DNA of 64,000 nt from Devosia lucknowensis. GTDB lineage: Bacteria; Pseudomonadota; Alphaproteobacteria; Rhizobiales; Devosiaceae. The stretch's first letter is position 1. Each line of letters opens with the position of its first letter. The stretch covers positions 1,984,001-2,048,000 of the forward strand of contig NZ_FXWK01000001.1 of the NCBI RefSeq assembly GCF_900177655.1, given 5' to 3'. Of the stretch, positions 1 through 64,000 are shown one piece after another. A program made the position numbers and the translations under genes. The notes under the pieces were generated by a model. It was not told where the DNA came from. It did no database searches and saw only the letters and a program-made list of their open reading frames with translations.

Positions 1-110
1 GCGCCAGCGTCGATCGGGTTCTGCCCACCTATACGGTCATGCGGGATCCTGAAGGCAATCAGTTCGTGCTTGTCGACCGGCCGGCCGAGGCTACCCGCGT
101 CGCCGCCTGA
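1..110 (+). CDS. VOC (glyoxalase/bleomycin-resistance) family protein, C-terminal fragment
   Basis: Only the last 35 codons are present, in frame from base 3 to the TGA at 108-110; the rest lies left of the window. The fragment contains RDPEGNQFVLVD, which matches the closing beta strand of vicinal-oxygen-chelate domains, where D-P-x-G-N is followed by a hydrophobic strand. That short motif is the only evidence for the family. Substrate and metal cannot be judged. The following gene starts 83 bases downstream on the same strand. Confidence 0.55.
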   Translation, partial: ASVDRVLPTYTVMRDPEGNQFVLVDRPAEATRVAA

Positions 111-192
111 CACGCCCATGGCGGGCTGGTGCTGACACGCCCTGTCATCCGACCGGACTAACGTCCTCATCAACAAAGGACGGAGACCGGCC

Positions 193-591
193 ATGGCCCT
201 TATCGCTTCCTGCCATTGCGGCAGCACCCGCATCCAACTGCCTGAGCACCCCACCCAGGCAGCGCGATGCAACTGCACCTTCTGCCAGCGCGCCGGCGCG
301 GTCTGGGCCTATTACACCCACGATCAGATCGAGGTGCTGCAGGCCGAGGGGCAGAGCAGCTACTCCACCAACCCCGATTATGGGTTGCACTATTTCTGCG
401 GAAAGTGCGGCATGCACACCTGGGGCGAGAGCGTCGACTGGTCTTCGGCTTACAACAATGACGGCACGCCGAAGGGCGACGTTGCCGTCATCCCTGAAAA
501 GACCAAGTGCCAGGTCAACTTGAACCTCGTCGACGATCTCGATTGGTCCAGGGTTGAAATCGAACAGCTCGACGGCCGCAACAATTGGTAG
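193..591 (+). CDS. GFA-family (glutathione-dependent formaldehyde-activating/CENP-V) protein
   Basis: This 132-residue protein has the full zinc-ligand pattern of the GFA/CENP-V fold. C7-x-C9 lies in SCHCG, C26/C28/C31 lie in RCNCTFCQR, and C69/C72 lie in CGKCGMHTW. The length is typical for single-domain members. Some homologues assist formation of S-hydroxymethylglutathione, but most members, including this kind, have no proven substrate, so a specific reaction is not assigned. The ATG at 193 is preceded by AAAGGACGGAG as a ribosome-binding site. The gene stands alone. Confidence 0.85.
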   Translation: MALIASCHCGSTRIQLPEHPTQAARCNCTFCQRAGAVWAYYTHDQIEVLQAEGQSSYSTNPDYGLHYFCGKCGMHTWGESVDWSSAYNNDGTPKGDVAVIPEKTKCQVNLNLVDDLDWSRVEIEQLDGRNNW

Positions 592-663
592 GCGACTGCA
601 GCGGCGCAACGGAGCAGCATCTCACGCCGCAGTTCATAGCCCGCCGCACGCTCCGAGCCGCCT

Positions 664-733
664 GGGGCTTGACCCGAGGGCCACTCGCCGGATGACAGGC
701 GCTCTAGATAGTCCTCGGATCGAGCCCGAGGAC
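664..733. repeat. Palindromic intergenic repeats
   Basis: The gap between the GFA gene and apt holds a perfect 8-bp inverted repeat, GTCCTCGG (711-718) and CCGAGGAC (726-733), with a 7-base loop. A related sequence with the same GGCTTGACCCGAGG theme lies at 665-680. Such G/C-rich palindromes are common intergenic repeats in Hyphomicrobiales. The hairpin lies downstream of both convergent flanking genes and could also protect 3' ends or aid termination, though there is no U-tract. Confidence 0.5.
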
Positions 734-770
734 GACTCCATGTTTTTCGGGGGGATGAAGACGAACTGGC

Positions 771-1304
771 TCAATGCCCCTCGAAAGCCATCAACGCGGT
801 GACCTTCACGCTCTCTGCGCCGAGCTTTGCCGCGCCGCCGATATCAGGCAGGTCGATGACGAATGCTGCGTCGTCGCAGGTGGCGCCCGTGCGGCGCAAC
901 AGACCGATGGCGGCGATGGCCGTCCCGCCGGTTGCGATAAGGTCATCGACCAATAGCACCTTGTGACGGCTGTCGACCACATCAGCATGAATCTCGATCG
1001 TGTCGACGCCGTATTCCAGCGCATAGTTCTGACCGATCGTCTCTCCGGGCAGCTTGCCCTTCTTCCGCACCGGCACGAAGCCGGCGCCAAGTGCGATGGC
1101 GACGCCCGCGCCGAAGATGAAGCCGCGTGCCTCGATCCCGGCGACGTGGGTGATGCCCTGCCCCCGGTAGAGCGCCGCAATACGCTCGACGCTTTCCTTA
1201 AAGCCCTCGGGGTGCTCGATCAACGTGGTGATGTCACGGAAGAGGATCCCCTTCTTGGGGTAGTCGGGGATCGTCCGGACGAGCGACTTCAGGTCGAGCG
1301 ACAT
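771..1304 (-). CDS. apt: Adenine phosphoribosyltransferase
   Basis: The 177-residue product has the type I phosphoribosyltransferase fold. The PRPP-binding signature VLLVDDLIATGGTA is at residues 116-129, and the YPKKGILFRDIT segment near residues 15-26 is typical of Apt. The enzyme salvages adenine with PRPP to AMP plus pyrophosphate in the cytoplasm. It follows the petABC operon on the same strand after a 64-residue ORF, but a strong terminator ends the petC transcript before that ORF. Apt competes for the same adenine that the adenine deaminase at 21.3 kb degrades. Confidence 0.96.
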   Translation of the reverse strand: MSLDLKSLVRTIPDYPKKGILFRDITTLIEHPEGFKESVERIAALYRGQGITHVAGIEARGFIFGAGVAIALGAGFVPVRKKGKLPGETIGQNYALEYGVDTIEIHADVVDSRHKVLLVDDLIATGGTAIAAIGLLRRTGATCDDAAFVIDLPDIGGAAKLGAESVKVTALMAFEGH

Positions 1305-1332
1305 CGATAGCCTTGCAATGAAAGGATGGAGA

Positions 1333-1527
1333 TCAGTTCTTGTTGCGGCCTAGCACGTGCCGGGCAATGACGCCGGCATTGTAGGCCACGTTGCGGGTGG
1401 TGGCGATGGCCGTCTCACGCGCCTTCGGATTGGTTGCCACGGCCTTTACGCCGGCACGGACCACGGGATGGCGGCTCAATGCGATCGCAGTACTTACGAC
1501 TGTGACAGCAATGCGAACGGCCGACAT
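1333..1527 (-). CDS. Small hypothetical protein, 64 aa, upstream of apt
   Basis: A 64-codon ORF begins at the ATG at 1527, seven bases after an AAGGAGAT ribosome-binding site. The open frame extends further upstream, but the clear Shine-Dalgarno site and the terminator at 1629-1656 support this start. The protein is basic and mostly helical, beginning MSAVRIAVTVVSTAIAL. It could be weakly membrane-associated. No family was recognised. It lies 28 bases before apt and is probably co-transcribed with it. Confidence 0.65.
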   Translation of the reverse strand: MSAVRIAVTVVSTAIALSRHPVVRAGVKAVATNPKARETAIATTRNVAYNAGVIARHVLGRNKN

Positions 1528-1628
1528 CGCGATCTCCTTGAACAATTCGAATACGTTGCAATATCGCGGCTGTGCCGTGCAATGGCAAGGGGCGGACGAC
1601 CGCCGATCCTGCAAATCGCGGTGACCAC

Positions 1629-1656
1629 AAAAAGAAAGGGCCCCGTCCGGGGCCCT
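1629..1656 (-). terminator. Rho-independent terminator of the petABC operon
   Basis: On the minus strand an 8-bp perfect stem, AGGGCCCC with GGGGCCCT around a 4-base loop (1637-1656), is followed by TTCTTTTT. It lies 24 bases after the petC stop codon, so it should end the petABC transcript. Confidence 0.88.
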
Positions 1657-1679
1657 CTCCAATTCGGTCTGGTGTTGGC

Positions 1680-2534
1680 TCAGTGTTCGATGCCGGCCCA
1701 GAGCTTGCGCTTGGTGGCGTACATCAGCCCGGCGAACAGCACGAGGAACAGCAGAACCACGAAACCGGTCTGCTTGCGCGACACCAGGTGCGGTTCGGCC
1801 ATCCACATCATGAAGGCGGAGACGTCGGTCGAGTATTGCTCGAGAGTTTCAGGAACGGCAACGCCATCCTCGCCGGGAGTGTAGGTCACGGAACCGTCGG
1901 CAAGCGGTGGCGCCATGCCGATGGCATGACCCGGGAAGTAGTCGTTGTAATACTTGCCCTCTGCCAGCTCGAAGCCTTCCGGAGCCGTCTCCGGCACTTC
2001 TGCATGGTAGCCGTTGAGCAGCGCATGGATATAGTCAGCGCCGCCTTCCTGGTACCCGGTGAAGTAGTTGAAGATCCAGGTCGGGAACGGATCGGTCACG
2101 CCGCGGGCCTTGGCCAGCACCGAGAAATCGGGCGGCAGCGCGCCGCCATTGGCATCGCGGGCTTCCTGGTCGTTGGCGAATGGCGACGGCCAGCGGTCTG
2201 CCGCCACTGCAGGACGACGACCACCCTCGGCGGTTGCATCGTTGACCTCATATTCGGCCGCAAGCGCCTTGACCTGGGCTTCCGAAAAGCCAGGGCCGCC
2301 CGCTTCGCTCAGGTTGCGGAAAGAGAGCAGATGCGCACCGTGGCAGCTCGAGCAGACTTCGCGGAACACCTGGAAACCACGCTGCAGCTGGTGCTCGTCA
2401 TAGGTTCCGAAGATGCCTGCAAAGCTCCAGCTCTGGCGCTCCACATGCGCGCCGCCTTCGGCAGCCTGCACAGGCATGCTGGCAAGGCCGACCACGGCAG
2501 CAACGGCGGCGATGATGATCTTGGTCTTGAACAT
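1680..2534 (-). CDS. petC: Cytochrome c1 of the bc1 complex
   Basis: The 284-residue protein is the heme c subunit of ubiquinol:cytochrome c oxidoreductase and passes electrons from the Rieske centre to cytochrome c. It has an N-terminal signal peptide ending near residue 25. The heme-attachment motif is CSSCH at 61-65, the likely axial methionine is M207 in AIGMAPPL, and there is one C-terminal membrane anchor at about 257-274. The start chosen is the ATG at 2534; in-frame sequence upstream overlaps petB and is not coding. It is the last gene of petA-petB-petC, 14 bases after petB. Some proteobacteria fuse cytochrome b and c1 as fbcH; here they are separate genes. Confidence 0.97.
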   Translation of the reverse strand: MFKTKIIIAAVAAVVGLASMPVQAAEGGAHVERQSWSFAGIFGTYDEHQLQRGFQVFREVCSSCHGAHLLSFRNLSEAGGPGFSEAQVKALAAEYEVNDATAEGGRRPAVAADRWPSPFANDQEARDANGGALPPDFSVLAKARGVTDPFPTWIFNYFTGYQEGGADYIHALLNGYHAEVPETAPEGFELAEGKYYNDYFPGHAIGMAPPLADGSVTYTPGEDGVAVPETLEQYSTDVSAFMMWMAEPHLVSRKQTGFVVLLFLVLFAGLMYATKRKLWAGIEH

Positions 2535-2548
2535 GTTAATCGCCCCGA

Positions 2549-3799
2549 TCACGCGTGTGCCTTGCCGAGAACGCTCTCGGAAATGCTGGTCGGCAGCGGC
2601 TTGGGCGTTTCGATACGCGACAGCACCGGCAGGATGACCAGGAAGTAGAGGAAGTAGTACGCCGTGCAGACCTTTGCCATCACCGTGTAGATGCCTTCGG
2701 CCGGCTGAGCACCCAGATAGGTCAGGCCGACGAAGTTGATGGCGAACAGCCAGTAGAACCACTTGAACAGCGGACGGAACGTGCCCGAGCGGACCTTGGA
2801 CGTATCGAGCCACGGCACGATCAGCAACATCACCAGAGCGCCGCCCATGGCGATCACGCCGCCAAGCTTGGAGTCGATGAAAAGCACGTTGAAGTCGATG
2901 GCGCGCAGGATCGTGTAGAACGGCAGCAGGTACCATTCGGGCACGATATGAGCCGGCGTCACCTGGCTGTTGGCCATGATGTAGTTGTCGGGATGGCCGA
3001 GGATGTCGGGGGCGAAGAACACGAACCACGCGAACGGGATCATGAACAGCACCATCGCGAACAGGTCCTTCATCGTATAGTACGGATGGAAGGGAACGGT
3101 ATCGCGGCTTTCCTTTACTTCAACGCCGATCGGGTTGTTGTTGCCCGGCACGTGGAGCGCCCAGATGTGGAGGCCCACAATGGCAGCGATCACGAAGGGC
3201 AGCAGGTAGTGCAGCGAGAAGAAGCGATTGAGCGTCGGGTTACCGACGGCGAAGCCGCCCAGCACCAGCTGCTTGATGTTTTCGCCCACCAGCGGGATGG
3301 CCGAGAAGATGTTCGAGATAACCGTGGCGCCCCAGAACGACATCTGGCCCCAGGGCAGGATGTAGCCCATGAAGGCGGTCGCAACGGTCAGGATGAAGAT
3401 CAGAACGCCCAGGATCCAGATGATTTCGCGCGGCGCCTTGTAGGAGCCGTAGAACAGGCCGCGGAACATGTGGATGTAGAGAGCGACGAAGAACATCGAC
3501 GCGCCCACGGCGTGGACGGCCTGGATGATACGGCCGCCAGCGACGTCACGGCGAATATGCTCCACCGAGTCGAAGGCCATAGCCACGTTCGGCGTATAGT
3601 GCATCGCCAGGATGATGCCGGTGACGATCTGCACACCGAGACACATCACCAGGATGGCGCCGAAGGTCCACCAGTAGTTGAGATTCTTCGGCGTGGGGAA
3701 GTCCATCAAGTGTTCTTTGGCGAAGCGAACGACCGGCAGGCGATCGTCCAGCCACTTCTCGACGGCATTTCCGGGAATGTAAGTTGAATGTTCGGACAT
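2549..3799 (-). CDS. petB: Cytochrome b of the bc1 complex
   Basis: The 416-residue integral membrane subunit carries the two b hemes and the quinone sites. Visible features are the paired heme ligands H96 and H110 in the second helix, a second pair in the [18 protein letters not shown] region, and the PEWYLLPFY Qo-site motif. The ATG at 3799 is preferred. A GTG at 3814 would add five residues and overlap the petA stop by one base, but GGGGG before the ATG serves as a plausible ribosome site. The gene lies between petA and petC in the usual alphaproteobacterial order. Confidence 0.96.
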
Positions 3800-3813
3800 C
3801 GGAAAAGCCCCCA

Positions 3814-4362
3814 CTAACCGATCTGGATCAGCGTATCGCTGACGAATTCATATGGCGGCACAACCAGGTTCTTGGGTGCAGGGCCACGACGGATACGACC
3901 TGCGGAGTCATAGTGCGAGCCGTGGCACGGGCAGAACCAGCCATCGAAATCGCCCGATTCACCCACAGGGATACACCCAAGATGCGTGCAGTTGGCGATC
4001 ATCACCAGCCACTGTTCGTGGCCTTCCTTGGTGCGCTGCTCGTCGGTTTCAGGGTCCTTGAGCTCGCTCAGCGGGACTGCCTTGGCCTCGTCGATTTCCT
4101 TTTCCGTGCGATGCCGCACGAAAACCGGCAAGCCGCGCCAGGTGATCGTCACCGACTGACCCTCGGGAATGGCGCCGACGTCGAACTCGATGCTGGCCAG
4201 CGCCAGGGTCGAAGCGTCGGGATTGAGCTGGTTGATCAGCGGCCAGACCACGGCGGCAGCGCCGACCGCGCCGACAGCGCCGGTAGCGACGTAGAGAAAG
4301 TCGCGCCGGTTGGTAGATGAATGTTCTTGCGTGGCCAAGGTCCGTATCCCCGTAACATGCAT
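3814..4362 (-). CDS. petA: Rieske iron-sulfur subunit of the bc1 complex
   Basis: The 182-residue protein has the two Rieske cluster motifs, CTHLGC at 125-130 and CPCHGSHYD at 144-152, which bind a [2Fe-2S] cluster through two Cys and two His. An uncleaved Tat-type anchor, [11 protein letters not shown], starts at residue 18 and leads into one membrane helix. The ATG at 4362 gives a normal length. The frame stays open to 4482, but the extra 40 residues resemble no Rieske N-terminus. This is the first gene of petABC, so the operon promoter should lie in the 204 bases between it and trmL. Confidence 0.95.
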
Positions 4363-4566
4363 ATTTGACGGTTCCGGCACCGGCAAAATCGACCGCATAA
4401 GCAGAATCGACCGCCGTGCGCCCTCAAGCGGCCCGTCAGGTACGGTCCTTTTTGCACTGTCACAGACACTTGTCCAGTGCACGAACCGTGACAGCGGTAA
4501 ACTGCGACACTATACCCGCACGAAGCCCGGTTTCCGGGTCTTTAAGAGCGTCCGGAGCAAACCGCC

Positions 4567-5037
4567 TTGACCATCGCGCTAGCGCTGTACCAGCCCGACA
4601 TCGCCGCAAATACCGGCACCCTCCTCCGCCTCGGCGCCTGCCTTGGCGTGGCGGTACACGTCATCCATCCCGCCGGATTTGCCCTTACCGACCGCAACCT
4701 CGCGCGCGCCGGAATGGACTACCTGGACAAGGCCACCCTGACCGAACATGCCAGCTTCGCTGCGTTCGATGCCTGGCGCAGGGATAAAAACCGTCGCCTG
4801 GTTCTGTTGACGACAAAGGCGAGCACATCTGCGTATGACGCTCATTTCACGCGCGAGGACATCCTGCTGCTCGGGCGTGAAAGCGCAGGAGTCCCAGATC
4901 AGGTAGCTGACGTCTCCGACCTGCGCCTGCGCATTCCCATGCAGCCAGGTTTGCGTTCGATCAATGTTGCCGTTGCCGGCAGCATGATACTGGGCGAGGC
5001 ACTGCGACAGACGCAGCACTTTACAGAACTGACCTGA
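4567..5037 (+). CDS. trmL: tRNA (cytidine(34)-2'-O)-methyltransferase TrmL
   Basis: This 156-residue SPOUT methyltransferase is expected to 2'-O-methylate the wobble nucleotide of certain leucine tRNAs using S-adenosylmethionine. The family signatures are the N-terminal [26 protein letters not shown] near residue 105, and the knot segment [17 protein letters not shown]. The start codon is TTG at 4567, since no ATG precedes the conserved N-terminus; GGAG lies about nine bases upstream. It diverges from petA and is followed after 17 bases by hemF, so the two may be co-transcribed. Confidence 0.93.
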
Positions 5038-5054
5038 AGGTTCATTTCCACTCC

Positions 5055-5927
5055 ATGACCCTCCCCCCAGACATCGAAGCCAAGAAGACCGCCGCCAGCG
5101 CCTGGTTCCGTGCCCTTCGCGACCGCATCTGCAGCGAACTGGAAGGTATCGAAACCGAGGTCTCGACCTACCATCAGGATCTTGCGCCCGGCCATTTCGA
5201 GCGCAGCCCCTGGGACCGTGCCGCCGGCGGCGGTGGCGAAATGTCGATGCTTCACGGCCGCGTCTTCGAAAAAGCCGGCGTTCACATCTCCACTGTTCAC
5301 GGCAACTTTTCCGAGGAGTTCGCTCGCCAGATGCCCGGCACCGAGGCTGGCACGGCGTTCTGGAGTTCGGGCATTTCGCTGATCATCCACCCTTGGAACC
5401 CGCATGTTCCAGCCGTGCACATGAACACCCGCATGATCGTCACCGGCAAACAATGGTGGGGTGGCGGCGCCGATCTCACCCCCGTGCTGGACGCTCGGCG
5501 AAATCAGGACGATCCAGACACCGTGGATTTCCACGCTGCCATGAAATCGGCCTGCGACGGCCGCCCCGGAGTGGACTACGAACGACTCAAAGCCTGGTGC
5601 GACGAATACTTCTTCCTGCCCCATCGCAACGAACCGCGCGGCGTCGGCGGTATTTTCTACGATCACTTCAACAGTGGCGACTGGGATGCGGACTTCGCCT
5701 TCACCAAGGCCGTCGGCGAAGCATTCCTCGGTATCTACCCCGAATTGGTCCGCCGCAATTTCCAAAAAAGGTGGACCGAAACAGAGCGCGACGAGCAACT
5801 TGTGCGTCGCGGTCGCTACGTCGAATTCAACCTGCTTTACGACCGCGGCACGACGTTCGGCCTCAAGACCGGCGGCAACGTCAATTCGATCCTCTCGTCC
5901 ATGCCGCCCGCGGTGAAGTGGCCCTGA
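5055..5927 (+). CDS. hemF: Oxygen-dependent coproporphyrinogen III oxidase
   Basis: The 290-residue enzyme uses O2 to decarboxylate coproporphyrinogen III to protoporphyrinogen IX in heme synthesis. It contains the HemF signatures [14 protein letters not shown], the HMNTRMI strand, GGGADLTP, and the C-terminal [15 protein letters not shown]. Length matches the family. Its stop codon directly abuts the stop of the convergent DUF2062 gene with no base between, so the two transcripts must overlap. Heme supply next to a cytochrome bc1 operon is a sensible neighbourhood. Confidence 0.96.
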
Positions 5928-6473
5928 TCAGGCTTTGCGCGCAAGCCGCTCGGCTCGCGCATCCCTGAAGCGCACCACGATCCAGCGCACCATCACATAG
6001 GCAATCGCGTACACCGCGATTGCCAGCGGGATCGAACCGATCAGGCTGGTGCTGAACGTGGGCCAGATCGCTTCGAGCTCGTTCGAGATCAGGCCGTGCG
6101 GCAGTTTCTGCGCCACCGCATGCACGATTGTCGCTTCTTCGGGGCTCATGCCGCCACCACCACGCATCCAGTCGCCTAGGGCGTATCCTGCAGCCACGAA
6201 GAGCGGGAAGGTCAGAGGGTTGCCCCACAACGCCCCGATGGCCGCAGCCAGAATGCTGCCCCGCGTGATAAACGCAAGCGCCAGCCCAAGGACGAAATGC
6301 AAGCCGAACAGCGGCAACATCGCAACCGAGGCTCCCGCCGCCACTCCTGCTGCTACGGCGTGCGGGCTACCAGAAAGCCGCAGCAACCGCTTCTGGAGAT
6401 AAATCACATAGCGCCGGAGCCCCATGCGCGGCCATATTCGGTCACGCAGTGACACGCCCGAGCGTTTCGTCAT
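5928..6473 (-). CDS. DUF2062 membrane protein
   Basis: The 181-residue protein has the DUF2062 pattern: a short basic N-terminus, the PHAVAAGVAAGASVAMLP segment, LHFVLGLALAFITRG, and the WGNPLTFP motif, followed by hydrophobic helices. Three to four membrane segments are expected. The family is often found near cell-envelope genes but its function is unknown. The ATG at 6473 is used; an upstream in-frame ATG at 6542 would overlap the divergent ATPase gene. It faces hemF tail to tail. Confidence 0.85.
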   Translation of the reverse strand: MTKRSGVSLRDRIWPRMGLRRYVIYLQKRLLRLSGSPHAVAAGVAAGASVAMLPLFGLHFVLGLALAFITRGSILAAAIGALWGNPLTFPLFVAAGYALGDWMRGGGGMSPEEATIVHAVAQKLPHGLISNELEAIWPTFSTSLIGSIPLAIAVYAIAYVMVRWIVVRFRDARAERLARKA

Positions 6474-6516
6474 AATCGAACCATTGCGCAGTGTGTCCGG
6501 AAAACTGGCAGAACAC

Positions 6517-7653
6517 ATGTCCCTCGCCGATCTGGAAATCAAGTTCTATCGTTCCATCCGATCCATCCGGTTTCCCCTCCGCCGCCTGACTGTGCTCACT
6601 GGCGGCAATGGCGTGGGCAAGACCAATCTCTACCGCGCCCTGGAACTCGTCCAGGCCGCGGCCACGGGCAATCTGACGTTGTCCATTGCTCGCGAAGGCG
6701 GCCTCGGCTCTGCCATGTGGGCGGGCGAGCGCAGGCGCAACGAGCCGCCGCGCATCAGCCTCGAAGTTGGCCTCGACACGCTCTTTCCCGGCGAGGACGC
6801 CGCGGCCTTCCTGCCCCGCTATACAGTCGAGATCGGCTTTGGCGACGCGCGCTATGAGGCTGTTTTCGGTGAAGAGCCTCAGATCAAGGCAGAGAGCCTC
6901 TTGCTCGCCGGCCGTCGTCCCGTGACCCTTTTGGAACGCGCCGGGCCCTCTGCCTGGTATCGTGACGAAACCGGCGCACGACGCATGGTCGATCGTCCGC
7001 TTCTCGCCAGTGAAACTGCGCTGTCCGAGCTGCGCGGCACCCTGCCCGAAGTCGACATTGTCCGCGAACTCCTTTCAAGCTGGCGCTTCTATCACGGGTT
7101 CCGCACCGACCGGGATTCGCCGCTGCGCCGCCCTGCCCTTGCCGTCACCGCACCGACGCTCGATGCCGACGGCGGAAACCTTGGCGCCGTTCTCGCCACG
7201 CTCAAGCATATTCGCGGCGACACGAGGGATCTCGACGTTGCCATCGACCAGGCGTTTCCAGGTGCCCGCCTCGACATTCCTCCGCCCGGGCGCGACGCCA
7301 GTTTCGCCATGGTCTTTCCTGAAATGCCGAACCACCCGTTTGGCCCAGGCGAACTCTCCGACGGCACGCTGCAGTTTCTTGCGCTCCTTGGCGCGCTCCT
7401 CAGCTATCGCCCGCCGCCTTTCATTGCCTTTAACGAACCCGAGGCCTCGCTCCATCCTGACCTTATTCCGGCGATGGCCACAGCCATCGCCCGTGCCGCC
7501 GAACGCACGAAGGTATGGGTCGTGACCCACTCGTCCCTTCTCGCAAGCGCAATCGAGGATGCCGTTGGCGTCACGCCGCACCGCGTCATCCGTCGTGATG
7601 GCGGGACCTGGATCGAAGGCCTCTCGGACATCGGCATCTTTCCCGGCGACTGA
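6517..7653 (+). CDS. AAA-family ATPase (ABC/RecF-like, single gene)
   Basis: The 378-residue protein has an ABC/SMC-type nucleotide-binding fold. Walker A is GGNGVGKTN near residues 29-37. A signature-like segment is PGELSDGTLQFLALLG, Walker B is FNEPEASLHPDL, and the switch histidine is in WVVTHSSLLA. Such stand-alone RecF/DUF2813-like ATPases can be halves of two-gene defence or repair systems, but no nuclease or reverse transcriptase partner adjoins it here. The start is the ATG at 6517, where the family N-terminus (LADLEIKFYRSIR) begins. Function beyond ATP hydrolysis is not assigned. Confidence 0.85.
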   Translation: MSLADLEIKFYRSIRSIRFPLRRLTVLTGGNGVGKTNLYRALELVQAAATGNLTLSIAREGGLGSAMWAGERRRNEPPRISLEVGLDTLFPGEDAAAFLPRYTVEIGFGDARYEAVFGEEPQIKAESLLLAGRRPVTLLERAGPSAWYRDETGARRMVDRPLLASETALSELRGTLPEVDIVRELLSSWRFYHGFRTDRDSPLRRPALAVTAPTLDADGGNLGAVLATLKHIRGDTRDLDVAIDQAFPGARLDIPPPGRDASFAMVFPEMPNHPFGPGELSDGTLQFLALLGALLSYRPPPFIAFNEPEASLHPDLIPAMATAIARAAERTKVWVVTHSSLLASAIEDAVGVTPHRVIRRDGGTWIEGLSDIGIFPGD

Positions 7654-7741
7654 TGCGTGGTCAGAGCAGACCCAGGTTCCCTGCAACCAAACCCCACCCC
7701 TCCCGTTAAGTCAGACCACCAGAGACCAAGGAGGAAATGCA

Positions 7742-7939
7742 ATGAAACGCTTTGATTCCGGCACGCTCATCCCCGGCTCGACCTGGAAGGCCGAAGCCGA
7801 GTCTGAAGCCGAGGTCGTCCGTCGCGCAGTCGAAAACATGCGCAATCTGAACGGTGAGACTGAGGTGCGCCCGGATATGGTCGAGCGCATCAAGGAACGG
7901 ATCGTCGACTTCGATCCGGGCAGCGACACCAGGCACTGA
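7742..7939 (+). CDS. Small acidic hypothetical protein, 65 aa
   Basis: A 65-codon ORF starts at the ATG at 7742, just after a strong AAGGAGGAA ribosome site at 7729-7737, and is followed by a Rho-independent terminator. These signals make it a convincing gene. The product is rich in Glu, Asp and Arg, probably helical, with no signal or membrane segment. No family was recognised. It lies 88 bases after the AAA ATPase gene and could be transcribed with it or alone. Confidence 0.78.
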   Translation: MKRFDSGTLIPGSTWKAEAESEAEVVRRAVENMRNLNGETEVRPDMVERIKERIVDFDPGSDTRH

Positions 7940-7946
7940 CCTCTCC

Positions 7947-7971
7947 AAGCCCCGGTTCTCCGGGGCTTTTT
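7947..7971 (+). terminator. Rho-independent terminator
   Basis: A perfect 9-bp stem, AAGCCCCGG and CCGGGGCTT (7947-7955 and 7960-7968) around TTCT, runs into a short T-tract at 7967-7971. It lies eight bases after the stop of the 65-residue protein and nine bases before the end of the convergent cca gene. Confidence 0.88.
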
Positions 7972-7979
7972 GTTGGCTG

Positions 7980-9155
7980 CTAGTGGAAGAGGCGTGACAG
8001 CAGTTCATCCTTTTGGAGCGTGAATTCACTGTCCACCCAGGCCCGCTCGAGTAGCCGCAATGCCGTTCCCATTTCTGGCCCGGGCCGCATGCCGCGAGCG
8101 GCAAGATCGCTGCCATCGACCGGCAGCGGCGCGACGCGCAGTCTTCCCAACTCCCGCGCCACTTCCGCAAGGCGCTCGCGCGGCCAGCCATCTGATGCGG
8201 CCACAACGGCAAGGCCTTCCACCGCATCTTCCCCGTAGCGATAGGCAGCCCAAGCGACATCACCCACGCGCAAAAGGTCTGCGGCCTCTGCAACGCGTTC
8301 AGCTTTAACGGCGATGGCCTTGCTCAATCGCCAGTCGGCCTGCCGGATATCGAGGCTCTCTCGCCCAAGAAGGGCCAGTCGAGTGGTTGCTGAGCGACCA
8401 CCCAGCACCTCGTAGCGAACAAGCGCCTCCGCCGCGCCGGGCGCGACACGGATCAGCCCGAGACGATCCATAACGCCTATGGTTTTCGCCACTCGCGGCA
8501 GCGCCAGCATGCGCATCATCTCAGCGCCGACGCGTTCGCGCGAAATGTGATCCAACTCGTCTGCCGCCGCACTGCAGGCTGCCAAGCCATCAGCGTCATA
8601 GATCTCCCCACCATGACTGGCCGAGAACCGGAAGAACCGGTAGACGCGCAAACCGTCCTCCGCAATCCGCTGGCGCGCGTCGCCGATGAACCTGATCCGG
8701 CCTCCGAGCAGATCCCCTACCCCGCCGATCGGATCGACGATCGTGCCGTCAGCTAGACAATAGAGGGCGTTGATGGTGAAATCCCGTCGCTCGGCATCGG
8801 CCTGCCAATTCGTTCCAAACCTGACGATGGCCCGTCGCCCATCGGTTTCCACATCCTCACGCAACGTGGTGACCTCGACCACGGTATCATTGACCCTGAG
8901 GGTCACGGTTCCATGCTCGATCCCGGTGGGATAAGCGCTGATTCCAGCGGCCTTGGCCCGCTGCATCACGGTGGTCGGCAAAAATTCAGTGGCCATGTCG
9001 ATATCGGCATGGTTTCGCGTCATGCCCGCGAGGCTATCGCGGACCACGCCACCGACGGCACGCGTCCGCCCGTCCGCTCCGTCCAGTGCAGCAAAAATGG
9101 CCTGTACCTCGGCCCGTTCGAGCCATTCGGCGTTCTCGATACGGTCCGGGATCAT
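7980..9155 (-). CDS. cca: CCA tRNA nucleotidyltransferase / poly(A) polymerase family protein
   Basis: The 391-residue class II nucleotidyltransferase has the catalytic segment VGGVVRDSLAGM followed by HADIDMATEF, carrying the metal-binding D-x-D. TLREDVETDGRRA and the RRDFTINALYCL motif follow, then the RRxR-type RFIGDARQRIAEDGLRVYRFFRF region. It should add or repair the CCA end of tRNAs, although poly(A) polymerases share this head domain. The start overlaps the stop of the upstream CoA pyrophosphatase gene by four bases, so the two are translationally coupled. Confidence 0.9.
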   Translation of the reverse strand: MIPDRIENAEWLERAEVQAIFAALDGADGRTRAVGGVVRDSLAGMTRNHADIDMATEFLPTTVMQRAKAAGISAYPTGIEHGTVTLRVNDTVVEVTTLREDVETDGRRAIVRFGTNWQADAERRDFTINALYCLADGTIVDPIGGVGDLLGGRIRFIGDARQRIAEDGLRVYRFFRFSASHGGEIYDADGLAACSAAADELDHISRERVGAEMMRMLALPRVAKTIGVMDRLGLIRVAPGAAEALVRYEVLGGRSATTRLALLGRESLDIRQADWRLSKAIAVKAERVAEAADLLRVGDVAWAAYRYGEDAVEGLAVVAASDGWPRERLAEVARELGRLRVAPLPVDGSDLAARGMRPGPEMGTALRLLERAWVDSEFTLQKDELLSRLFH

Positions 9156-9772
9156 GCCGCGGCCTCGCCCATCACCCTGTCGCGGAAAAGCCTCGTGAGG
9201 TTGGCGGTGATACCCCAGATGACATGTCCATCGTGGTCAATCTGCCACGTAGAATGCTCCTTGCCGCCCCGGCTGATCCGAAAGCGCCCATAAGTCTGCA
9301 CGTCGAGAATGCGGCTCAGCGGTACCTCGAAAACGGAATGCACTTCGCCGGGATTGGGGACGAACGGGCCGCTCGGTTCCACTTCGGCTACGACGGGTAC
9401 GATCAGGTAGTTGGTGCCGGTATAGTAACTCGGCATATAGCCCAGGATCGTCGCATCGCTTGGCTCCATGCCCACTTCCTCCTGCGCTTCCCGCAAGGCA
9501 GCTGCGGCTGCGCCGGCATCCGACTGGTCGATCTTCCCGCCCGGGAACGCCACCTGGCCCGAATGGGCGCGCAGGTCCGGCGAACGTTCTGTGTAGAGCA
9601 CGGTGTGCCCCTCGGGCCGCCGCACCAGCGCGATCAGCACTGCAGCCGGCACCGGTGGGCGTTCGAACGGCCGCAAGGGCTTCCAGTCCGGTACCAGTTC
9701 CTGCGCGAGCTCCAGAGCGGGCGGCTCGAGCAGCAGGCGTCCGGCAAGGCTGTTCACGATATCGAAATCCAT
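9152..9772 (-). CDS. CoA pyrophosphatase, Nudix family (NudL-like)
   Basis: The 206-residue protein has the CoA-pyrophosphatase variant of the Nudix box. TERSPDLRAHSGQVAFPGG (the UPF0035 part) runs into the metal-binding REAQEEVGM. This subgroup cleaves CoA and acyl-CoAs to 4'-phosphopantetheine and 3',5'-ADP. It is the first gene of a two-gene operon with cca, overlapping it by four bases; this Nudix-cca pairing is recurrent in alphaproteobacteria to my knowledge. The 82 bases between it and the acetyltransferase gene show no strong structure. Confidence 0.88.
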   Translation of the reverse strand: MDFDIVNSLAGRLLLEPPALELAQELVPDWKPLRPFERPPVPAAVLIALVRRPEGHTVLYTERSPDLRAHSGQVAFPGGKIDQSDAGAAAAALREAQEEVGMEPSDATILGYMPSYYTGTNYLIVPVVAEVEPSGPFVPNPGEVHSVFEVPLSRILDVQTYGRFRISRGGKEHSTWQIDHDGHVIWGITANLTRLFRDRVMGEAAA

Positions 9773-9854
9773 GGACCGCTAACGCTCGGAACAAAGAGTA
9801 AGGCCGCCGAACACTAATTCAGCGGCCACGCTTCTGCATCCTCTTTCGACACCC

Positions 9855-10409
9855 TCACCCGGCGTCGAAGGCGGCAATGCTGCCTTTGAGCGACGCGGCG
9901 AGCGTTTTGTCCTCAGCCATCAGCAACACACGCGTGGGATCGACCGGCCCTGGAAACTGAATATTGCCCGGCGTGGTGATGTCCCACCCGAGCGGGCAAT
10001 AATAATCCTGGTCACCCACCAGCAACACGAATTCCCCGTCACCGCGCGCCAGCGCCATCTTGCTGACTTCCCGCGCCAGAAGTTTGCCAGCACCGCGCTT
10101 GCGAAAATTGGGATGCGTTGCCAACGGTCCAAGCAGATAGCCCTTCTTGCCGTCGACGCTGATCGGCGTCATCCACACCGAACCGCAGGGCGTGCCGTCT
10201 ACCTCAGCGATGAGGCTGAGCGTGGGATCGATCGGGAATCGCTCGCGCACCCGGAACGCGGTTCGCGCGAACCGGCCCGGCCCGAAGGCCGTCGCCTGCA
10301 GTTCTTCGACGAAAACGTCGTCCGCAGGCGTAGCGACGCGCACAGCGGGCTGGCCGGCGACAGGGGTAGCAGCGGCCTCGGCCGCAACGAGCGTGGTCAT
10401 GGGTTTCAT
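9855..10409 (-). CDS. GNAT family N-acetyltransferase (YhbS-like)
   Basis: The 184-residue protein has a GNAT fold. The acetyl-CoA binding motif is LGPLATHPNFRKRGAGKLLA, with the usual R-x-x-G-x-G/A pattern. The segment LVGDQDYYCPLGW resembles the YhbS subgroup. The acceptor substrate is unknown. Two in-frame ATGs (10409 and 10400) are possible starts and neither has a strong ribosome site. It is a single-gene unit read away from the noncoding gap to its right. Confidence 0.82.
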   Translation of the reverse strand: MKPMTTLVAAEAAATPVAGQPAVRVATPADDVFVEELQATAFGPGRFARTAFRVRERFPIDPTLSLIAEVDGTPCGSVWMTPISVDGKKGYLLGPLATHPNFRKRGAGKLLAREVSKMALARGDGEFVLLVGDQDYYCPLGWDITTPGNIQFPGPVDPTRVLLMAEDKTLAASLKGSIAAFDAG

Positions 10410-10759
10410 CCAGGGAAAGGAATGTGCAGGACAAGATGCGGTCAGCCGAAGCCATCCGCTTGTAACGACCGCCTAGCGTCGTCGGTTCGTCTGCAAAACT
10501 TTCACCATCCTGGACGCCTCCACGTCTGAATCCGCATTAGCACCAGCTTGGACGGGCGTAAATGGGAATATCGAACCATGTACCTCATTTCCTCCATCAC
10601 CGGATGGCTGTGCCCCGGACGCATAACGGATTGTTACGTCAACCCGGTCTTATCGCGAGGCACCGATGCCATTAGCTGTAGGCCGAACCAATGAACGGTT
10701 GAAACTGTTGCGTGAGTGACAGAAGAAACCGACAGCAAGATGACGGAAAGGCAGTTTCG
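10410..10759. other. Intergenic region without a recognisable gene
   Basis: These 350 bases separate two divergent genes, so promoters for both must lie here, but no convincing -35/-10 pair, riboswitch or long inverted repeat is visible. Short open frames at 10562 and 10578 (37 and 39 codons) lack ribosome-binding sites and recognisable protein features. Confidence 0.5.
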
Positions 10760-11719
10760 ATGGGACAGTTGATCGACGGAAAGTGGTCCACACAGTGGTA
10801 CGACACCAAGAAATCCGGCGGGAAATTCGTCCGCTCGCAGTCCGGTTTCCGCAACTGGATCACCCCTGACGGCGCTGCGGGCCCAACGGGCAATGGCGGC
10901 TTTGCTGCCGAAGCCGGGCGCTACCATCTTTACGTCTCTCTGGCCTGTCCGTGGGCACACCGCACCCTGATCTTTCGCAAGCTCAAGGAACTGGAAAGCC
11001 TGATCTCGGTCTCGGTGGTGTCGCCCAAGATGCCCGACGAAACAGGCTGGAATTTTGACAAGAGCGAAGGCTCGACCGGCGACGCCCTCTTTGGCAAGGA
11101 CACGCTGTGGCAGGTCTATGTCGAGGCACAAAAGGATTACACCGGACGCGTGACCGTGCCGGTGCTGTGGGACAAGAAGACCGGGACAATCGTTTCGAAC
11201 GAAAGTTCGGAAATCATTCGCATGTTCAATTCGGCCTTCGACGAATTGACCGGCAATACTGACGATTACTACCCGGCCGACCTGCGCGAGAAGATCGACC
11301 CCATCAATGCGCGGGTCTACGACGACATCAACAACGGCGTCTACAAGGCCGGCTTCGCTACTACTCAGGAAGCCTATGACGAAGCCGTGTCAAAGCTGTT
11401 CGACGCACTGGACTGGGTTGAAGGCCTGCTCGGGGAAACCGCCTATCTCACCGGTGAAACCATAACCGAGGCCGATTGGCGGCTGTTCACCACGCTTGTG
11501 CGGTTCGACGCCGTCTATGTCGGCCACTTCAAGTGCAACCGCAGGCGTATCGCCGACTACCCCAACCTCAGCCACTACCTCAAAGCGCTCTATGAGGTGC
11601 CTGGCGTCAAGGACACGGTCGATCTCGACCACATCCGCACCCACTATTACTGGAGCCACACGACCATCAATCCGCACCGCATCATCCCGATCGGTCCGGA
11701 ACTGCCGTTCCTGGATTGA
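10760..11719 (+). CDS. Glutathionyl-hydroquinone reductase (Xi-class GST)
   Basis: The 319-residue protein is a member of the YqjG/PcpF/ECM4 family, which reductively removes glutathione from glutathionyl-hydroquinones. The catalytic cysteine lies in the SLACPWAHRTL motif near residue 58, and the all-alpha C-terminal domain has the family sequence THYYWSHTTINPHRIIPIGP. The ATG at 10760 is chosen because GGAAAGG lies 9 bases upstream and the family N-terminus begins there. No quinone-degradation gene adjoins it, so a general detoxification role is likely. Confidence 0.93.
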   Translation: MGQLIDGKWSTQWYDTKKSGGKFVRSQSGFRNWITPDGAAGPTGNGGFAAEAGRYHLYVSLACPWAHRTLIFRKLKELESLISVSVVSPKMPDETGWNFDKSEGSTGDALFGKDTLWQVYVEAQKDYTGRVTVPVLWDKKTGTIVSNESSEIIRMFNSAFDELTGNTDDYYPADLREKIDPINARVYDDINNGVYKAGFATTQEAYDEAVSKLFDALDWVEGLLGETAYLTGETITEADWRLFTTLVRFDAVYVGHFKCNRRRIADYPNLSHYLKALYEVPGVKDTVDLDHIRTHYYWSHTTINPHRIIPIGPELPFLD

Positions 11720-11737
11720 CGGCACCTCTCCACTCAG

Positions 11738-11760
11738 CCTCCCCCTGACAAAGGGGGAGG
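11738..11760. terminator. Hairpin between convergent genes
   Basis: A perfect 8-bp stem, CCTCCCCC and GGGGGAGG (11738-11745 and 11753-11760), lies between the ends of two convergent genes. There is no T-tract. It may be a bidirectional terminator or one arm of the G-rich intergenic repeat family also seen near 31.3 kb. Confidence 0.5.
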
Positions 11761-11785
11761 TCATGGGATACTTGGTCACCACCCC

Positions 11786-12259
11786 TCAATACCCCCAAAC
11801 CGTGCGCTTCTCGACGCCGTCGAAATACTCATCGATGCGCTGGCTCGTCGCGGGAGATACGCCATTGGGCAGGGCGTGGCGGTCGAACCAGCCCACTTCC
11901 GCGATCTCGTGGTCGCGCTTGCGCTCGAATTCGTGCTTGAAGGTCTTGGCCACGAAAAACGCCACATGGTCGCGGTCGGTCACCGGGCTGGTATTGTGAT
12001 AGAGCCCGAAAAGCTCCATGGCTCCGATCACCCGGTACCCAGTCTCTTCCAGCGTTTCACGGGCACCTGCTTCTTCAAACGTTTCCCCGGGCCCGACGCC
12101 GCCGCCGGGAAATTGCCAGCCCGGTACATACGTATGGCGGATCAGCAGCACCTTGTCCCCATCGACGACCATAACCCGTGCACCAACGGTCATGCGGTGC
12201 CACAGCCCTTTGAGCGTCAGGAAGGCCTTGGCGCGGACGCGTTGGAAGCGGTTCATCAT
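11786..12259 (-). CDS. Nudix hydrolase
   Basis: The 157-residue protein carries a full Nudix box, GGGVGPGETFEEAGARETLEETGY, interrupted by no insertion; the box spans roughly residues 50-73. It should hydrolyse a nucleoside-diphosphate-linked substrate, not identifiable from sequence. The start at 12259 (the first of two consecutive ATGs) is supported by GGAGAA seven to eight bases upstream; longer in-frame extensions are less likely. It diverges from the metallophosphatase gene. Confidence 0.85.
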   Translation of the reverse strand: MMNRFQRVRAKAFLTLKGLWHRMTVGARVMVVDGDKVLLIRHTYVPGWQFPGGGVGPGETFEEAGARETLEETGYRVIGAMELFGLYHNTSPVTDRDHVAFFVAKTFKHEFERKRDHEIAEVGWFDRHALPNGVSPATSQRIDEYFDGVEKRTVWGY

Positions 12260-12367
12260 GGCACGTTCTCCGTTTGCCATTGGGTAGCAGAGCTTGCGCC
12301 GCGACAAAATCGTGCACTGTGACGATTGAACGTTTTCTTGGCGCCGACGTTCTGGCAAAACCCCGCG

Positions 12368-13258
12368 ATGATCACCTTGGCCCACATCTCCGACATCCAT
12401 CTTTCGCCCATGCCCGACGTTGGCATGCGCGATCTGATGGGCAAGCGACTGACTGGCTTCCTAAATTGGAAGCTGAAGCGTCACGGCGAGATGAACACCG
12501 AAACGCTGGGACGGCTGGTCTCCCACATGCAGGAGCAGAACGCCGACTTCACCGCCGTAACCGGTGACCTCGTTAATCTGGCGATGAACGCCGAAGTCGA
12601 GCGCGCTGGCGAATGGCTGCGCGCCCTTGGCTCCGCTGATCGGACTGCCGTATGTCCGGGCAATCACGACGCCTACGTGCCCGGCTCATTGGACTACGCC
12701 CGCGAGCACTGGGGCGACTACATGAAAGGCGAGACCGTCGAAGGCGAAGCCTTCCCCTTCGTGCGCCGGGTCGGCGAGGTGGCGATCATCTCGTGTTCAA
12801 GCGCCGTGCCAACGCCACCCTTCATGGCGATCGGTCGCTTCGAAGAAAAACAGGCGGCCCGTCTCAGCCGTATCCTGAGGCTTCTCGGCGACGCCGACTA
12901 TTTCAGGGTGGTGCTCATCCATCACCCGCCCAATGCCGAATTGCAGCATCCCTCGTTCGGGCTGAAGGGGCATCGCCTGTTCCGCCAGGTGATTGCGGAA
13001 AATGGGGCCGAGCTCGTTCTCCACGGCCACACCCACCGCTCGTCGATCCACCACATCCCCGGCAAGAACCACGAAGTACCGGTTATCGGCGTCGCTGCTG
13101 CCAGCGCCGCCCAGGGTGGCACACTCGACGATCCAGCCCGCTACAACCTGTTCCGTATCGAAAAAGCGGGCGAGGAATGGCGCTGCACCATGCGCGAATT
13201 CGGCTTCCAGCGCCTCGGACCGGACATCGTCATGCGGATGCAAATGCGGATCTACTGA
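12368..13258 (+). CDS. Calcineurin-like metallophosphoesterase
   Basis: The 296-residue protein contains all five metallophosphatase blocks in order: HISDIHL at the N-terminus, TGDLVNL, PGNHD, the HHPP segment and HGHTHR near residue 220. It therefore binds two metals and hydrolyses a phosphoester, possibly a cyclic nucleotide as in CpdA-type relatives. The ATG at 12368 begins exactly at the first metal motif; a TTG at 12326 could extend it by 14 residues. No membrane segment is seen. Confidence 0.9.
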   Translation: MITLAHISDIHLSPMPDVGMRDLMGKRLTGFLNWKLKRHGEMNTETLGRLVSHMQEQNADFTAVTGDLVNLAMNAEVERAGEWLRALGSADRTAVCPGNHDAYVPGSLDYAREHWGDYMKGETVEGEAFPFVRRVGEVAIISCSSAVPTPPFMAIGRFEEKQAARLSRILRLLGDADYFRVVLIHHPPNAELQHPSFGLKGHRLFRQVIAENGAELVLHGHTHRSSIHHIPGKNHEVPVIGVAAASAAQGGTLDDPARYNLFRIEKAGEEWRCTMREFGFQRLGPDIVMRMQMRIY

Positions 13259-13271
13259 TCGTCCCGCAGGG

Positions 13272-13296
13272 CAATTCGCTCCAGCTGAGCGAATTG
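13272..13296. terminator. Inverted repeat downstream of the metallophosphatase gene
   Basis: A perfect 9-bp inverted repeat, CAATTCGCT (13272-13280) and AGCGAATTG (13288-13296), starts 14 bases after the stop codon. It lacks a T-tract, so it may be a factor-dependent 3'-end hairpin rather than an intrinsic terminator. Confidence 0.45.
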
Positions 13297-13408
13297 AGAT
13301 CAGGAGGCCATGAAAGCTACGCTCGAATAGCTGTGCGCTGAATTCTCGCCGTCGAAATCTCCCCTCCTCCCTCGTCGCCCATTTATAGTCGACCCGAGGG
13401 AACAACCC

Positions 13409-13810
13409 ATGACCACCACCAAGCCCGCCACCATTGACGCCTACAATGCAGCTCAGGAAGACCACATCCGTCTGATCTGCGACGAGCTGCGCAAAAGTAT
13501 CGACCGCGTTCTGCAAGATGCAGAAAGCAAGATCTGGCATGCCCACCCGGTCTGGTTTCTCGACGGCAATCCGATCGTGGGTTATTCCAAACTCAAGGGT
13601 CCGGTCCGGCTGCTGTTCTGGAGCGGACAGTCCTTCCAGACCCCGGGACTGGACAAGGAAGGCTCCTTCAAGGCCGCCGAAAAGCGATATACCTTGGTCA
13701 CCCAGATCGATCCCGACGAGTTGGCAAATTGGCTCGAAGAGTCTCGATCCGTTCAGTGGGACTACAAGAATATCGTCAAGCGCCGGGGTGCGCTGGAGCG
13801 ACTTGTCTAG
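13409..13810 (+). CDS. DUF1801 domain protein
   Basis: The 133-residue protein has the DUF1801 layout: an N-terminal helix with EDHIRLICDELRKSI, then HAHPVWFLDGNPIVGYSKLKGPVRLLFWSG, and a C-terminal helix ending in a W-rich segment. The fold is a small alpha/beta YdhG-like domain of unknown role. Two further relatives occur at 42.9-43.8 kb, one of them broken. The GAGGGAA sequence upstream of the ATG at 13409 serves as ribosome site. Confidence 0.82.
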   Translation: MTTTKPATIDAYNAAQEDHIRLICDELRKSIDRVLQDAESKIWHAHPVWFLDGNPIVGYSKLKGPVRLLFWSGQSFQTPGLDKEGSFKAAEKRYTLVTQIDPDELANWLEESRSVQWDYKNIVKRRGALERLV

Positions 13811-13852
13811 GCACAGGCCCAAGACAAGCTGCGGCAGGCCGTTGCCACACTC

Positions 13853-14515
13853 CTACCACTCCGAAACCGGCGGCGGCTCCCCAGAATAAAGCGCGTTCTG
13901 GGCCGCGTATGCACGTTGATAAGCCGGACGCGATTCGGCACGCCGCACATAGGCGACAAGGCTTGGAAATTCTTCGAGTAGCCACGCATCGGCGCGGCGC
14001 AGCACCATGACCATCATGAGATCACCTGCGGTGAATGCGCCTTCCAGCCACTCTCGTTCGCCAAGATAAAGTGACAGGTCGGCCAGACGGGCCCGAATTC
14101 GATCGTCGAGAAACGCGAGGCGTTCCTTGCTGAACCAGGGCTGGCCGGGGTCGGTGAAATCAGCCTGCTCGCGTTCCACGATTGGCGGTTCGACCGTACT
14201 GACTGCGGCAAACATCCAGGTAACGGCTCGGGCCCTCCCGTCGGGATCCCCAGGGAGCAATCCTGGATGAACTTGCGCCAGGTGATGGATGATCGCACCA
14301 GACTCGAAGAGCTTGACACCATCCTGCTCGAAGGCCGGAATCTGTCCGAAAGGTTGCCTCGCTTTGTGAGGAGGCTCCTTCATTTCCTTGAACGTCACGA
14401 ACCGCACGTCGTACTGCTGGCCAACCTCTTCGAGAGCCCACCGCACCCGCATGTCGCGGGCAAGACCCTTGCCCCCATCGGGCGACCATTTGAATACGGT
14501 TAGCACTGGCAGCAT
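13853..14515 (-). CDS. Glutathione S-transferase family protein
   Basis: The 220-residue protein has a thioredoxin-like N-terminal domain with the cis-proline segment FGQIPAFEQDG followed by the glutathione-binding LFESGAIIHHLA near residues 68-79. An all-alpha C-terminal half contains FTAGDLMMVMVLRR, the usual GST N-capping box. It likely conjugates or reduces electrophiles with glutathione; the substrate is unknown. It is transcribed alone and divergently from the DUF2200 gene. Confidence 0.9.
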   Translation of the reverse strand: MLPVLTVFKWSPDGGKGLARDMRVRWALEEVGQQYDVRFVTFKEMKEPPHKARQPFGQIPAFEQDGVKLFESGAIIHHLAQVHPGLLPGDPDGRARAVTWMFAAVSTVEPPIVEREQADFTDPGQPWFSKERLAFLDDRIRARLADLSLYLGEREWLEGAFTAGDLMMVMVLRRADAWLLEEFPSLVAYVRRAESRPAYQRAYAAQNALYSGEPPPVSEW

Positions 14516-14603
14516 CTACCCACTCCCTCGTTGCGTCTGGGAAGGCGACGAGTGGCGCGTCGCGGCATCGACAGCGATACCGCCGCCGCGCTAGACTTTT
14601 TCC

Positions 14604-14960
14604 ATGAACCACGTAAACCACCGCATCTATGGCATGAGCGTTGCCAGCGTCTATGTCCATTATGTCACGAAGGTCGAGCGAAAGGGGCGCAGCAGAGCCG
14701 AGGTGGACGAGGTGACGCGCTGGCTCACAGGCTATAGCCAGGCCGACCTTGAAGCGGCTCTCGCCGACAAGACGACATTCCAGGATTTCTTCGACCACGC
14801 ACCCGCGCCAAATCCGTCGCGCTCCCTCATAAAGGGTGTCATCTGCGGTGTGCGCATCGAAGAAATCGATCACCCCACCATGCGCGAAATCCGCTATCTG
14901 GATAAATTGGTCGACGAACTGGCGAAGGGTCGGCCTATGGAAAAGGTTCTGCGCAACTGA
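14604..14960 (+). CDS. DUF2200 domain protein
   Basis: The 118-residue protein matches the DUF2200 family over its whole length: [15 protein letters not shown], then [42 protein letters not shown], and the ending [12 protein letters not shown]. The function is unknown. It lies 21 bases before murL on the same strand and might be co-transcribed with it, though nothing ties it to cell-wall synthesis. Confidence 0.88.
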
Positions 14961-14981
14961 CATTGGCGCTCTTGCATAGCC

Positions 14982-16385
14982 ATGCAGCGCACAGCCCTAC
15001 TCCCGCCACGCCCACAAATCACCTATATCGTGGTCAAAGCCAGCGAGTTGCCCGTGACCGAATTTTTCCGCATAGAAGCGCCCTCCTTCGACCCCGCCAC
15101 CGGCGAAGCGCGCTTTTCCTATACTCTCAACGATCTTCGGTTCACGGAAGTGCTGACCCTGCCCCAGGGCGCCACCGCAGCCGCGGTTGCTTCACCCGCA
15201 TTTCAGAAGCTCCTCGGTCTCACCGCGCTTGTTCTCGGGGTCTCCTATTTCAAGTTGCGCGCCCCTTTCCAGATCGAGGCACCAGGCATTCCGCTGACCG
15301 CGAGTGAACGCGCCTTCGTCATCGACGTCTACGAAAATGGTCTTGGCGAATTCTATGCGCGCAACGAGCTGGCCCGCTTCGGCAAATTAACACTGGTTGC
15401 GCCCGGGGATGCTGAGGAACGCAAGCCGCCCGTCGTATTGGCGGAGCGCACTCTCCTGCCCATTGGCGGCGGCAAGGACTCGCTCGTCAGCGTGGATCTT
15501 CTGACCCACGTCGGGCAGCAGTTCACACCCTTCGCGGTCAATCCCAAAGGACCGATCGTCTCGTCGGTCGATGCCATCGGCACCGCGCCGGTCTATGTGA
15601 CGCGCAAGCTGGATCCCGAAATGATCCGCCTGGGTCAGTCAGAGGGATTTTATAACGGCCACGTCCCCTCGACTGCCATCAATTCAATGATCGCGTCTCT
15701 CTGCGCAGTCCTCTTCGGCTACAACCAGATTGCGCTCTCCAATGAGCGCTCGGCCAGCGAAGGCAACGTCATCTTCGACGGCCGCGAGACCAATCATCAA
15801 TATTCCAAGTCCCTTGGCTTCGAATTGCTGATCGCCGATACGCTGGCCAACGCCACAGGCGGCGCCCTGAAGTACTTCTCCCTGCTGCGACCCTATTCCG
15901 AGGCGCGCATTGCGTCCCTGTTCACCAAGCAGAACAAGTTCGACAGCGTCTTTTCCAGCTGCAATCGCAATTTCCGCCTCAATGGCAATGATGGACCGCT
16001 CTGGTGCGGCGAGTGTCCCAAGTGCCACTTCGTCTTCCTGATTTTCGCACCCTTCATGGCCAAGCAGCGGATGCTGGAGATTTTCGGCAAGAATCTTCTG
16101 GACGAACCGGCAAACGAACAGTCGTTCCGCGAACTGGCCGGACTGACCGGACAGAAACCGTGGGAATGCGTGGGCGAAATCCTTGAGGCGGCTGCCTGTT
16201 TCTATACCCTCACCCGCCATGCAGATTGGCATGAGGATGCCGTCGTCCGCTCGATCAAGGCCGATCTCTTTGCCCAGTACGGAGAAGAGAAACTGCAGCG
16301 CGCCATGGCCGAATGTCTGACCGACAGCCACGATCACCATATTCCCCCTGCGCTTGCCGCCAAGGTGGCCGCCTATGCAGTTTGA
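14982..16385 (+). CDS. murL: UDP-MurNAc-L-Ala-L-Glu epimerase (MurL-like)
   Basis: The 467-residue protein has a P-loop-like PP-ATPase motif, LPIGGGKDS at 160-167, and a C-terminal cysteine cluster WCGECPKCHFVFLIFAPFM near residue 340. This architecture matches MurL, described in Xanthomonas, which epimerises the terminal L-Glu of UDP-MurNAc-L-Ala-L-Glu to D-Glu with ATP. The next gene is a MurD-like ligase overlapping by 11 bases, exactly the MurD2 partner expected. The ATG at 14982 is used. A GTG at 15054, at the sequence TEFFRIEAP, is an alternative that would drop 24 residues. The assignment rests on motif and context, not on an alignment. Confidence 0.82.
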   Translation: MQRTALLPPRPQITYIVVKASELPVTEFFRIEAPSFDPATGEARFSYTLNDLRFTEVLTLPQGATAAAVASPAFQKLLGLTALVLGVSYFKLRAPFQIEAPGIPLTASERAFVIDVYENGLGEFYARNELARFGKLTLVAPGDAEERKPPVVLAERTLLPIGGGKDSLVSVDLLTHVGQQFTPFAVNPKGPIVSSVDAIGTAPVYVTRKLDPEMIRLGQSEGFYNGHVPSTAINSMIASLCAVLFGYNQIALSNERSASEGNVIFDGRETNHQYSKSLGFELLIADTLANATGGALKYFSLLRPYSEARIASLFTKQNKFDSVFSSCNRNFRLNGNDGPLWCGECPKCHFVFLIFAPFMAKQRMLEIFGKNLLDEPANEQSFRELAGLTGQKPWECVGEILEAAACFYTLTRHADWHEDAVVRSIKADLFAQYGEEKLQRAMAECLTDSHDHHIPPALAAKVAAYAV

Positions 16386-17670
16386 TGCGCCGGTTCTCCT
16401 CTATGGCGCGGGTCGCGAGGCCCGATCCACGCGAGCCTTCCTGCAAGCCCGTCAACCCGGTCTCAAGGTCTACGTCACAGTCGATAGCGGCTCATCCGAT
16501 ATTCCCGATACTGAACAGCTCGCGCCTGACAGCCTTCCCAACGCGATAGCTCACCGTCGCTTCGGGCTGATCGTGAAAAGTCCGGGAGTGTCGCGCTACA
16601 AACCCATTTTCGAAGCCGCTCGCGCCGCCGGCATCCCAGTGACTTCGAACCTCAATCTCTGGGGCGCCGTCTTCCGGCACAACCGCACGGTCATTGCCAT
16701 CACCGGCACCAAGGGCAAGTCGACGACGGCCACGCTCACTCACCTCATGCTCACCCGGTCCGGCATCGATGCGGGTCTGGCCGGCAATGTCGGTCTGGCG
16801 CCGCTCGAAATAGCGGACAAGCACGCGGTCGTCGTCTTTGAGCTCTCGAGCTACCAGACATCCGACATGACCTTCGTGCCCGATGTCGCGGCCATCACCA
16901 ATCTCTATCCCGAGCACGTCGACTGGCATGGCTCGGTGGAGCGCTATTACGCCGACAAGCTTCACCTCGTCGATCGGGACGGCAACTTCGCCGTCGCTCT
17001 CGGGCGGGCCGCTCGCGGAAACGCCCTTGTCGCCAGGGCCGTCCGCGATCACCGCCGTCTCCTCCCCGACCTGACGCCCGAGCAAAGCACGACCATCGAG
17101 CAGGCCGTTGCACGCTCGCGCCTGCGTGGTTCGCACAATCTGGACAACGCCCAACTCGCCGCTCAGATCGCCTTGGCGGTTGGAGCAACGCTCGACGGCA
17201 TCTTGCAGGGTATTGCCGCTTTCCGCCCGCTACCGCACCGGCTGGAAGAACACGTCTTCGGCGGCGTGACCGTGGTCAACGACTCTATTTCCACCACGCC
17301 CGAAGCGACCAAGGCCGCGCTCGCAGCCTATCCGGGACGCCGTATCGCTCTGATTGCTGGCGGCCACGAGCGGCAGCAGGACTATGCCGAATTGGCATCA
17401 CTCCTCGTCACTCGCGGCGTCAACACGCTCGTCACTCTGCCGGTAACCGGCGAGCGCCTCGCTGCCGCTACCTTGGCCCAATCGGCGGACATTGCTGTTC
17501 ATCAAGCCCAGGACATCGAAGCGGCGATTGACTACCTTGGAAACGCAAGATCCCGTTTCGACACGATCATCCTGTCGCCGGGCGCACCGTCCTACAATCA
17601 ATTCAAGAATTTCGAGGAACGCGGCAACCGCTTCGTGGAGCTTTGCCGCGCCCGGTTCGCTGGCGATTGA
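16375..17670 (+). CDS. murD2: UDP-MurNAc-L-alanine--L-glutamate ligase (MurD2-like)
   Basis: The 431-residue protein is a Mur ligase: ATP-binding ITGTKGKSTTAT lies at about 109-120, FELSSYQTSD holds the conserved glutamate, NLYPEHVDWHGS follows, and the C-terminal domain has a VVNDSISTTPEAT segment. It resembles MurD but its overlap with murL argues for MurD2, which adds L-Glu rather than D-Glu to UDP-MurNAc-L-Ala. The start at 16375 lies inside the murL end and has AAGGTGG seven bases upstream, so expression is coupled. If it is the only MurD in the genome, D-Glu would be made on the precursor instead of by a racemase. Confidence 0.83.
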   Translation: MQFDAPVLLYGAGREARSTRAFLQARQPGLKVYVTVDSGSSDIPDTEQLAPDSLPNAIAHRRFGLIVKSPGVSRYKPIFEAARAAGIPVTSNLNLWGAVFRHNRTVIAITGTKGKSTTATLTHLMLTRSGIDAGLAGNVGLAPLEIADKHAVVVFELSSYQTSDMTFVPDVAAITNLYPEHVDWHGSVERYYADKLHLVDRDGNFAVALGRAARGNALVARAVRDHRRLLPDLTPEQSTTIEQAVARSRLRGSHNLDNAQLAAQIALAVGATLDGILQGIAAFRPLPHRLEEHVFGGVTVVNDSISTTPEATKAALAAYPGRRIALIAGGHERQQDYAELASLLVTRGVNTLVTLPVTGERLAAATLAQSADIAVHQAQDIEAAIDYLGNARSRFDTIILSPGAPSYNQFKNFEERGNRFVELCRARFAGD

Positions 17671-17673
17671 GCC

Positions 17674-19437
17674 TCAGTATGCGCTGACGAGATTTGCTTC
17701 CGGCACACCGGAATCGAGCAATGCAGCCCGCATCTTGCTCAGCAATACCCTGTCGGTAATCCGGCGCTCGAGCCGCGGCATGATCCCGCTGCTGCGAAAG
17801 GTCTGAACTTCGAGGATCGTCGGCAAGGACTGACGGACCACGGTACTGTCCCCTGCCGTGTGGGCCGCCAGGAGCAGCAGCACGGAACCAAGTTCCGCGT
17901 CTACGCGCGCACATTGCTGGGCAAGTCGCTCGGCGCGGATAAAGGTGCGGTCGGCCAGCGCCTTCATCGCCGGAACGCAGTTGAACCAACTGGGCGTATC
18001 AGACACGGGCAAGGCATCAAGCGAACGGCGCGCCAGCGGCATTGCGAGGTCGAGGCGCCCGATCAGCGCCAGGTGTCTGCCATGCGCTGCCGCTGCGTCG
18101 ATATTAGCCGTGTTTAGCTGCAAGGACGTACTGTAGGCAGCTTCCGCATCGGCGTGGTGTCCCGTCGCTTCATAAAGCCGGGCCTGCTGCTCCCACGCAA
18201 AGCTGCTGGTCGGCGCGATGCGCAAGGCGCGTTCCATCAGCGCACTTGCTTCGTCATAGCGGCCTGCCTGCTCGGCACTGCGCCAGTTTCCGTCACCCTG
18301 TGCTTCGGCGACGAGGCTCGCTCGCGCCGCCAGAATATTTCCGTTGGCTTGCTGATCCTCCGGTAGCGCGTCGAGGCATGAGAGCACCCGCGCGGAAGCG
18401 GCACTCGTCGGCGCAGTGCGATACATCGAAAAGAGGATCGCACAGAGATAGCCGTTTTCCCGCCCTTCTATGTCCGTCCGCGCCAGCAATGCGCGTGCCT
18501 CGGCATGCAGCGCACCGCGCGGACCACCCATGCGGCTGATGAGCTCCTGGGAAACGAGATCGATCCCACCGCGCTCGGTGATGTCGATGCGTGGCACGGT
18601 TTCCGACCAGTTCCACACAACGATATTCGCGTCGGCGTCGGTCAGGATAGCGTCGAATTCGTAGGAGTCCGGCTGCGGACTGTTGCGAACCACACCCGTC
18701 AGCACGAAGTCGTTCTGCCGGTCCGGATCAACGCCCACCGTGCCTCGTCCGCCAAATGCGGCGTCGACTATGAGCACCGGCGTGAAGTCGGTGACCAGTT
18801 CCACGGCCAGCGCAGCGATGGTGGGCGTAAGACTGGCATCTCCGGTGAGGTTCTGGAATTCCATGATCCGCAGCCTGGGCATCTGCAGCGCTCCCAGCTG
18901 CGCCACCGCTGGAGTGCCGCGCTGTGGACCCCAGGTCGAAAGGGAATATGTCAGTGCCGCTGCGCCCAGCGCCAGAAGCAGCAGCAGGAACCAGGGGAGC
19001 GTGACATGCCCCTTGGGCCGCTTGGGTTTCGGCTGGGAAGCGGGCAGCGCCCGCACGCTTGGCTCACGGCCGATAGGCAGCGGTGCCGCCGCCGTTTGCG
19101 CATCCACGAATTCTGGCACATACCGCCCGATCGGAAGCTCGATACGCACCGGCTCGTCGCTGCCGGGACCTCGGTAATACTGATCGAGCAGGCCGCGCAA
19201 CCGGCGTGCCTGGACCCGGACGATCGGATCCGATTGCGGGTCGAAATCGGGCGACCGCCCGAAAACGTCTACGGCAATGGAGTATGCCTTGATAGACTGC
19301 GTGTCGCCGCTCAGCCGGCGCTCGACGATATACCCCAGAAACCTGGCAAGCTGCGGCGATCGCGCGACTTCGGGCCAGGAGAGCAGACGCTCCAATGCCT
19401 GGTCGATCCGGTCTCTGTCTGTCTCCAGGCTCGACAC
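17674..19437 (-). CDS. Membrane TPR protein with a conserved N-terminal signalling-type domain
   Basis: The 587-residue protein has three parts. Residues 1-110 form a soluble domain with AYSIAVDVFGRSPDFDPQ, DPIVRVQARRLRGLLDQYY and the closing IGRYVPEF. This domain recurs at the N-terminus of alphaproteobacterial adenylate-cyclase-like and TPR proteins. One membrane helix lies at about 147-166. The remainder includes a beta-rich section and TPR-like helices from about 380 onward. No catalytic cyclase domain is present. It may sense or scaffold at the inner membrane, but its role is unknown. It converges with murD2 with a three-base gap, and a long palindrome lies upstream of its start. Confidence 0.72.
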   Translation of the reverse strand: MSSLETDRDRIDQALERLLSWPEVARSPQLARFLGYIVERRLSGDTQSIKAYSIAVDVFGRSPDFDPQSDPIVRVQARRLRGLLDQYYRGPGSDEPVRIELPIGRYVPEFVDAQTAAAPLPIGREPSVRALPASQPKPKRPKGHVTLPWFLLLLLALGAAALTYSLSTWGPQRGTPAVAQLGALQMPRLRIMEFQNLTGDASLTPTIAALAVELVTDFTPVLIVDAAFGGRGTVGVDPDRQNDFVLTGVVRNSPQPDSYEFDAILTDADANIVVWNWSETVPRIDITERGGIDLVSQELISRMGGPRGALHAEARALLARTDIEGRENGYLCAILFSMYRTAPTSAASARVLSCLDALPEDQQANGNILAARASLVAEAQGDGNWRSAEQAGRYDEASALMERALRIAPTSSFAWEQQARLYEATGHHADAEAAYSTSLQLNTANIDAAAAHGRHLALIGRLDLAMPLARRSLDALPVSDTPSWFNCVPAMKALADRTFIRAERLAQQCARVDAELGSVLLLLAAHTAGDSTVVRQSLPTILEVQTFRSSGIMPRLERRITDRVLLSKMRAALLDSGVPEANLVSAY

Positions 19438-19473
19438 GCTGACTCCCCGCCGCTCCCGGAACCTTGCGCCACG

Positions 19474-19511
19474 TTACATGTAAAACACAAGGCGGATTAC
19501 GTGTGTTTTAC
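19474..19511. promoter_or_regulatory. Long palindromic operator candidate upstream of the TPR gene
   Basis: A perfect 10-bp inverted repeat, GTAAAACACA (19480-19489) and TGTGTTTTAC (19502-19511), has a 12-base spacer. It abuts a second palindrome, TTACATGTAA (19474-19483), so three GTAAAAC/GTTAC half-sites lie 37-74 bases upstream of the TPR gene start. It is AT-rich against GC-rich surroundings and has no T-tract, which suggests a protein-binding site more than a terminator. Confidence 0.6.
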
Positions 19512-19721
19512 CTGAATTTGCCTCCCCCCGGGCGCGCGGATCGATCATAGGCCATCTCGTCGCCGTACCGAACGCGACATGCTTCCCGAGCGGTCAGGCC
19601 CCGCCGGGCGTGTTCTACAAATCGTCTGATCCATCCTGCCCTGGCCATTTCGGCTTTGGACAATGATGGCGTTTTGTTCCGGTCGACCCTGCCACGTGCA
19701 GGTGTGAGGTGATTTTTGTTT

Positions 19722-20162
19722 GTGGAAGCCCAAGAGGCCCCGTTCATCGCGTTGATTGATGACGACGGCCACTCCGCGCATCTGCTGACCCGCATGTTGC
19801 GGACCCATGATGCTCCGGAGGTCATGCATTTCGGCACGGCCGCTGCTGGCGAAGCCGGCTTGGCGACCATTCTGGCCGATACCGGTCGCGAGTGGCCGGG
19901 ATTGGTGATCGTCGATCTCAAGGCCCATAGCGGGGCAAATCTTGAGTTCGTCAGCCGCAATCATGCGCTGCTCCGGCAAAAGGGCATCCCCCTTGCCGTC
20001 ATGACGCAGCGCATGGATCGGGAATGCCGCCGGGTCCTGCAGGATGCAGGGGCTTCGGCCGTTTTCTTTCGGCAGCCTCAACTCGATGCCTACAGGCATG
20101 AGGTGGCTGCCATCGTCAGCTTCTGGGCGCGCCATCAGCGTCTGGATGCAGTTGGTATGTAG
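19722..20162 (+). CDS. Degenerate response-regulator receiver protein
   Basis: The 146-residue protein looks like a lone CheY-type receiver domain. The acidic cluster is IDDDG at residues 12-16, the likely phosphoacceptor is D65 in LVIVDLKAH, and the threonine position is in AVMTQRMD. The conserved lysine before proline is replaced in VFFRQPQ, so the protein may be phosphorylated poorly or act without phosphorylation. The GTG at 19722 is chosen as start because GAGGTGA lies nine bases upstream; a TTG at 19716 is too close to that site. No output domain or adjacent kinase is present. Confidence 0.62.
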   Translation: MEAQEAPFIALIDDDGHSAHLLTRMLRTHDAPEVMHFGTAAAGEAGLATILADTGREWPGLVIVDLKAHSGANLEFVSRNHALLRQKGIPLAVMTQRMDRECRRVLQDAGASAVFFRQPQLDAYRHEVAAIVSFWARHQRLDAVGM

Positions 20163-20365
20163 CTCCTGCGTCCACAGGTTACATGCCTTATGGCGGAGAG
20201 TGATGCTGCAGCCCTGCCTCCCGGCGGTCTGCATTCCCAAGTATCGCTCTCCGCTTTCGGAAAAGATCGTCGGTCTGCACCACCGTCGATCCTCAAGCGC
20301 GACCTTGCCCGGCAGGGTCAAGCGCATGGGCACGAATGCGGCACCTCCCGGTCGTATTCGTACGG

Positions 20366-20433
20366 GGGGAGAAGCAAATCGCCGGTGGCGCATGTCCCTC
20401 AGCGCAGCCCGGCATGCCTGTTTGCTTCTCCCC
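20366..20433. repeat. 13-bp inverted repeat around a structured spacer
   Basis: GGGGAGAAGCAAA (20366-20378) is repeated inverted and without mismatch as TTTGCTTCTCCCC (20421-20433). The 42-base spacer contains GGCATGCC and a GCCGGTGGC palindrome-like element. The structure lies just downstream of the mgtC stop codon and inside a 281-base gap with no credible gene. A 3'-UTR structure, a small RNA or a repeat are all possible. No T-tract follows on either strand. Confidence 0.5.
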
Positions 20434-20443
20434 GCGGCCCCTC

Positions 20444-20941
20444 TTAGTCGTCGTTGAGCGGTTTCGTGGCGCGGATGATGTGGTGGGCAAAGAACCGCAG
20501 TGCCGCCATAACCAGCACCGCCAGCAGCGCCACGCCAGCCGCAAGTAGGTAAAAGCCGAGTGACGTTGCCACGCCCACCGCGCCGGCCAGCCACATGCCA
20601 GCACCGGTCGTCAGCCCCTGCACGCCCGCACCGCTTCGGAAGATCGCCCCGGCCCCCAGAAAGGCGATGCCGGCAGTGACCGCCTCGACCGCGCGGATCG
20701 GGTCGGCCTGGGGCCCTTGCTGACCGAATTCGATAGTATGGAAAATCTCGAAGGCGAGAATGGTGAAAAGCGCCGCTGCCACGGCGATCAGGATATGCGT
20801 GCGCAGCCCTGCCTCGGCCGTGTTGACCTCTCGCTCGAACCCGATCAAGGCACCCAGTGCTGCCGCGATCGCAAGGCGAATGGCGATGATATGGGCTGGA
20901 AGGTATGTTTCCACCCAGCCGAACTCGTTACCCACATCCAT
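20444..20941 (-). CDS. MgtC/SapB family membrane protein
   Basis: The 165-residue protein has the MgtC N-terminal membrane domain: IAIRLAIAAALGALIGFERE with the conserved E-R-E, GLRTHILIAVAAALF, and the AGIAFLGAGAIFRSG segment, with four to five helices. It lacks the C-terminal soluble domain of Salmonella MgtC, so it is the short form. Members are linked to magnesium limitation and intracellular survival in other bacteria, but the general role is unsettled. It is transcribed alone, and a 7-bp CGTGTG-type inverted repeat lies just upstream. Confidence 0.9.
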   Translation of the reverse strand: MDVGNEFGWVETYLPAHIIAIRLAIAAALGALIGFEREVNTAEAGLRTHILIAVAAALFTILAFEIFHTIEFGQQGPQADPIRAVEAVTAGIAFLGAGAIFRSGAGVQGLTTGAGMWLAGAVGVATSLGFYLLAAGVALLAVLVMAALRFFAHHIIRATKPLNDD

Positions 20942-20955
20942 ATAAAAGCCCCCAA

Positions 20956-20984
20956 TCGTGTGACGCTAGGGCGACAACACACGA
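20956..20984. promoter_or_regulatory. Inverted repeat upstream of the mgtC-like gene
   Basis: TCGTGTG (20956-20962) and CACACGA (20978-20984) form a 7-bp inverted repeat with a 15-base spacer, 15 bases before the start codon. A leader hairpin or operator are both possible. Confidence 0.3.
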
Positions 20985-21019
20985 ATTGAAGGCAGGTTCC
21001 ACCGCAGCAATTGGGCCAA

Positions 21020-21178
21020 TCAGGTCGATGCCGGCTGCATCATTCCGAAGACAAAGAACAGCACGGCAAACACAACCACGATACCGATCAGCGATACAGT
21101 CAGAACACGCAGGTTCATCTTGCGGGGGCTGGCCTGCCGCACCTCTGTGGTGTTCTTGTTCGGGTCATAGGTTTCCAT
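21020..21178 (-). CDS. Small single-pass membrane protein, 52 aa
   Basis: A 52-codon ORF starts at the ATG at 21178, after CAGGAGCA as ribosome site. The N-terminal half is polar (METYDPNKNTTEVRQ), followed by a basic turn (SPRK) and one strongly hydrophobic helix, LIGIVVVFAVLFFVFGMM, near the C-terminus. It is therefore a probable single-pass inner-membrane protein. No family was recognised. It diverges from the adenine deaminase gene. Confidence 0.72.
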   Translation of the reverse strand: METYDPNKNTTEVRQASPRKMNLRVLTVSLIGIVVVFAVLFFVFGMMQPAST

Positions 21179-21257
21179 TGCGTGCTCCTGACTTGTCTCG
21201 CTTATGCAACGAGCCCATGCACTTGCGGTTCCGTGACGCACTTCACGGGGACTTGAC

Positions 21258-21286
21258 GCCGAAGGGCCGCGGACCGACCCTTCGGC
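21258..21286 (+). promoter_or_regulatory. Hairpin directly before the ade start codon
   Basis: A perfect 9-bp stem, GCCGAAGGG (21258-21266) and CCCTTCGGC (21278-21286), ends on the base before the ATG of ade. As RNA it would leave no accessible ribosome-binding site, so it could limit translation. If translation actually begins at the in-frame ATG at 21311, the hairpin would instead be a leader structure. Confidence 0.55.
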
Positions 21287-23020
21287 ATGACCAAAACCGA
21301 GAACCTAACGATGGCCGACCCTGCTTTGCTCACCCGCATGATCCTGGCTGGGCAGGGCAAGGAGCCGGCTGACCTCGTCGTGCGCAACGTCGGGATGCTC
21401 GACGTCATCACAGGCACGGTCACAACGACCGATATCGCCATCGTCGCCGACCGTATCGTCGGCACACACGGGCATTATGAAGGTCGCGAATTCCTCGACG
21501 GCACCGGCCGGTTTGCCGTGCCGGGCTTTATCGATACGCACCTACATATCGAATCGTCGCTGGTGACGCCCCTCGAATTCGACCGCTGCGTGCTGCCATA
21601 CGGTGTCACCACTGTGCTGTGCGATCCCCATGAGATCGCCAATGTGCTCGGTGCCGAAGGTCTGCGCTATTTCCTCGATAGTGCCGAACGCACGATCATG
21701 GACATAAGGGTCAATCTGTCCTCCTGCGTGCCTGCCACCCCCTTCGAAACCTCAGGCGCTCGCCTCGAAACTGAGGATCTTCTGCCTTTCCGCAGCCATC
21801 CCAAGGTGGTGGGCCTGGCCGAAATGATGAATTTTCCGGGCGTCCTCAACGCCGACCCGGGCATCCTCGCCAAGCTCGCCGCCTTTCAGGATGGGCATAT
21901 CGACGGTCACGCTCCGCTGCTCCGGGGCATGGCGCTCAATGGCTACCTCGCCGCCGGCATCCGCACCGACCATGAAGCGACCAGTGCAGATGAGGCGCGC
22001 GAAAAGCTTGCCAAGGGCATGGCTATCCTGATCCGCGAAGGTTCGGTGTCGAAAGACCTTGATGCGCTGGCCGAGATTCTGGACGAGAACACGTCAAGCT
22101 TCGTCGCTCTCTGCACGGACGATCGTAATCCGCTCGACATTGCCGAGGAAGGCCATCTCGATAGTTCCATCCGACGCCTGATCGCCAAGGGACGCCCCCT
22201 GCACCACGTCTATCGGGCGGCCAGCCACTCGGCGGCCCGCATCTTCGGCCTGTCCGATCGCGGCTTGCTCGGCCCTGGCTGGCGGGCCGATATTGCCGTT
22301 CTCGACAGCCTGGAGGATTGCCGCGTTTCGGACGTGGTCGTGGGCGGGCGTCTGCTGTCGCCCGAGTTGTTCGCCGCACGGCAGCCGGTTTCCCCGGTCG
22401 GCCTTGGTTCGGTCAAGGCCAGGCCCGTCGCTGCGGAGGCCTTTATCACGGAGCCCAGGCCCGGGCAGAACCGGGTGCCGGTCATCGGCGTCAAGCCGGG
22501 TCTCATTCTCACCTTCCGCGAAGAAACGACATTGGCCACCACCGATCTGGGCCTCCAGCCGGATCTCGCCGCCGATGTGATCAAAGTTGCTGTCATCGAG
22601 CGTCACGGAAAGAACGGCAATATCGGTCGCGCCTTCGTTTCGGGCTTTGGCCTCAAGCGGGGCGCCATTGCGTCCTCGGTTGGCCACGACAGCCACAATA
22701 TCACGGTGGTTGGTGCCAGCGACGAGGACATGGCTGTCGCCGTCAATCGCCTGATCGAACTCGGCGGCGGATTTGCCGTGGCTGATGGTGGCGCCGTTAC
22801 CGCCGAACTGGCCCTGCCGATTGCAGGCTTGATGAGCGACCAACCGTTCGAGGCGGTTGCCCATGACCTTCATCGCCTGCGCGATGCCGCTGAGGCGCTC
22901 GATTGCGTCCTGCCCGAACCCTTCCTTCAGGTCGCATTCCTGGCACTCCCCGTCATTCCGCATCTCAAAATGACTGACAGGGGCCTTTTCGATGTCGATA
23001 AATTCGATTTCGTGAGCTGA
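21287..23020 (+). CDS. ade: Adenine deaminase
   Basis: The 577-residue amidohydrolase converts adenine to hypoxanthine and ammonia. The metal motif [11 protein letters not shown] lies near residue 78, followed by [16 protein letters not shown] later [16 protein letters not shown] segment and the C-terminal [25 protein letters not shown] are characteristic of the family. Length and domain order match Ade rather than adenosine deaminase. A second in-frame ATG at 21311 is possible. It opens the purine-degradation island by supplying hypoxanthine to XdhABC, and is followed two bases later by an esterase gene. Confidence 0.95.
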
Positions 23021-23022
23021 CC

Positions 23023-24651
23023 ATGAGCCTGCCGTCGCTCTACCTGGCCTGGGTGGAGGATTTGCCCCCGCGTCTCAACAGCGTGAAGCGCAGGCGCGGC
23101 ATTTCCGTACCGATGGACGACGGCGTTCTGCTCAAGACCGATCATTATGCTCCGGCAGCGCCTGGCCCGCATCCGACGATCCTGATGCGCTTGCCTTATG
23201 GACGGAGGGGCTTTGCGGGCATTGCCGAAGCCTATGCCGAACGCGGTTTCCACGTCGTCATCCAGGCCTGTCGAGGCACCGAGCGCTCCGGCGGCGAATT
23301 CGATCCCTTCGCCAACGAGCGGGCCGACGGCCTCGCGGCACTCGAATGGATCAAGGCGCAGGACTGGTGGGATGGTCGCATAGGACTGACCGGACCGTCC
23401 TATCTGGGCTATGCGCAATGGGCCATCAGCGATGCCCTTCCACCCACCGCAGCGCTGGCAACCAAGGTCACCACGTCAAATTTCCGGCCCGTCGTGTTTC
23501 CATCGGGCGCCTTCCATCTCAATCTCTGGTTGAGTTGGGTGCAGGTCATCGAAGGTCTGCGCAAGCGCCCCCTGGCCACTGCAGCCCGCATGTTCTCGGG
23601 AGATATCGAACGCCGCACGCTCAAGGCCGCGTCATCCCTGCCACTGATCGACGCCGACAAGATCGCGGTGGGCCACGAGATTGGCTTCTGGCGGCATTGG
23701 TTCGACCATGCCATCGGCAATGACGCGTTCTGGACCGAGCTCGATCACAGCCATCGCCTCTCTGCGGATACCCCACCGGTCCACTTTATTTCCGGCTGGT
23801 ACGATTTCATGATCGATCCATTGCTCGCTGACTATCAGCGCCTCGTCGAGCTTGGCCACCGTCCCTATCTCACGGTCGGAACCTGGTTTCACATTGCCGA
23901 AGAACTGCAGCGCGACAACCTGCGCGAGACGCTGGTCTGGATGCGTGCCTGGCTGATCGGCGACCGCACCGGCCTGCGCGCCCGACCGGTGCGGCTGCAT
24001 ATATCCGGCCGCGACCAATGGCATGAATTCGACGCTTATCCGCCAGGTCCACCCGCGCCCCAGACCTGGTATCCTGCTGCCGAAGGCGTCCTTGTCGAAC
24101 ATGGATCCTCTGCGGACGGCAGTGACACATATCGATATGACCCTGCCGACCCCACACCCAACCTGGGTGGCGCCATCTTTGCCTTCACAGGTGCTGGCGC
24201 CGTGGACAACGCGTCGCTGGAGAGCCGAGGCGATGTCCTGACCTATACTGGCTGCGTCCTCACCAGCGAAGTGACAGTCATCGGCCAGTGCAAGGTCACC
24301 CTGATCGCGCGAGCCAGCCTGCCCCACGCCGATTTCTTCGTGCGGATCAACGATGTCGGGCCGGACGGCATTTCACGGAACATCTGTGACGGATTTGTTC
24401 GCGTCACGCCACAAACGCCGTGCGAAGCCGATGGCTCCTGGCGCCTCACCATACCGCTGCATGCAACCGCGCACACGTTTTTGCCCGGCCATCGTCTGCG
24501 CCTTGTCATAGCCTCGGGTGCCCATCCTCGCTTTGCGAGGAATTTGGGAACCGACGAAAGCATAAGCACGGCCGTCTCAATGCGGGCCAACGACATCGAA
24601 ATCATTCGCGCCGGAACCGTGCTTAACCTGCCCACCTATCAACTGGATTGA
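23023..24651 (+). CDS. CocE/NonD family hydrolase
   Basis: The 542-residue protein has an alpha/beta-hydrolase domain followed by a C-terminal jelly-roll, as in the cocaine esterase and X-Pro dipeptidyl-peptidase families. The N-terminal VPMDDGVLLKTDHYAP and the nucleophile elbow GPSYLGYAQW (Ser near residue 126) are clear. No signal peptide is present, so it should be cytoplasmic. The substrate is unknown. It starts two bases after ade and is almost certainly co-transcribed with it, which hints at hydrolysis of an ester or amide entering the same pathway, but this is only an inference. Confidence 0.88.
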   Translation: MSLPSLYLAWVEDLPPRLNSVKRRRGISVPMDDGVLLKTDHYAPAAPGPHPTILMRLPYGRRGFAGIAEAYAERGFHVVIQACRGTERSGGEFDPFANERADGLAALEWIKAQDWWDGRIGLTGPSYLGYAQWAISDALPPTAALATKVTTSNFRPVVFPSGAFHLNLWLSWVQVIEGLRKRPLATAARMFSGDIERRTLKAASSLPLIDADKIAVGHEIGFWRHWFDHAIGNDAFWTELDHSHRLSADTPPVHFISGWYDFMIDPLLADYQRLVELGHRPYLTVGTWFHIAEELQRDNLRETLVWMRAWLIGDRTGLRARPVRLHISGRDQWHEFDAYPPGPPAPQTWYPAAEGVLVEHGSSADGSDTYRYDPADPTPNLGGAIFAFTGAGAVDNASLESRGDVLTYTGCVLTSEVTVIGQCKVTLIARASLPHADFFVRINDVGPDGISRNICDGFVRVTPQTPCEADGSWRLTIPLHATAHTFLPGHRLRLVIASGAHPRFARNLGTDESISTAVSMRANDIEIIRAGTVLNLPTYQLD

Positions 24652-24717
24652 CCTCTGGAGCGTGCAAGGTTTGACGTGAGGCGTCTCGCTCCGTCGGTCC
24701 GGCTCGCCGATTTCCCA

Positions 24718-24745
24718 TTGCCAAATTAGTTATTCTGCATAACTA
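24718..24745 (+). promoter_or_regulatory. Promoter with overlapping palindromic operator for the tannase-like gene
   Basis: TTGCCA (24718-24723) and TAACTA (24740-24745) are separated by 16 bases, a plausible vegetative promoter. A perfect 7-bp inverted repeat, TAGTTAT and ATAACTA with a 5-base spacer (24727-24745), covers the spacer and the -10 element. A repressor bound there would block transcription. The site is AT-rich in GC-rich surroundings. Confidence 0.6.
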
Positions 24746-24780
24746 TTTTAGCGCATTCCGAAACTCAGGGAGGAGACGAG

Positions 24781-26445
24781 ATGCGACTGCAATGGAAATA
24801 TGCCGCGGCCACAGGCGCTATCCTGGCGGCAACCGGCTGGACCGGTGCCGCCAACGCACAGGCGCTTGATTGCGCCGAACTCACTAGCCACGATTTTGCC
24901 GCCGAGGGGCTGGTCATCACCGAGGCCGCCGCTGAAGCGGTCGGTGATGACTCGCCGGTGGCGCATTGCCTTGTCCGTGGCCATGTTGGCGAGCGAACCG
25001 GCGTGGATGGCAACACGTATCGAATAAGCTTCGAGCTACGTCTTCCGGACGATTGGAACGGTCGTTTCGTCCACCAATTCAACGGTGGCAACGACGGCGC
25101 CGTGGTGCCGGCCACGGGCAATTTGCTCAATGCCGATCCCGCTGACACCGCTCTGTCACGCGGCTATGCTGTGGTGTCGAGCGACGCCGGCCACGATGGT
25201 GCAGCCCATCCCGAGGCCGGCCTGGCCAGCGGCGCGAAGTTCGGCTTCGACCCCGAAGCACGCAGCGACTACGGCTACGGCGCTGTCATGAAGCTCAATC
25301 CAGTCGCGACCGGAATTGTCGAAGACCACTATGGCGAAGAAATCGCCTTCAGCTACGGCGTGGGCGGATCGAACGGCGGGCGGCACGCCATGGTTCAGGC
25401 CACACGCTCGCCCGACGCTTTCGATGGCATCCTTGCGGGCTATCCCGGTTTCAACCTGCCGCGCGCCGCCGTTCAGCACGCCTGGGACGTTCAGAGCTTC
25501 AAGGCGATCAACGGCGACATCCGCAAGGCATTCCCGCCTGAAGACCTGACAATCGTGGGCGATGCCATCGTCGCCGCATGCGATGGGCTTGATGGACTTG
25601 AAGACGGTATCATTGCAGATACGCCCGCATGCCAGGCGACGTTCGATATCGCGACGCTTGCCTGCGAAGCCGACGCCACCGAAAACTGCATCTCCCCGGC
25701 ACAGGTGGAGGCCCTGCGGCGTATTCATGCCGGTCCCACCAATTCCGCTGGTGAGGCGCTGTACACCAATTGGGCCTGGGACCGCGGCCTTGCGACCGGC
25801 GACTGGCGCTTCTGGAAGCTGGAAAGCCCCATTCAGCCTTGGGACAACCTGCCCTTGATCGCCACCATGGGGGCATCCTCGCTGGCCATGATCTTCTCCA
25901 ATCCGCCCGTTGATGTGGCAGGCGACCCGGCGTCGCTCGAGCAATTTCTGCTCGACTACAACTTCGACACCGACGCCACCGTCACCGCCACCGATGCTGC
26001 GTTTCAGGAGTCTCCGGTAGAGTTCATGACGCCAACCGACATGGACGATCCCACAATGGCCGAGTTCCGTGAAGCGGGCGGCAAGATGATCGTCTTCCAT
26101 GGCGTAAGCGACCCGGTCTTCTCGGTCATGGACACGATCGGCTGGTACGAAAGGCTCGACGCCAACAGCGACGGCAATGCCGAAGATTTTGCCTTGCTCT
26201 ATACGGTGCCGGGCATGGGTCACGGCCCCGGCAGCCCGGCCACTGACAAGTTCGACGCCTTCACGGCCCTTGTCGACTGGGTCGAAAACGGTACGGCACC
26301 CACGCATCTGGTGGCCGAAGTCACGCCGGATAACCAGTATATCCCCGAGATGATCGGCATCACACGCAAGCTCTGCCCGCATCCCGCCATCCCGCGTTTC
26401 ACCGGCACGGACGAGATGAGCCACGAAAGCTTCACGTGCCAATAA
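24781..26445 (+). CDS. Tannase/feruloyl esterase family protein, exported
   Basis: The 554-residue protein starts with a signal peptide (positively charged MRLQWK, hydrophobic stretch, AANAQA cleavage site near residue 28), so it is exported. The mature part is an alpha/beta hydrolase with the family elbow GVGGSNGGRHAM (Ser near residue 197) and a late GHGPGSPATDKFD region with the catalytic His. Relatives hydrolyse galloyl or feruloyl esters of plant phenolics; which ester is cut here is unknown. A strong AGGGAGGAG ribosome site precedes the ATG, and the gene has its own promoter and operator candidate. Confidence 0.9.
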   Translation: MRLQWKYAAATGAILAATGWTGAANAQALDCAELTSHDFAAEGLVITEAAAEAVGDDSPVAHCLVRGHVGERTGVDGNTYRISFELRLPDDWNGRFVHQFNGGNDGAVVPATGNLLNADPADTALSRGYAVVSSDAGHDGAAHPEAGLASGAKFGFDPEARSDYGYGAVMKLNPVATGIVEDHYGEEIAFSYGVGGSNGGRHAMVQATRSPDAFDGILAGYPGFNLPRAAVQHAWDVQSFKAINGDIRKAFPPEDLTIVGDAIVAACDGLDGLEDGIIADTPACQATFDIATLACEADATENCISPAQVEALRRIHAGPTNSAGEALYTNWAWDRGLATGDWRFWKLESPIQPWDNLPLIATMGASSLAMIFSNPPVDVAGDPASLEQFLLDYNFDTDATVTATDAAFQESPVEFMTPTDMDDPTMAEFREAGGKMIVFHGVSDPVFSVMDTIGWYERLDANSDGNAEDFALLYTVPGMGHGPGSPATDKFDAFTALVDWVENGTAPTHLVAEVTPDNQYIPEMIGITRKLCPHPAIPRFTGTDEMSHESFTCQ

Positions 26446-26449
26446 GCGA

Positions 26450-26471
26450 AAGCCCGCCGAAAGGCGGGCTT
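26450..26471. terminator. Bidirectional terminator hairpin
   Basis: A 9-bp perfect stem, AAGCCCGCC and GGCGGGCTT (26450-26458 and 26463-26471) with a GAAA tetraloop, lies between the convergent tannase-like and glcB genes. Only short T-runs follow on either strand. Confidence 0.7.
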
Positions 26472-26526
26472 CGAATTGGCCAATGGCAAATTCGCGCCGG
26501 TGGCGCGAATTTCGATGGGACAAAGC

Positions 26527-28689
26527 CTACTTGGCGTCGCGCGCCTTGACCTTGCGCCGAGCCGCATGCAGGAGCGGTTCGGTGTAGCCGCTTGGCTGGT
26601 CGGCCCCGTGCAGAGCCAGGTCGAGCGCCGCCTGAAAGGCCACCGACTGGAAATTGTCAGCCATTGGACGGTAGATCGGATCGCCCGCATTCTGTTCGTC
26701 CACCACAGCTGCCATGCGTTCGAAAACCGATGTCACCTCGTCGCGACTCACCAGACCATGCCGAAGCCAGTTCGCCACGGCCTGCGAGGAAATCCGGCAG
26801 GTCGCGCGGTCTTCCATCAGCCCCACATTGTTGATGTCGGGCACCTTGGAACAGCCCACGCCCTGCTGCACCCAGCGCACGACATAGCCCAGAATACCCT
26901 GGGCATTGTTCTCGAGCTCGCGGACGATCTCCTCGCGGCTGAGCGAATAGGCGACTTGCGTCGGCATCGAGAACAGGTCACCCAGCCCAGGCAGCGCCTG
27001 GTTGTGCCGACGCTTCTGCGCTTCGAAGACATCGACCTGGTGATAGTGCAGCGCATGAAGCGTTGCTGCGGTCGGCGAAGGCACCCACGCCGTATTGGCA
27101 CCGGCATTGGGGTGGCCGGCCTTGGCGTCCATCATTGCGGCCATGTCGTCGGGCCGTGCCCACATGCCCTTGCCGATCTGCGCCCGACCCGAAAAGCCGC
27201 AGCTGAGCCCGATCAGTACATTGCGATCCTCGTAGGATGAGATCCACCGTTCGGACTTGATCTCGTCCTTGCGCAAGACGGCGCCGGCTTCCATCGACGT
27301 GTGGATTTCGTCGCCGGTGCGATCGAGAAATCCAGTATTGATGAAGAATACGCGCTGCCGCGCCGCATGGATGGCTGCCTTGAGATTGGCCGACGTGCGG
27401 CGCTCCTCATCCATGATGCCGATCTTGATGGTATTGGGCGCAAGACCGAGGAAGCCTTCCACCGAAGCGAAGATCGCGCAGGCAAAGGACACTTCTTCCG
27501 GCCCGTGCATCTTGGGTTTGACGACGTAGATCGCGCCGCTGCGGGAATTGCCACCCTTGTCGTGCATCGCACAGAGCGCCGTCACCGCCGCATCCATCAG
27601 CCCTTCGCCGATAGGCTTGCCCTCGAGCAGCACCGCATCGGTGGTCATGAGGTGCCCAACATTGCGCACCAGCAGCAGGGAGCGCCCCTTGAGAACCAAC
27701 GGCTGTCCGTTGACGCCCTTGTACTCCCGGTCGGCGTTCAGCCGCCGCGTCAGGGCCTTGCCGCCCTTCTCGAACGTATCCTCGAGCGTGCCCTGCATCA
27801 GGCCCAGCCAATTGCGGTAGACGCCGACCTTGTCCTCCGCATCCACGGCCGCGACCGAATCCTCACAATCCTGGATCGTTGTCAGCGCCGCCTCGATGAT
27901 CACATCGCTCAGCCCCGCCGCATGCGTCGCCCCGATCGTGCTCTTGGGATCGATCACCAGCACAGCGTGGAGGCCGTTGTGCCGAAGCACCAGCTCGCCC
28001 CGCTCCTCGGTGCCGCCATAGCCGACGAATGCCGACGGATCGCGCAGCCCGGTGCGGCCCGCCGCGGTATCGACGACGAACACCTGCTGCTCGCCGTCCT
28101 TGATCACGTGGTAGCCCGTGGCATCGGCATGGCTGCCCTCCGCCAGCGGAAACGCCTCGTCGAGGAATTGTGCCGCCCGGCTGACCACGGCTGCGCCGCG
28201 GTCGGCATTGTAGGCCTTGCCGGGCGCCAGCGCACCTTCACGCGAAATCACGTCGGTGCCGTAAAGCGCGTCGTAGAGGCTGCCCCAGCGCGCATTGGCG
28301 GCGTTGAGCGCGTAGCGCGCATTGCTGACGGGCACCACCAGTTGAGGCCCGCAGATCGACGAAATCTCGGGATCCAGCCCCTCGACCTCGATGGTGAAAT
28401 CATCCGGCTCGTCGACGACGTAACCGATATCCCTGAGAAAGAATTCGTAACCCTGCGGGTTATTGGCCACCGGTCCATACCTTCGGTGCCAGTCGTCGAT
28501 CTTACCCTGAATCTCGTCGCGCTTGGCCAGCAGCCGCACATTGGTGGGCACATGCTCGCGCGCCAGTCCAGCCAATCCGTCCCAGAACTGATCTGCCGAT
28601 ACCTCAAGTCCCGGCAGCGCTTCCTTCTCGACGAAGTCGACAAGCAGTCTGTGCACGGACAGACCGGATTTGGTCAGATAGTCAGTCAT
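26527..28689 (-). CDS. glcB: Malate synthase G
   Basis: The 720-residue monomeric enzyme condenses glyoxylate with acetyl-CoA to malate. The length fits the G isoform, and the diagnostic segment IQDCEDSVAAVDAEDK lies around residue 268, followed by KPKMHGPEEVSFA and the metal-binding GIMDEERRTSANL. In this island it would use the glyoxylate released from ureidoglycolate by AllA. It is transcribed in the same direction as guaD and puuD with a 57-base gap, so it may be the last gene of that operon. No isocitrate lyase gene is in the window. Confidence 0.96.
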   Translation of the reverse strand: MTDYLTKSGLSVHRLLVDFVEKEALPGLEVSADQFWDGLAGLAREHVPTNVRLLAKRDEIQGKIDDWHRRYGPVANNPQGYEFFLRDIGYVVDEPDDFTIEVEGLDPEISSICGPQLVVPVSNARYALNAANARWGSLYDALYGTDVISREGALAPGKAYNADRGAAVVSRAAQFLDEAFPLAEGSHADATGYHVIKDGEQQVFVVDTAAGRTGLRDPSAFVGYGGTEERGELVLRHNGLHAVLVIDPKSTIGATHAAGLSDVIIEAALTTIQDCEDSVAAVDAEDKVGVYRNWLGLMQGTLEDTFEKGGKALTRRLNADREYKGVNGQPLVLKGRSLLLVRNVGHLMTTDAVLLEGKPIGEGLMDAAVTALCAMHDKGGNSRSGAIYVVKPKMHGPEEVSFACAIFASVEGFLGLAPNTIKIGIMDEERRTSANLKAAIHAARQRVFFINTGFLDRTGDEIHTSMEAGAVLRKDEIKSERWISSYEDRNVLIGLSCGFSGRAQIGKGMWARPDDMAAMMDAKAGHPNAGANTAWVPSPTAATLHALHYHQVDVFEAQKRRHNQALPGLGDLFSMPTQVAYSLSREEIVRELENNAQGILGYVVRWVQQGVGCSKVPDINNVGLMEDRATCRISSQAVANWLRHGLVSRDEVTSVFERMAAVVDEQNAGDPIYRPMADNFQSVAFQAALDLALHGADQPSGYTEPLLHAARRKVKARDAK

Positions 28690-28746
28690 GGTTGAAGGCT
28701 CCCCAAACGTAACTCGCTGCTTGGTTTAGGCCAAAGCCACCGGCCC

Positions 28747-30048
28747 TTACAACCCGACCAAAGTGGACTTCGCCCTTGCGCCAGCCACATAGACTTCGGC
28801 GATGGCCCGGTCGTCACCCAGCGTTTGCAGCAGGAACAACTCTTCGACGAGGCTCGACAGCGTCGCATGCCGCAGTCGCATCGTCGGCGTCGCGGCCGCA
28901 TCGAGCACCACAAGGTCGGCAGCCCGTCCCGGCGCAATCGAGCCGATTGTGTCTTCCAGCCCAAGCGCCTCGGCATTGCCCCGTGTCGCCATGTGGAAGG
29001 AAGCAAGCGGGTTGAGCCGCTGCCCGCGCAGCTGCAAGACCTTGTAGCCCTCGTCGAGCGTGCGCAGCATGGAGACGCTCGTCCCCCCGCCGATATCGGT
29101 GGCGATACCGACGCGCACACCATTGTTGAGCAGGCGCTCGCGGTCGAAAAGGCCCGATCCCAGAAATAGGTTCGACGTCGGGCAGAAAACCGCGACCGAT
29201 CCCGTCTCGGCAAGGACGGCGGCCTCACGGTGGTTGAGATGGATGCAGTGGCCGAGAAGCGTCTTTCGGCCCAGCAGCCCATAGCCCTCGTAAATGCCGG
29301 TATAGTCCTTGGCGCGCGGATAGAGCTCCATGGAAAAGCTGATCTCGGCATCGTTTTCGCTCAGATGCGTCTGCACGTAGCACTCGGGATGCTCCGCCAC
29401 CAATGCCTGTGCCGCTTCCATCTGCTCAGGCGTCGACGTAATGGCGAAGCGCGGCGAGATGGCGTAGAGCGCCCTGCCTCGGCCGTGCCAGCGCGCGATC
29501 AGCGCCTTGGTGTCGTCATACCCCGACTGCGCCGTGTCGCAGAGCTCTTCCGGCGCGTTGCGGTCCATCATGACCTTGCCGCCGACCATGAGCATGTTGC
29601 GCCGCTGCGCCTCGGCAAAGAACGCGTCGACCGAACGTGGATGGCTTGAGCAATAGGCAACCGCCGTGGTCGTGCCATGACGGATCAACGCATCGTAGAA
29701 GTCGATCGCCACCGCATCGCCATGCCCCTGCTGGCTGAACTTCTGTTCCTCGATGAAGGTGTAGGTATTGAGCCATTCCAGCAGCGAACCGGCATAGGCA
29801 GCCATCATCTGGCTCTGCACATAGTGCAGGTGCAGGTCGATGAACCCTGGCAGGATAAGGTTGGGCCGGTGGTCGATGATGACAGCGCCAGCGGTCTCCG
29901 CCTCGGCATAGTCACCCACGGCCGTGACGATCCCGTCCTCGATGCTGACGGCGCCGTCCTCGAGATAGAGGTAGCTTTCCGCGTCGTCGATGGCCAGCGG
30001 CGCGCGATGGAAGCTCAGCACCCGCCCGCGCAGGATGGTCCGGCTCAT
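28747..30048 (-). CDS. guaD: Guanine deaminase
   Basis: The 433-residue zinc amidohydrolase turns guanine into xanthine. It shows the metal-binding PGFIDLHLHYVQS near residue 70, the THLSEND region, GHCIHLN, and the second-metal aspartate in ATDIGGGTS. The start at 30048 overlaps the stop of puuD by four bases (ATGA), so the two genes are coupled. The product xanthine feeds XdhABC, encoded downstream on the same strand. Confidence 0.95.
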   Translation of the reverse strand: MSRTILRGRVLSFHRAPLAIDDAESYLYLEDGAVSIEDGIVTAVGDYAEAETAGAVIIDHRPNLILPGFIDLHLHYVQSQMMAAYAGSLLEWLNTYTFIEEQKFSQQGHGDAVAIDFYDALIRHGTTTAVAYCSSHPRSVDAFFAEAQRRNMLMVGGKVMMDRNAPEELCDTAQSGYDDTKALIARWHGRGRALYAISPRFAITSTPEQMEAAQALVAEHPECYVQTHLSENDAEISFSMELYPRAKDYTGIYEGYGLLGRKTLLGHCIHLNHREAAVLAETGSVAVFCPTSNLFLGSGLFDRERLLNNGVRVGIATDIGGGTSVSMLRTLDEGYKVLQLRGQRLNPLASFHMATRGNAEALGLEDTIGSIAPGRAADLVVLDAAATPTMRLRHATLSSLVEELFLLQTLGDDRAIAEVYVAGARAKSTLVGL

Positions 30049-31271
30049 GAGCCCGAGCCCTCCCTGTACCATTCCACCAGCAGCGCGCGTTCCTGCTCGG
30101 TCATCTCAGTCACGTTGCCAGGCGGCATCGCGTGACTCCATCCCGCCTGGATGGCGATTTGCTGCGCGTGGTTGGCGATCGCGACGTCACTGTCGAGGAT
30201 GACGTTCTTGGGTGCCTCGTAAACGCCCTCGTAGACAGGCTCCGCCGTGTGGCACATGGCACAGCGCGTTTGCACGGTAAGGCTGGCCGACGCGAAATGC
30301 TCGGTCGCCATGAACCGCTCGCCTGTCGCCGATGCCAGGGTTTCGCTGTCGACGCCCGGAAGCTTGGGCGAGGTCGAAAGCCAGGCAATCACCAGCATCA
30401 GGATCACGGCGACCGCCCAGGTCCAGTGCGGATTGCCCTTCCGCGCATGCCGGGTGTTGAAATAGTGACGCACGACCACGCCGACGAGGAAGATCAGCGA
30501 GGCGATGATCCAGTTCCACTGCGTGGCGAAGGCCAGCGGGTAGTGGCTGGAGAGCATGAAGAAGATGACGGGCAGCGTCAGGTAGTTGTTGTGGAGGCTG
30601 CGCTGCTTGGCGATCTTGCCATATTTCGCATCCGGCACTCGCCCGGCCTTGAGGTCGCCGACCACGATCTTCTGGTTGGGAATGATGATCATGGCCACAT
30701 TGGCCGTCATGATCGTGGCGGTGAAAGCGCCCATATGCAGCATGGCGGCGCGCCCGGTGAAGAGCTGCGTATAGCCCCAGCTCATGGCTACGAGAATGGC
30801 GAACAACACCAGCATCAGGCCGGTGGTGGATTGGCCGATGGGCGACTTGCAGAGCGTATCGTAGAGCAGCCAGCCCAGGACGATCGAGCCGGCAGACAGC
30901 AGGATCGCGACCCAGCTCGGCACATCGAGCACGTTGCGATCGACCAGAAAGAGATCGGCGCCGACATAATAGAGCAGCACCAGCAGCATCGCGCCCGACA
31001 GCCAGGTCGCGTAGCTCTCCCATTTGAACCAGGTCAGGTGCTCGGGCAGAAACTCTGGCGCCACCAGGTATTTCTGGATGTGATAGAAGCCCCCGCCATG
31101 CACCTGCCACTCTTCGCCATGGGCGAGCGGCGGTAGGCTCGGCGTCTTCCGCAGGCCGAGGTCGAGCGCGATGAAATAGAAAGACGAGCCGATCCAGGCG
31201 ATTGCCGTCACGACATGCAGCCACCGCGCCGCAAACATCGCCCATTCGTAGAGAATTACATATTCGGGCAT
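30045..31271 (-). CDS. puuD: Membrane urate hydroxylase PuuD with C-terminal cytochrome c domain
   Basis: The 408-residue protein has an N-terminal urate-oxidase membrane domain with about eight helices, beginning WAMFAARWLHVVTAIAWIGSSFYF and including GGGFYHIQKYLVAP. A C-terminal cytochrome c domain with the heme motif CAMCH at about 340 and a late methionine in HAMPPGN follows. PuuD oxidises urate to 5-hydroxyisourate and passes electrons to the respiratory chain rather than forming H2O2. It is the first gene of a puuD-guaD operon, preceded by a repeat-filled gap that separates it from the transporter operon. Confidence 0.95.
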   Translation of the reverse strand: MPEYVILYEWAMFAARWLHVVTAIAWIGSSFYFIALDLGLRKTPSLPPLAHGEEWQVHGGGFYHIQKYLVAPEFLPEHLTWFKWESYATWLSGAMLLVLLYYVGADLFLVDRNVLDVPSWVAILLSAGSIVLGWLLYDTLCKSPIGQSTTGLMLVLFAILVAMSWGYTQLFTGRAAMLHMGAFTATIMTANVAMIIIPNQKIVVGDLKAGRVPDAKYGKIAKQRSLHNNYLTLPVIFFMLSSHYPLAFATQWNWIIASLIFLVGVVVRHYFNTRHARKGNPHWTWAVAVILMLVIAWLSTSPKLPGVDSETLASATGERFMATEHFASASLTVQTRCAMCHTAEPVYEGVYEAPKNVILDSDVAIANHAQQIAIQAGWSHAMPPGNVTEMTEQERALLVEWYREGSGS

Positions 31272-31290
31272 CGACCCCTCCTCCTTATTC

Positions 31291-31424
31291 CTCTCCCCAT
31301 CGGGGAGAGGGTGGATCGGGCGTAGCCCGAGACGGGTGAGGGGGATGTTCCCACAGACGCAGCGCGCGTGGCAGCACCCCCCTCATCCGGCGCTATGCGC
31401 CACCTTCTCCCCGATGGGGAGAAG
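31291..31424. repeat. Pair of facing palindromic intergenic repeats
   Basis: Two copies of one repeat unit face each other. The left copy starts with CTCTCCCCATCGGGGAGAGG (31291-31310) and continues with GGTGGATCGGGCGTAGCCCGAG and GGGTGAGGGG. The right copy is its near reverse complement, ending CTTCTCCCCGATGGGGAGAAG (31404-31424) and containing CATCCGGCGCTATGCGCCACC. Such mosaics of GGGGAGA palindromes are widespread between genes in Hyphomicrobiales. The pair lies between two same-strand operons. Confidence 0.75.
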
Positions 31425-31427
31425 AAT

Positions 31428-31448
31428 GGGCCGGCGATCCGCCGGCCC
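31428..31448 (-). terminator. Terminator-like hairpin after the ABC transporter operon
   Basis: GGGCCGGC and GCCGGCCC (31428-31435 and 31441-31448) form a perfect 8-bp stem with a 5-base loop, 17 bases after the stop codon of the binding-protein gene on the minus strand. ATTCTTC follows, a weak U-rich tail. Confidence 0.7.
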
Positions 31449-31465
31449 TTGGATCAAAGGCCAGA

Positions 31466-32554
31466 TCAAGCCGGCGGAATGACGCCTTCGACATACCAGT
31501 CCATGCTGAGCAGTTCGGCATCGGTCAGGGTTACGCCGGCCGGCACCTTTTCGGCGCCGGTATGGTCGTTGATCGGGCCGGTGAAGATGTGCAACGAGCC
31601 ATCGATCTGACCCTGCTTGACGGCTTCAGCAGCAGCCTTGACCTCTTCGGTGACCTTCGGGCCGTAGGCGCCGATCATCACTTCGCCTTCCTTGAGCCCC
31701 GGCCAGCGGTCTGCGCTGGTCCAGGTGCCGTCGATCACGGCCTGGGCGCTTTCGACATAGGTCGGGCCCCAATGGTCGATGATCGAGGTCAACTGGGCGT
31801 TTGGTGCGAAGGCAGACATGTCGGCGCCCTGGCCGAAACCGCCAACTGCGCCGCGCTCTTCAACCACCTGCAGGGCAGCGGGACCATCGGTATGCTGGGC
31901 AATGATGTCGATGCCCTGGTCGATCATCGCGCGTGCGGCGTCGGCTTCCTTGGCAGGATCGTTCCAGGTCGAGATATAGACCGGGGTGATGGTGAATTCG
32001 GGATTCACCTTGCGCGCGGCGAGCACGAAGGCGTTGATGCCCATCACCACTTCCGGGATCGGGAACGAGCCGATATAGCCGGCCTTGCCGGTTTCGGAGA
32101 GATGACCGGCCACGGTGCCGCACACGGCGCGGCCTTCATAGAAGCGCGCATTGTAGGTCGCAACATTGTCCGAGCGCTGGTAGCCGGTGGCGTGTTCGAA
32201 ACGCACGTCCGGGAACTGCTGGGCAACCTTGATGACATAGTCGCCATAGCCGAAGCTGGTCGCGAAGATCAGCTTGTGGCCGGACTGGGCCAGTTCGCGC
32301 AGCACGCGTTCGCAGTCCGGGCCCTCCGGTACGTTTTCGACGATGGTCGGCTCGGCGACCGCATCACCGAGTTCGGCCTTCATGAACTTGGCGCCTTCCG
32401 AGTGGCCGAAGTTCCAGCCATTGTCGTTGATGGTGCCGATCAGCACGAAGCCGACCTTGAGCGGTTCGCTTTGGGCGAAGGCCTTGGAGCCCAGCAGCGG
32501 CAGAGCCGCGGCGGCGGCACCGGCCTTGAGCAGTGTACGGCGGTTCAGAGTCAT
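31466..32554 (-). CDS. BMP-family ABC transporter substrate-binding protein
   Basis: The 362-residue protein has a twin-arginine-like leader (LNRRTLLKAG) with an AFAQS cleavage site, so it is periplasmic. The mature part matches the PnrA/BMP family, which binds nucleosides or purines, with LKVGFVLIGTINDNGWN and GIDIIAQHTDGPA segments. Two adjacent ATGs exist; the second, at 32554, has better spacing (seven bases) from AGGAG. It is the last gene of the transporter set, with a hairpin before it. Its position next to xdh genes points to a purine or purine derivative as ligand. Confidence 0.92.
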   Translation of the reverse strand: MTLNRRTLLKAGAAAAALPLLGSKAFAQSEPLKVGFVLIGTINDNGWNFGHSEGAKFMKAELGDAVAEPTIVENVPEGPDCERVLRELAQSGHKLIFATSFGYGDYVIKVAQQFPDVRFEHATGYQRSDNVATYNARFYEGRAVCGTVAGHLSETGKAGYIGSFPIPEVVMGINAFVLAARKVNPEFTITPVYISTWNDPAKEADAARAMIDQGIDIIAQHTDGPAALQVVEERGAVGGFGQGADMSAFAPNAQLTSIIDHWGPTYVESAQAVIDGTWTSADRWPGLKEGEVMIGAYGPKVTEEVKAAAEAVKQGQIDGSLHIFTGPINDHTGAEKVPAGVTLTDAELLSMDWYVEGVIPPA

Positions 32555-32587
32555 CATTTTTCTCCTGAATGACGGGCTTTGTTGATC

Positions 32588-32611
32588 AGGCTGGTCATTC
32601 CGTGCCAGCCT
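32588..32611 (-). promoter_or_regulatory. Intercistronic hairpin between permease and binding-protein genes
   Basis: AGGCTGG (32588-32594) and CCAGCCT (32605-32611) form a 7-bp stem overlapping the stop codon of the permease gene. A stem in this place often stabilises part of a transporter mRNA so that the binding protein is made in excess. That role is an inference. Confidence 0.45.
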
Positions 32612-33539
32612 AATTCGAGGGCAGAAACGGCCTGCCGAGACAGGCCGGTGCATTTGATGAAGGGTCGCGGCGGATCGAGATCAGCACCAGCACCACGACG
32701 GTCGCGATATAGGGCATTGCGGCCCAGAGCTCGGCCGGAATGGCCGATAGCGGTCCGCCACTGGCCTTGGCGTAGAGCTCCATGGTCATGACGAGGCCGA
32801 AGAGGTACGCCCCAGCGAGCAGCCGGAATGGTTTCCAGCTGGCAAACACCACGAGCGCCACGGCGATCCAGCCGCGGCCCGCTGTCATGCGTTCCGCCCA
32901 TTGCGGCGTCAGCAGCAGCGGGAAGCATGCACCTGCAATACCGGCCATTGCACCGCCGAATGCCACCGCCGCATAGCGGACACCGATGACCGAATAACCG
33001 ATGGAATGCGCCGACAGATCATTTTCGCCCACCGCCCGCAGGATCAGCCCGGCACGGGTCCTCTTGAGGAACCACCAGACGGCAATCACGAGTGCGAAGG
33101 AAAAATAGACCAGCGCGGAATACCCGAACAGCACGCGCCAGATCGGATGCATGGCGATTTCAGGGGGAAACAGCGGACCCAGCAGCGTCACCGGTCGCGC
33201 CGAATAGCCCTGTCCGGCGAGCGCCGAAAATCCCGTGCCGAAAATGGTCAGCGCAAGGCCGGTGGCCGTCTGGTTGGCCGACAGGCTGAGCGTCAGGAAA
33301 CCGAAGATCATGGACGAGGCGATGCCGGCGCCGGCCGCACACAGAATGGCGAGATAGTGGTTGCCGGTGGTAAACAGCACCACGAATGCGGTGATGGCAC
33401 CCACCAGCATCATGCCTTCGACGCCCAGGTTCAGCACGCCGGATTTTTCCACCACCAGTTCGCCCATCGCGGCGATCAGAATCGGCGTTGAAGCACCGAC
33501 CACCGTCACGATGATGGCGATGATGAGTTCGGTCGTCAT
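32610..33539 (-). CDS. ABC transporter permease (nucleoside/purine type)
   Basis: The 309-residue protein is a BPD_transp_2 family permease with eight or more hydrophobic segments. It opens with LIIAIIVTVVGASTPILIAAMGELVVEKSGVLNLGVEGMML, and LNLGVEGMM is the typical motif of nucleoside permeases. Its start overlaps the stop of the other permease gene by four bases. It should form the channel together with that permease. Confidence 0.92.
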   Translation of the reverse strand: MTTELIIAIIVTVVGASTPILIAAMGELVVEKSGVLNLGVEGMMLVGAITAFVVLFTTGNHYLAILCAAGAGIASSMIFGFLTLSLSANQTATGLALTIFGTGFSALAGQGYSARPVTLLGPLFPPEIAMHPIWRVLFGYSALVYFSFALVIAVWWFLKRTRAGLILRAVGENDLSAHSIGYSVIGVRYAAVAFGGAMAGIAGACFPLLLTPQWAERMTAGRGWIAVALVVFASWKPFRLLAGAYLFGLVMTMELYAKASGGPLSAIPAELWAAMPYIATVVVLVLISIRRDPSSNAPACLGRPFLPSN

Positions 33540-34621
33540 GCGCGCGCCTCCCCTTGCGGGGCGAGCCGCTTGATTCGGTAGCGCACGAGAATGTCGCCCG
33601 CCAACAGGAAGAACAGCATCATGGCCTGGAATACGCCGGTCGCCGAACTCGAAAGACCGATCGTTGTCTGCGCCACTTCACCGCCCACGAAGGTGATCGC
33701 CATGACGATACCGGCGAAGATGACACCCAGCGGATTGAGCCGGCCGAGAAAGGCCACGATGATGGCGGTAAAACCATAATTGGTCGGGAAACCTGGCACC
33801 ATGCGCTGGAATGGTCCTGCGACCTCGAGCATGCCGGCCAGACCGGCAAGTCCACCCGATACCAGCAGCGCCAGCCAGATCGTCTTGTTTTCCGAAAATC
33901 CGCCATAGCGGGCCGCGTGCGGAGCCGCCCCAACCACCTTCATCTGGTAGCCGAACACCGAGCGGCTCATGACGAACCAGGCGATCAGCGCCACGATGAT
34001 GGCGATCGGCACCCCGGCATGTACGATCGTGCCGGGGAATATGTTGGGCAGCAGCGCCTCGCTGGCGAAGCGGCGTGTCTGCGGAAAGCCCATGCCCATG
34101 GGGTCCTTCCACGGTGCCCGCACCAGATAATAGATCAGTTGCACCGACGCGTAGGTCAGCATTAGCGAGGTCAGGATCTCGTTGACGTTGAGGCGCGTGC
34201 GCAGCAGCGCGGGAATGGCGGCATAGGCCATGCCACCGGCCATGCCGGCGATGCCCATCAGCGGCAGCGTCCACCATCCGCCCATGCCATGCGTCGACAG
34301 CGCGACCCATGTGGCCGCCAGTCCGCCCATGATGTACTGGCCTTCGGCGCCGATATTCCAGACATTGGCGCGATAGGCGATGGATAGACCGACACCGATG
34401 ATGATCAGCGGCGCAGCCTTGACCCCCAGGTCCTGCCACTTGAATGAATTTGTCAGCGGCGTGAGGAAGATTTCCCGCACTGCCCCGACCCCGTCGAAAC
34501 CGATGAGCGAGAAGATGATCGCCCCCACGATCATGGTCAGCAGCACAGCTGCGACCGGTGTCGCATAAATCATGACTTGCGAGGGATCGCGGCGCTTTTC
34601 CAGGCGGAACGGCATCATCAT
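33536..34621 (-). CDS. ABC transporter permease (nucleoside/purine type)
   Basis: The 361-residue membrane protein is the larger permease of the pair. It has a short basic start, eight to ten helices and the family motif YRANVWNIGAEGQYIMGGL near residue 80. Three consecutive in-frame ATGs begin the ORF (34621, 34618, 34615) and the exact start is uncertain. Its end overlaps the second permease and its start overlaps the ATPase gene, each by four bases. Confidence 0.92.
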   Translation of the reverse strand: MMMPFRLEKRRDPSQVMIYATPVAAVLLTMIVGAIIFSLIGFDGVGAVREIFLTPLTNSFKWQDLGVKAAPLIIIGVGLSIAYRANVWNIGAEGQYIMGGLAATWVALSTHGMGGWWTLPLMGIAGMAGGMAYAAIPALLRTRLNVNEILTSLMLTYASVQLIYYLVRAPWKDPMGMGFPQTRRFASEALLPNIFPGTIVHAGVPIAIIVALIAWFVMSRSVFGYQMKVVGAAPHAARYGGFSENKTIWLALLVSGGLAGLAGMLEVAGPFQRMVPGFPTNYGFTAIIVAFLGRLNPLGVIFAGIVMAITFVGGEVAQTTIGLSSSATGVFQAMMLFFLLAGDILVRYRIKRLAPQGEARA

Positions 34622-36132
34622 GCTGCCGCCTCCTTGCCATGCACACCACCCATCAAGAGGCCGATTTCTTCCACGCTGAAATCCTTGACCGGGCGCGCGT
34701 CACTCAGGCGCCCCATATTGATCACGGCCAGCGTGTCGCTCAAAGCCCGCAATTCGTCGAGATCCTGGCTGATGACCACGATCGCCGATCCCGCCGCGGC
34801 CAGGTCCACCAGCGCCTGATGAATGGCGGCCGCCGCCCCCGCGTCGACGCCCCAGGTCGGCTGGCTCACCACGAGCACGCTCGGCTTTTGCAGGATTTCG
34901 CGGCCCATGATGTATTTCTGCAGATTTCCGCCCGACAGCGACCCAGCGGTCGAACTGGGACCGAGAGCCTTGACCGCAAAATCTGCGATTACCTTGCCGG
35001 TATAGTTTCTTGCAGCGCCGAAGTTGATGAACCCCAGATTGACCATTCCCGGACGTTCGCGTGCCGTGAGAATGGAATTGTCCGCCAGGCTGAATCCGCT
35101 GACCGCCCCGTGGCCGTTGCGCTCTTCGGGCACCGAACACATGCCCAGCTTCCGGCGCTCGCTGGGCGTCAATGCACCCGCAGGCACGTCTCCGAGCTTG
35201 ATCGCGTAGGCATCGCTGCTCAGTTCGCCATCGAGCGCCAGCAGCAATTCGTTCTGGCCATTGCCGGCGACACCGGCAATCCCGAAGATTTCCCCCGCCC
35301 GCACTGAGAAACAGACTCTGTCGAGGGCAGTCCCGAAATGTCCCGGCGCTGGCATGGACAGTCCGTTGACATGCAGCTTCGGTACCCCGAACACCCTGGC
35401 TTCCGGCTTGACGATATCCTTGAGCCCGGCCCCGATCATCTTCTCGGCCATCGAGCGACTGGTCTCCTGCTTGGGGTCACAGGTATCCACGAGCTTGCCG
35501 CCCCGCAGGATCGTTGCCGTATCGCACAGCGCCTTGATTTCATGGAGCTTGTGCGAAATGTAGAGGATCGAGCACCCCTCCGCCGCCAGCTTGCGCAGCA
35601 CGGTGAACAACTGGTCCACTTCCTGCGGCGTCAGCACCGAGGTTGGTTCGTCCATGATCAGCAGGCGCGGATCGAGCAGCAAAGCTCGAACGATTTCAAT
35701 ACGTTGGCGCTCACCAACCGATAACGTCGCCACCGTACGATGTGGATCGAGCAGCAGGCCATAGGTCTGCATGATGTCCCGGATTCGCGCCTCGAGCTCG
35801 CGCGATGGGATCTTGGCATCCATGCCGAGGGCGATATTCTCCAGCACCGTCAGCGCCTCGAACAGCGAAAAGTGCTGGAAGACCATGCCGATCCCGAGCT
35901 TGCGGGCCGCTTTGGGGTTTGGCACCACCACCGGAACGCCGTTCCAGCGGATTTCGCCGGCATCGGGCTGCATGATCCCGTAGATCATCTTGACCAGCGT
36001 CGACTTGCCCGCTCCGTTTTCACCCAGGAGAGCGTGAATTTCGCCCGGTTTGACCACGAACGACACGTTGTCGTTGGCCAGAACGCCCGGAAACTGCTTG
36101 GTGATGCCGCTCAATTCGAGCCGATTGGGCAT
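34618..36132 (-). CDS. ABC transporter ATP-binding protein with two nucleotide-binding domains
   Basis: The 504-residue protein fuses two ABC domains as in sugar and nucleoside importers. The first has Walker A GENGAGKST near residue 37, the signature LSVGERQRIE and Walker B LLIMDEPTSVL. The second is degenerate, with GVAGNGQNE in place of a full Walker A and LSGGNLQK as signature. It should power import with the two permeases and the BMP-type binding protein. The ATG at 36132 is one base after the xdhC stop, which ties transporter and xanthine dehydrogenase expression together. Confidence 0.94.
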   Translation of the reverse strand: MPNRLELSGITKQFPGVLANDNVSFVVKPGEIHALLGENGAGKSTLVKMIYGIMQPDAGEIRWNGVPVVVPNPKAARKLGIGMVFQHFSLFEALTVLENIALGMDAKIPSRELEARIRDIMQTYGLLLDPHRTVATLSVGERQRIEIVRALLLDPRLLIMDEPTSVLTPQEVDQLFTVLRKLAAEGCSILYISHKLHEIKALCDTATILRGGKLVDTCDPKQETSRSMAEKMIGAGLKDIVKPEARVFGVPKLHVNGLSMPAPGHFGTALDRVCFSVRAGEIFGIAGVAGNGQNELLLALDGELSSDAYAIKLGDVPAGALTPSERRKLGMCSVPEERNGHGAVSGFSLADNSILTARERPGMVNLGFINFGAARNYTGKVIADFAVKALGPSSTAGSLSGGNLQKYIMGREILQKPSVLVVSQPTWGVDAGAAAAIHQALVDLAAAGSAIVVISQDLDELRALSDTLAVINMGRLSDARPVKDFSVEEIGLLMGGVHGKEAAA

Positions 36133-36133
36133 A

Positions 36134-36994
36134 TCAGAATCCACTCGCCATCCCCTGTTTGATGGGGATGGACCCGTGCCCGACTGAAGCTTCCCGTCCC
36201 CCAATCTGGACCATAACTTCAGCCGCCGCTAGTGCCGCAATAACCCCGGGACGTTTATCCCCAAGCCCTTGCGCCCCGATCGGCAAAATCAGTCGATCCA
36301 GGGCGGCACGGTCCCCACCGTGTTCCAGATACCAGCTGCTGAACTTGGCCCGCTTCGTCAGCGAGCCGACCATGCCGACATAAGGGCTGTCCACCCGCGC
36401 AAGCGCCTCGCTGGCAATCATGAAATCGAGGGCATGGTCGTGGGTCAGGATGACGTAGGCGCTGCCAAAAGGCGCAGAGCGCACCACTGCCTCAGGCATG
36501 GCGACCCGCCGGCGGGCAATGCCCGGCGGCAAGCTATCGAGCTCCTCCTGACGCGTGTCGATGACTTCGAGCTTGATCGGCAGCAGCGACAGGATCTGCG
36601 CCAGAACCCGTCCCACATGTCCGGCGCCAAACACGTACACATGGGATTGAGACGCTTTCTCGGCGACTAACCGCGCCAGAAGCGCGCGCCGCAGCGCCGG
36701 GTTCGCGTAACGCAGTCCCACTTTGACGCGCCCGCCGCAGCATTGGCCGATCGCGGGACCCAGCGGTACATCCATGGCCTCTTCGGCTCGCCCCTCGGCG
36801 ATCAGCCGCCGCGCATGGTCTATGACCATGTATTCGAGCGCCCCGCCGCCGATCGTGCCGTAGATCGCCCCGAGCCCCACCAGCATGAAAGTGCCCTGTT
36901 CGCGCGGCGAGGATCCCCGCACCGAAGTCAGTTCGCACGCAATCGCGTCGGGATTGGCAGCGAAGAAAGCTTCCAGCGCGGTGGCGGCGGTCAT
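36134..36994 (-). CDS. xdhC: Xanthine dehydrogenase accessory protein XdhC
   Basis: The 286-residue protein has the XdhC N-terminal domain with SVRGSSPREQGTFMLV and GTIGGGALEYMVID, then a Rossmann-type domain with VYVFGAGHVGRVLAQ. XdhC binds molybdenum cofactor, helps sulfurate it and inserts it into XdhB. The ATG at 36994 overlaps the xdhB stop by four bases. An in-frame extension upstream lies within xdhB and is discarded. Confidence 0.94.
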   Translation of the reverse strand: MTAATALEAFFAANPDAIACELTSVRGSSPREQGTFMLVGLGAIYGTIGGGALEYMVIDHARRLIAEGRAEEAMDVPLGPAIGQCCGGRVKVGLRYANPALRRALLARLVAEKASQSHVYVFGAGHVGRVLAQILSLLPIKLEVIDTRQEELDSLPPGIARRRVAMPEAVVRSAPFGSAYVILTHDHALDFMIASEALARVDSPYVGMVGSLTKRAKFSSWYLEHGGDRAALDRLILPIGAQGLGDKRPGVIAALAAAEVMVQIGGREASVGHGSIPIKQGMASGF

Positions 36995-39324
36995 GTCAGC
37001 GTCGCTCCCCCCTTCATCCGCTCCACGCCCATCAGTACTCTTTCGGGCGTCACCGGCGTGTCCAGTTGCGGCGCCACCCGATAATCCGCCACGCTGGCAA
37101 CCGCCATTCCCAGGGCCTCGACGACGCTCATGGCCAGCATGAAGGGCGGCTCGCCCACGGCCTTGGACCGGCCGATGGTCGGCTCCCTGTTCACCGACCA
37201 TTCCGCCAGACGAACGTTGAACACAGGCGGCACATCCGACGCCAGTGGGATCTTGTAGGTCGACGGCGCATGCGTGCGCAGTTGCCCCTTGCCGTCCCAG
37301 ACCAGCTCCTCGGTCGTCAGCCAACCCATGCCCTGAATAAATCCGCCTTCAACCTGGCCGATATCGATCGCCGGATTGAGCGACTTCCCGACATCATGAA
37401 GAATATCCACCCGATCGACGATATATTCGCCCGTAAGCGTATCGATGGTTACTTCCGAGACCGAGGCGCCATAAGCGAAGTAATAGAAGGGATGCCCACG
37501 ACCGGTCGCACGGTCCCAATGAATATCGGGCGTCTTGTAAAAGCCCGCGGCCGAGAGCTGCACGCGGTTGAGATACGCCGACGCCGCCAGTTCCGCGAAG
37601 GGAACGAAATCCGCACCGACCTGCAGCCCACCCTGTACCCAGATGCAGTCGCTCTCCTGCGCCTGGTGGAGCTTGGCCGCATGCGCAATCAGCCGCTCCT
37701 TGATCTGCCGGCAAGCATCGAAAGCGGCCATGCCGTTGAGATCGGACCCGGATGACGCTGCCGTAGCCGAGGTATTGGGCACCTTGCCCGTCGACGTCGC
37801 CATGATCTTGACTGTGTCGAGATTGACACCGAACGCATCGGCGACGACCTGCGCCACCTTGATATAGAGCCCCTGCCCCATCTCCGTGCCGCCATGGCTG
37901 AGATGGATCGAGCCGTCCTTGTAGACGTGCACGAGCGCACCGGCCTGGTTGTACCAGGTCGCCGTGAATGAAATGCCGAACTTCACGGGTGTCAGCGCAA
38001 TGCCCTTTTTCAGCACCGTGCTGGTCCTGTTGAAGGCGAGTACCGCCTCTCTCCGGGACCCGTAGTCAGACGACGCTTCGAGTTCCTCCACCACGCGATG
38101 GACGACATTGTCCGCCACCGTCTGGTGATACGGCGTCACGTTGTCTGTATCCGTGCCGTAAAAATTGGCCTTGCGGATATCGAGCGGGTCCTTGCCCAGC
38201 GCATAGGCAATGTCTTCGATCCAGCGCTCGGCGGCCATCATCCCCTGCGGACCGCCAAACCCCCGGAAGGCGGTATTCGATACCGTATTGGTGTAGAGCG
38301 GCTCGGACCGCACGCGCACCGCTGGATACCAATAGGCATTGTCCGCGTGGAACAGCGCACGGTCGGTCACTGGCCCGGACAGGTCTGACGAAAATCCGGC
38401 GCGCGCGCCATAGACAGCGTCGACCGCCAGAATCTTGCCGGTGTCGTCGTAGCCGACCTCGTAGTCGACCACGAAGTCGTGCCGCTTGCCGGTCGCCTGC
38501 ATGTCGTCGTCGCGATCTGGGCGAATCTTGCAGGCCCGGTTCCACTTCTTGGCCGCGAGAGCCGCAACCGCCGCGAAGAGATTGCCCTGCGTTTCCTTGC
38601 CGCCAAACCCACCACCCATGCGACGGACATTGATTGTCACTGCATTGTGCCGGATGCCCAACACCTGCGCGACCATCAACTGAACCTCGCTCGGATGCTG
38701 GGTCGAAGAATGAATGACGATATCTTCGTCTTCGCCCGGCACCGCAAAGGCGATTTGTCCTTCGAGGTAGAAGTGGTCCTGCCCGCCAATGGTAATGGCG
38801 CCCTTGGCGCGGCGCGGCGCCGCCTGCATCCCGGCTGCGATGTCGCCCCGTTCAAGCGTGAGCGGATCGGTCACCAGCTTGCCGCCCGCCGCCTGCGCCG
38901 CACGCACGTCGGGCAACCATTCGCGGTCGCGGTATTCGATTTTCGCCAGCTGTGCCGCCCGGCGAGCTGCATCGCGCGTTTCCGCGATCACCGCAAACAT
39001 CGGCTGGCCCCAGAACTGCACCGTGTCGACGGCGAAGATCGGTTCGTCATGCCGATGGCTGGGCGAGACGTCGTTCTCGCCGGGAATGTCGTCCGCCGTA
39101 AGCACACCGATGACATCCGGCGCAGCTTTCACAGCCGAGAAATCGATCGAAACGATCTCGGCGTGTGGCCGCGTGGACAGCCCGAGATAGGCATGCATCG
39201 TGCCCACCGGTTCGATCATGTCGTCGATATACTCGGCAGTACCGGTGACATGCTTTGGCCCGCTGTCATGGCGGGTTGATTGATGGAGAGTCGCGAGAGA
39301 AATGGCGCTCTGCTTGTTCATCAC
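36991..39324 (-). CDS. xdhB: Xanthine dehydrogenase molybdopterin-binding subunit
   Basis: The 777-residue subunit carries the molybdenum cofactor and oxidises hypoxanthine to xanthine and urate. Visible motifs are RMGGGFGGKETQ, the AFRGFGGPQGMMAAE loop containing the substrate-positioning Arg, and the catalytic glutamate in KAVGEPPFMLA near the C-terminus. It overlaps xdhA and xdhC by four bases on either side. Length is normal for the two-subunit bacterial enzyme. Confidence 0.96.
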   Translation of the reverse strand: MMNKQSAISLATLHQSTRHDSGPKHVTGTAEYIDDMIEPVGTMHAYLGLSTRPHAEIVSIDFSAVKAAPDVIGVLTADDIPGENDVSPSHRHDEPIFAVDTVQFWGQPMFAVIAETRDAARRAAQLAKIEYRDREWLPDVRAAQAAGGKLVTDPLTLERGDIAAGMQAAPRRAKGAITIGGQDHFYLEGQIAFAVPGEDEDIVIHSSTQHPSEVQLMVAQVLGIRHNAVTINVRRMGGGFGGKETQGNLFAAVAALAAKKWNRACKIRPDRDDDMQATGKRHDFVVDYEVGYDDTGKILAVDAVYGARAGFSSDLSGPVTDRALFHADNAYWYPAVRVRSEPLYTNTVSNTAFRGFGGPQGMMAAERWIEDIAYALGKDPLDIRKANFYGTDTDNVTPYHQTVADNVVHRVVEELEASSDYGSRREAVLAFNRTSTVLKKGIALTPVKFGISFTATWYNQAGALVHVYKDGSIHLSHGGTEMGQGLYIKVAQVVADAFGVNLDTVKIMATSTGKVPNTSATAASSGSDLNGMAAFDACRQIKERLIAHAAKLHQAQESDCIWVQGGLQVGADFVPFAELAASAYLNRVQLSAAGFYKTPDIHWDRATGRGHPFYYFAYGASVSEVTIDTLTGEYIVDRVDILHDVGKSLNPAIDIGQVEGGFIQGMGWLTTEELVWDGKGQLRTHAPSTYKIPLASDVPPVFNVRLAEWSVNREPTIGRSKAVGEPPFMLAMSVVEALGMAVASVADYRVAPQLDTPVTPERVLMGVERMKGGATLT

Positions 39325-40787
39325 GCCACCTCCCGCTTCAGCCGCTCACCCTGTCCCTGGCTGTCGAGGAAAAAGCGCTTCAGCAGGTTCTTCGCCGCCA
39401 GCAAGCGATAGTCGGCTGATGCCCGCATGTCGCTGATCGGCTGGTAGTCTTCGGCGAAATGGGCAACCACCTCTTCGACCGTCTCCATGGTCCAGGGCTT
39501 TCCGATCAGTGCCGTCTCCACAGACTTGGCGCGCTTGGGTGTTGCTGCCATACCGCCGAAGGCGATCCGTGCCATGCCCACTGTGCCTGCGTCGTTGACG
39601 AACACCCGGAAGGCCCCGCACAGCGCTGAAATATCCTCTTCCCGCCGCTTGGAGAGCTTGTAGGTCGCAAATGTCTCACCGGCTGGCAGCAACGGAATGG
39701 TGACGCTCTCGACGAACTCGCCGGGCTGCCTGTCCTGCTTGCCATAGGCAATGAAATAATCTTCCAGCTTGATCTCTCGCCGATGCTCGCCACGCCGCAG
39801 GCTGAGCTTTGCGCCCAGCGCGATGAATGGCGGCGGTGTGTCGCCGATCGGCGAACCGTTCGCGATATTGCCGCCGATCGTCCCCATGTTGCGCACCTGC
39901 TCTCCCGCAAACCGGTTCCAGAGCTCGCTCAACTGGGGAAGGTTAGCCTCGATGACCGGCAGGGCCTCCGAATATGTCACGCCAGCATAGAAGCGCACTT
40001 CGCTGTCATTGTCGGCGATGCGCTTCAATTCCTGCAAGTGACCGATGAAGATCACCGGGCCGATCGGCCGCATGAACTTTGTGACCCAGAGGCCGACATC
40101 GGTCGAGCCAGCCACGATCCGCGCGTCCGGATACGACTCGTATATGGTGGCGAAATCATCGAGGCTTGCGGGGATGATGATTCGCCTGTCGCCTTCGCCG
40201 ATTTCAACGCGGCGACCGTCATGCATGGCGCGAATCTTATCCTTGACTGCAATCCGTTCCGCCCAGAGCGGATCACCTTCCGGCCGCCCATGGCTCGAAA
40301 TCGCCTGTCCCGCCCGGATGATCGGCGCGTAGCCGGTACAGCGGCAGAGATTGCCTTGCAGAGCCTTCTCGATCGCAACCCGCGATGGATCGGGATTGCG
40401 CATCCAGAGCCCATAAAGGCTCATGACGAAGCCCGGCGTGCAGAAGCCGCATTGCGAACCGTGATGATCGACCATGGCCTGCTGCACGGGATGCAGCGCA
40501 CCGTTTTCTCCGCGCAGATGTTCGATCGTAACCACATGCGTGCCGTGGAGACTGCCCACGAACCGGATACAGGCCGTCACCGAGTCATAAATGATTTCCT
40601 CGCCCAGCAGCTTGCCCACCAGGACCGTGCAGGCGCCGCAGTCGCCTTCCGCGCATCCTTCCTTGGAGCCTCGCAGCCGGCGTTCAAGCCGCAACCAGTC
40701 GAGCAGCGTCAGGTCGGGCGCCACATCCGTTAGCGTCACCTCCTCGCCATTGAGCAGGAACCGGATGGCATTGGCGACTTCGACCAT
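39321..40787 (-). CDS. xdhA: Xanthine dehydrogenase small subunit (2Fe-2S and FAD)
   Basis: The 488-residue subunit has two [2Fe-2S] clusters. The plant-ferredoxin type is at KEGCAEGDCGACTVL and the second at QCGFCTPGF plus GNLCRCTGY. An FAD domain starts near residue 200, with AGSTDVGLW and the flavin motif TIGGNIANGSPIGD. Electrons pass from XdhB through these centres to NAD+. It begins three bases after uraH, so uraH-xdhABC-transporter forms one long transcription unit. Confidence 0.96.
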   Translation of the reverse strand: MVEVANAIRFLLNGEEVTLTDVAPDLTLLDWLRLERRLRGSKEGCAEGDCGACTVLVGKLLGEEIIYDSVTACIRFVGSLHGTHVVTIEHLRGENGALHPVQQAMVDHHGSQCGFCTPGFVMSLYGLWMRNPDPSRVAIEKALQGNLCRCTGYAPIIRAGQAISSHGRPEGDPLWAERIAVKDKIRAMHDGRRVEIGEGDRRIIIPASLDDFATIYESYPDARIVAGSTDVGLWVTKFMRPIGPVIFIGHLQELKRIADNDSEVRFYAGVTYSEALPVIEANLPQLSELWNRFAGEQVRNMGTIGGNIANGSPIGDTPPPFIALGAKLSLRRGEHRREIKLEDYFIAYGKQDRQPGEFVESVTIPLLPAGETFATYKLSKRREEDISALCGAFRVFVNDAGTVGMARIAFGGMAATPKRAKSVETALIGKPWTMETVEEVVAHFAEDYQPISDMRASADYRLLAAKNLLKRFFLDSQGQGERLKREVA

Positions 40788-40790
40788 GGC

Positions 40791-41141
40791 TCAGCTCCCG
40801 CGATAGGTGGAGTAGGCGAAGGGGCTGACCAGCAGCGGCACATGATAGTGCCTGTCTTCGGAGATCGTGAATCGGATCGGCACGACGTCCAGAAAAGGCG
40901 TCTCGATCTCGACCCCGATCCGTTCGAAGTACTGCCCGACATGGAAGCGGATTTCGTATTCGCCCTGCTGGAATTGATCGCTGAGCAGAGGCTGGTCCAC
41001 GCGTCCGTCGGCATTGGTATAGCTGTCGACCAGGTGATGGGTGTGGTCGCCATGAACGTAATGCAGTTCCAGCCGCATGCCGCGCGCCGGCGTGCCGTGC
41101 ATGGTATCAAGGACGTGGGTGGTGAGGGCTCCGCCCGCCAT
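40791..41141 (-). CDS. uraH: 5-Hydroxyisourate hydrolase (transthyretin-like)
   Basis: The 116-residue protein is a transthyretin-related HIU hydrolase that opens the urate oxidation product to OHCU. It has the N-terminal [14 protein letters not shown] with its conserved His, the DGRVDQPLL segment with the catalytic Arg, and the diagnostic C-terminal tetrapeptide YRGS. It is the first gene of the long minus-strand operon and diverges from the LysR gene. Confidence 0.96.
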
Positions 41142-41244
41142 AGTGCTGCTCCTTCTGCGCGCCGCGGCCGAATATGGCTTTGAGGGCCCTGGCAGTGAGC
41201 GCGTTCGTCGTTCCCCTCTAGCACCATAGCACGCAGACTTGCTC

Positions 41245-41272
41245 TTGATACTCTCAAATTGGGAGCATTATG
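41245..41272 (+). promoter_or_regulatory. lysR promoter with palindrome in the spacer
   Basis: TTGATA (41245-41250) and ATTATG (41267-41272) are spaced by 16 bases and lie 39 bases before the lysR start. The spacer is almost wholly the palindrome CTCTCAA-A-TTGGGAG (41251-41265, one mismatch). A LysR protein bound there would block its own promoter while reaching the divergent uraH promoter. Confidence 0.6.
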
Positions 41273-41310
41273 CTGCCGAAGGAGCAACAGATCGAGGCTT
41301 GAGGTTCGAC

Positions 41311-42291
41311 ATGCGTCATCCACCGGACCGCCCCCGCGAGCATGCCCTCTCCGCGGCACTCCTGTCCCGCGTCTTTCACCAGCCGTCGCTCATCTACTTC
41401 AACGCCGTAGCCACCTATCTCTCCATTCGCGAGGCAGCGCGACGGCTTGATGTCGCTTCGTCCGCGGTCACGCGCCAGGTCGCTCAGCTTGAGGACGCCC
41501 TCGGCATTGCACTGTTCCTCCGGGAAAAGCGCCGGCTTCGGCTGTCCCCGGCCGGCGAAATCCTGTTCCGCCATTCACGCCGGCTGGCAGCACCTATCGA
41601 GGCGGCTGTGTCCGAGATCGAACTGTTGCGAGGTGTTCGCGCCGGATCGGTTCGGATCGCCACCGCCGAAAGCGTAGGCCTTTCCTTCCTGCCCGACCTC
41701 ATAAGCGATTTCGGCAAGCGCTACCCGCGCCTCACGCTGGACGTCTCCATCATCCCGTCCGCCGAAGTGATCGAGCGGCTGGTCGACGAGCGCATCGATA
41801 TCGGCTTCGGCTTCATTGCCAAGCCGCCCCGGCAGGTCGACATCGCCTTCCGCCGCGATGTCTCGATCGGCGTCGTCATGAGCCCCGCCCATCCGCTTGC
41901 CAGCGTCGATCGGCTGACGGTGGCGCAATGCCTCGACTACCCCCTGGCGGTCGGCAAACCCGAAATTTCCATCCGCGAGGTCATCGAGCCATTCCTGCGT
42001 GGCTCGTCCGGCATCACCCCGCCCATGGTCGAGGTCAATTCCATTCGCTTGCTCGTCGAACTGGCGCTCGGCGGCCACTATGCATCCATCATGACGCCGA
42101 TCGGCGCCCAGCACGAAATCGCTGCCGGCCGCCTGATCTTCCGGCCTCTCGGCGACAGCGGCCTGCCGACCAACCGGTTCGGGATCATGGTGCGTTCCGG
42201 CAGCAGCCTGCATCTGGCACCCGCCATTTTCTACGATCACGCCAAGGCCTTTTTCGAAGGTCTTGCCCTGCCGGGTGCGATCCAGCCTTGA
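41311..42291 (+). CDS. LysR-family transcriptional regulator
   Basis: The 326-residue protein has an N-terminal winged helix, LSIREAARRLDVASSAVTRQ with LEDALGIALFLRE, and a C-terminal effector-binding domain starting near GSVRIATAESVGLSF. It is likely the regulator of the divergent uraH-xdh-transporter operon, by position. The ATG at 41311 is used; in-frame sequence before it overlaps the promoter and palindrome. The effector is not known; a purine or ureide is a reasonable guess. Confidence 0.88.
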   Translation: MRHPPDRPREHALSAALLSRVFHQPSLIYFNAVATYLSIREAARRLDVASSAVTRQVAQLEDALGIALFLREKRRLRLSPAGEILFRHSRRLAAPIEAAVSEIELLRGVRAGSVRIATAESVGLSFLPDLISDFGKRYPRLTLDVSIIPSAEVIERLVDERIDIGFGFIAKPPRQVDIAFRRDVSIGVVMSPAHPLASVDRLTVAQCLDYPLAVGKPEISIREVIEPFLRGSSGITPPMVEVNSIRLLVELALGGHYASIMTPIGAQHEIAAGRLIFRPLGDSGLPTNRFGIMVRSGSSLHLAPAIFYDHAKAFFEGLALPGAIQP

Positions 42292-42331
42292 CATTCATAG
42301 CCAACGAGCTATTGATTGGATTCATAGCCAA
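42288..42331 (+). promoter_or_regulatory. Promoter and direct-repeat operator of the ArsR-family operon
   Basis: TTGACA (42288-42293) with TATTGA 16 bases later (42310-42315) forms a promoter that overlaps the last codons of the LysR gene. A 12-bp direct repeat, ATTCATAGCCAA, occurs at 42293-42304 and 42320-42331, one copy on each side of the -10 box. This suits repeated binding by the ArsR-type repressor encoded just downstream. Confidence 0.58.
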
Positions 42332-42337
42332 ACGCGA

Positions 42338-42670
42338 ATGAATGACATGAGTGACCTTCAGGACGCCCTGTTCAGATCTCTGGCCGACCCCACGCGACGC
42401 GCCATTTTCGAGCACCTCTGCAAAAGCGGTGAACAGACCGTAGGCACGCTGACCAGCAGTGCCGGCGTCGCACAGCCGACCGTTTCCAAGCATCTCGCCG
42501 TGCTCAAGCAGGCCGGGCTCGTGAAAGATCGTCCCCAAGGTCGCCAGACCCACTATTCTGCCCGCATCGAGGCGCTCGCGCCGCTAACGGATTGGACCCG
42601 GGAGATGACCGGTTTCTGGGAAGGTCGCCTCGACGCCCTCGAAAACCTGCTCACAAGGATGGACCAATGA
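42338..42670 (+). CDS. ArsR-family winged-helix regulator
   Basis: The 110-residue protein has the ArsR/SdpR-type helix-turn-helix: FRSLADPTRRAIFEHL, then VAQPTVSKHLAVLKQAGLV, followed by a wing with GRQTHYS. It lacks the Cys cluster of metal sensors, so metal sensing is unlikely. Start at 42338 (MNDMSD) or 42347 (MSD) are both possible. It leads an operon with a small membrane protein, a broken and an intact DUF1801 gene and an SRPBCC gene; such ArsR-SRPBCC pairings recur in bacteria. Confidence 0.85.
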   Translation: MNDMSDLQDALFRSLADPTRRAIFEHLCKSGEQTVGTLTSSAGVAQPTVSKHLAVLKQAGLVKDRPQGRQTHYSARIEALAPLTDWTREMTGFWEGRLDALENLLTRMDQ

Positions 42671-42885
42671 CCCGCTTCGTCCGTAGCTTCCACCGCTGGA
42701 CCTCGATAGTCTTCACCTTGGCCGTGGTGGCCAACTTCGTGGCCATTGGCACGATGGGCTACGCCAGCGTCCCGCCGCTCGTCACCTACGCACCCCTGCC
42801 CCCGCTCTTCCTTCTCCTGGCGTCCGGACTTGTCATGTTCGTGCAGCACTATGCCCGGCGTCGGCGTCCTGCGATGGTGGGGTAA
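42667..42885 (+). CDS. Small two-helix membrane protein, 72 aa
   Basis: The 72-residue protein starts at an ATG overlapping the arsR stop by four bases (ATGA). Two hydrophobic stretches are visible, IVFTLAVVANFVAIGTMGY and LPPLFLLLASGLVMFVQHY, with a basic C-terminal tail. It should sit in the inner membrane. No characterised family is recognised, though similar short ORFs accompany ArsR/SRPBCC genes. Confidence 0.75.
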   Translation: MTRFVRSFHRWTSIVFTLAVVANFVAIGTMGYASVPPLVTYAPLPPLFLLLASGLVMFVQHYARRRRPAMVG

Positions 42886-42888
42886 GCC

Positions 42889-43338
42889 ATGGCAAGCAGT
42901 GCGCAGTCTCGCCCGGCGTTGCAGCCCGGACCGGATGGCATCGTTCGGCTGTCGGGCGGCAACCCGCAGATCGCAAAGGGGTATGGCGATGCCGTGGTAC
43001 AGCAATACATCGCCGCAATGCCCGGCTGGTAAAGCGCAGTCGGCAGAAGCCTCGACGCCATCATCGAAAAGACCGTTCCCGGCGTCCTCAAGGCGGTCAA
43101 GTGGAACACGCCATTCTATGGCGTCGAGCCGGACCATTACTTCGTCAGCTACCACTGCCTCACCCGCTATGTGAAAGTCGCCTTCCACAAGGGAAGCCAG
43201 CTCGATCCGCTGCCGCCCGGCACCTCGAAACAGGCCAAAGTGCGCTATCTCGATATCTACGAAAACGATACGATCGACGAAACGCAGTTCGCCGATTGGG
43301 TGAGGCAGGCCAGCATCCTGCCTGGTGAAAAACTCTGA
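42889..43338 (+). pseudogene. DUF1801 gene interrupted by an in-frame TAA
   Basis: The reading frame from the ATG at 42889 encodes 47 codons, then a TAA at 43030-43032, and then continues open and in the same frame to a TGA at 43336-43338. The part after the stop is clearly a DUF1801 domain, with VKWNTPFYGVEPDHYFVSYH, YVKVAFHKGS and a normal C-terminus. The part before it looks like the matching N-terminal helix (VVQQYIAAMPGW). A single base change from AAA, GAA or CAA would explain it. Frame and spacing are otherwise intact, so this is recent inactivation, a base-call error, or a readthrough site. Confidence 0.82.
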
Positions 43339-43350
43339 GCGGAGGACAAT

Positions 43351-43752
43351 ATGACGTTCAGCAAGAACAGTGCAGCCGACCTCGCGACCGGCGCCACGCC
43401 GACGGAACTGATCGACAAGCGCATCGCCGATCTGTCGGATTGGCGCGGCGCAAAGCTGGCCGAAATCCGCAAGCTCATCCGGACGGCGCTCCCCGATGTC
43501 GTTGAAGAGTGGAAGTGGGGCAAGCCGGTCTGGTCGCACAATGGCATCCTGTGCACCGGCGAGGTCTACAAGGGCTACGTGAAGACGACCTTCCCAAAGG
43601 GAGCTTCGCTCGACGATCCCGACCACCTCTTCAATTCCAGCATGGACGGCAATGTCCGCCGCGCTATCGACTTCTTCGAATCCGAGCCCATCGATGCGGC
43701 GGCCTTCCAGGCACTCATCCGCGCCGCCTCTGCCGCCAACGGCAACAGGTAG
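43351..43752 (+). CDS. DUF1801 domain protein
   Basis: The 133-residue protein has the same fold as the preceding broken gene but a different sequence. WRGAKLAEIRKLIRTALPDVVEEWKWGKPVWSHNG is typical of the YdhG-like domain, and it ends in a helix rich in Ala. A GGAGGA ribosome site precedes the ATG at 43351. It follows the pseudogene by 12 bases and precedes the SRPBCC gene by ten. Function is unknown. Confidence 0.84.
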   Translation: MTFSKNSAADLATGATPTELIDKRIADLSDWRGAKLAEIRKLIRTALPDVVEEWKWGKPVWSHNGILCTGEVYKGYVKTTFPKGASLDDPDHLFNSSMDGNVRRAIDFFESEPIDAAAFQALIRAASAANGNR

Positions 43753-43762
43753 GAGTTAGGTC

Positions 43763-44191
43763 ATGTCTGCTTCCACGGAACTGCGCTCGGTTGTCGTTGA
43801 GCGCGAGATCGCCCAACCTGCATCCAGGATCTGGAAGGCGCTCACACAGTCCCACCTCATTTCCGAATGGCTGATGAACAACGACTTTGACCTCAAGGTC
43901 GGTCATAAGTTCAAGCTGCGTGGCGAGTGGGGCGGCATCCTCGACTGCGAAGTGCTGGCGATCGAGCCAGAGCGCAGCCTTTCCTATACATGGAATTTTG
44001 CCAATGACGATCCGCTCTACGCGCTCCAGAGCATCGTCACCTACACCCTGACCCCGACTGTCTCCGGAACGCACCTGCGCGTCGAGCAATCGGGCTTTCA
44101 CCCCAGTCAGAAGCAGGCCTATGGCGGCGCCCATGCCGGCTGGAAAAGCTTCCTCGACAAGCTCGAAACGGTGGCCGCGGCACAGGACTAG
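43763..44191 (+). CDS. SRPBCC (AHSA1-type) domain protein
   Basis: The 142-residue protein has a START-like ligand-binding fold with VVVEREIAQPASRIWKALTQ at the N-terminus, FKLRGEWGGILDCEVLAIEPERSLSYTW in the middle and a C-terminal helix beginning GGAHAGWKSFLDKLE. These are AHSA1/YndB signatures. It closes the ArsR-led operon and may bind a small hydrophobic molecule. AGGAG lies upstream of the ATG at 43763. Confidence 0.87.
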   Translation: MSASTELRSVVVEREIAQPASRIWKALTQSHLISEWLMNNDFDLKVGHKFKLRGEWGGILDCEVLAIEPERSLSYTWNFANDDPLYALQSIVTYTLTPTVSGTHLRVEQSGFHPSQKQAYGGAHAGWKSFLDKLETVAAAQD

Positions 44192-44250
44192 CGGTCGCCA
44201 CCGGCTTGCGCATACCATTGGTCTCCTGACTGAATCGATGAGACCTGCTC

Positions 44251-45669
44251 ATGAACCGCTACCCCCGCGATATGCATGGCTACGGCCAGACCCCGCCCCA
44301 TGCCAACTGGCCCGGCGGCGCTCATGTCGCGGTGCAGTTCGTGCTCAACTACGAAGAAGGCGGCGAGAACAACGTCCTCCATGGCGACGCAGCTTCCGAG
44401 GCTTTTCTGGTCGACGTCCTCGGGGCCCAGCCCTGGCCAAACCAGCGCCACGCCAATGTCGAGAGCATGTACGAGTATGGCGCCCGTGCCGGCTTCTGGC
44501 GGCTACATCGCCTTTTCACCGAAGCCAACCTGCCGGTCACCATCTACGGCGTGGCCACGGCGCTGATGCGCGCCCCCGCCCAGCTTGCCGCGATGCAGGA
44601 GGCCGGCTGGGAGATTGCCTCGCACGGCTACAAATGGGTGCAGCACAAGGACATGTCGCCCGCCGACGAGCGCGCCCAGATCGCCGAGGCCATCCGCCTC
44701 CACACCATCGCTACGGGCGAGCGTCCGCAAGGCTGGTACACCGGCCGCTCCAGCCTCAATACGGTTGATCTCGTGGCCGAGGCGGGCGGCTTCGCCTATA
44801 TTTCGGACACGTACGACGACGACCTGCCATATTGGAAAGTCATTGCCGGCAAGCCGCAGCTGATCATTCCCTACACGTTGAGCGCCAACGACATGCGCTT
44901 CGTAACAGCGCCCGGCTTCGACAATGGCGACGAGTATTTCACGTTCCTGAAGGACAGTTTTGACTGCCTTTATGCCGAAGGCCAGGCAGGCTCGCCCAAA
45001 ATGATGTCGATCGGCCTTCATTGCCGGCTGGTGGGTCAGCCCGGCCGCTATCAGGGTCTCAAGAAGTTCGTCGACTACATCGGCACGTTCGACAAGGTCT
45101 GGGTGCCGACGCGTCTCGCCATAGCCCGCCACTGGGCTGAGCATCATCCCTATGTTGCGCCCGATGTCATCCCCAGCCAGCTGGAAAAGGCGGAATTCGT
45201 TTCGCGCTATGGCTCCATCTTCGAGCATTCACACTGGATCGCCGAGCGTGCATGGGAAGCGGAGATGGGTCCTGCCAACGATACCGCAATCGGCCTGCAT
45301 TTCGCGCTGCGGACCCAGTTTCGCATGGCAACGCCGGAGGAGCGTCTCGCCGTCTTGCGCGCCCACCCCGATCTCGCCGGCAAGCTTGCAGCGGCCAAGC
45401 GGCTGACGGCGGAATCCACGGCCGAGCAGTCCTCCGCCGGCCTTGACGCCCTGACCGACGCTGAGCGTGCCCACTTCACGGCGCTCAACACCAGTTATGT
45501 CGAAAAATTCGGCTTCCCGTTCATCATCGCGGTGCGTGACCACACCAAGGCGTCGATCCTGGAAAATTTCGAACGGCGTGTCGCCAGTTCGGCAGCCGAG
45601 GAGTTCGCCGCCGCCTGCGCGCAGGTCGAGCGCATCGCCTATCTGCGTCTGAAGGCGGTCCTGCCCTAG
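44251..45669 (+). CDS. puuE: Allantoinase (PuuE) fused to OHCU decarboxylase (UraD)
   Basis: The 472-residue protein joins two enzymes. Residues 1 to about 310 are a polysaccharide-deacetylase-fold allantoinase (PuuE), with FVLNYEEGGENN, RHANVESMYEYG and ASHGYKWV. Residues from about 315 on are OHCU decarboxylase, with ARAHPDLAGKLA-like ligand segment and the signature YVEKFGFPFIIAVR. The UraD half makes (S)-allantoin from the UraH product and the PuuE half opens it to allantoate, so two consecutive steps are physically linked. It lies apart from xdh, between two ArsR/SRPBCC modules, and is probably under its own promoter. Confidence 0.94.
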   Translation: MNRYPRDMHGYGQTPPHANWPGGAHVAVQFVLNYEEGGENNVLHGDAASEAFLVDVLGAQPWPNQRHANVESMYEYGARAGFWRLHRLFTEANLPVTIYGVATALMRAPAQLAAMQEAGWEIASHGYKWVQHKDMSPADERAQIAEAIRLHTIATGERPQGWYTGRSSLNTVDLVAEAGGFAYISDTYDDDLPYWKVIAGKPQLIIPYTLSANDMRFVTAPGFDNGDEYFTFLKDSFDCLYAEGQAGSPKMMSIGLHCRLVGQPGRYQGLKKFVDYIGTFDKVWVPTRLAIARHWAEHHPYVAPDVIPSQLEKAEFVSRYGSIFEHSHWIAERAWEAEMGPANDTAIGLHFALRTQFRMATPEERLAVLRAHPDLAGKLAAAKRLTAESTAEQSSAGLDALTDAERAHFTALNTSYVEKFGFPFIIAVRDHTKASILENFERRVASSAAEEFAAACAQVERIAYLRLKAVLP

Positions 45670-45806
45670 CCGTCGTGACGGGGCGCTTCGTCCACCGTCT
45701 CGTCCCTGTCGAAACCGAACATCATGGCCAGCACTGCCAGCCAGGGCAGATTATGCTGCACCCAATGATGCGGAGGACCACCGATACTCAACAACACATT
45801 ACGCAT
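45666..45806 (-). CDS. Possible small ORF, 46 aa
   Basis: A 46-codon frame runs from the ATG at 45806 to a TAG that overlaps the puuE-uraD stop. It has a hydrophobic middle (LPWLAVLAMMFGF) and an acidic tail. There is no clear ribosome-binding site and no recognised family, so coding is uncertain. The rest of the gap up to the SRPBCC gene shows nothing else. Confidence 0.3.
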   Translation of the reverse strand: MRNVLLSIGGPPHHWVQHNLPWLAVLAMMFGFDRDETVDEAPRHDG

Positions 45807-45866
45807 GGTCTTGAGAGGCTATCGCCAAGTGTTGAAGATTGCGTAACCTTACCGCCGCGCTAACGT

Positions 45867-46325
45867 CTACTTGTAGAACCCCTCGCGAAAGCGGATGCCG
45901 TGCTCCTTCCATATGCGCATGGCGCAGAGCATGCCGGTCCAGCCTTCGCAATTGCCGAAGGCACCCTTGCGGCCGGCATCGGTTTCGCGAAATCCGCCTT
46001 CATGGATGGTCACGAGCGTCCGCCCATCCTCCAGCCCCTCGAACAGCATCGTCACCGTCGTCTGGTAGAGACCTGCAGGGTCGTCATCGGGCGCGGCGTC
46101 CCAGCGCAGCACGATCTTCCTGTCCGGCACGACCTCTACCACATGCACCGGAAAGGCGCCGGGGAAGTCGTGAAAGTCCCAAGTCACGGTCGCTCCGGTC
46201 TGAAGCCTGCCCTGCGCACCGCCTGTCGTAAAGTAAGCAGATAACTCCCCTGGATCAGCCACGGCCTCGAAAACCTCGTGCACTGGCTTTGCAATTCGTC
46301 CTTTCACCGTGAATTCATACGCCAT
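45867..46325 (-). CDS. SRPBCC (AHSA1-type) domain protein
   Basis: The 152-residue protein has the SRPBCC fold, with FTVKGRIAKPVHEVFEAVADP at the start, WDFHDFPGAFPVHVVEVVPDRKIVLRW in the middle and NCEGWTGMLCAMRIWKEHG at the C-terminal helix. The ligand is unknown. It diverges from an ArsR-family gene and shares a 50-base promoter region with it, an arrangement that predicts repression by that ArsR protein. Confidence 0.87.
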   Translation of the reverse strand: MAYEFTVKGRIAKPVHEVFEAVADPGELSAYFTTGGAQGRLQTGATVTWDFHDFPGAFPVHVVEVVPDRKIVLRWDAAPDDDPAGLYQTTVTMLFEGLEDGRTLVTIHEGGFRETDAGRKGAFGNCEGWTGMLCAMRIWKEHGIRFREGFYK

Positions 46326-46340
46326 GACCGCAGTCCTCCG

Positions 46341-46377
46341 TTGACCTGTGAGGCATTATGTTATAATTTCATAACAT
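46341..46377 (+). promoter_or_regulatory. ArsR promoter with palindromic operator reaching the start codon
   Basis: TTGACC (46341-46346) and a consensus TATAAT (46362-46367) are spaced by 15 bases. A perfect 7-bp inverted repeat, ATGTTAT and ATAACAT with a six-base spacer (46358-46377), covers the -10 box and ends within the ATG at 46376. Transcription would begin about at the start codon, so the mRNA is probably leaderless. Confidence 0.65.
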
Positions 46378-46705
46378 GTCAAATGACGATCTTGATGACC
46401 TGATTTTCAAGGCGCTTGGCCATCGCGTACGGCGACGCATCCTCGACCAGCTGAAAGCGCAAACGCTCACAACCGGCATGCTCTGCGCGCGATTTCCGGA
46501 GCTCGATCGCTGCACCGTCATGCAACATCTTGGCGTGCTCGAAGAAGCAGGCCTTGTCGTTGCCGAAAGACGTGGGCGGGAACGCTGGAACCATCTCGAC
46601 GCGCTCCCGGTTCACGCCATCCACGAACGCTGGATCGGACCTTACGCGGCCTATGCGGCAAGCATGCTCGGCCGACTGAAGACGATGTCAGAGCTGACGG
46701 AATGA
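46376..46705 (+). CDS. ArsR-family winged-helix regulator
   Basis: The 109-residue protein has the ArsR-type fold: LIFKALGHRVRRRILDQL, the recognition part CTVMQHLGVLEEAGLVV and the wing ERRGRERWN. It diverges from the SRPBCC gene and has an operator palindrome over its own -10 box and start codon. No Shine-Dalgarno sequence precedes the ATG, which fits a leaderless transcript. Inducer is unknown. Confidence 0.86.
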   Translation: MSNDDLDDLIFKALGHRVRRRILDQLKAQTLTTGMLCARFPELDRCTVMQHLGVLEEAGLVVAERRGRERWNHLDALPVHAIHERWIGPYAAYAASMLGRLKTMSELTE

Positions 46706-46801
46706 CAAAAAGTTCAGACCAGATCGCCAGGTGAAGTCGAAACCCTGACGTCTGCGACACGTTCGATTCCCGTACCCCAAGCAGGAAAGGACCTGTCCAG
46801 C

Positions 46802-47920
46802 ATGCTCTATCTCGATGTTCCGACCCAGAAGGATCTCACCACCCTTCGCGCCGTCCGCGACGAGGCCTGTGTCTCGATCTACCTCGAAACAACGCCGCTC
46901 ACTCAGGATATCGAAAAGAGCCGCATAAGCTTGGGCAACCTCGGCAAGGAAGCCATAGCGCAATTGACCGAAGCAGGTCTCGACAAGCGGCGCCTGGAGG
47001 CGTTGCGCGAAGAATTGGACGACCTCGCCGACGACAACGAATTCTGGCGCTTCCAGGCGCATACTCTCGCAATATTCGCTACCCCCGATGCCATTCGCAC
47101 GTTCCGCCTCGCCAACAGGCTGAGCGAGATGGTCGAGGTTTCAGACCGCTTCCATCTCAAACCGCTATTGCGGGCAGTGACGTTCCGCAACGCCGCAAAC
47201 ATTCTCGCAGTTTCGGAAAATGCCGTACGCCTGATCAAGATCGCCGCCGATTTGCCGCCGGTCGAGGTCAGCGTGCCCGGCCTGCCGGATGGCGCCGCCG
47301 ACTCCGTCAATCAGGCGACGATCAATGATCGTTCGCCCAGCCGTCGCATCCACGGCTCCGAAGGCGAAAAGGTCCAACTCGCCAAGTACATCCGCCGCGT
47401 CGACGCGGCCCTGCGTCCCGTACTCGCCAATGATGACCTTCCCGTCGTCCTCGCGGCAACCGAGCCGGTCGCATCAATGGTCCGATCGATAAGCGGCATC
47501 GAATTCGAGACGGACACTATCGCTGGCAGTCCGGACCGATTGACGGAAGCCGAACTGGCTACTGCGGCACGCCCTGTTCTCGACGGGCGCTATGCCCGAC
47601 GCGTCAGCGATTTTGCCGAGCTGTTCGAAAGCCGGGCCGGGCAGAACCGCGCGGTTTCCGACCTGTCCGACGCGGCCCGCGCTGCCACCTTCGGCGCGAT
47701 CGATACTTTGCTGGTCGACATGGACAATATGGTCAGCGGCTATGTGGACGAGGAGACCGGTGCGGTGGAATTCTCCGATACCAACGATGCCTTCGACTAC
47801 GGGATTGTAGACGAGATCGCCGGCCGCGCCCTTGCGTCGGGCGCCAAGGTGATGGCTGTGCGCCGTCAGGATCTGCCGCGCGATGCCGATCTGGCCGCCA
47901 TCCTGCGCTACCCGGTCTGA
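46802..47920 (+). CDS. baeRF-type (archaeo-eukaryotic release factor-like) protein
   Basis: The 372-residue protein resembles the bacterial eRF1-like family baeRF (family 11 type). This is judged from LRAVTFRNAANILAVSENAVRLI in the middle, the LAKYIRRVDAALRPVL segment, and a C-terminal LxxDMDNMVSGYVDEETGAVEF domain ending in ILRYPV. Members share the core fold of eRF1/Pelota and are thought, from comparative genomics, to act on ribosomes or in stress responses; no activity is proven for this one. No Walker or catalytic motif is visible. A terminator follows directly. Confidence 0.6.
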   Translation: MLYLDVPTQKDLTTLRAVRDEACVSIYLETTPLTQDIEKSRISLGNLGKEAIAQLTEAGLDKRRLEALREELDDLADDNEFWRFQAHTLAIFATPDAIRTFRLANRLSEMVEVSDRFHLKPLLRAVTFRNAANILAVSENAVRLIKIAADLPPVEVSVPGLPDGAADSVNQATINDRSPSRRIHGSEGEKVQLAKYIRRVDAALRPVLANDDLPVVLAATEPVASMVRSISGIEFETDTIAGSPDRLTEAELATAARPVLDGRYARRVSDFAELFESRAGQNRAVSDLSDAARAATFGAIDTLLVDMDNMVSGYVDEETGAVEFSDTNDAFDYGIVDEIAGRALASGAKVMAVRRQDLPRDADLAAILRYPV

Positions 47921-47928
47921 CCCAGACA

Positions 47929-47953
47929 AGCCGCCACCATCTCGGTGGCGGCT
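47929..47953 (+). terminator. Rho-independent terminator-like hairpin
   Basis: AGCCGCCACC and GGTGGCGGCT (47929-47938 and 47944-47953) form a perfect 10-bp stem with a five-base loop, starting eight bases after the baeRF-like stop. CTTG follows, so the U-tract is weak. Confidence 0.72.
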
Positions 47954-48007
47954 CTTGCCGCCTTGCCTGTTGCCGCGCTACTTCCTTGAGCGGGAAGGGT
48001 GTCCACA

Positions 48008-48694
48008 ATGCTCAGGCTGATCATCGGCAACAAGAATTACTCGTCGTGGTCGCTGCGGCCCTGGCTGGCGCTTCGCATGCTCGACGTCCCGTTCGAAGAG
48101 CATTTGCAACCCTTCGTCGCCCACGGCAGCCATGACGCGTTCCGGGCATTTTCGCCGACCGGACGCGTGCCGCTCCTGGTGGACGGAGACATCACGGTTT
48201 GGGATTCCCTGGCCATCGTTGATTACGTCGCCGAAATCCATCCGGCGATGTGGCCCACCGACCGGACCGCTCGGGCCTATGCGCGCGCCGTTACCGCCGA
48301 GATGCACGCAGGCTTTAGCCACTTGCGCAATGTCTGCACCATGAATTGCGGACTGCGCGTCGCATTGCATGCGCGCACGCCCGGGCTTGAGCGCGATCTC
48401 GCCCGCATTGCCGAAATCTGGACCACCGGCATCCAGCGCTTTGGCGGACCGTTCATTGCCGGTGAGGACTTTACCGCAGCCGATGCCTTCTATGCGCCGG
48501 TGGCATTTCGACTGCAGACCTACAGCATCAGTCTTGGAACTGTCGCCGATGCCTACGCCCGTCGTCTGCTCGATTTGCCACCGATGCGCGAGTGGTATGA
48601 AGCCGCGATCGCCGAAACATGGCGCGAGCCCGACCACGAGGCCGAAGTTCTGGCTGCCGGCACGATCATCGAAGACCTGAGACGCACAACCTGA
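48008..48694 (+). CDS. Glutathione S-transferase family protein
   Basis: The 228-residue protein has the N-terminal thioredoxin-like domain starting LIIGNKNYSSWSLRPWLAL with the catalytic serine or cysteine region at YSSWS, the cis-Pro segment GRVPLLVDG, and a C-terminal domain with AGEDFTAADAFYAPV. The start at 48008 is favoured by GGAAGGG eight bases upstream; a GTG at 47999 is too close to that site. It is followed 11 bases later by allE and may be co-expressed with the ureide enzymes. Confidence 0.9.
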   Translation: MLRLIIGNKNYSSWSLRPWLALRMLDVPFEEHLQPFVAHGSHDAFRAFSPTGRVPLLVDGDITVWDSLAIVDYVAEIHPAMWPTDRTARAYARAVTAEMHAGFSHLRNVCTMNCGLRVALHARTPGLERDLARIAEIWTTGIQRFGGPFIAGEDFTAADAFYAPVAFRLQTYSISLGTVADAYARRLLDLPPMREWYEAAIAETWREPDHEAEVLAAGTIIEDLRRTT

Positions 48695-48705
48695 CGGATC
48701 GCTCC

Positions 48706-49521
48706 ATGACCAGCTACGCCTCCCCTTCCGCCGGCCTTCCCCCGCAAATGCAGCTCCATACCGGACGGGCCGTGTTCACCGAGGCCTACGCCGTTATTCC
48801 GCATGGCGTCATGCGCGATATCGTCACCTCCTACCTGCCCCATTGGCGCAATAGCATCGTTTGGACCATCGCTCGTCCGTTGAGCGGCTTTGCCGAGACA
48901 TTTTCGCAATACATCGTCGAAGTCGCGCCCGGGGGTGGCAGCGAGCGGCCGGAGATGAACCCGGAGGCGGAAGGCGTTCTCTTCGTCGTTGCAGGGCAGG
49001 TCCACCTTACAGTGGATGGGCAGGCGCACGAACTCAGCGAAGGCGGTTACGCCTTCTTGCCGCCAGCTGCCAGGTGGACGCTGAACAATAGCAGCGCCGC
49101 TCCTGCGCGTTTCCATTGGGTCCGCAAGCGCTACGAGCGCGTCGACGGCATCGATGTTCCGCCGGCATTCGTGACCAACGAGCAGGATATCGCCATCCGC
49201 TGGATGCCCGGGACCCGCGACACCTGGGGCACGACGCGCTTCGTCGAGCCGAGCGATCTGCGCCACGACATGCACGTCAACATCGTCACGCTCGAACCCG
49301 GCGCGGTCATTCCCTTCGAGGAAACCCATGTGATGGAGCACGGCCTCTACGTCCTCGAGGGCAAGGCCGTCTATCGGCTCAACCGTGACTGGGTCGAAGT
49401 CGAGGCGGGCGACTTCATGTGGTTGCGCGCCTTTTGCCCCCAGGCTTGCTACGCCGGTCCGGAACGCTTCCGCTACCTGCTCTACAAGGATGTCAACCGC
49501 CACGCCAAGTTGCCGTTCTGA
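48706..49521 (+). CDS. allE: (S)-Ureidoglycine aminohydrolase
   Basis: The 271-residue bicupin releases ammonia from (S)-ureidoglycine to give ureidoglycolate. It contains IVEVAPGGGSERPE and FVVAGQVHLTVDG in the first cupin and EPGAVIPFEETHVMEHGLYVLEG, with its Mn-binding Glu/His residues, in the second. The family length fits. The ATG at 48706 begins the conserved N-terminus. It overlaps neither neighbour but is 11 bases after the GST gene and two bases before allA. Confidence 0.93.
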   Translation: MTSYASPSAGLPPQMQLHTGRAVFTEAYAVIPHGVMRDIVTSYLPHWRNSIVWTIARPLSGFAETFSQYIVEVAPGGGSERPEMNPEAEGVLFVVAGQVHLTVDGQAHELSEGGYAFLPPAARWTLNNSSAAPARFHWVRKRYERVDGIDVPPAFVTNEQDIAIRWMPGTRDTWGTTRFVEPSDLRHDMHVNIVTLEPGAVIPFEETHVMEHGLYVLEGKAVYRLNRDWVEVEAGDFMWLRAFCPQACYAGPERFRYLLYKDVNRHAKLPF

Positions 49522-49523
49522 CG

Positions 49524-50036
49524 ATGACCGAGACAAGGACCATCGTCATCGAGCCATTGACGGCCGCAGCCTTCGCCCCGTTCGGACAAGTCATCGAGCG
49601 GAGCGGTGCGCACCATTATCCCATCAATGCAGGGATGACGGAGCGTTACCATGATCTCGCCCGGATCGAACTCGGCGGCGTCCACCCGCGCCCGCTCATC
49701 TCCATTTTCGAGGGCAAGCCATACAGTCTCCCGCTCTCATTGCGGCTCGTGGAGCGTCACCCGCTTGGCAGCCAGGCATTCTACCCTTTGTCGGACGCCC
49801 CCTGGCTGGTCATCGTTGCCGAAGACGATGCCGGTTTGCCTGTTCGGCTCCGCGCCTTCCACCCATCTGCCGGTCAGGGCATCAATATCGCCATGAATAC
49901 CTGGCATGGCGTCCTCACGCCGATCGATCGTGCGAGCACCTACCTGGTGGTCGACCGCGGCGGCGATGGAAACAATCTGGAAGAACATCACTTCGACCGG
50001 CCCTGGACCATTTCCGCGTCTACGGCAGGTCCGTAA
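49524..50036 (+). CDS. allA: Ureidoglycolate lyase
   Basis: The 170-residue protein matches AllA over its full length: IEPLTAAAFAPFGQVIE, DLARIELGG, LPLSLRLVERHPLGSQAFYPL and the INIAMNTWHGVLTPI segment near residue 125. It splits ureidoglycolate into glyoxylate and urea. The glyoxylate can be used by GlcB, encoded in the same island. It starts two bases after allE, so the pair is one transcription unit. No urease genes are visible in the window. Confidence 0.95.
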   Translation: MTETRTIVIEPLTAAAFAPFGQVIERSGAHHYPINAGMTERYHDLARIELGGVHPRPLISIFEGKPYSLPLSLRLVERHPLGSQAFYPLSDAPWLVIVAEDDAGLPVRLRAFHPSAGQGINIAMNTWHGVLTPIDRASTYLVVDRGGDGNNLEEHHFDRPWTISASTAGP

Positions 50037-50113
50037 CCCTAAATCCCGTCTTTCCTCGCAACCATTCAGGGCCTGAAGTAGTCTCCCATCAAAGGGATGG
50101 AGGCTCGTTGCAC

Positions 50114-50875
50114 ATGTCCAGACTTCTCGGTGCCCTCCTGGCGCTCATGGTCATGCTGACCACTCCGGTGTGGGCCGATGACGTCACCCTGACCGGAACG
50201 GTGACCTATCGGGAGCGCATCGCCCTGCCTTCGGACGCGCAGCTTCGCGTCACGCTCGTTACTCTCGATCGTGCCCAGCCTGTTGTGGGGGCTGCAGCGC
50301 GCCTGGCGCCCAAAGCCAGTGTACCGGTCGGTTTCACGCTGAATGTGCGCAGCGGCGTCGCGCATACCGGCATCGCCTATGGTCTTCTAGCTGAAATCAG
50401 CAGCGAAGGCCGGGTCATGTTCCGCGCCATGCAGCCTGTCCCCGTCGACCTGCAGACCGCCACACCAGTGGAAATCGTCGTCAGTTTCTCCCCCGATCCG
50501 CCGCATGATCCGCCCCCCACCCTGCCGCTTCCGCCCGCCGAACTGGTGGACCAGGTCTGGACGGTTACCAGCATCGGCGGCAGGCCTGTCACCGGGTCGA
50601 CGCCGCTCACCTTCTCGGTCGCGGCCGATTACCGCGCCAGCGGCTCAGCCGGTTGTAACAACTACTTTGCTGAAGCCAGCATCGAGGACAACGCAATGTC
50701 CTTCGGGCCCGCCGCTGCCACGCGAAAGGCCTGCGAACCGGCCTTGATGGAGCAGGAGCGCGCTTACCTCGCCGCCTTGGCCGCCATCGCCTCACTCGAA
50801 CATGACGGCGACAGCTTGCGGCTCAAGGATGCTGCTGGCATTCCTTTGATCGGTCTGGTTCGCGCGACGGAGTAG
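50114..50875 (+). CDS. Exported YbaY-like plus META/HslJ domain protein
   Basis: The 253-residue protein has a signal peptide (MSRLLGALLALMVMLTTPVWA). It continues with a YbaY-type beta domain (VTLTGTVTYRERIALPSDAQLRVTL) to about residue 125, a proline-rich linker (PPHDPPPTLPLPP), and a META/HslJ domain with AGCNNYFA and TRKACEP. It should be periplasmic or surface-associated. Start at the ATG 50114 is preferred over a TTG at 50108, based on spacing from GGAGG. The role is unknown. Confidence 0.82.
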   Translation: MSRLLGALLALMVMLTTPVWADDVTLTGTVTYRERIALPSDAQLRVTLVTLDRAQPVVGAAARLAPKASVPVGFTLNVRSGVAHTGIAYGLLAEISSEGRVMFRAMQPVPVDLQTATPVEIVVSFSPDPPHDPPPTLPLPPAELVDQVWTVTSIGGRPVTGSTPLTFSVAADYRASGSAGCNNYFAEASIEDNAMSFGPAAATRKACEPALMEQERAYLAALAAIASLEHDGDSLRLKDAAGIPLIGLVRATE

Positions 50876-50879
50876 TTCG

Positions 50880-51503
50880 GTGGAAACTGCCGCTTTGATT
50901 TCACGCCTTCTCGATATCATCGAGAAGGATATCGCTCCCGTCACAGCAGGCGGTGTCGACCGCGGCAACAAGCTCTTCGGTGCGGCGATCCTGCGCAAAT
51001 CCGATCTGTCAGTGGTGGTCGCGGAAACCAATAACGAGATCGAAAACCCCCTCTGGCATGGCGAGATGCATGCCATAAAGCGCTTCTTCGAACTCCCTGC
51101 GGACGAGCGACCTGCAACCGCGGATTGCCTGTTCCTCGCCACCCATGAGCCCTGTTCGCTCTGCCTCTCGGGGATCACCTGGTCGGGCTTCGACAATTTC
51201 TACTATCTCTTCAGCCACCAGGACAGCCGCGACAGCTTTGCCATCCCATACGATATCCAGATCCTCAAGGCCGTGTACGCCGTACCCGAGCCGGAAACGG
51301 GCACGGTCTCTCCTGGTCGTGATCTCTACAACCGTCGCAATGATTTCTGGAACAGCCACAGCCTGCAGGACATGATTGCCGGGCTTGACCGCGGCAACCG
51401 GGAAACGCTGCTGGCACGGATCGACGACCTCAACGCGCTCTATGCCGATTTGTCTGCCCGCTACCAGCGGGACAAGGGCAGCAAGGGCATTCCCCTCGCT
51501 TAG
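50880..51503 (+). CDS. Zinc-dependent nucleobase/nucleoside deaminase family protein
   Basis: The 207-residue protein has the cytidine-deaminase-type zinc site: HGEMHAIKRF with the proton-shuttling glutamate, and PCSLCLSGI with the two Cys ligands about 45 residues later. It is longer than the usual 150-residue nucleoside deaminases, with an extra C-terminal helical part. The GTG at 50880 is used because GGAG lies about seven bases upstream. It follows the YbaY-META gene by four bases and the allantoin genes on the same strand. A purine or pterin base is a natural guess as substrate, but nothing in the sequence proves it. Confidence 0.75.
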   Translation: METAALISRLLDIIEKDIAPVTAGGVDRGNKLFGAAILRKSDLSVVVAETNNEIENPLWHGEMHAIKRFFELPADERPATADCLFLATHEPCSLCLSGITWSGFDNFYYLFSHQDSRDSFAIPYDIQILKAVYAVPEPETGTVSPGRDLYNRRNDFWNSHSLQDMIAGLDRGNRETLLARIDDLNALYADLSARYQRDKGSKGIPLA

Positions 51504-51607
51504 TGCTCCAAGGTCGCCTCACTCTGCGGCACTTCCGCAAAAGATGCGGCGAAAGTCAGGAAGCTGAGCGACATGGCGAACAGCGCCGTCAAAATTACCT
51601 TGGACAT
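51500..51607 (-). CDS. Probable tiny exported peptide, 35 aa
   Basis: A 35-codon ORF reads MSKVILTALFAMSLSFLTF followed by a small-residue cleavage site and a short acidic tail, which looks like a signal peptide with almost no mature part. GAGGGT lies about eight bases before the ATG at 51607. It ends four bases inside the convergent deaminase gene. Length and overlap make it tentative. No recognised family. The rest of the gap up to otsB (51608-51803) holds only that gene's upstream region. Confidence 0.42.
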   Translation of the reverse strand: MSKVILTALFAMSLSFLTFAASFAEVPQSEATLEH

Positions 51608-51803
51608 CGGTCAAACCCTCATCTGACGCTCGACCCAACTGGGCCTGTGCCTTTGTCTAGCGGGCGCCGGTTGAACCGCCAGCCAATGGGCCATTCAGCC
51701 TGCGTTCACCAGCATGGCTCAGGCGCATGGCCGCCATTCGTCCCCGAACCTTTTGGGTTAGCCCGGCGTTCAACCTTCACCTGACGCTTTCAAGAGGGAT
51801 GCC

Positions 51804-52616
51804 ATGTCCGAGCCCGCAACCAATCCCGGCGCCATCGCGCCGCGTCTTGCCATCTTCACGGATTTCGACGGCACACTGGTCGAAATCGCCGATACCCCTG
51901 ATGCCGTTGAAGTATCCACGGAACTGACCGACCAGCTGGATCAGGCATCCCGAGATTTCGATCACGCGTTTGCCGTCATCACCGGACGTGAAATCGCCGA
52001 CATCGACCGCTTCCTCTCACCTCTGCACTTGCCCGTGGCCGGTGCCCACGGCGCCCAGCGGCGGCGCGCCGACGGCACGCTGCTCGAACTCGATGACGAA
52101 ATCAGCGCCGCCGCCGAAGCCATCGCCGAGGCTGTTCAGCCGTTCCTGATGACGCATCCCGAGCTCATCCTCGAGGCCAAGGATGGTGCCGTCGCCCTCC
52201 ACTATCGACAGGCCCAACAGCTCGAAAACGAATGTGTTCTCGTGATGCAGGAAGCGATCGCTGACCATCCGGGCTTCACTCTAGTGCACGGGAAAATGGT
52301 GATCGAGGCACGACCGTCCGGCTACGACAAGGGCAGCGCCCTTCGCGCCTTCATGCAGGAAGAACCGTTCCGCGGCCGCACGCCGATTTTCATCGGCGAC
52401 GACACCACTGACGAGGATGCCTTCCGCGTGGCCCAGGAATTGGGCGGCATCGGCATCAAGCTCGGGCCTGGCGAAACCGTTGCCCGCATGCGCATCGCCG
52501 ACGTGGCTTCCGTTCACGCCCTGCTCCGCGGCCTCGCGGAAATCACCACGCGTCCGCAGGCAGCCGAAGAGCTTGAGCAGGAAGATCCCATCCTCGCCGA
52601 AACCACCGCGCACTGA
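51804..52616 (+). CDS. otsB: Trehalose-6-phosphate phosphatase
   Basis: The 270-residue HAD phosphatase has motif I FTDFDGTLVEIADTPDAV near residue 18, where the first Asp is the nucleophile, and the late metal motif IGDDTTDEDAF near residue 195, plus YDKGSALRAFM. It removes phosphate from trehalose 6-phosphate. It precedes otsA on the same strand with a 58-base gap. Trehalose made by this pair is commonly an osmo- and desiccation protectant. Confidence 0.95.
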   Translation: MSEPATNPGAIAPRLAIFTDFDGTLVEIADTPDAVEVSTELTDQLDQASRDFDHAFAVITGREIADIDRFLSPLHLPVAGAHGAQRRRADGTLLELDDEISAAAEAIAEAVQPFLMTHPELILEAKDGAVALHYRQAQQLENECVLVMQEAIADHPGFTLVHGKMVIEARPSGYDKGSALRAFMQEEPFRGRTPIFIGDDTTDEDAFRVAQELGGIGIKLGPGETVARMRIADVASVHALLRGLAEITTRPQAAEELEQEDPILAETTAH

Positions 52617-52674
52617 ACCGCCCGGCCGGACGCGTCCGGCCGCTCAGCCTGACCTTGAAGGAGACGCTACCGCC

Positions 52675-54090
52675 ATGAGCCGCATCGTTGTCGTATCGAA
52701 CCGCACACCGGGCAAAGGCCCCGCCGCCGGCGGCCTCGCTGTGGCCCTGCGCAAGGTACTGAGCGAACGGGAGGGCTTCTGGTTCGGATGGTCCGGCAAG
52801 CTGACCGATGATCCCTCGCGCGAGGCGCGGTTCGAGGATATCGACGGGCTTAGAGTGGCGCAGGTTGACCTCACTCGCGACGATCATCACGCCTATTATG
52901 CAGGCTTCTCCAACTCCATCCTCTGGCCCAGCTTCCACCTGCGCCTTGATCTCGCGACCATCGAGAGCCACTGGTACGAGGGCTATCGCCGGGTCAATCA
53001 GCAGTTCGCCCGCGCCCTTCTGCCGATGCTCAAGCCGGACGATATCATCTGGGTGCATGACTATCACCTGATCCCCTTGGCCTCCGAACTCCGGCAGCTG
53101 GGCGCTCGTAACCGCATCGGTTTCTACCTCCACATTCCCTTCCCCACGGCCGATGCACTTTACGCCATCCCGCACCACGAGGAACTCATGCGCGACCTCT
53201 CGCGCTACGATCTCGTCGGCATGCAGGCTCGGCGCGACGTCGCCGCCTTCACCGAATTCGCCGAGCATCAGGCGCCATCCACCTTCGGCGGTCACGAAGT
53301 GCGCAACATCGACTTCAGCCGTTCCGAAGTGGACGCCTTCCCCATCGGCTCCGATCCGGACGCATTTGCCAGGCTCGCCGTGAGCCCTGCCGCGACCAAG
53401 ATGGTGCACCGCATGAAGCGGGCGCTGGGCGATCAACGCCTGATCCTGGGCGTCGATCGGCTCGATTATTCCAAGGGTCTGCCGCAGCGCATCGAGGCCT
53501 ACGAAAAGCTTCTCGCCAATAACGCGCGCCTCCGCCGTTCCGTGCACATGCTGCAGGTGGCGCCGCCCTCGCGCGACAGCATCAAGGAATACCAGGAAAC
53601 GAGCGACACGCTCGATGCCATGTGCGGCCGGGTCATGGGACATTTCGCCGAGCCGGATTGGCAGCCCCTCACCTATGTCAAGCGCGCCTACGGCCAGCCC
53701 AGTCTTGCAGGCCTCTACCGGCTGGCTCGCGTCGGCCTGGTCACCCCTTTACGCGATGGCATGAACCTTGTCGCCCATGAGTTTGTTGGTTCGCAGAACC
53801 CGGAAGATCCCGGCGTGCTGGTCCTGTCTCGCTTTGCGGGCGCCGCCGAAATCTTCCCGGAGGCCCTGCTGGTCAACCCGTTCGATACCGACGAAACCTC
53901 CGAGGCCCTGCGCATGGCTCTCGACATGCCGGTCGAGGAGCGGCGCGAACGCTGGGGCGCCCTGATGGATGCCGCGCAACGCCACAATGTCGATGATTGG
54001 GCGGTGAGCTTCCTCGATCGCCTCGCTCCGGGCTCACTGCGGCCGGGTAGCGGCACGCGCGATATTCTCTATCTCGCGTCGGTCGCCTGA
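52675..54090 (+). CDS. otsA: Trehalose-6-phosphate synthase
   Basis: The 471-residue GT20 glycosyltransferase makes trehalose 6-phosphate from UDP-glucose and glucose 6-phosphate. It has VVSNRTPGKGPAAGGLAVAL at the N-terminus, VHDYHLIPLA, ILGVDRLDYSKGLPQRI and GMNLVAHEFVG near the C-terminus. The ATG at 52675 follows AAGGAGACG. The open frame extends far upstream through otsB in another frame and is not used. A hairpin terminator follows. Confidence 0.96.
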   Translation: MSRIVVVSNRTPGKGPAAGGLAVALRKVLSEREGFWFGWSGKLTDDPSREARFEDIDGLRVAQVDLTRDDHHAYYAGFSNSILWPSFHLRLDLATIESHWYEGYRRVNQQFARALLPMLKPDDIIWVHDYHLIPLASELRQLGARNRIGFYLHIPFPTADALYAIPHHEELMRDLSRYDLVGMQARRDVAAFTEFAEHQAPSTFGGHEVRNIDFSRSEVDAFPIGSDPDAFARLAVSPAATKMVHRMKRALGDQRLILGVDRLDYSKGLPQRIEAYEKLLANNARLRRSVHMLQVAPPSRDSIKEYQETSDTLDAMCGRVMGHFAEPDWQPLTYVKRAYGQPSLAGLYRLARVGLVTPLRDGMNLVAHEFVGSQNPEDPGVLVLSRFAGAAEIFPEALLVNPFDTDETSEALRMALDMPVEERRERWGALMDAAQRHNVDDWAVSFLDRLAPGSLRPGSGTRDILYLASVA

Positions 54091-54107
54091 CCTGTCGCTC
54101 TAAACAA

Positions 54108-54133
54108 AAAGGGCGGCCTTGGAGCCGCCCTTT
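54108..54133. terminator. Bidirectional Rho-independent terminator
   Basis: AAAGGGCGGC and GCCGCCCTTT (54108-54117 and 54124-54133) make a 10-bp stem with a six-base loop between convergent otsA and the helicase gene. On the minus strand it runs into TTTTTGTTT, so it is a strong terminator for the helicase and a weaker one for otsA. Confidence 0.85.
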
Positions 54134-54142
54134 CGGTTTCGA

Positions 54143-55567
54143 TCAGTTTGCCGAGGCACGACGCGCCCGGCCGGCTTCGCGCTGGCTCTTGTTCCAGCGC
54201 GGCTTTCCGGACTTTGCACCACCCGGCTTGTTTGCGGCGGGACGGGCCGATTGGGGAGCCACTTCACCGTCGCGGCGCGCAGGCTTGCCATCGGCTGCCT
54301 TGGTCCGCTCCCCCCCGGGACGTGGCGTGTTGAACTTGCGCGGATTGGGCTTTGGATTGCGTGCCGAGCGGACGCCTGCCGGCGCGCCGGGAGCGTTGCG
54401 CGGCTGGCGCGGTGCTGGAGCTTCCTCAACCAGGTTGACGTCACCGCTCACCGGCAACGTGCGGCGGATAAGACGCTCGACATCGCGCAGCTTGCTCTTC
54501 TCCGTGCCGTCGCAGAGCGTGATGGCGATGCCCGATGCCCCGTTGCGGCCGGTGCGGCCGATGCGGTGCACATAGTTCTCTGGATCGTCGGGAAGCTCAT
54601 AATTCACCACATGGGTGATGTCCTTGACGTCGATGCCACGCGCGGCGATATCGGTCGCCACGAGAATGCGCACCGAACCATTGGCAAAGCCCTTGAGCGC
54701 AGCCTGACGCGCATTCTGGCTCTTGTTGCCGTGGATCGCTGCGGCCTCGTGCCCGTCGATGGCCAGGTTTTTGGCAACGCGGTCGGCGCCGTGTTTGGTG
54801 CGCGAGAAGATGATGACGCGCTCCATGCCTTCCTTCTCGTCGGCCAGGAGCTCGTTGAGAACGCCCCGCTTGGCCTTCGATCCGGACATGATCACGCGCT
54901 GATCGATCTTGACCACCGTCGAGCCCTGCGGCGCTGCTTCCACCTTGATCGGATCTTTCAGCAGTGTCTTGGCCAGGTCTTCCACTTCTGCGGCCATGGT
55001 CGCCGAAAACAGCATGGTCTGGCGCTTGAGGCCGATCGCCTTGGCGATGGCACGGACCGGAGCGATAAAACCCATGTCGAGCATGCGGTCGGCTTCATCG
55101 AGCACCAGCCAGCGCGTTTCGTTGAGGCGAATCTTGTTGTCGTCCAGCAGGTCCTTGAGGCGGCCCGGGGTCGCCACGACCACGTCCACGCCCTTGGCAA
55201 TCTTCTGCACCTGGTGGTAGCGCGACACGCCACCGAGCACGAGCACGGTGTCGAGCTTCATCTTCGAGCCGGCGAACTTGCGCAGGTTCTCTTCGATCTG
55301 CACGGCCAGTTCACGCGTCGGCGCGAGAACCAGGGCACGCGTCGTCATCGGGCGCGGACGCCCGGTCAGGGTCAGCAGGCCAGCCAGGATCGGAAGGCCG
55401 AAGGCGGCCGTCTTTCCCGACCCGGTCTGGGCAATACCCAGCATATCCCGGCCTTCGATCAGCTTTGGGATTGCCTGGGTCTGGATTTTAGTGGGCTCGG
55501 TGAAGCCGCCGGCAGTCAGGCTGTCGGTGATAACGGTCGGCAGGCCGAGCGAAATGAAATCGGACAA
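54143..55567 (-). CDS. rhlE: DEAD-box RNA helicase (RhlE-like)
   Basis: The 474-residue protein has all DEAD-box motifs in order: the Q motif, AQTGSGKTAAFGLP, APTRELAVQI, TPGRLKDLL, LDEADRMLDMGF, LFSATM, FSRTKHGADR, ATDIAARGIDV and HRIGRTGRNG. The C-terminal 100 residues are rich in Arg, Lys, Pro and Asn, a usual RNA-binding tail. Assignment to RhlE rather than another DEAD protein is by resemblance and not certain. The gene has a 343-base upstream leader region. Confidence 0.9.
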   Translation of the reverse strand: MSDFISLGLPTVITDSLTAGGFTEPTKIQTQAIPKLIEGRDMLGIAQTGSGKTAAFGLPILAGLLTLTGRPRPMTTRALVLAPTRELAVQIEENLRKFAGSKMKLDTVLVLGGVSRYHQVQKIAKGVDVVVATPGRLKDLLDDNKIRLNETRWLVLDEADRMLDMGFIAPVRAIAKAIGLKRQTMLFSATMAAEVEDLAKTLLKDPIKVEAAPQGSTVVKIDQRVIMSGSKAKRGVLNELLADEKEGMERVIIFSRTKHGADRVAKNLAIDGHEAAAIHGNKSQNARQAALKGFANGSVRILVATDIAARGIDVKDITHVVNYELPDDPENYVHRIGRTGRNGASGIAITLCDGTEKSKLRDVERLIRRTLPVSGDVNLVEEAPAPRQPRNAPGAPAGVRSARNPKPNPRKFNTPRPGGERTKAADGKPARRDGEVAPQSARPAANKPGGAKSGKPRWNKSQREAGRARRASAN

Positions 55568-55910
55568 AATGTTGTCTTTCCTCTTGCGCGAAATCGCGCA
55601 TGCGCCGGCCCGAAGGCGGGTGGCGCTGTCAAAAAATGCAATCGGGCGAAACGGGATGTATCGCGCGGGTGCTGGCTCAAACCCGGACCGATTGCCGGTC
55701 GGCGATCTAGGTATCCGGGGTGACTTCGCCGCTCACCGCATGAGTAAGAAGGGAAGTCCATCGACGGCCATTCTGCCGCGACGTGCCGCTCATATGGGGG
55801 AAATCCACGAAAAGTGCAAGCGCGGCCGGCGCATGGGTGGGGTGCTGCCAGACGCGGACATGGATCCCGGCTTGCGCCGGGACGACACCGCGCTATGGTG
55901 ATCAGAAGCC
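55568..55910. other. Long leader/intergenic region upstream of the helicase gene
   Basis: This 343-base gap lies upstream of the helicase start on the minus strand and just after the molybdoenzyme stop. It holds one G/C-rich palindrome, TCCCGGC and GCCGGGA (55865-55871 and 55876-55882), of the kind repeated in other gaps. No ORF with a ribosome site is convincing. A long 5' leader would suit a helicase gene, but no defined RNA element is recognised. Confidence 0.5.
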
Positions 55911-56702
55911 TCAAATGCCGCCGTACCAGTCGTAGCCGTTGTCCTCCCAGTAGCCGCCCTTGCCCCGGCCGAAGGGGGTGAGGTCGTCGACCAGTTCGAT
56001 CGTGTGCAGGTACTTTGGCTGCTTGTAGCCCAGCGCCCGCTCGATCCTCAGGCGGATCGGAGCGCCATTGCTGACCGGCAGAACCTGATCATTGAGGCCG
56101 TAGCTCAGGATCGACTGCGGGTGGTACGCATCCACCAGGTCGGAGCTGGTATAATAGAGCACGTCGCCCGATAGCGTCCGCTGGATATTGTCGTAGCAGT
56201 GGTAGACGGCGAAACGCGCGCCGGGCTTCACGCCAGCCTGATCCAGCACCGGTCCCAGGGGCGTACCGGTCCATTTGGCGATGCAGCTCCACCCCTCGAC
56301 GCAGTCATGCCGGGTGATCTGCGTCCGGGCCGGCATGTTGCGCAGCTCCGCCAGCGAAAAGCTGACTTCCTTGTCCACCATGCCCTTGATGGTCAGGCGG
56401 TAGGGCTCGAATTCGGCCTGGCGCAGGAACATGTATTCGGCCGTCGTCGGCTCGGTCGAGCCATTGGGCTTCATCCCCTGCCGGATTTCGCTCTCTGCAT
56501 ATTCGCGTGCAAGGACTTCGTCGCCGATCAGCGCCCGCTGCGCCCGATAGGTCAGCACATTGGCGCTCTCGATGGCCTCGCGGATCGGATTGCCGCGCTG
56601 CCCGAGGAAGTCGAACTGATTGCAGCCGCTCAGTGCGAGGGACGACCCCACCGCTGCGGAGCCGAGGAGAAACTTGCGGCGATTGACGATGAGCCGGCTC
56701 AT
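55911..56702 (-). CDS. Sulfite oxidase-fold molybdopterin oxidoreductase, exported
   Basis: The 263-residue protein has a Tat signal, VNRRKFLLGSAAVG, followed by a possible lipobox LSGC27, so it may be an exported lipoprotein. The molybdenum ligand is probably C134 in TRHDCVEGWSC, which matches the sulfite oxidase/YedY fold, and the C-terminal GRGKGGYWEDNGYDW is typical of small stand-alone members. Substrate is unknown; sulfite, sulfoxide or methionine sulfoxide reactions occur in relatives. It overlaps the cytochrome b gene by four bases, so the two form one enzyme with membrane electron transfer. Confidence 0.86.
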   Translation of the reverse strand: MSRLIVNRRKFLLGSAAVGSSLALSGCNQFDFLGQRGNPIREAIESANVLTYRAQRALIGDEVLAREYAESEIRQGMKPNGSTEPTTAEYMFLRQAEFEPYRLTIKGMVDKEVSFSLAELRNMPARTQITRHDCVEGWSCIAKWTGTPLGPVLDQAGVKPGARFAVYHCYDNIQRTLSGDVLYYTSSDLVDAYHPQSILSYGLNDQVLPVSNGAPIRLRIERALGYKQPKYLHTIELVDDLTPFGRGKGGYWEDNGYDWYGGI

Positions 56703-57547
56703 GGCTTGTCCCCTTCCTGGGTCGGCGTACCCGGGCTCGTGCGGTACCAGCCTGTCAGCATCGAGCGCAATTCGTTGAACGGCCCGGCCAGCAGCACCAT
56801 CGCGATATGCACGATGAAGAACAGCACCAGCAGAGCCATGACGATGAAATGAATGGTTCGAGCCGTCTGCCGGCCGCCGAAGACATCCAGCAGCCAGGGC
56901 CATGCCGCATCCATGCCCGGACTCATGGTGAGGCCTGTCAGGATGATCAGCGGAAAGAGAATGAAGAACACGGTGAAGTAACTGAGCTTCTGCAGCGGCG
57001 AATAGCGGCGGCCATGGTGCAGGCGGAACCGCGCGTGATCGAGCGCGTCGCGCGGCAGGCCGGAGAGGTCTGCGCCCTGAGGAATGATGTCCCGCTTCAT
57101 ATGGCCGTTGATCAGGCTCGCCAGGAACCACACGAACAGGGCCGCAACGAAGATCCAGCCGAAAAAGAAATGCACCACGCGTCCCGTGGCAAGGTCGCGA
57201 TAGGACGGGATCGTGACCGCACCGGGAAAGCCGGTATATTGCGGCTGCTCTGCCGAACCACTCATCCCCAGCACGCCGGTCGTGTCGAACGTATTGCCGA
57301 ATACCGTCGTCTGCCCGCGCGGTCCGTTTGGAGTGTTGATCGCACCGATTTCGAGAATGGCATTGTCGAACTCGAAACCCGACTGCTGACCGATGTAGAG
57401 CGCGGGATGGGCATTGAAGATCTGTAGTCCCGACAGCAGCAGGAAGAAGAGGCAGATGGCCCAGGTCCAATGCGTCAGACGGGTCCAGATGGACTGGCGA
57501 TACACCAGCGGGCCGCGCTGCGGCGGCAGGCTCTGTTGGTCTGTCAT
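56699..57547 (-). CDS. Membrane cytochrome b subunit
   Basis: The 282-residue protein has four or more membrane helices and the motif IWTRLTHWTWAICLFFLLLSG at its N-terminus, with histidines in helix 1 and later helices (HFFFGWIFVAALFVW, HFIVMALLVLFFIVHIAM) that can hold two b hemes. It belongs with diheme cytochrome b subunits of formate dehydrogenases and thiosulfate reductases. It would link the exported molybdoenzyme with the quinone pool. Its promoter is a predicted ECF site at 57650-57675. Confidence 0.88.
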   Translation of the reverse strand: MTDQQSLPPQRGPLVYRQSIWTRLTHWTWAICLFFLLLSGLQIFNAHPALYIGQQSGFEFDNAILEIGAINTPNGPRGQTTVFGNTFDTTGVLGMSGSAEQPQYTGFPGAVTIPSYRDLATGRVVHFFFGWIFVAALFVWFLASLINGHMKRDIIPQGADLSGLPRDALDHARFRLHHGRRYSPLQKLSYFTVFFILFPLIILTGLTMSPGMDAAWPWLLDVFGGRQTARTIHFIVMALLVLFFIVHIAMVLLAGPFNELRSMLTGWYRTSPGTPTQEGDKP

Positions 57548-57649
57548 GGTCTCCCCTCCCGGCCGAATGCTGGGCCCACTTGCAGTAACGCTAACGCAAC
57601 CCGGTGCTGCTCGCCATCACGTCGATGTTATTGCAGCACGTAACTTTCA

Positions 57650-57675
57650 TTCGTTCTCCCGGTGCCGATCGTTAC
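57650..57675 (-). promoter_or_regulatory. Predicted ECF-type promoter for the molybdoenzyme operon
   Basis: On the minus strand GTAACG (57675-57670) is followed by a 16-base spacer and CGAA (57653-57650), matching the pattern reported for Caulobacter SigF promoters (GTAACC-N16-CGAA). The transcript would start about 95 bases before the cytochrome b gene. The same element, with identical spacing, occurs on the plus strand nearby. Confidence 0.7.
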
Positions 57676-57702
57676 CGCCGCTCGCTTTTTTGTCTGCGGC
57701 GT

Positions 57703-57728
57703 GTAACGTCGAACCACAGGGCCGCGAA
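57703..57728 (+). promoter_or_regulatory. Predicted ECF-type promoter for the sigma factor operon
   Basis: GTAACG (57703-57708), a 16-base spacer and CGAA (57725-57728) form an ECF-type promoter 16 bases before the sigma factor start codon. Matching elements on both sides of the gap argue for autoregulation and control of the divergent operon. Confidence 0.7.
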
Positions 57729-57744
57729 TGGAGTTGAAATAAAG

Positions 57745-58287
57745 GTGGATGGGATCGAACAGCGACTGCGAGAGCTGATGCTCGCTGCGTTTGACGGCGA
57801 TACATCTGCCTATCGGGCGCTGCTTGCCGAACTGGCGCGCTACTTGGGCCCCTGGTTTGCGCGACGCCTGGGGCCCGCTCACGCATCGCATGCGGAGGAT
57901 CTCGTGCAGGAAACCCTGCTTGCCGTCCATACGCGGCGCATGACCTATGATCGAAGCCGCCCCTTCACGGCTTGGTTGCATGCAATCGCGCACCACAAAT
58001 ATGTAGATCATGTGAGGCGCACGGCCATCCGTCCCACGGTTCACCTAGAGGACGATGCCCCCGTCTTTGCCGCCGACGACAGCGCCAACGCCGCTGACCG
58101 CCGAGACGTCGACGCAGTACTCGCCACCGTATCGGACCGTACCGCCGATCTTATTCGTCAGACCAGGATTGAAGGCGCCAGCGTTGCCGAGGCCGCTGCG
58201 CGCCACGGCATCAGCGAAACAGCTGCAAAAGTATCAATTCACCGCGGGATCAAGTCGTTGATGGGACGGTTCGGGGGCGACAAATGA
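57745..58287 (+). CDS. ECF-type RNA polymerase sigma factor
   Basis: The 180-residue protein has the sigma-70 region 2 (HAEDLVQETLLAVHTRR and FTAWLHAIAHHKYVDHVRR) and region 4 (TADLIRQTRIEGASVAEAAARHGISETAAKVSIHRGIKSL) of ECF sigma factors. Because the next gene is NrsF-like, it should be a SigF-type ECF factor, which in Caulobacter answers to heavy-metal and oxidant stress. The GTG at 57745 is preferred because the promoter ends just upstream; GGAG lies about 11 bases before it. Its own gene carries the matching promoter. Confidence 0.9.
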   Translation: MDGIEQRLRELMLAAFDGDTSAYRALLAELARYLGPWFARRLGPAHASHAEDLVQETLLAVHTRRMTYDRSRPFTAWLHAIAHHKYVDHVRRTAIRPTVHLEDDAPVFAADDSANAADRRDVDAVLATVSDRTADLIRQTRIEGASVAEAAARHGISETAAKVSIHRGIKSLMGRFGGDK

Positions 58288-58922
58288 CCGACGCCCTGAT
58301 CGAAAAATTGGCAAGCGATCTCACACCCGTCCCCGCACGGGCCATGGAGCGACGGCTCCTGATGGCCCTTTTGACTGGATTGGCGCTGAGCGTGGTCCTG
58401 GTCGTCGTGCTGGTCGGCATGGTCATGGGTCGACCCTTTGGCGGCGCATTTGGTGGATCCATGTTCTGGATCAAGCTCGCCTACACACTGGCGTTCGGCC
58501 TCATCGGCGTTGCCACAGCACCTGCCCTTTCGCGTCCTGACGGCAGGATCATGTGGCCTCTGGTGGGCGCCGCGATCCTGGTGCTCGCGGCGCTGGGCGC
58601 GGGTGGCATGCTTTGGATGCGTGCCGATTTTCCCATGCCTATGCTGATGGGGGCCACGGCACTGGTATGCCCCTGGCTGATACTCGTCGTCAGCCTGCCC
58701 TTGCTTGGCGTGCTGATCGTTGCCATGCGCCGCTTTGCTCCACGCTCGCCAGCCATGGCCGGATTTGCAGCAGGGTTGCTATCCGGCGGTTTCGGCGCAG
58801 CCGTTTATGCACTCTACTGCGCCGAGACCGGCATGCTCTTCATGGCACTTTGGTACTCGCTCGGCATTGCGCTCACCGCCGGGCTCGGGGCCCTGCTGGG
58901 TCAGCGTTTGTTGCGCTGGTAG
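58284..58922 (+). CDS. nrsF: NrsF-family anti-sigma factor (DUF1109)
   Basis: The 212-residue membrane protein has six hydrophobic helices beginning at about residue 25 and a short cytoplasmic N-terminus, MTDALIEKLASDLTPV, which is the usual sigma-binding part. DUF1109/NrsF proteins hold ECF sigma factors at the membrane and release them under stress. It overlaps the sigma gene by four bases. Two conserved cysteine positions are visible, C163-like in TALVCPWL and in YALYCAETG. Confidence 0.87.
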   Translation: MTDALIEKLASDLTPVPARAMERRLLMALLTGLALSVVLVVVLVGMVMGRPFGGAFGGSMFWIKLAYTLAFGLIGVATAPALSRPDGRIMWPLVGAAILVLAALGAGGMLWMRADFPMPMLMGATALVCPWLILVVSLPLLGVLIVAMRRFAPRSPAMAGFAAGLLSGGFGAAVYALYCAETGMLFMALWYSLGIALTAGLGALLGQRLLRW

Positions 58923-58928
58923 GAAAGA

Positions 58929-58954
58929 CTCCCGGAGGAACCGGGAGCCTTTCT
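58929..58954. terminator. Bidirectional terminator hairpin
   Basis: CTCCCGG and CCGGGAG (58929-58935 and 58941-58947) form a 7-bp stem with a 5-base loop between the convergent nrsF and superoxide dismutase genes. TTTCTT follows on the plus strand and TCTTTCC on the minus strand. Confidence 0.75.
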
Positions 58955-58958
58955 TGAC

Positions 58959-59660
58959 TCACTGCTCGGCCAGCGCCTCTGCATAGCGGATCGAGACCTC
59001 GTCCCAGTTCACAACGTCCCACCACTTGCTGAGATATTCGGCACGACGGTTGTTGTACGTAAGATAGTAGGCATGTTCCCAGACATCGTTGCCGATAACG
59101 GGAGTGCCCTTCACCTCGGCGACATCCATCAGCGGATTGTCCTGGTTCGGCGTGGTCGTGATTTCGAGTTCGTTGGCATCGTTGACGATCAACCAGACCC
59201 AGCCTGAGCCGAACCGCGCAGCGCCAGCATCCTGAAACGCGGTCTTGAAATCGTCCATGGAGCCGTAGGAGGCCTCGATTGCTGCGGACAGTTCCGCGCT
59301 CGGTTCTCCGGACTCGGCCGGCGGCCCGATGATTTCCCAGAAGAACGTGTGGTTCCAGTGCCCGCCGGCATTGTTCCGGATGGACGTCGCATAGTCGGCC
59401 GTGTTGGCCAGGATGTCCTCGAGCGCCACGTCGGTCAGGTTGTCGTCACCTTCCGCAGCAGCCTTGTTGAGGTTGTCGACGAACGACTGATGATGCTTGC
59501 TGTGATGCAGCTCCATCGTTTGCGCGTCGATCACGGGCTCGAGTGCATCATAGCCGTAGTCGAGGTCGGGCAGAGTGAATGGACCGTCGGTCTGGGCGAC
59601 GGCAGGCAGCGAGAAGGCGGCAATGGTCATGGCCGCGATCGCGGGTATGAGGGCTTTCAT
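58959..59660 (-). CDS. Fe/Mn superoxide dismutase, exported
   Basis: The 233-residue protein has the Fe/Mn SOD ligands: His in MELHHSKHHQSFVDNL, His in NNAGGHWNHTFFW, and Asp/His in DVWEHAYYLTY near the C-terminus. Unusually it has a signal peptide (MKALIPAIAAMTIAAFSLPAVAQT), so it works in the periplasm. The second ATG of the pair (59660) has better spacing from AAGGAG. It stands alone, next to the ECF sigma locus, and a long hairpin precedes it. Metal identity, Fe or Mn, cannot be told from this. Confidence 0.93.
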   Translation of the reverse strand: MKALIPAIAAMTIAAFSLPAVAQTDGPFTLPDLDYGYDALEPVIDAQTMELHHSKHHQSFVDNLNKAAAEGDDNLTDVALEDILANTADYATSIRNNAGGHWNHTFFWEIIGPPAESGEPSAELSAAIEASYGSMDDFKTAFQDAGAARFGSGWVWLIVNDANELEITTTPNQDNPLMDVAEVKGTPVIGNDVWEHAYYLTYNNRRAEYLSKWWDVVNWDEVSIRYAEALAEQ

Positions 59661-59770
59661 CATCAGGGCTCCTTGAATGGGCATGGGGGCAGAACCCCAC
59701 CCACCCGGAGCGGTTGCGATCACGCCGATGACGTTTTTGTTGGTCGTGTGCCGGCATCCCGGCAAGGCAC

Positions 59771-59791
59771 CATCTCGCCGGGGGCGAGATG
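59771..59791. terminator. Strong hairpin between ThuA-like and SOD genes
   Basis: CATCTCGCC and GGCGAGATG (59771-59779 and 59783-59791) make a perfect 9-bp stem with a three-base loop. It lies about 33 bases downstream of the ThuA-like stop on the minus strand. No T-tract follows, so it may be a 3'-end hairpin or a repeat. Confidence 0.55.
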
Positions 59792-59823
59792 GGTAATATC
59801 GTGGGACCGGGGCTGATCCAGGT

Positions 59824-60474
59824 CTACTCGTCGCGCGCCGCCCAGTTCATGCCGCGGCGCATGATGGTGGCCATGTTCGTGTTCTCGAATTCCTTGGCGG
59901 CATGGCCGAGCGTCATGTGGAACACCTTGCCCTCTCCATGGCGACGCTTCCACACGACGGGCATCACCACGCCATCGATCCACGCCGCATGTTCGCCGGT
60001 AAAGGTCGTCGTCGCCAGCACCTCGTTCGAGGGGTCGACATGCATGTAATACTGCTCGGACTTGTACGGGAAAGACGTCGGGAGGCCCGCCATGATCGGA
60101 TCGTCAGGCTTCGTGATGTCGACCGAGTAGTCGATGATGTTGCCCGGATGGGCCACCCACTGGCCGCCCACCATGAACTGGTAGTCCACCGCCTCGCGGA
60201 ATGCATCGCTCATGCCGCCGTGATGGCCGGCAAGACCCACGCCGTTCTCGACCGCCTTGGTCAGGTTCTCCGCCTCTTCCTTGGTGATCTTGCTCATCGT
60301 GAAGATCGGGATGATCAGCGACAGGTCGGCAATCGAGGGATCGGCGAAGGCGCTGGTCTCGGTGGCGGTCCGCACCGAAAAGCCATCCTCATGCAGCCAC
60401 CGGCGATAAATGGTGGCGCATTCTTCCGGGTCGTGACCTTCCCAGCCGCCGTAAACGATCAAAGCACTGCGCAT
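59824..60474 (-). CDS. ThuA-domain protein
   Basis: The 216-residue protein has the glutamine-amidotransferase-like ThuA fold: ALIVYGGWEGHDPEECA at the N-terminus, GLAGHHGGMSDAF in the middle and a PVVWKRRHGEGKVFHMTLGHAA segment near the end, with His/Glu residues common in this family. ThuA proteins are named from trehalose utilisation in rhizobia, but most have unproven roles, so no link to otsBA should be assumed. The ATG at 60474 is used. Confidence 0.82.
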   Translation of the reverse strand: MRSALIVYGGWEGHDPEECATIYRRWLHEDGFSVRTATETSAFADPSIADLSLIIPIFTMSKITKEEAENLTKAVENGVGLAGHHGGMSDAFREAVDYQFMVGGQWVAHPGNIIDYSVDITKPDDPIMAGLPTSFPYKSEQYYMHVDPSNEVLATTTFTGEHAAWIDGVVMPVVWKRRHGEGKVFHMTLGHAAKEFENTNMATIMRRGMNWAARDE

Positions 60475-60537
60475 ATGCGATACCCCGCAAATCAAACGGC
60501 GCGGAGAATACCCGAGTGAGCCGGTATGGGAAGCCCG

Positions 60538-61173
60538 TCAGACGCGATTGGCGTGCACGAGCCTGCTCACGAAATGCAGCCGACGCTCGAACACCCAGCT
60601 GAGCGGCGCTGGATAAAGCCCGATTTGCTCTTGCCGGTCGGCCTCTGAAACGCTGGCCTCCGCGAAGGCATGCCGCCATTGCGGCTCGTCGAGATAATTG
60701 TAGGGCAGCCGGACATCATGTCCCCGGTTGCCCACCCAATCCATGAGCCGCAGCACCGGACCCGCAAGCCATCCTTCCCGAAGGTGGTCCTTGACGATCA
60801 CACCCCGCTCCGCCACCCGCGCCGCCTCGGCCAGCACGCGCGCGGGATCGTCGGTATGATGCAGCACATCGACGATCGTCACATAGTCGAAGGCACCATC
60901 CACGAACGGCAGTGTCGCCCCGTCATATGCCGTCACCGGAATATGCGTGACCGGACGGACCAGCACATCGATGCCTTCGATGCTGAGCTCCGGACGCCGC
61001 TGCATCAGCGCCACGGCCACCTGCCCGTCCCCGCAGCCCAGGTCGAGGACCCGTGCCGGGCCTTCTGGAATCGCCGCCGCCAGCGCATCGGCCAGGGCTT
61101 CGACCCGGCGCTCGAAAATCAGGCGTCCATGCACGGCATTGAGCAATTGCTTGCCCGGATGAATACCCGTCAT
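60538..61173 (-). CDS. Class I SAM-dependent methyltransferase
   Basis: The 211-residue protein has the methyltransferase motif I RVLDLGCGDGQVAVALM near residue 40, an acidic post-I segment and FDYVTIVDVLHHTDDP as motif II. The acceptor is not predictable. It overlaps the GtrA-family gene by four bases, so the pair is coupled, suggesting a polyprenol-linked glycan or lipid substrate. The start at 61173 lies inside that overlap. Confidence 0.87.
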   Translation of the reverse strand: MTGIHPGKQLLNAVHGRLIFERRVEALADALAAAIPEGPARVLDLGCGDGQVAVALMQRRPELSIEGIDVLVRPVTHIPVTAYDGATLPFVDGAFDYVTIVDVLHHTDDPARVLAEAARVAERGVIVKDHLREGWLAGPVLRLMDWVGNRGHDVRLPYNYLDEPQWRHAFAEASVSEADRQEQIGLYPAPLSWVFERRLHFVSRLVHANRV

Positions 61174-61631
61174 GCCGCCACTGTCTCGAACCGGCGCGAC
61201 GCCGCAAATGCCCAGCCCTTGAGCACTACGTAGTTGACGCCCGAGGTTAGCACGATCACGAGGACCGCCGCGGGCAGGCTGGGCAGCGCCAGCGTGCCGT
61301 GAAACACCAGACCAAACGCCGCGGCCAGAAGCAGCGCCATCATCTGCACGCCGACGTAGCGGGGCAGCGCCTGCCAGTGGTTCGCATCCGATGCAAAGGT
61401 GAAACGTCGGTGCAGCAGGTAGACCGGAACGATGAAAGCCGCATAGCAGGCTGCGCTCACCAGCCATTCCTCGACCGTCGGCAGCAGCGGCACGAGCACG
61501 CTCGACAACGCGACGAAGCCAAGAGCGGCCCCGCCGCCGATAAGCAGAAACGACAGAATTCCGCCGGCGCGTGGTGCGTCTCCAAAGGTTTGGACTGGCT
61601 CCCGCATCAGGCTCTGGAGGGCGGCACTCAT
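61170..61631 (-). CDS. GtrA-like membrane protein
   Basis: The 153-residue protein has four hydrophobic helices and the GtrA-type pattern, with LSFLLIGGGAALGFVAL at the start, HRRFTFASDANHW in the middle and SGVNYVVLKGWAF at the end. Relatives act in flipping or transferring polyprenol-linked sugars in surface glycosylation. The ATG at 61631 is chosen; an extension to 61757 is basic and unlike the family. A glycosyltransferase is not visible next to it. Confidence 0.8.
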   Translation of the reverse strand: MSAALQSLMREPVQTFGDAPRAGGILSFLLIGGGAALGFVALSSVLVPLLPTVEEWLVSAACYAAFIVPVYLLHRRFTFASDANHWQALPRYVGVQMMALLLAAAFGLVFHGTLALPSLPAAVLVIVLTSGVNYVVLKGWAFAASRRFETVAA

Positions 61632-61876
61632 GATCGAAAAAATCCGGCTCTGGTTGGATCTGCCTGATACTAGCGTTGATCCGTTGCGGTCGCGTTTACG
61701 TCGCCGCACCATTCTCGATCGCGGTAAACGCCGGGGAAATTTGACCAGAAGGTCCACTTTCCACTGTCACAATTCCCTGCTTAACTGCCCGCTGACGCTT
61801 TCGGTTGGTGCACGCCTCCGTGCGCCGGCGAAATGGAGAGACCGTCGAACACAATAAGCAAAAGGGAAAAACAGGG

Positions 61877-63484
61877 ATGAAGAGACTGCTTCTGGGCGCC
61901 ACGGCGCTCGCGCTCTGCGCCGGATATTCGACAGCCGCTCAGGCTGAGTACACGCTGAATATTCTGCACATCAACGACTTCCACTCTCGCTTCGGCCCGA
62001 TCACCGGCACGGATTCCAACTGCGATGCCGAAACCGATGCTGCCGGCGAATGCTTTGGCGGTGTTGCCCGCCTCAAGACCGCCATCGATGGCAAGCGCTC
62101 CGAGCTCGATGGGCAGAATGTCGTCCTCGTGGATGCCGGCGACCAGTTCCAGGGCTCTCTCTTCTACACCCAGTACCGCAGCGAGATCATTGCCGAGTTC
62201 GCCAATGATCTGGGCATCGAGGTCATGGCGGTCGGCAATCACGAGTTCGACGATGGCCCCGAGGAGCTGGCCAAGCTCATCGACGCCACCGATTTCCCGA
62301 TCATCTCGGGCAATACCAATGTCGAGAACGAACCCCTGCTCGCTGGCAAGGTGGAGGGCACCCATGTGCTCGAAATCGGCGGCGAGAAGATCGGCTTCGT
62401 TTCCGCTCTGGCCGAAGACACCGACGAAACCTCCTCGCCCGGCGAAAATGTCGAGTTCGACGACACCATCACCAGCCTGCGCACACAGGTGGATGCGCTG
62501 ACTGCCGCCGGCGTCACCAAGATCATCGCCCTCACGCATGTGGGCTACACGCATGACCTCGAGATCGCAGCCAACGTGCCGGGCATCGACGTCGTCGTCG
62601 GTGGCCACTCGCACACGCTTCTTTCCAATACCGAGGAAGGTGCCGCCGGCCCCTACCCGACCCTGGTGAAGAACCCTGACGGCGTCGAAGTGCCGGTCGT
62701 CACTGCCTATTCCTACGGCAAGTATCTTGGCGACATCGTCGTCACCTGGGACGACGAGGGCAAGGTCATCTCCGCCGAGGGCGCGCCTATCCTCCTCGAT
62801 GCCTCCGTCGAGCCCGACGCCGGCTACGTTGCCCGCCTGGCCGAGCTCGAAGAGCCGATCCAGGAGCTGATGGCCGAAGTCATTGGCACGGCGACCGAAG
62901 CCATCGACGGCAGTCGTGAAGTCTGTCGCGTCGAGGAATGCACCATGGGCAATCTCGTGGCCGACGCCATGCTCGACCGCGTTGCCGATCAGGGTGCCAC
63001 TATCGCCATCCAGAACGGCGGCGGTCTGCGTGCCTCCATCGATGCTGGTGAGATCACCATGGGTGAAGTGCTGACCGTCCTGCCCTTCTCCAATACTCTG
63101 GCCACCGTGGAAATTTCCGGTGCCGACGTCATCGATGCGTTGGAAAATGGTGTTTCCGATATCGAGAACGGCGCAGGCCGCTTCCCGCAGGTTTCGGGCC
63201 TCAAGTACAGCTACACCCTCACCAATCCGGTCGGCGAACGCATCAGCGATGTACAGGTGCTGGTCGGCGGCGATGCCTGGGCTCCCATCGACGAAGAAGC
63301 CACCTACAAGGTCGTCACCAATAACTACATGCGTGGTGGCGGCGACGGCTACGGCACCTTTGCCGAAGGCGACAATCCCTATGACTTCGGCCCGCCTCTT
63401 GAGCAGGTCCTGGCCGACTACATCGCCAAGCAGGGTGGCGAATACACCCCCTACACCGATGGGCGCATAACCATCCTTCAGTGA
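61877..63484 (+). CDS. Exported 5'-nucleotidase/UDP-sugar hydrolase family protein
   Basis: The 535-residue protein has a signal peptide (MKRLLLGATALALCAGYSTAAQA) and a metallophosphatase domain with HINDFHSRF, DAGDQFQGS, GNHEFDDGP and GGHSHTLLS. A C-terminal 5'-nucleotidase domain has IQNGGGLRASIDAGEI and LPFSNTLATVEISG. It hydrolyses extracytoplasmic nucleotides to nucleosides. The ATG at 61877 follows AAAACAGGG. A role in supplying phosphate or purines from outside is likely. Confidence 0.93.
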   Translation: MKRLLLGATALALCAGYSTAAQAEYTLNILHINDFHSRFGPITGTDSNCDAETDAAGECFGGVARLKTAIDGKRSELDGQNVVLVDAGDQFQGSLFYTQYRSEIIAEFANDLGIEVMAVGNHEFDDGPEELAKLIDATDFPIISGNTNVENEPLLAGKVEGTHVLEIGGEKIGFVSALAEDTDETSSPGENVEFDDTITSLRTQVDALTAAGVTKIIALTHVGYTHDLEIAANVPGIDVVVGGHSHTLLSNTEEGAAGPYPTLVKNPDGVEVPVVTAYSYGKYLGDIVVTWDDEGKVISAEGAPILLDASVEPDAGYVARLAELEEPIQELMAEVIGTATEAIDGSREVCRVEECTMGNLVADAMLDRVADQGATIAIQNGGGLRASIDAGEITMGEVLTVLPFSNTLATVEISGADVIDALENGVSDIENGAGRFPQVSGLKYSYTLTNPVGERISDVQVLVGGDAWAPIDEEATYKVVTNNYMRGGGDGYGTFAEGDNPYDFGPPLEQVLADYIAKQGGEYTPYTDGRITILQ

Positions 63485-63507
63485 TCCAGTTTGAAGACAG
63501 AAATGCG

Positions 63508-63534
63508 AAGGGCGCCGAAAGGCGCCCTTTTTCT
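63508..63534 (+). terminator. Rho-independent terminator
   Basis: AAGGGCGCC and GGCGCCCTT (63508-63516 and 63521-63529) with a GAAA loop form a 9-bp stem followed by TTTTCTT. It ends the nucleotidase transcript and abuts the convergent response-regulator gene. Confidence 0.9.
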
Positions 63535-63908
63535 TAGTGGAAGTTCCCGATGGCCTGTATCAGGCCGTGTGCTTCCCAAGGCTTTGGCACGAAGGCCGTG
63601 TTTTCAGGCAGCTCGCCCGCCATCGGCTTTCGTCCCGCAGAAACGACGACAATCCTGATATGCGGCCACATTGTGCGAACGTGGTTTGCCAGCACCATAC
63701 CATTGCGCGAGCCCGGCATGTTCACGTCCGTGATCAGCCCCGTGAAATCGGCCCCGGCCTTGTCGAGAATGCTGAGCGCTTCGGCCACGTTGCTCGCTTC
63801 CCAGGCGACAAATCCATGCTCTTGGATCAGGTCGACGATGTCCATGCGGATCAACGGTTCGTCGTCGACGACGAGGAAGCACTTTCGAGGGGAAACATTC
63901 GTACTCAT
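63534..63908 (-). CDS. Single-domain response regulator
   Basis: The 124-residue protein is a CheY-like receiver with all functional residues: the acidic pair in VVDDEPLIRMD, the phosphoacceptor Asp in LITDVNMPGS, the Ser in VVVSAG and the Lys in FVPKPW. No output domain follows. The start at 63908 is preferred; an ATG at 63926 lies in a TATAAT-like sequence (minus strand 63930-63925) that may be the -10 promoter box. No histidine kinase gene is adjacent in the window. Confidence 0.86.
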   Translation of the reverse strand: MSTNVSPRKCFLVVDDEPLIRMDIVDLIQEHGFVAWEASNVAEALSILDKAGADFTGLITDVNMPGSRNGMVLANHVRTMWPHIRIVVVSAGRKPMAGELPENTAFVPKPWEAHGLIQAIGNFH

Positions 63909-63977
63909 TGAAAATCCCGCCACCATTATACTGTGCGGTAATCCTCACGCTGATCGGACGGTTCCAACCTCTGTCAT

Positions 63978-64000
63978 CACTTTGTAAGCGTCACAAAGTG
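63978..64000. promoter_or_regulatory. Inverted repeat at the window edge
   Basis: CACTTTGT (63978-63985) and ACAAAGTG (63993-64000) form a perfect 8-bp inverted repeat with a 7-base spacer. It ends at the last base given, so it may be longer. It lies 70-92 bases upstream of the response-regulator start and could be an operator. Confidence 0.4.

Follow-up and report, generated by a model that had tools for sequence, protein, structure and literature searches.

The analysed window, a 64,000-nucleotide stretch of the Devosia lucknowensis genome, carries two short operons that diverge from a shared intergenic region. On the minus strand, a gene for a b561-type prokaryotic cytochrome b (56699..57547, 282 aa; Pfam PF01292, 76 bits) overlaps by four bases a gene for an MsrP-like molybdoenzyme of the Oxidored_molyb family (55911..56702, 263 aa; PF00174, 103 bits). 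On the plus strand, a gene for an ECF sigma factor of the ECF16/SigF type, with a GTG start and Sigma70_r2 and r4_2 domains (57745..58287), likewise overlaps by four bases a gene for an NrsF-type (DUF1109) membrane anti-sigma factor (58284..58922, 212 aa; PF06532, 184 bits), with PF04542, PF08281 and PF06532 all scoring above their cut-offs. Start codon to start codon, the operons are separated by 197 bases (57548-57744), the length given in the initial annotation.

This gap contains the mirrored GTAACG-N16-CGAA elements that the same annotation had reported, facing outward at 57650-57675 on the minus strand and 57703-57728 on the plus strand. They are the only matches in the 64 kb, where 0.04 are expected from shuffled sequence and none of 100 shuffles contains two; leaving the sixth base free returns the same two sites (0.18 expected, at least two in 3 of 100 shuffles). 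Among 98 distinct strict sites from relatives' loci around the operon, which are all the strict sites in the loci examined and include two loci from other genera, 67% have C and 23% have G as the sixth base, and T follows CGAA in 95%. The G therefore lies outside the conserved signal, which is better written GTAAC-N17-CGAAT. In this form the predicted SigF-type promoters span 57649..57675 (minus strand, cytochrome b/molybdoenzyme operon) and 57703..57729 (plus strand, sigma/nrsF operon). The transcript of the sigma operon is expected to start near 57734, and for this reason translation of the sigma factor may begin at the ATG at 57778 instead of the GTG; a parallel shift of the sigma start codon has been reported for Bradyrhizobium EcfF (PMC3420878).

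The sigma factor scores 171 bits against NF009191, equal to the cut-off of 171. The anti-sigma factor reaches 136.5 bits against NF042994, the NCBIfam anti-sigma-F factor NrsF equivalog, below its cut-off of 300, and is by sequence assigned to the broader Pfam family only and not to the equivalog. Its 212 residues include 16 methionines and just two cysteines, Cys129 and Cys179, with the same numbering as in Brucella AbcS (PMC8315932) and in Bradyrhizobium OsrA, a six-helix anti-sigma factor in which these are also the only cysteines (PMC3420878). A single NrsF was found in the genome, and attribution of the sites to another NrsF system was rejected on that ground. As in ECF16/SigF-NrsF systems, putative GTAAC-N17-CGAA promoters lie upstream of both the sigma operon and its candidate targets.

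The initial annotation had also suggested a whole-genome motif search as a means of defining the regulon. By count, this search was uninformative: the strict pattern has 11 matches against 34 for the reversed pattern, and a looser pattern 69 against 432, and because the strict pattern is rarer than its reversed control the count is unusable as evidence. The positions of the matches, in contrast, are not explained by chance, as 5 of the 11 strict matches lie within ~160 bases upstream of a gene start in the correct orientation. All three strict-site targets outside the locus are msrA or msrB genes, and strict sites precede three of the four MsrA/MsrB genes in the genome, namely both msrB and one of two msrA; upstream of the second msrA, the one looser match that was followed up, a variant with CGTA, ends ~35 bases before the gene. 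The predicted regulon would thereby cover every MsrA and MsrB gene of the genome.

The molybdoenzyme possesses a twin-arginine signal, a lipobox-like LSGC (Cys27) and the active-site motif HDCVEGWS (Cys134). Residues R8, R9, C134, V135, E136, G137 and W138 are invariant across 11 aligned sequences and Cys27 is present in 10 of the 11; the enzyme is probably lipid-anchored. MsrP is characterized by a cysteine within a CVE-x-WS motif and by a Tat signal, both of which are present here, and 1xdq, the solved structure closest in sequence, which we take to be E. coli YedY/MsrP, has CVEAWS in place of CVEGWS. Of the four families matched, MsrP (NF003767) scores best, although its 80.3 bits fall below the cut-off of 207; the sulfite dehydrogenases SorA (58.3 bits), SoxC (46 bits) and SorT (26.9 bits) follow, none reaching its cut-off (600, 420 and 570, respectively). 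In E. coli MsrPQ, a molybdoenzyme with a CVE[AG]WS active site is paired with a membrane cytochrome partner. The window differs from that system in its sub-cut-off score, its probable lipoprotein anchor and its partner, a PF01292 cytochrome b561 with no MsrQ model among its matches. Of the 80 named loci kept, 78 have a relative of this cytochrome next to the enzyme. The likeliest role of the molybdoenzyme is that of an MsrP-like reductase supplied with electrons by a b561-type cytochrome; MsrP activity itself is put forward as a prediction, because the enzyme scores below the equivalog cut-off and its partner is of the b561 type. A second, weaker Oxidored_molyb match in the genome (36.7 bits, C1:2176215) has no strict site nearby.

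We consider it improbable that the enzyme is instead a sulfite dehydrogenase and that the regulon responds to sulfur or metal stress, the role originally suggested for Caulobacter SigF, whose homologous target is named sulfite oxidase subunit YedY and which answered dichromate and cadmium (PMC3511200). The two enzyme types share a fold family, and a fold search with an AlphaFold model of the enzyme (built from 11 sequences, pLDDT 66) placed sulfite dehydrogenase structures at the top, with or above MsrP; at this pLDDT, and because the search does not separate the two families, the model is not taken as evidence of activity. The order of the family scores and the resemblance of CVEGWS to the CVEAWS of 1xdq led us to reject sulfite dehydrogenase as the main reading, and the membrane cytochrome b partner and the exclusive occurrence of msrA and msrB among the outside targets likewise argue against it.

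Comparison of 75 genomes of the genus indicates that the sites accompany the regulator. Among 53 NrsF-positive genomes, 51 show a strict site at the locus, compared with 0 of 22 NrsF-negative genomes, and this, at the level of sequence, supports the earlier proposal that the sigma factor regulates itself and directly controls the molybdoenzyme. Strict sites point in both directions in 43 of the 53, in one direction in 8 and in neither in 2, one of which (G001) has near-matches on both sides. All 22 NrsF-negative genomes, among which G055 (21.4 bits, below the NrsF cut-off) is counted throughout, keep the cytochrome b and enzyme genes; four of the 22 are <90% complete, and in these NrsF may be absent from the assembly. 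The enzyme match in G070 covers residues 1-143 only. Among the 68 of 75 genomes that are at least 90% complete, GTAAC-N17-CGAAT occurs genome-wide on average 5.58 times in 50 NrsF-positive and 1.5 times in 18 NrsF-negative genomes (p 2.5e-9), whereas the reversed-pattern control averages 3.62 and 3.0 (p 0.14).

The same association extends to the msr genes. In a sample of 15 of the 53 NrsF-positive and 15 of the 22 NrsF-negative genomes, beyond the window's own, msrB2 is preceded by a site in 14/15 and 0/15, respectively (for G050, whose msrB2 query gave a paralogous msrB only, the genome was still counted), and msrA in 8/15 strict plus three relaxed cases versus 0/15, with no site before msrA in 4 of the 15 NrsF-positive genomes; the msrA match of G006 is split in two. 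In 17 other NrsF-positive relatives, with no overlap with those 15, 32 of 63 sites away from the locus precede an Msr gene among the matches listed, and the remaining 31 do not, many of them lying inside ORFs; the corresponding figure for NrsF-negative genomes, again among the matches listed, is 0 of 12. The 63 sites are the 64 listed matches away from the locus minus L103, which is outside the position filter. The 12 control sites comprise six from the genus and six from the family, with order-level matches and one match of G055 left out, and control genomes G013, G032, G045 and G064 also belong to the 15 NrsF-negative genomes of the msr test. Sites before msrB and msrA, in this genome and across relatives, therefore point to a methionine-sulfoxide repair regulon.

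A quick tree was built from 58 of the 93 enzyme-bearing genomes (50 from the genus and 8 from the family, leaving out 25 genus genomes and G082, whose loci were centred on NrsF, and, by choice, nine order-level genomes). On it, NrsF and the site change together in ~7 of 8 independent pairs and in opposite directions in none (median p 0.016), and well-supported branches force at least 8 changes in NrsF. Within the genus, the sigma factor and the promoters appear to have been gained and lost jointly on several occasions. It could be argued that genuine self-regulation takes place at the plus site while the minus site is incidental to the divergent architecture, with the enzyme mainly under another sigma factor: the distance between the divergent boxes ranges from 15 to 57 bases among genomes, a long leader (128 bases in the window) separates the -35 box from cytochrome b and Caulobacter CC2748 is only partly SigF-dependent (PMC3511200). 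This becomes highly improbable in view of the cytochrome b-ward site, which recurs with different spacers throughout the genus, is absent from 22 of 22 NrsF-negative genomes and is kept at -153 in G062 and at -80 in G089, a genome of another genus, although nrsF lies elsewhere in both. That the association stems from common descent within a few clades and not from function is scarcely credible, as the clustering of NrsF absence on the tree (14 changes versus 19.5 with shuffled labels) is countered by the supported changes, the independent pairs and the same pattern at the unlinked msrB2 and msrA.

Taken together, the gene families, the promoter pair, the regulon sites and their co-occurrence with sigF-nrsF indicate that the locus very probably pairs the control and effector modules of an ECF16 (SigF-NrsF) regulon that repairs oxidised methionine. 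For the inducing signal, sigma release and reductase activity, our model follows characterised relatives. In this model, NrsF would keep the sigma factor at the membrane. Periplasmic oxidants such as HOCl or peroxide would alter Cys179 of NrsF, and perhaps its methionines, freeing the sigma factor to transcribe its own operon and the cytochrome b561/MsrP-like operon, as well as two msrB and two msrA genes elsewhere in the genome. The cytochrome b would then oxidise quinol and pass electrons to the Tat-exported molybdoenzyme, which would reduce methionine sulfoxide in envelope proteins. The inducer may differ from HOCl or peroxide, since Caulobacter SigF answered dichromate and cadmium but not peroxide (PMC3511200). 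The enzyme had initially been cast as a direct target of an envelope-stress pathway; the predicted sigma control agrees with this, but because the regulon also holds MsrA and MsrB genes, the pathway is better described as repair of methionine oxidation (HOCl/ROS) than as general envelope stress.

ECF16 sigma factors have been tied to methionine sulfoxide reductases or a YedY-type enzyme in four genera (PMC3511200, PMC3420878, PMC8315932, PMC4623255, PMC5748585), and this kind of system is thus already known from Caulobacter SigF, Bradyrhizobium EcfF, Brucella BcrS and Azospira SigF. Caulobacter SigF-NrsF resembles the window in its promoters, GTAACC-N16-CGAA as the initial annotation had stated, which serve sigF, CC2748 (YedY) and the DUF2282/DUF692 operons; unlike in our reading, the msrA homologues were unchanged and the inducers were dichromate and cadmium (PMC3511200). 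An operon resembling DUF2282/DUF692 carries a site in one relative of the window (L154); further candidate targets in relatives include a CcdA-like protein and a secreted, thioredoxin-like one. Bradyrhizobium EcfF-OsrA shares the ECF16 sigma factor, similar promoters, GTAAC(g,a)-N14-15-(c,t)CG(t,a), and a regulon that takes in three of the five methionine sulfoxide reductases, while the ecfF neighbours named in the available text of PMC3420878 are hypothetical proteins, with no molybdoenzyme/b561 operon described there beside the sigma gene. In Brucella, the HOCl-induced BcrS-AbcS-BcrXQP system comprises an ECF16 sigma factor, an NrsF-type anti-sigma factor, a methionine-rich peptide and an Msr pair, with (T/C)GTAAC-N17-CGAA promoters and a neighbouring Msr-type operon (PMC8315932). 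Sites in the window's genome also precede msrA and msrB, and msrA is not mentioned in the main text of PMC8315932. A named Brucella tritici locus has the divergent layout and the site pair, its enzyme is 59% identical, and it also encodes an MXKDX-like peptide. In Azospira suillum, whose system comprises YedY1-MrpX-YedZ1, SigF-NrsF controls a putative periplasmic methionine sulfoxide reductase (yedYZ) against hypochlorite, a likeness at the level of published description (PMC4623255, PMC5748585).

What differs here is the missing peptide gene, the inclusion of all MsrA/MsrB genes in the predicted regulon and the repeated joint turnover of sigma factor and promoters across the genus; within the paper collection searched, none contains all three of the terms Devosia, sigma factor and methionine sulfoxide. 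Under this reading, a cytochrome b561/molybdoenzyme pair found repeatedly in Hyphomicrobiales would gain a specific and testable function, the repair of methionine sulfoxide. Because complete regulons, peptide-free regulons and NrsF-free genomes are all present, the genus offers a natural experiment in which the gain and loss of connections in a small sigma regulon can be traced promoter by promoter.

With BcrXQP and MrpX-YedYZ, the window shares an MsrP-like enzyme and cytochrome b under a putative SigF-type promoter. It lacks the exported methionine-rich peptide gene (BcrX/MrpX) of these systems, which is central in Azospira (PMC4623255, PMC5748585), and no match to the peptide profile was found in the window's genome at E 0.01. 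We raise, as a speculation that we think rather unlikely, a closed repair loop in which the regulon's periplasmic Msr enzymes reduce the oxidised methionines of NrsF, so that the sigma factor is free only while methionine oxidation exceeds repair. In lineages that, like this one, have no sacrificial MrpX peptide, repair capacity alone would set the threshold, and upon sigma loss promoters would erode at every target and the enzymes pass to general promoters; if true, the genus would preserve a traceable record of an entire stress network being taken apart repeatedly. The peptide gene is present in 36 of the 53 NrsF-positive relatives, and in peptide-bearing relatives with a strict site the -35 box lies 301-568 bases before cytochrome b, compared with 128 in the window.

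The sigF/nrsF operon (ECF sigma factor, 57745-58287; NrsF-family protein, 58284-58922; both plus strand) stands back to back with an operon encoding a b561-type cytochrome b (56699-57547) and an Oxidored_molyb protein bearing a twin-arginine signal (55911-56702; both minus strand), and the two genes of each operon overlap by 4 bases. The 197 bases between the operons hold two outward-facing GTAACG-N16-CGAA sites, confirming the promoter pair described in the initial annotation; they are the only copies in the window, where 0.04 would be expected. The divergent -35 boxes lie 27 bases apart (57676-57702). Across 43 genomes with both strict sites (GTAACN-N16-CGAA), this gap falls in clusters of 15, 27-28, 45-47 and 52-57 bases, so interference between the two promoters may differ between lineages.

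A strict-site search of the whole genome (3.71 Mb, two contigs), proposed earlier as a way of defining the regulon, returned 11 matches, six of them within ORFs. Each of the remaining five stands ahead of a gene or operon: sigF, the cytochrome/enzyme operon, two MsrB genes (Msr, methionine sulfoxide reductase), one of them encoding a Tat-like signal, and an MsrA gene. The genome's Msr genes number four, two of each type; the fourth, an MsrA with a signal-like N-terminus, is preceded by a variant, GTAACT-N16-CGTA, whose end lies about 35 bases upstream of the start. The chance of finding three of the four Msr genes among five strict promoter matches is near 5e-9, assuming 3,600 genes. Upstream of the msrB that encodes the Tat-like signal, the GTAAC box shares bases with the TAA stop codon of the preceding gene (locus L007:1501-1530, minus strand), an arrangement that recurs in several relatives (loci L105, L117 and L141).

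We searched 151 genomes for NrsF, the enzyme and the site, and for each of the 75 genomes of the same genus we inspected the sequence ahead of the cytochrome gene. Of the 53 NrsF-positive genomes, 43 have the strict site in both directions, eight in one and two in neither; of these last two, G001 shows near-matches on either side, and in G022 the sigma/nrsF genes are located elsewhere. All 22 NrsF-negative genomes carry genes for the cytochrome b and the enzyme, and none has a strict site upstream of the cytochrome gene; in G042 there is a near-match whose spacer is shorter by one base. Spacers vary from species to species. In genomes of at least 90% completeness, GTAAC-N17-CGAAT occurs on average 5.58 times in 50 NrsF-positive versus 1.5 times in 18 NrsF-negative genomes (p 2.5e-9), while the reversed-pattern control gave no clear difference (3.62 versus 3.0, p 0.14). 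On a quick tree of 58 enzyme/cytochrome sequences, NrsF presence changes at least 8 times on well-supported branches and 14 times on the best tree; we read most of these changes as losses, on a tree that gives their number and not their direction. Among branch-disjoint pairs, site and NrsF change together in about 7 of 8, and no pair runs the opposite way (median p 0.016). This comparison of genomes lends good support to the earlier proposal that the sigma factor would regulate both itself and the exported molybdoenzyme. In Candidatus Devosia symbiotica (locus L291; locus L183 of genome G053) the enzyme gene contains an in-frame stop and nrsF is fragmented: this copy of the locus is decaying.

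The association with Msr genes extends to relatives. Among the matches listed, 32 of 63 analysed off-locus sites in 17 NrsF-positive relatives precede an MsrA or MsrB gene, the remaining 31 having no Msr gene downstream, and none of 12 analysed sites in NrsF-negative genomes precedes one. We compared the regions upstream of msrB2 and msrA in 15 other NrsF-positive and 15 NrsF-negative genomes. A strict site stands before msrB2 in 14/15 versus 0/15; before msrA, the NrsF-positive genomes have eight strict sites, three relaxed and four none, and the NrsF-negative genomes none (0/15). By eye, 11 of the 14 msrB2 sites have CCTATAT within the spacer (L008:1501-1526, minus strand; msrB2 loci L248-L276). 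Of the 15 NrsF-negative genomes, 11 still have CTATAT before msrB2, with the site boxes altered, as at msrB2 of G051 (CGAAT to CAAAT). This pattern fits loss of the sigma boxes and retention of a second, putative general promoter, perhaps overlapping them.

Several further strict sites stand before genes whose families were assigned by eye. In G024 (L154:1501-2797, plus strand) the site lies ahead of genes for a small, exported protein containing cysteine and for a DUF692-like protein, a pair resembling the Caulobacter CC3254-CC3255 targets. G021 and G027 (L115:708-1424, minus strand; L122) have a site before a CcdA/DsbD-like membrane protein, a possible electron supplier for exported MsrA/MsrB, and G021 and G043 (L113:1541-2236 and L147:1534-2232, both plus strand) before an exported ELFTSQGCSSCPPA protein that is thioredoxin-like.

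The best family match of the enzyme is MsrP, ahead of sulfite dehydrogenases, with a score under the MsrP cut-off. Among solved structures the closest by sequence is 1xdq, which is catalogued as a bacterial sulfite oxidase and which we take to be E. coli YedY/MsrP; the active-site motif is CVEGWS in the window's enzyme versus CVEAWS in 1xdq. All 11 aligned sequences, from this enzyme and ten diverse relatives, have the twin arginine, a CVEGW motif and a C-terminal WED motif, and 10 of them a lipobox-like cysteine. Structure prediction did not help in identifying the function. The strongest argument that the enzyme is probably a methionine sulfoxide reductase is its predicted co-regulation with the full set of four MsrA/MsrB genes. 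Outside the window (contig position G000:C1:2176215-2176445, locus L359), the genome has a second Oxidored_molyb match, weak at 36.7 bits, and no strict site lies nearby. Among the best 80 of 591 matching named loci, many from Hyphomicrobiales, a b561-type cytochrome adjoins the enzyme in 78. An adjacent NrsF was found in 10 of the 80, in a tblastn search whose query, the window's NrsF, may not reach distant homologues. The enzyme/cytochrome pair is thus wider than the SigF link. Within those 80 loci the enzyme's closest relatives are Devosia, and same-genus genome G060 and Devosia aurantiaca have identical sequences at the two sites, which together point to Devosia as the genus of the window's genome.

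Many NrsF-positive relatives have, between promoter and cytochrome gene, a gene for a small exported protein rich in DAMAPDAM-like repeats. It looks like MrpX/BcrX, a methionine-rich peptide described in the available parts of the reports as a proposed hypochlorite scavenger acting through its own oxidation (PMC4623255, PMC5748585, PMC8315932). A profile built from nine relatives' proteins matched 36 of the 53 NrsF-positive same-genus genomes and two of the 22 NrsF-negative ones, both weakly and at another place, and found no match in the window's genome at E 0.01. Where a strict site is present there, the distance separating the -35 box from the cytochrome gene is 301-568 bases in genomes with the peptide and 108-176 bases in the remainder (128 in the window).

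The window's NrsF has only two cysteines, 129 and 179, the same positions as in Bradyrhizobium OsrA, where the available text assigns Cys129 to holding the sigma factor and Cys179 to the peroxide response (PMC3420878). By analogy, the sigma factor would be released by oxidants acting on the outer side of the membrane, and would in turn direct production of more sigma factor and of repair enzymes. Because a mere 10 bases or so separate the GTG start of the sigma gene from the expected transcript start, ATG 57778 may be the true translation start, the same kind of start-codon shift as that reported for EcfF in the text available (PMC3420878).

This kind of system is already known. As far as the accessible portions of the sources go, Caulobacter SigF controls sigF, CC2748 (YedY) and DUF2282/DUF692 operons through GTAACC-N16-CGAA (PMC3511200), Bradyrhizobium EcfF-OsrA three of five MetSO reductases (PMC3420878), Brucella BcrS-AbcS, which is HOCl-responsive, bcrXQP (PMC8315932), and Azospira SigF-NrsF yedY1 and mrpX (PMC4623255, PMC5748585); Sinorhizobium RpoE7 is another ECF16 member. 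In those portions of the literature on these five systems we found no regulon in which every MsrA, MsrB and MsrP-like gene of a genome has a site ahead of it, no peptide-less form and no repeated joint absence of sigma factor and sites, and a literature search combining Devosia, sigma factor and methionine sulfoxide found nothing. Taken alone, the locus is typical ECF16 biology; the reasons for following the system further are the content of its regulon and the natural knock-outs across the genus. Converging on nrsF is an Fe/Mn superoxide dismutase gene (58959-59672, minus strand) with a putative export signal, judged by eye; the window's only SigF-type sites are the two in the 197-base gap.
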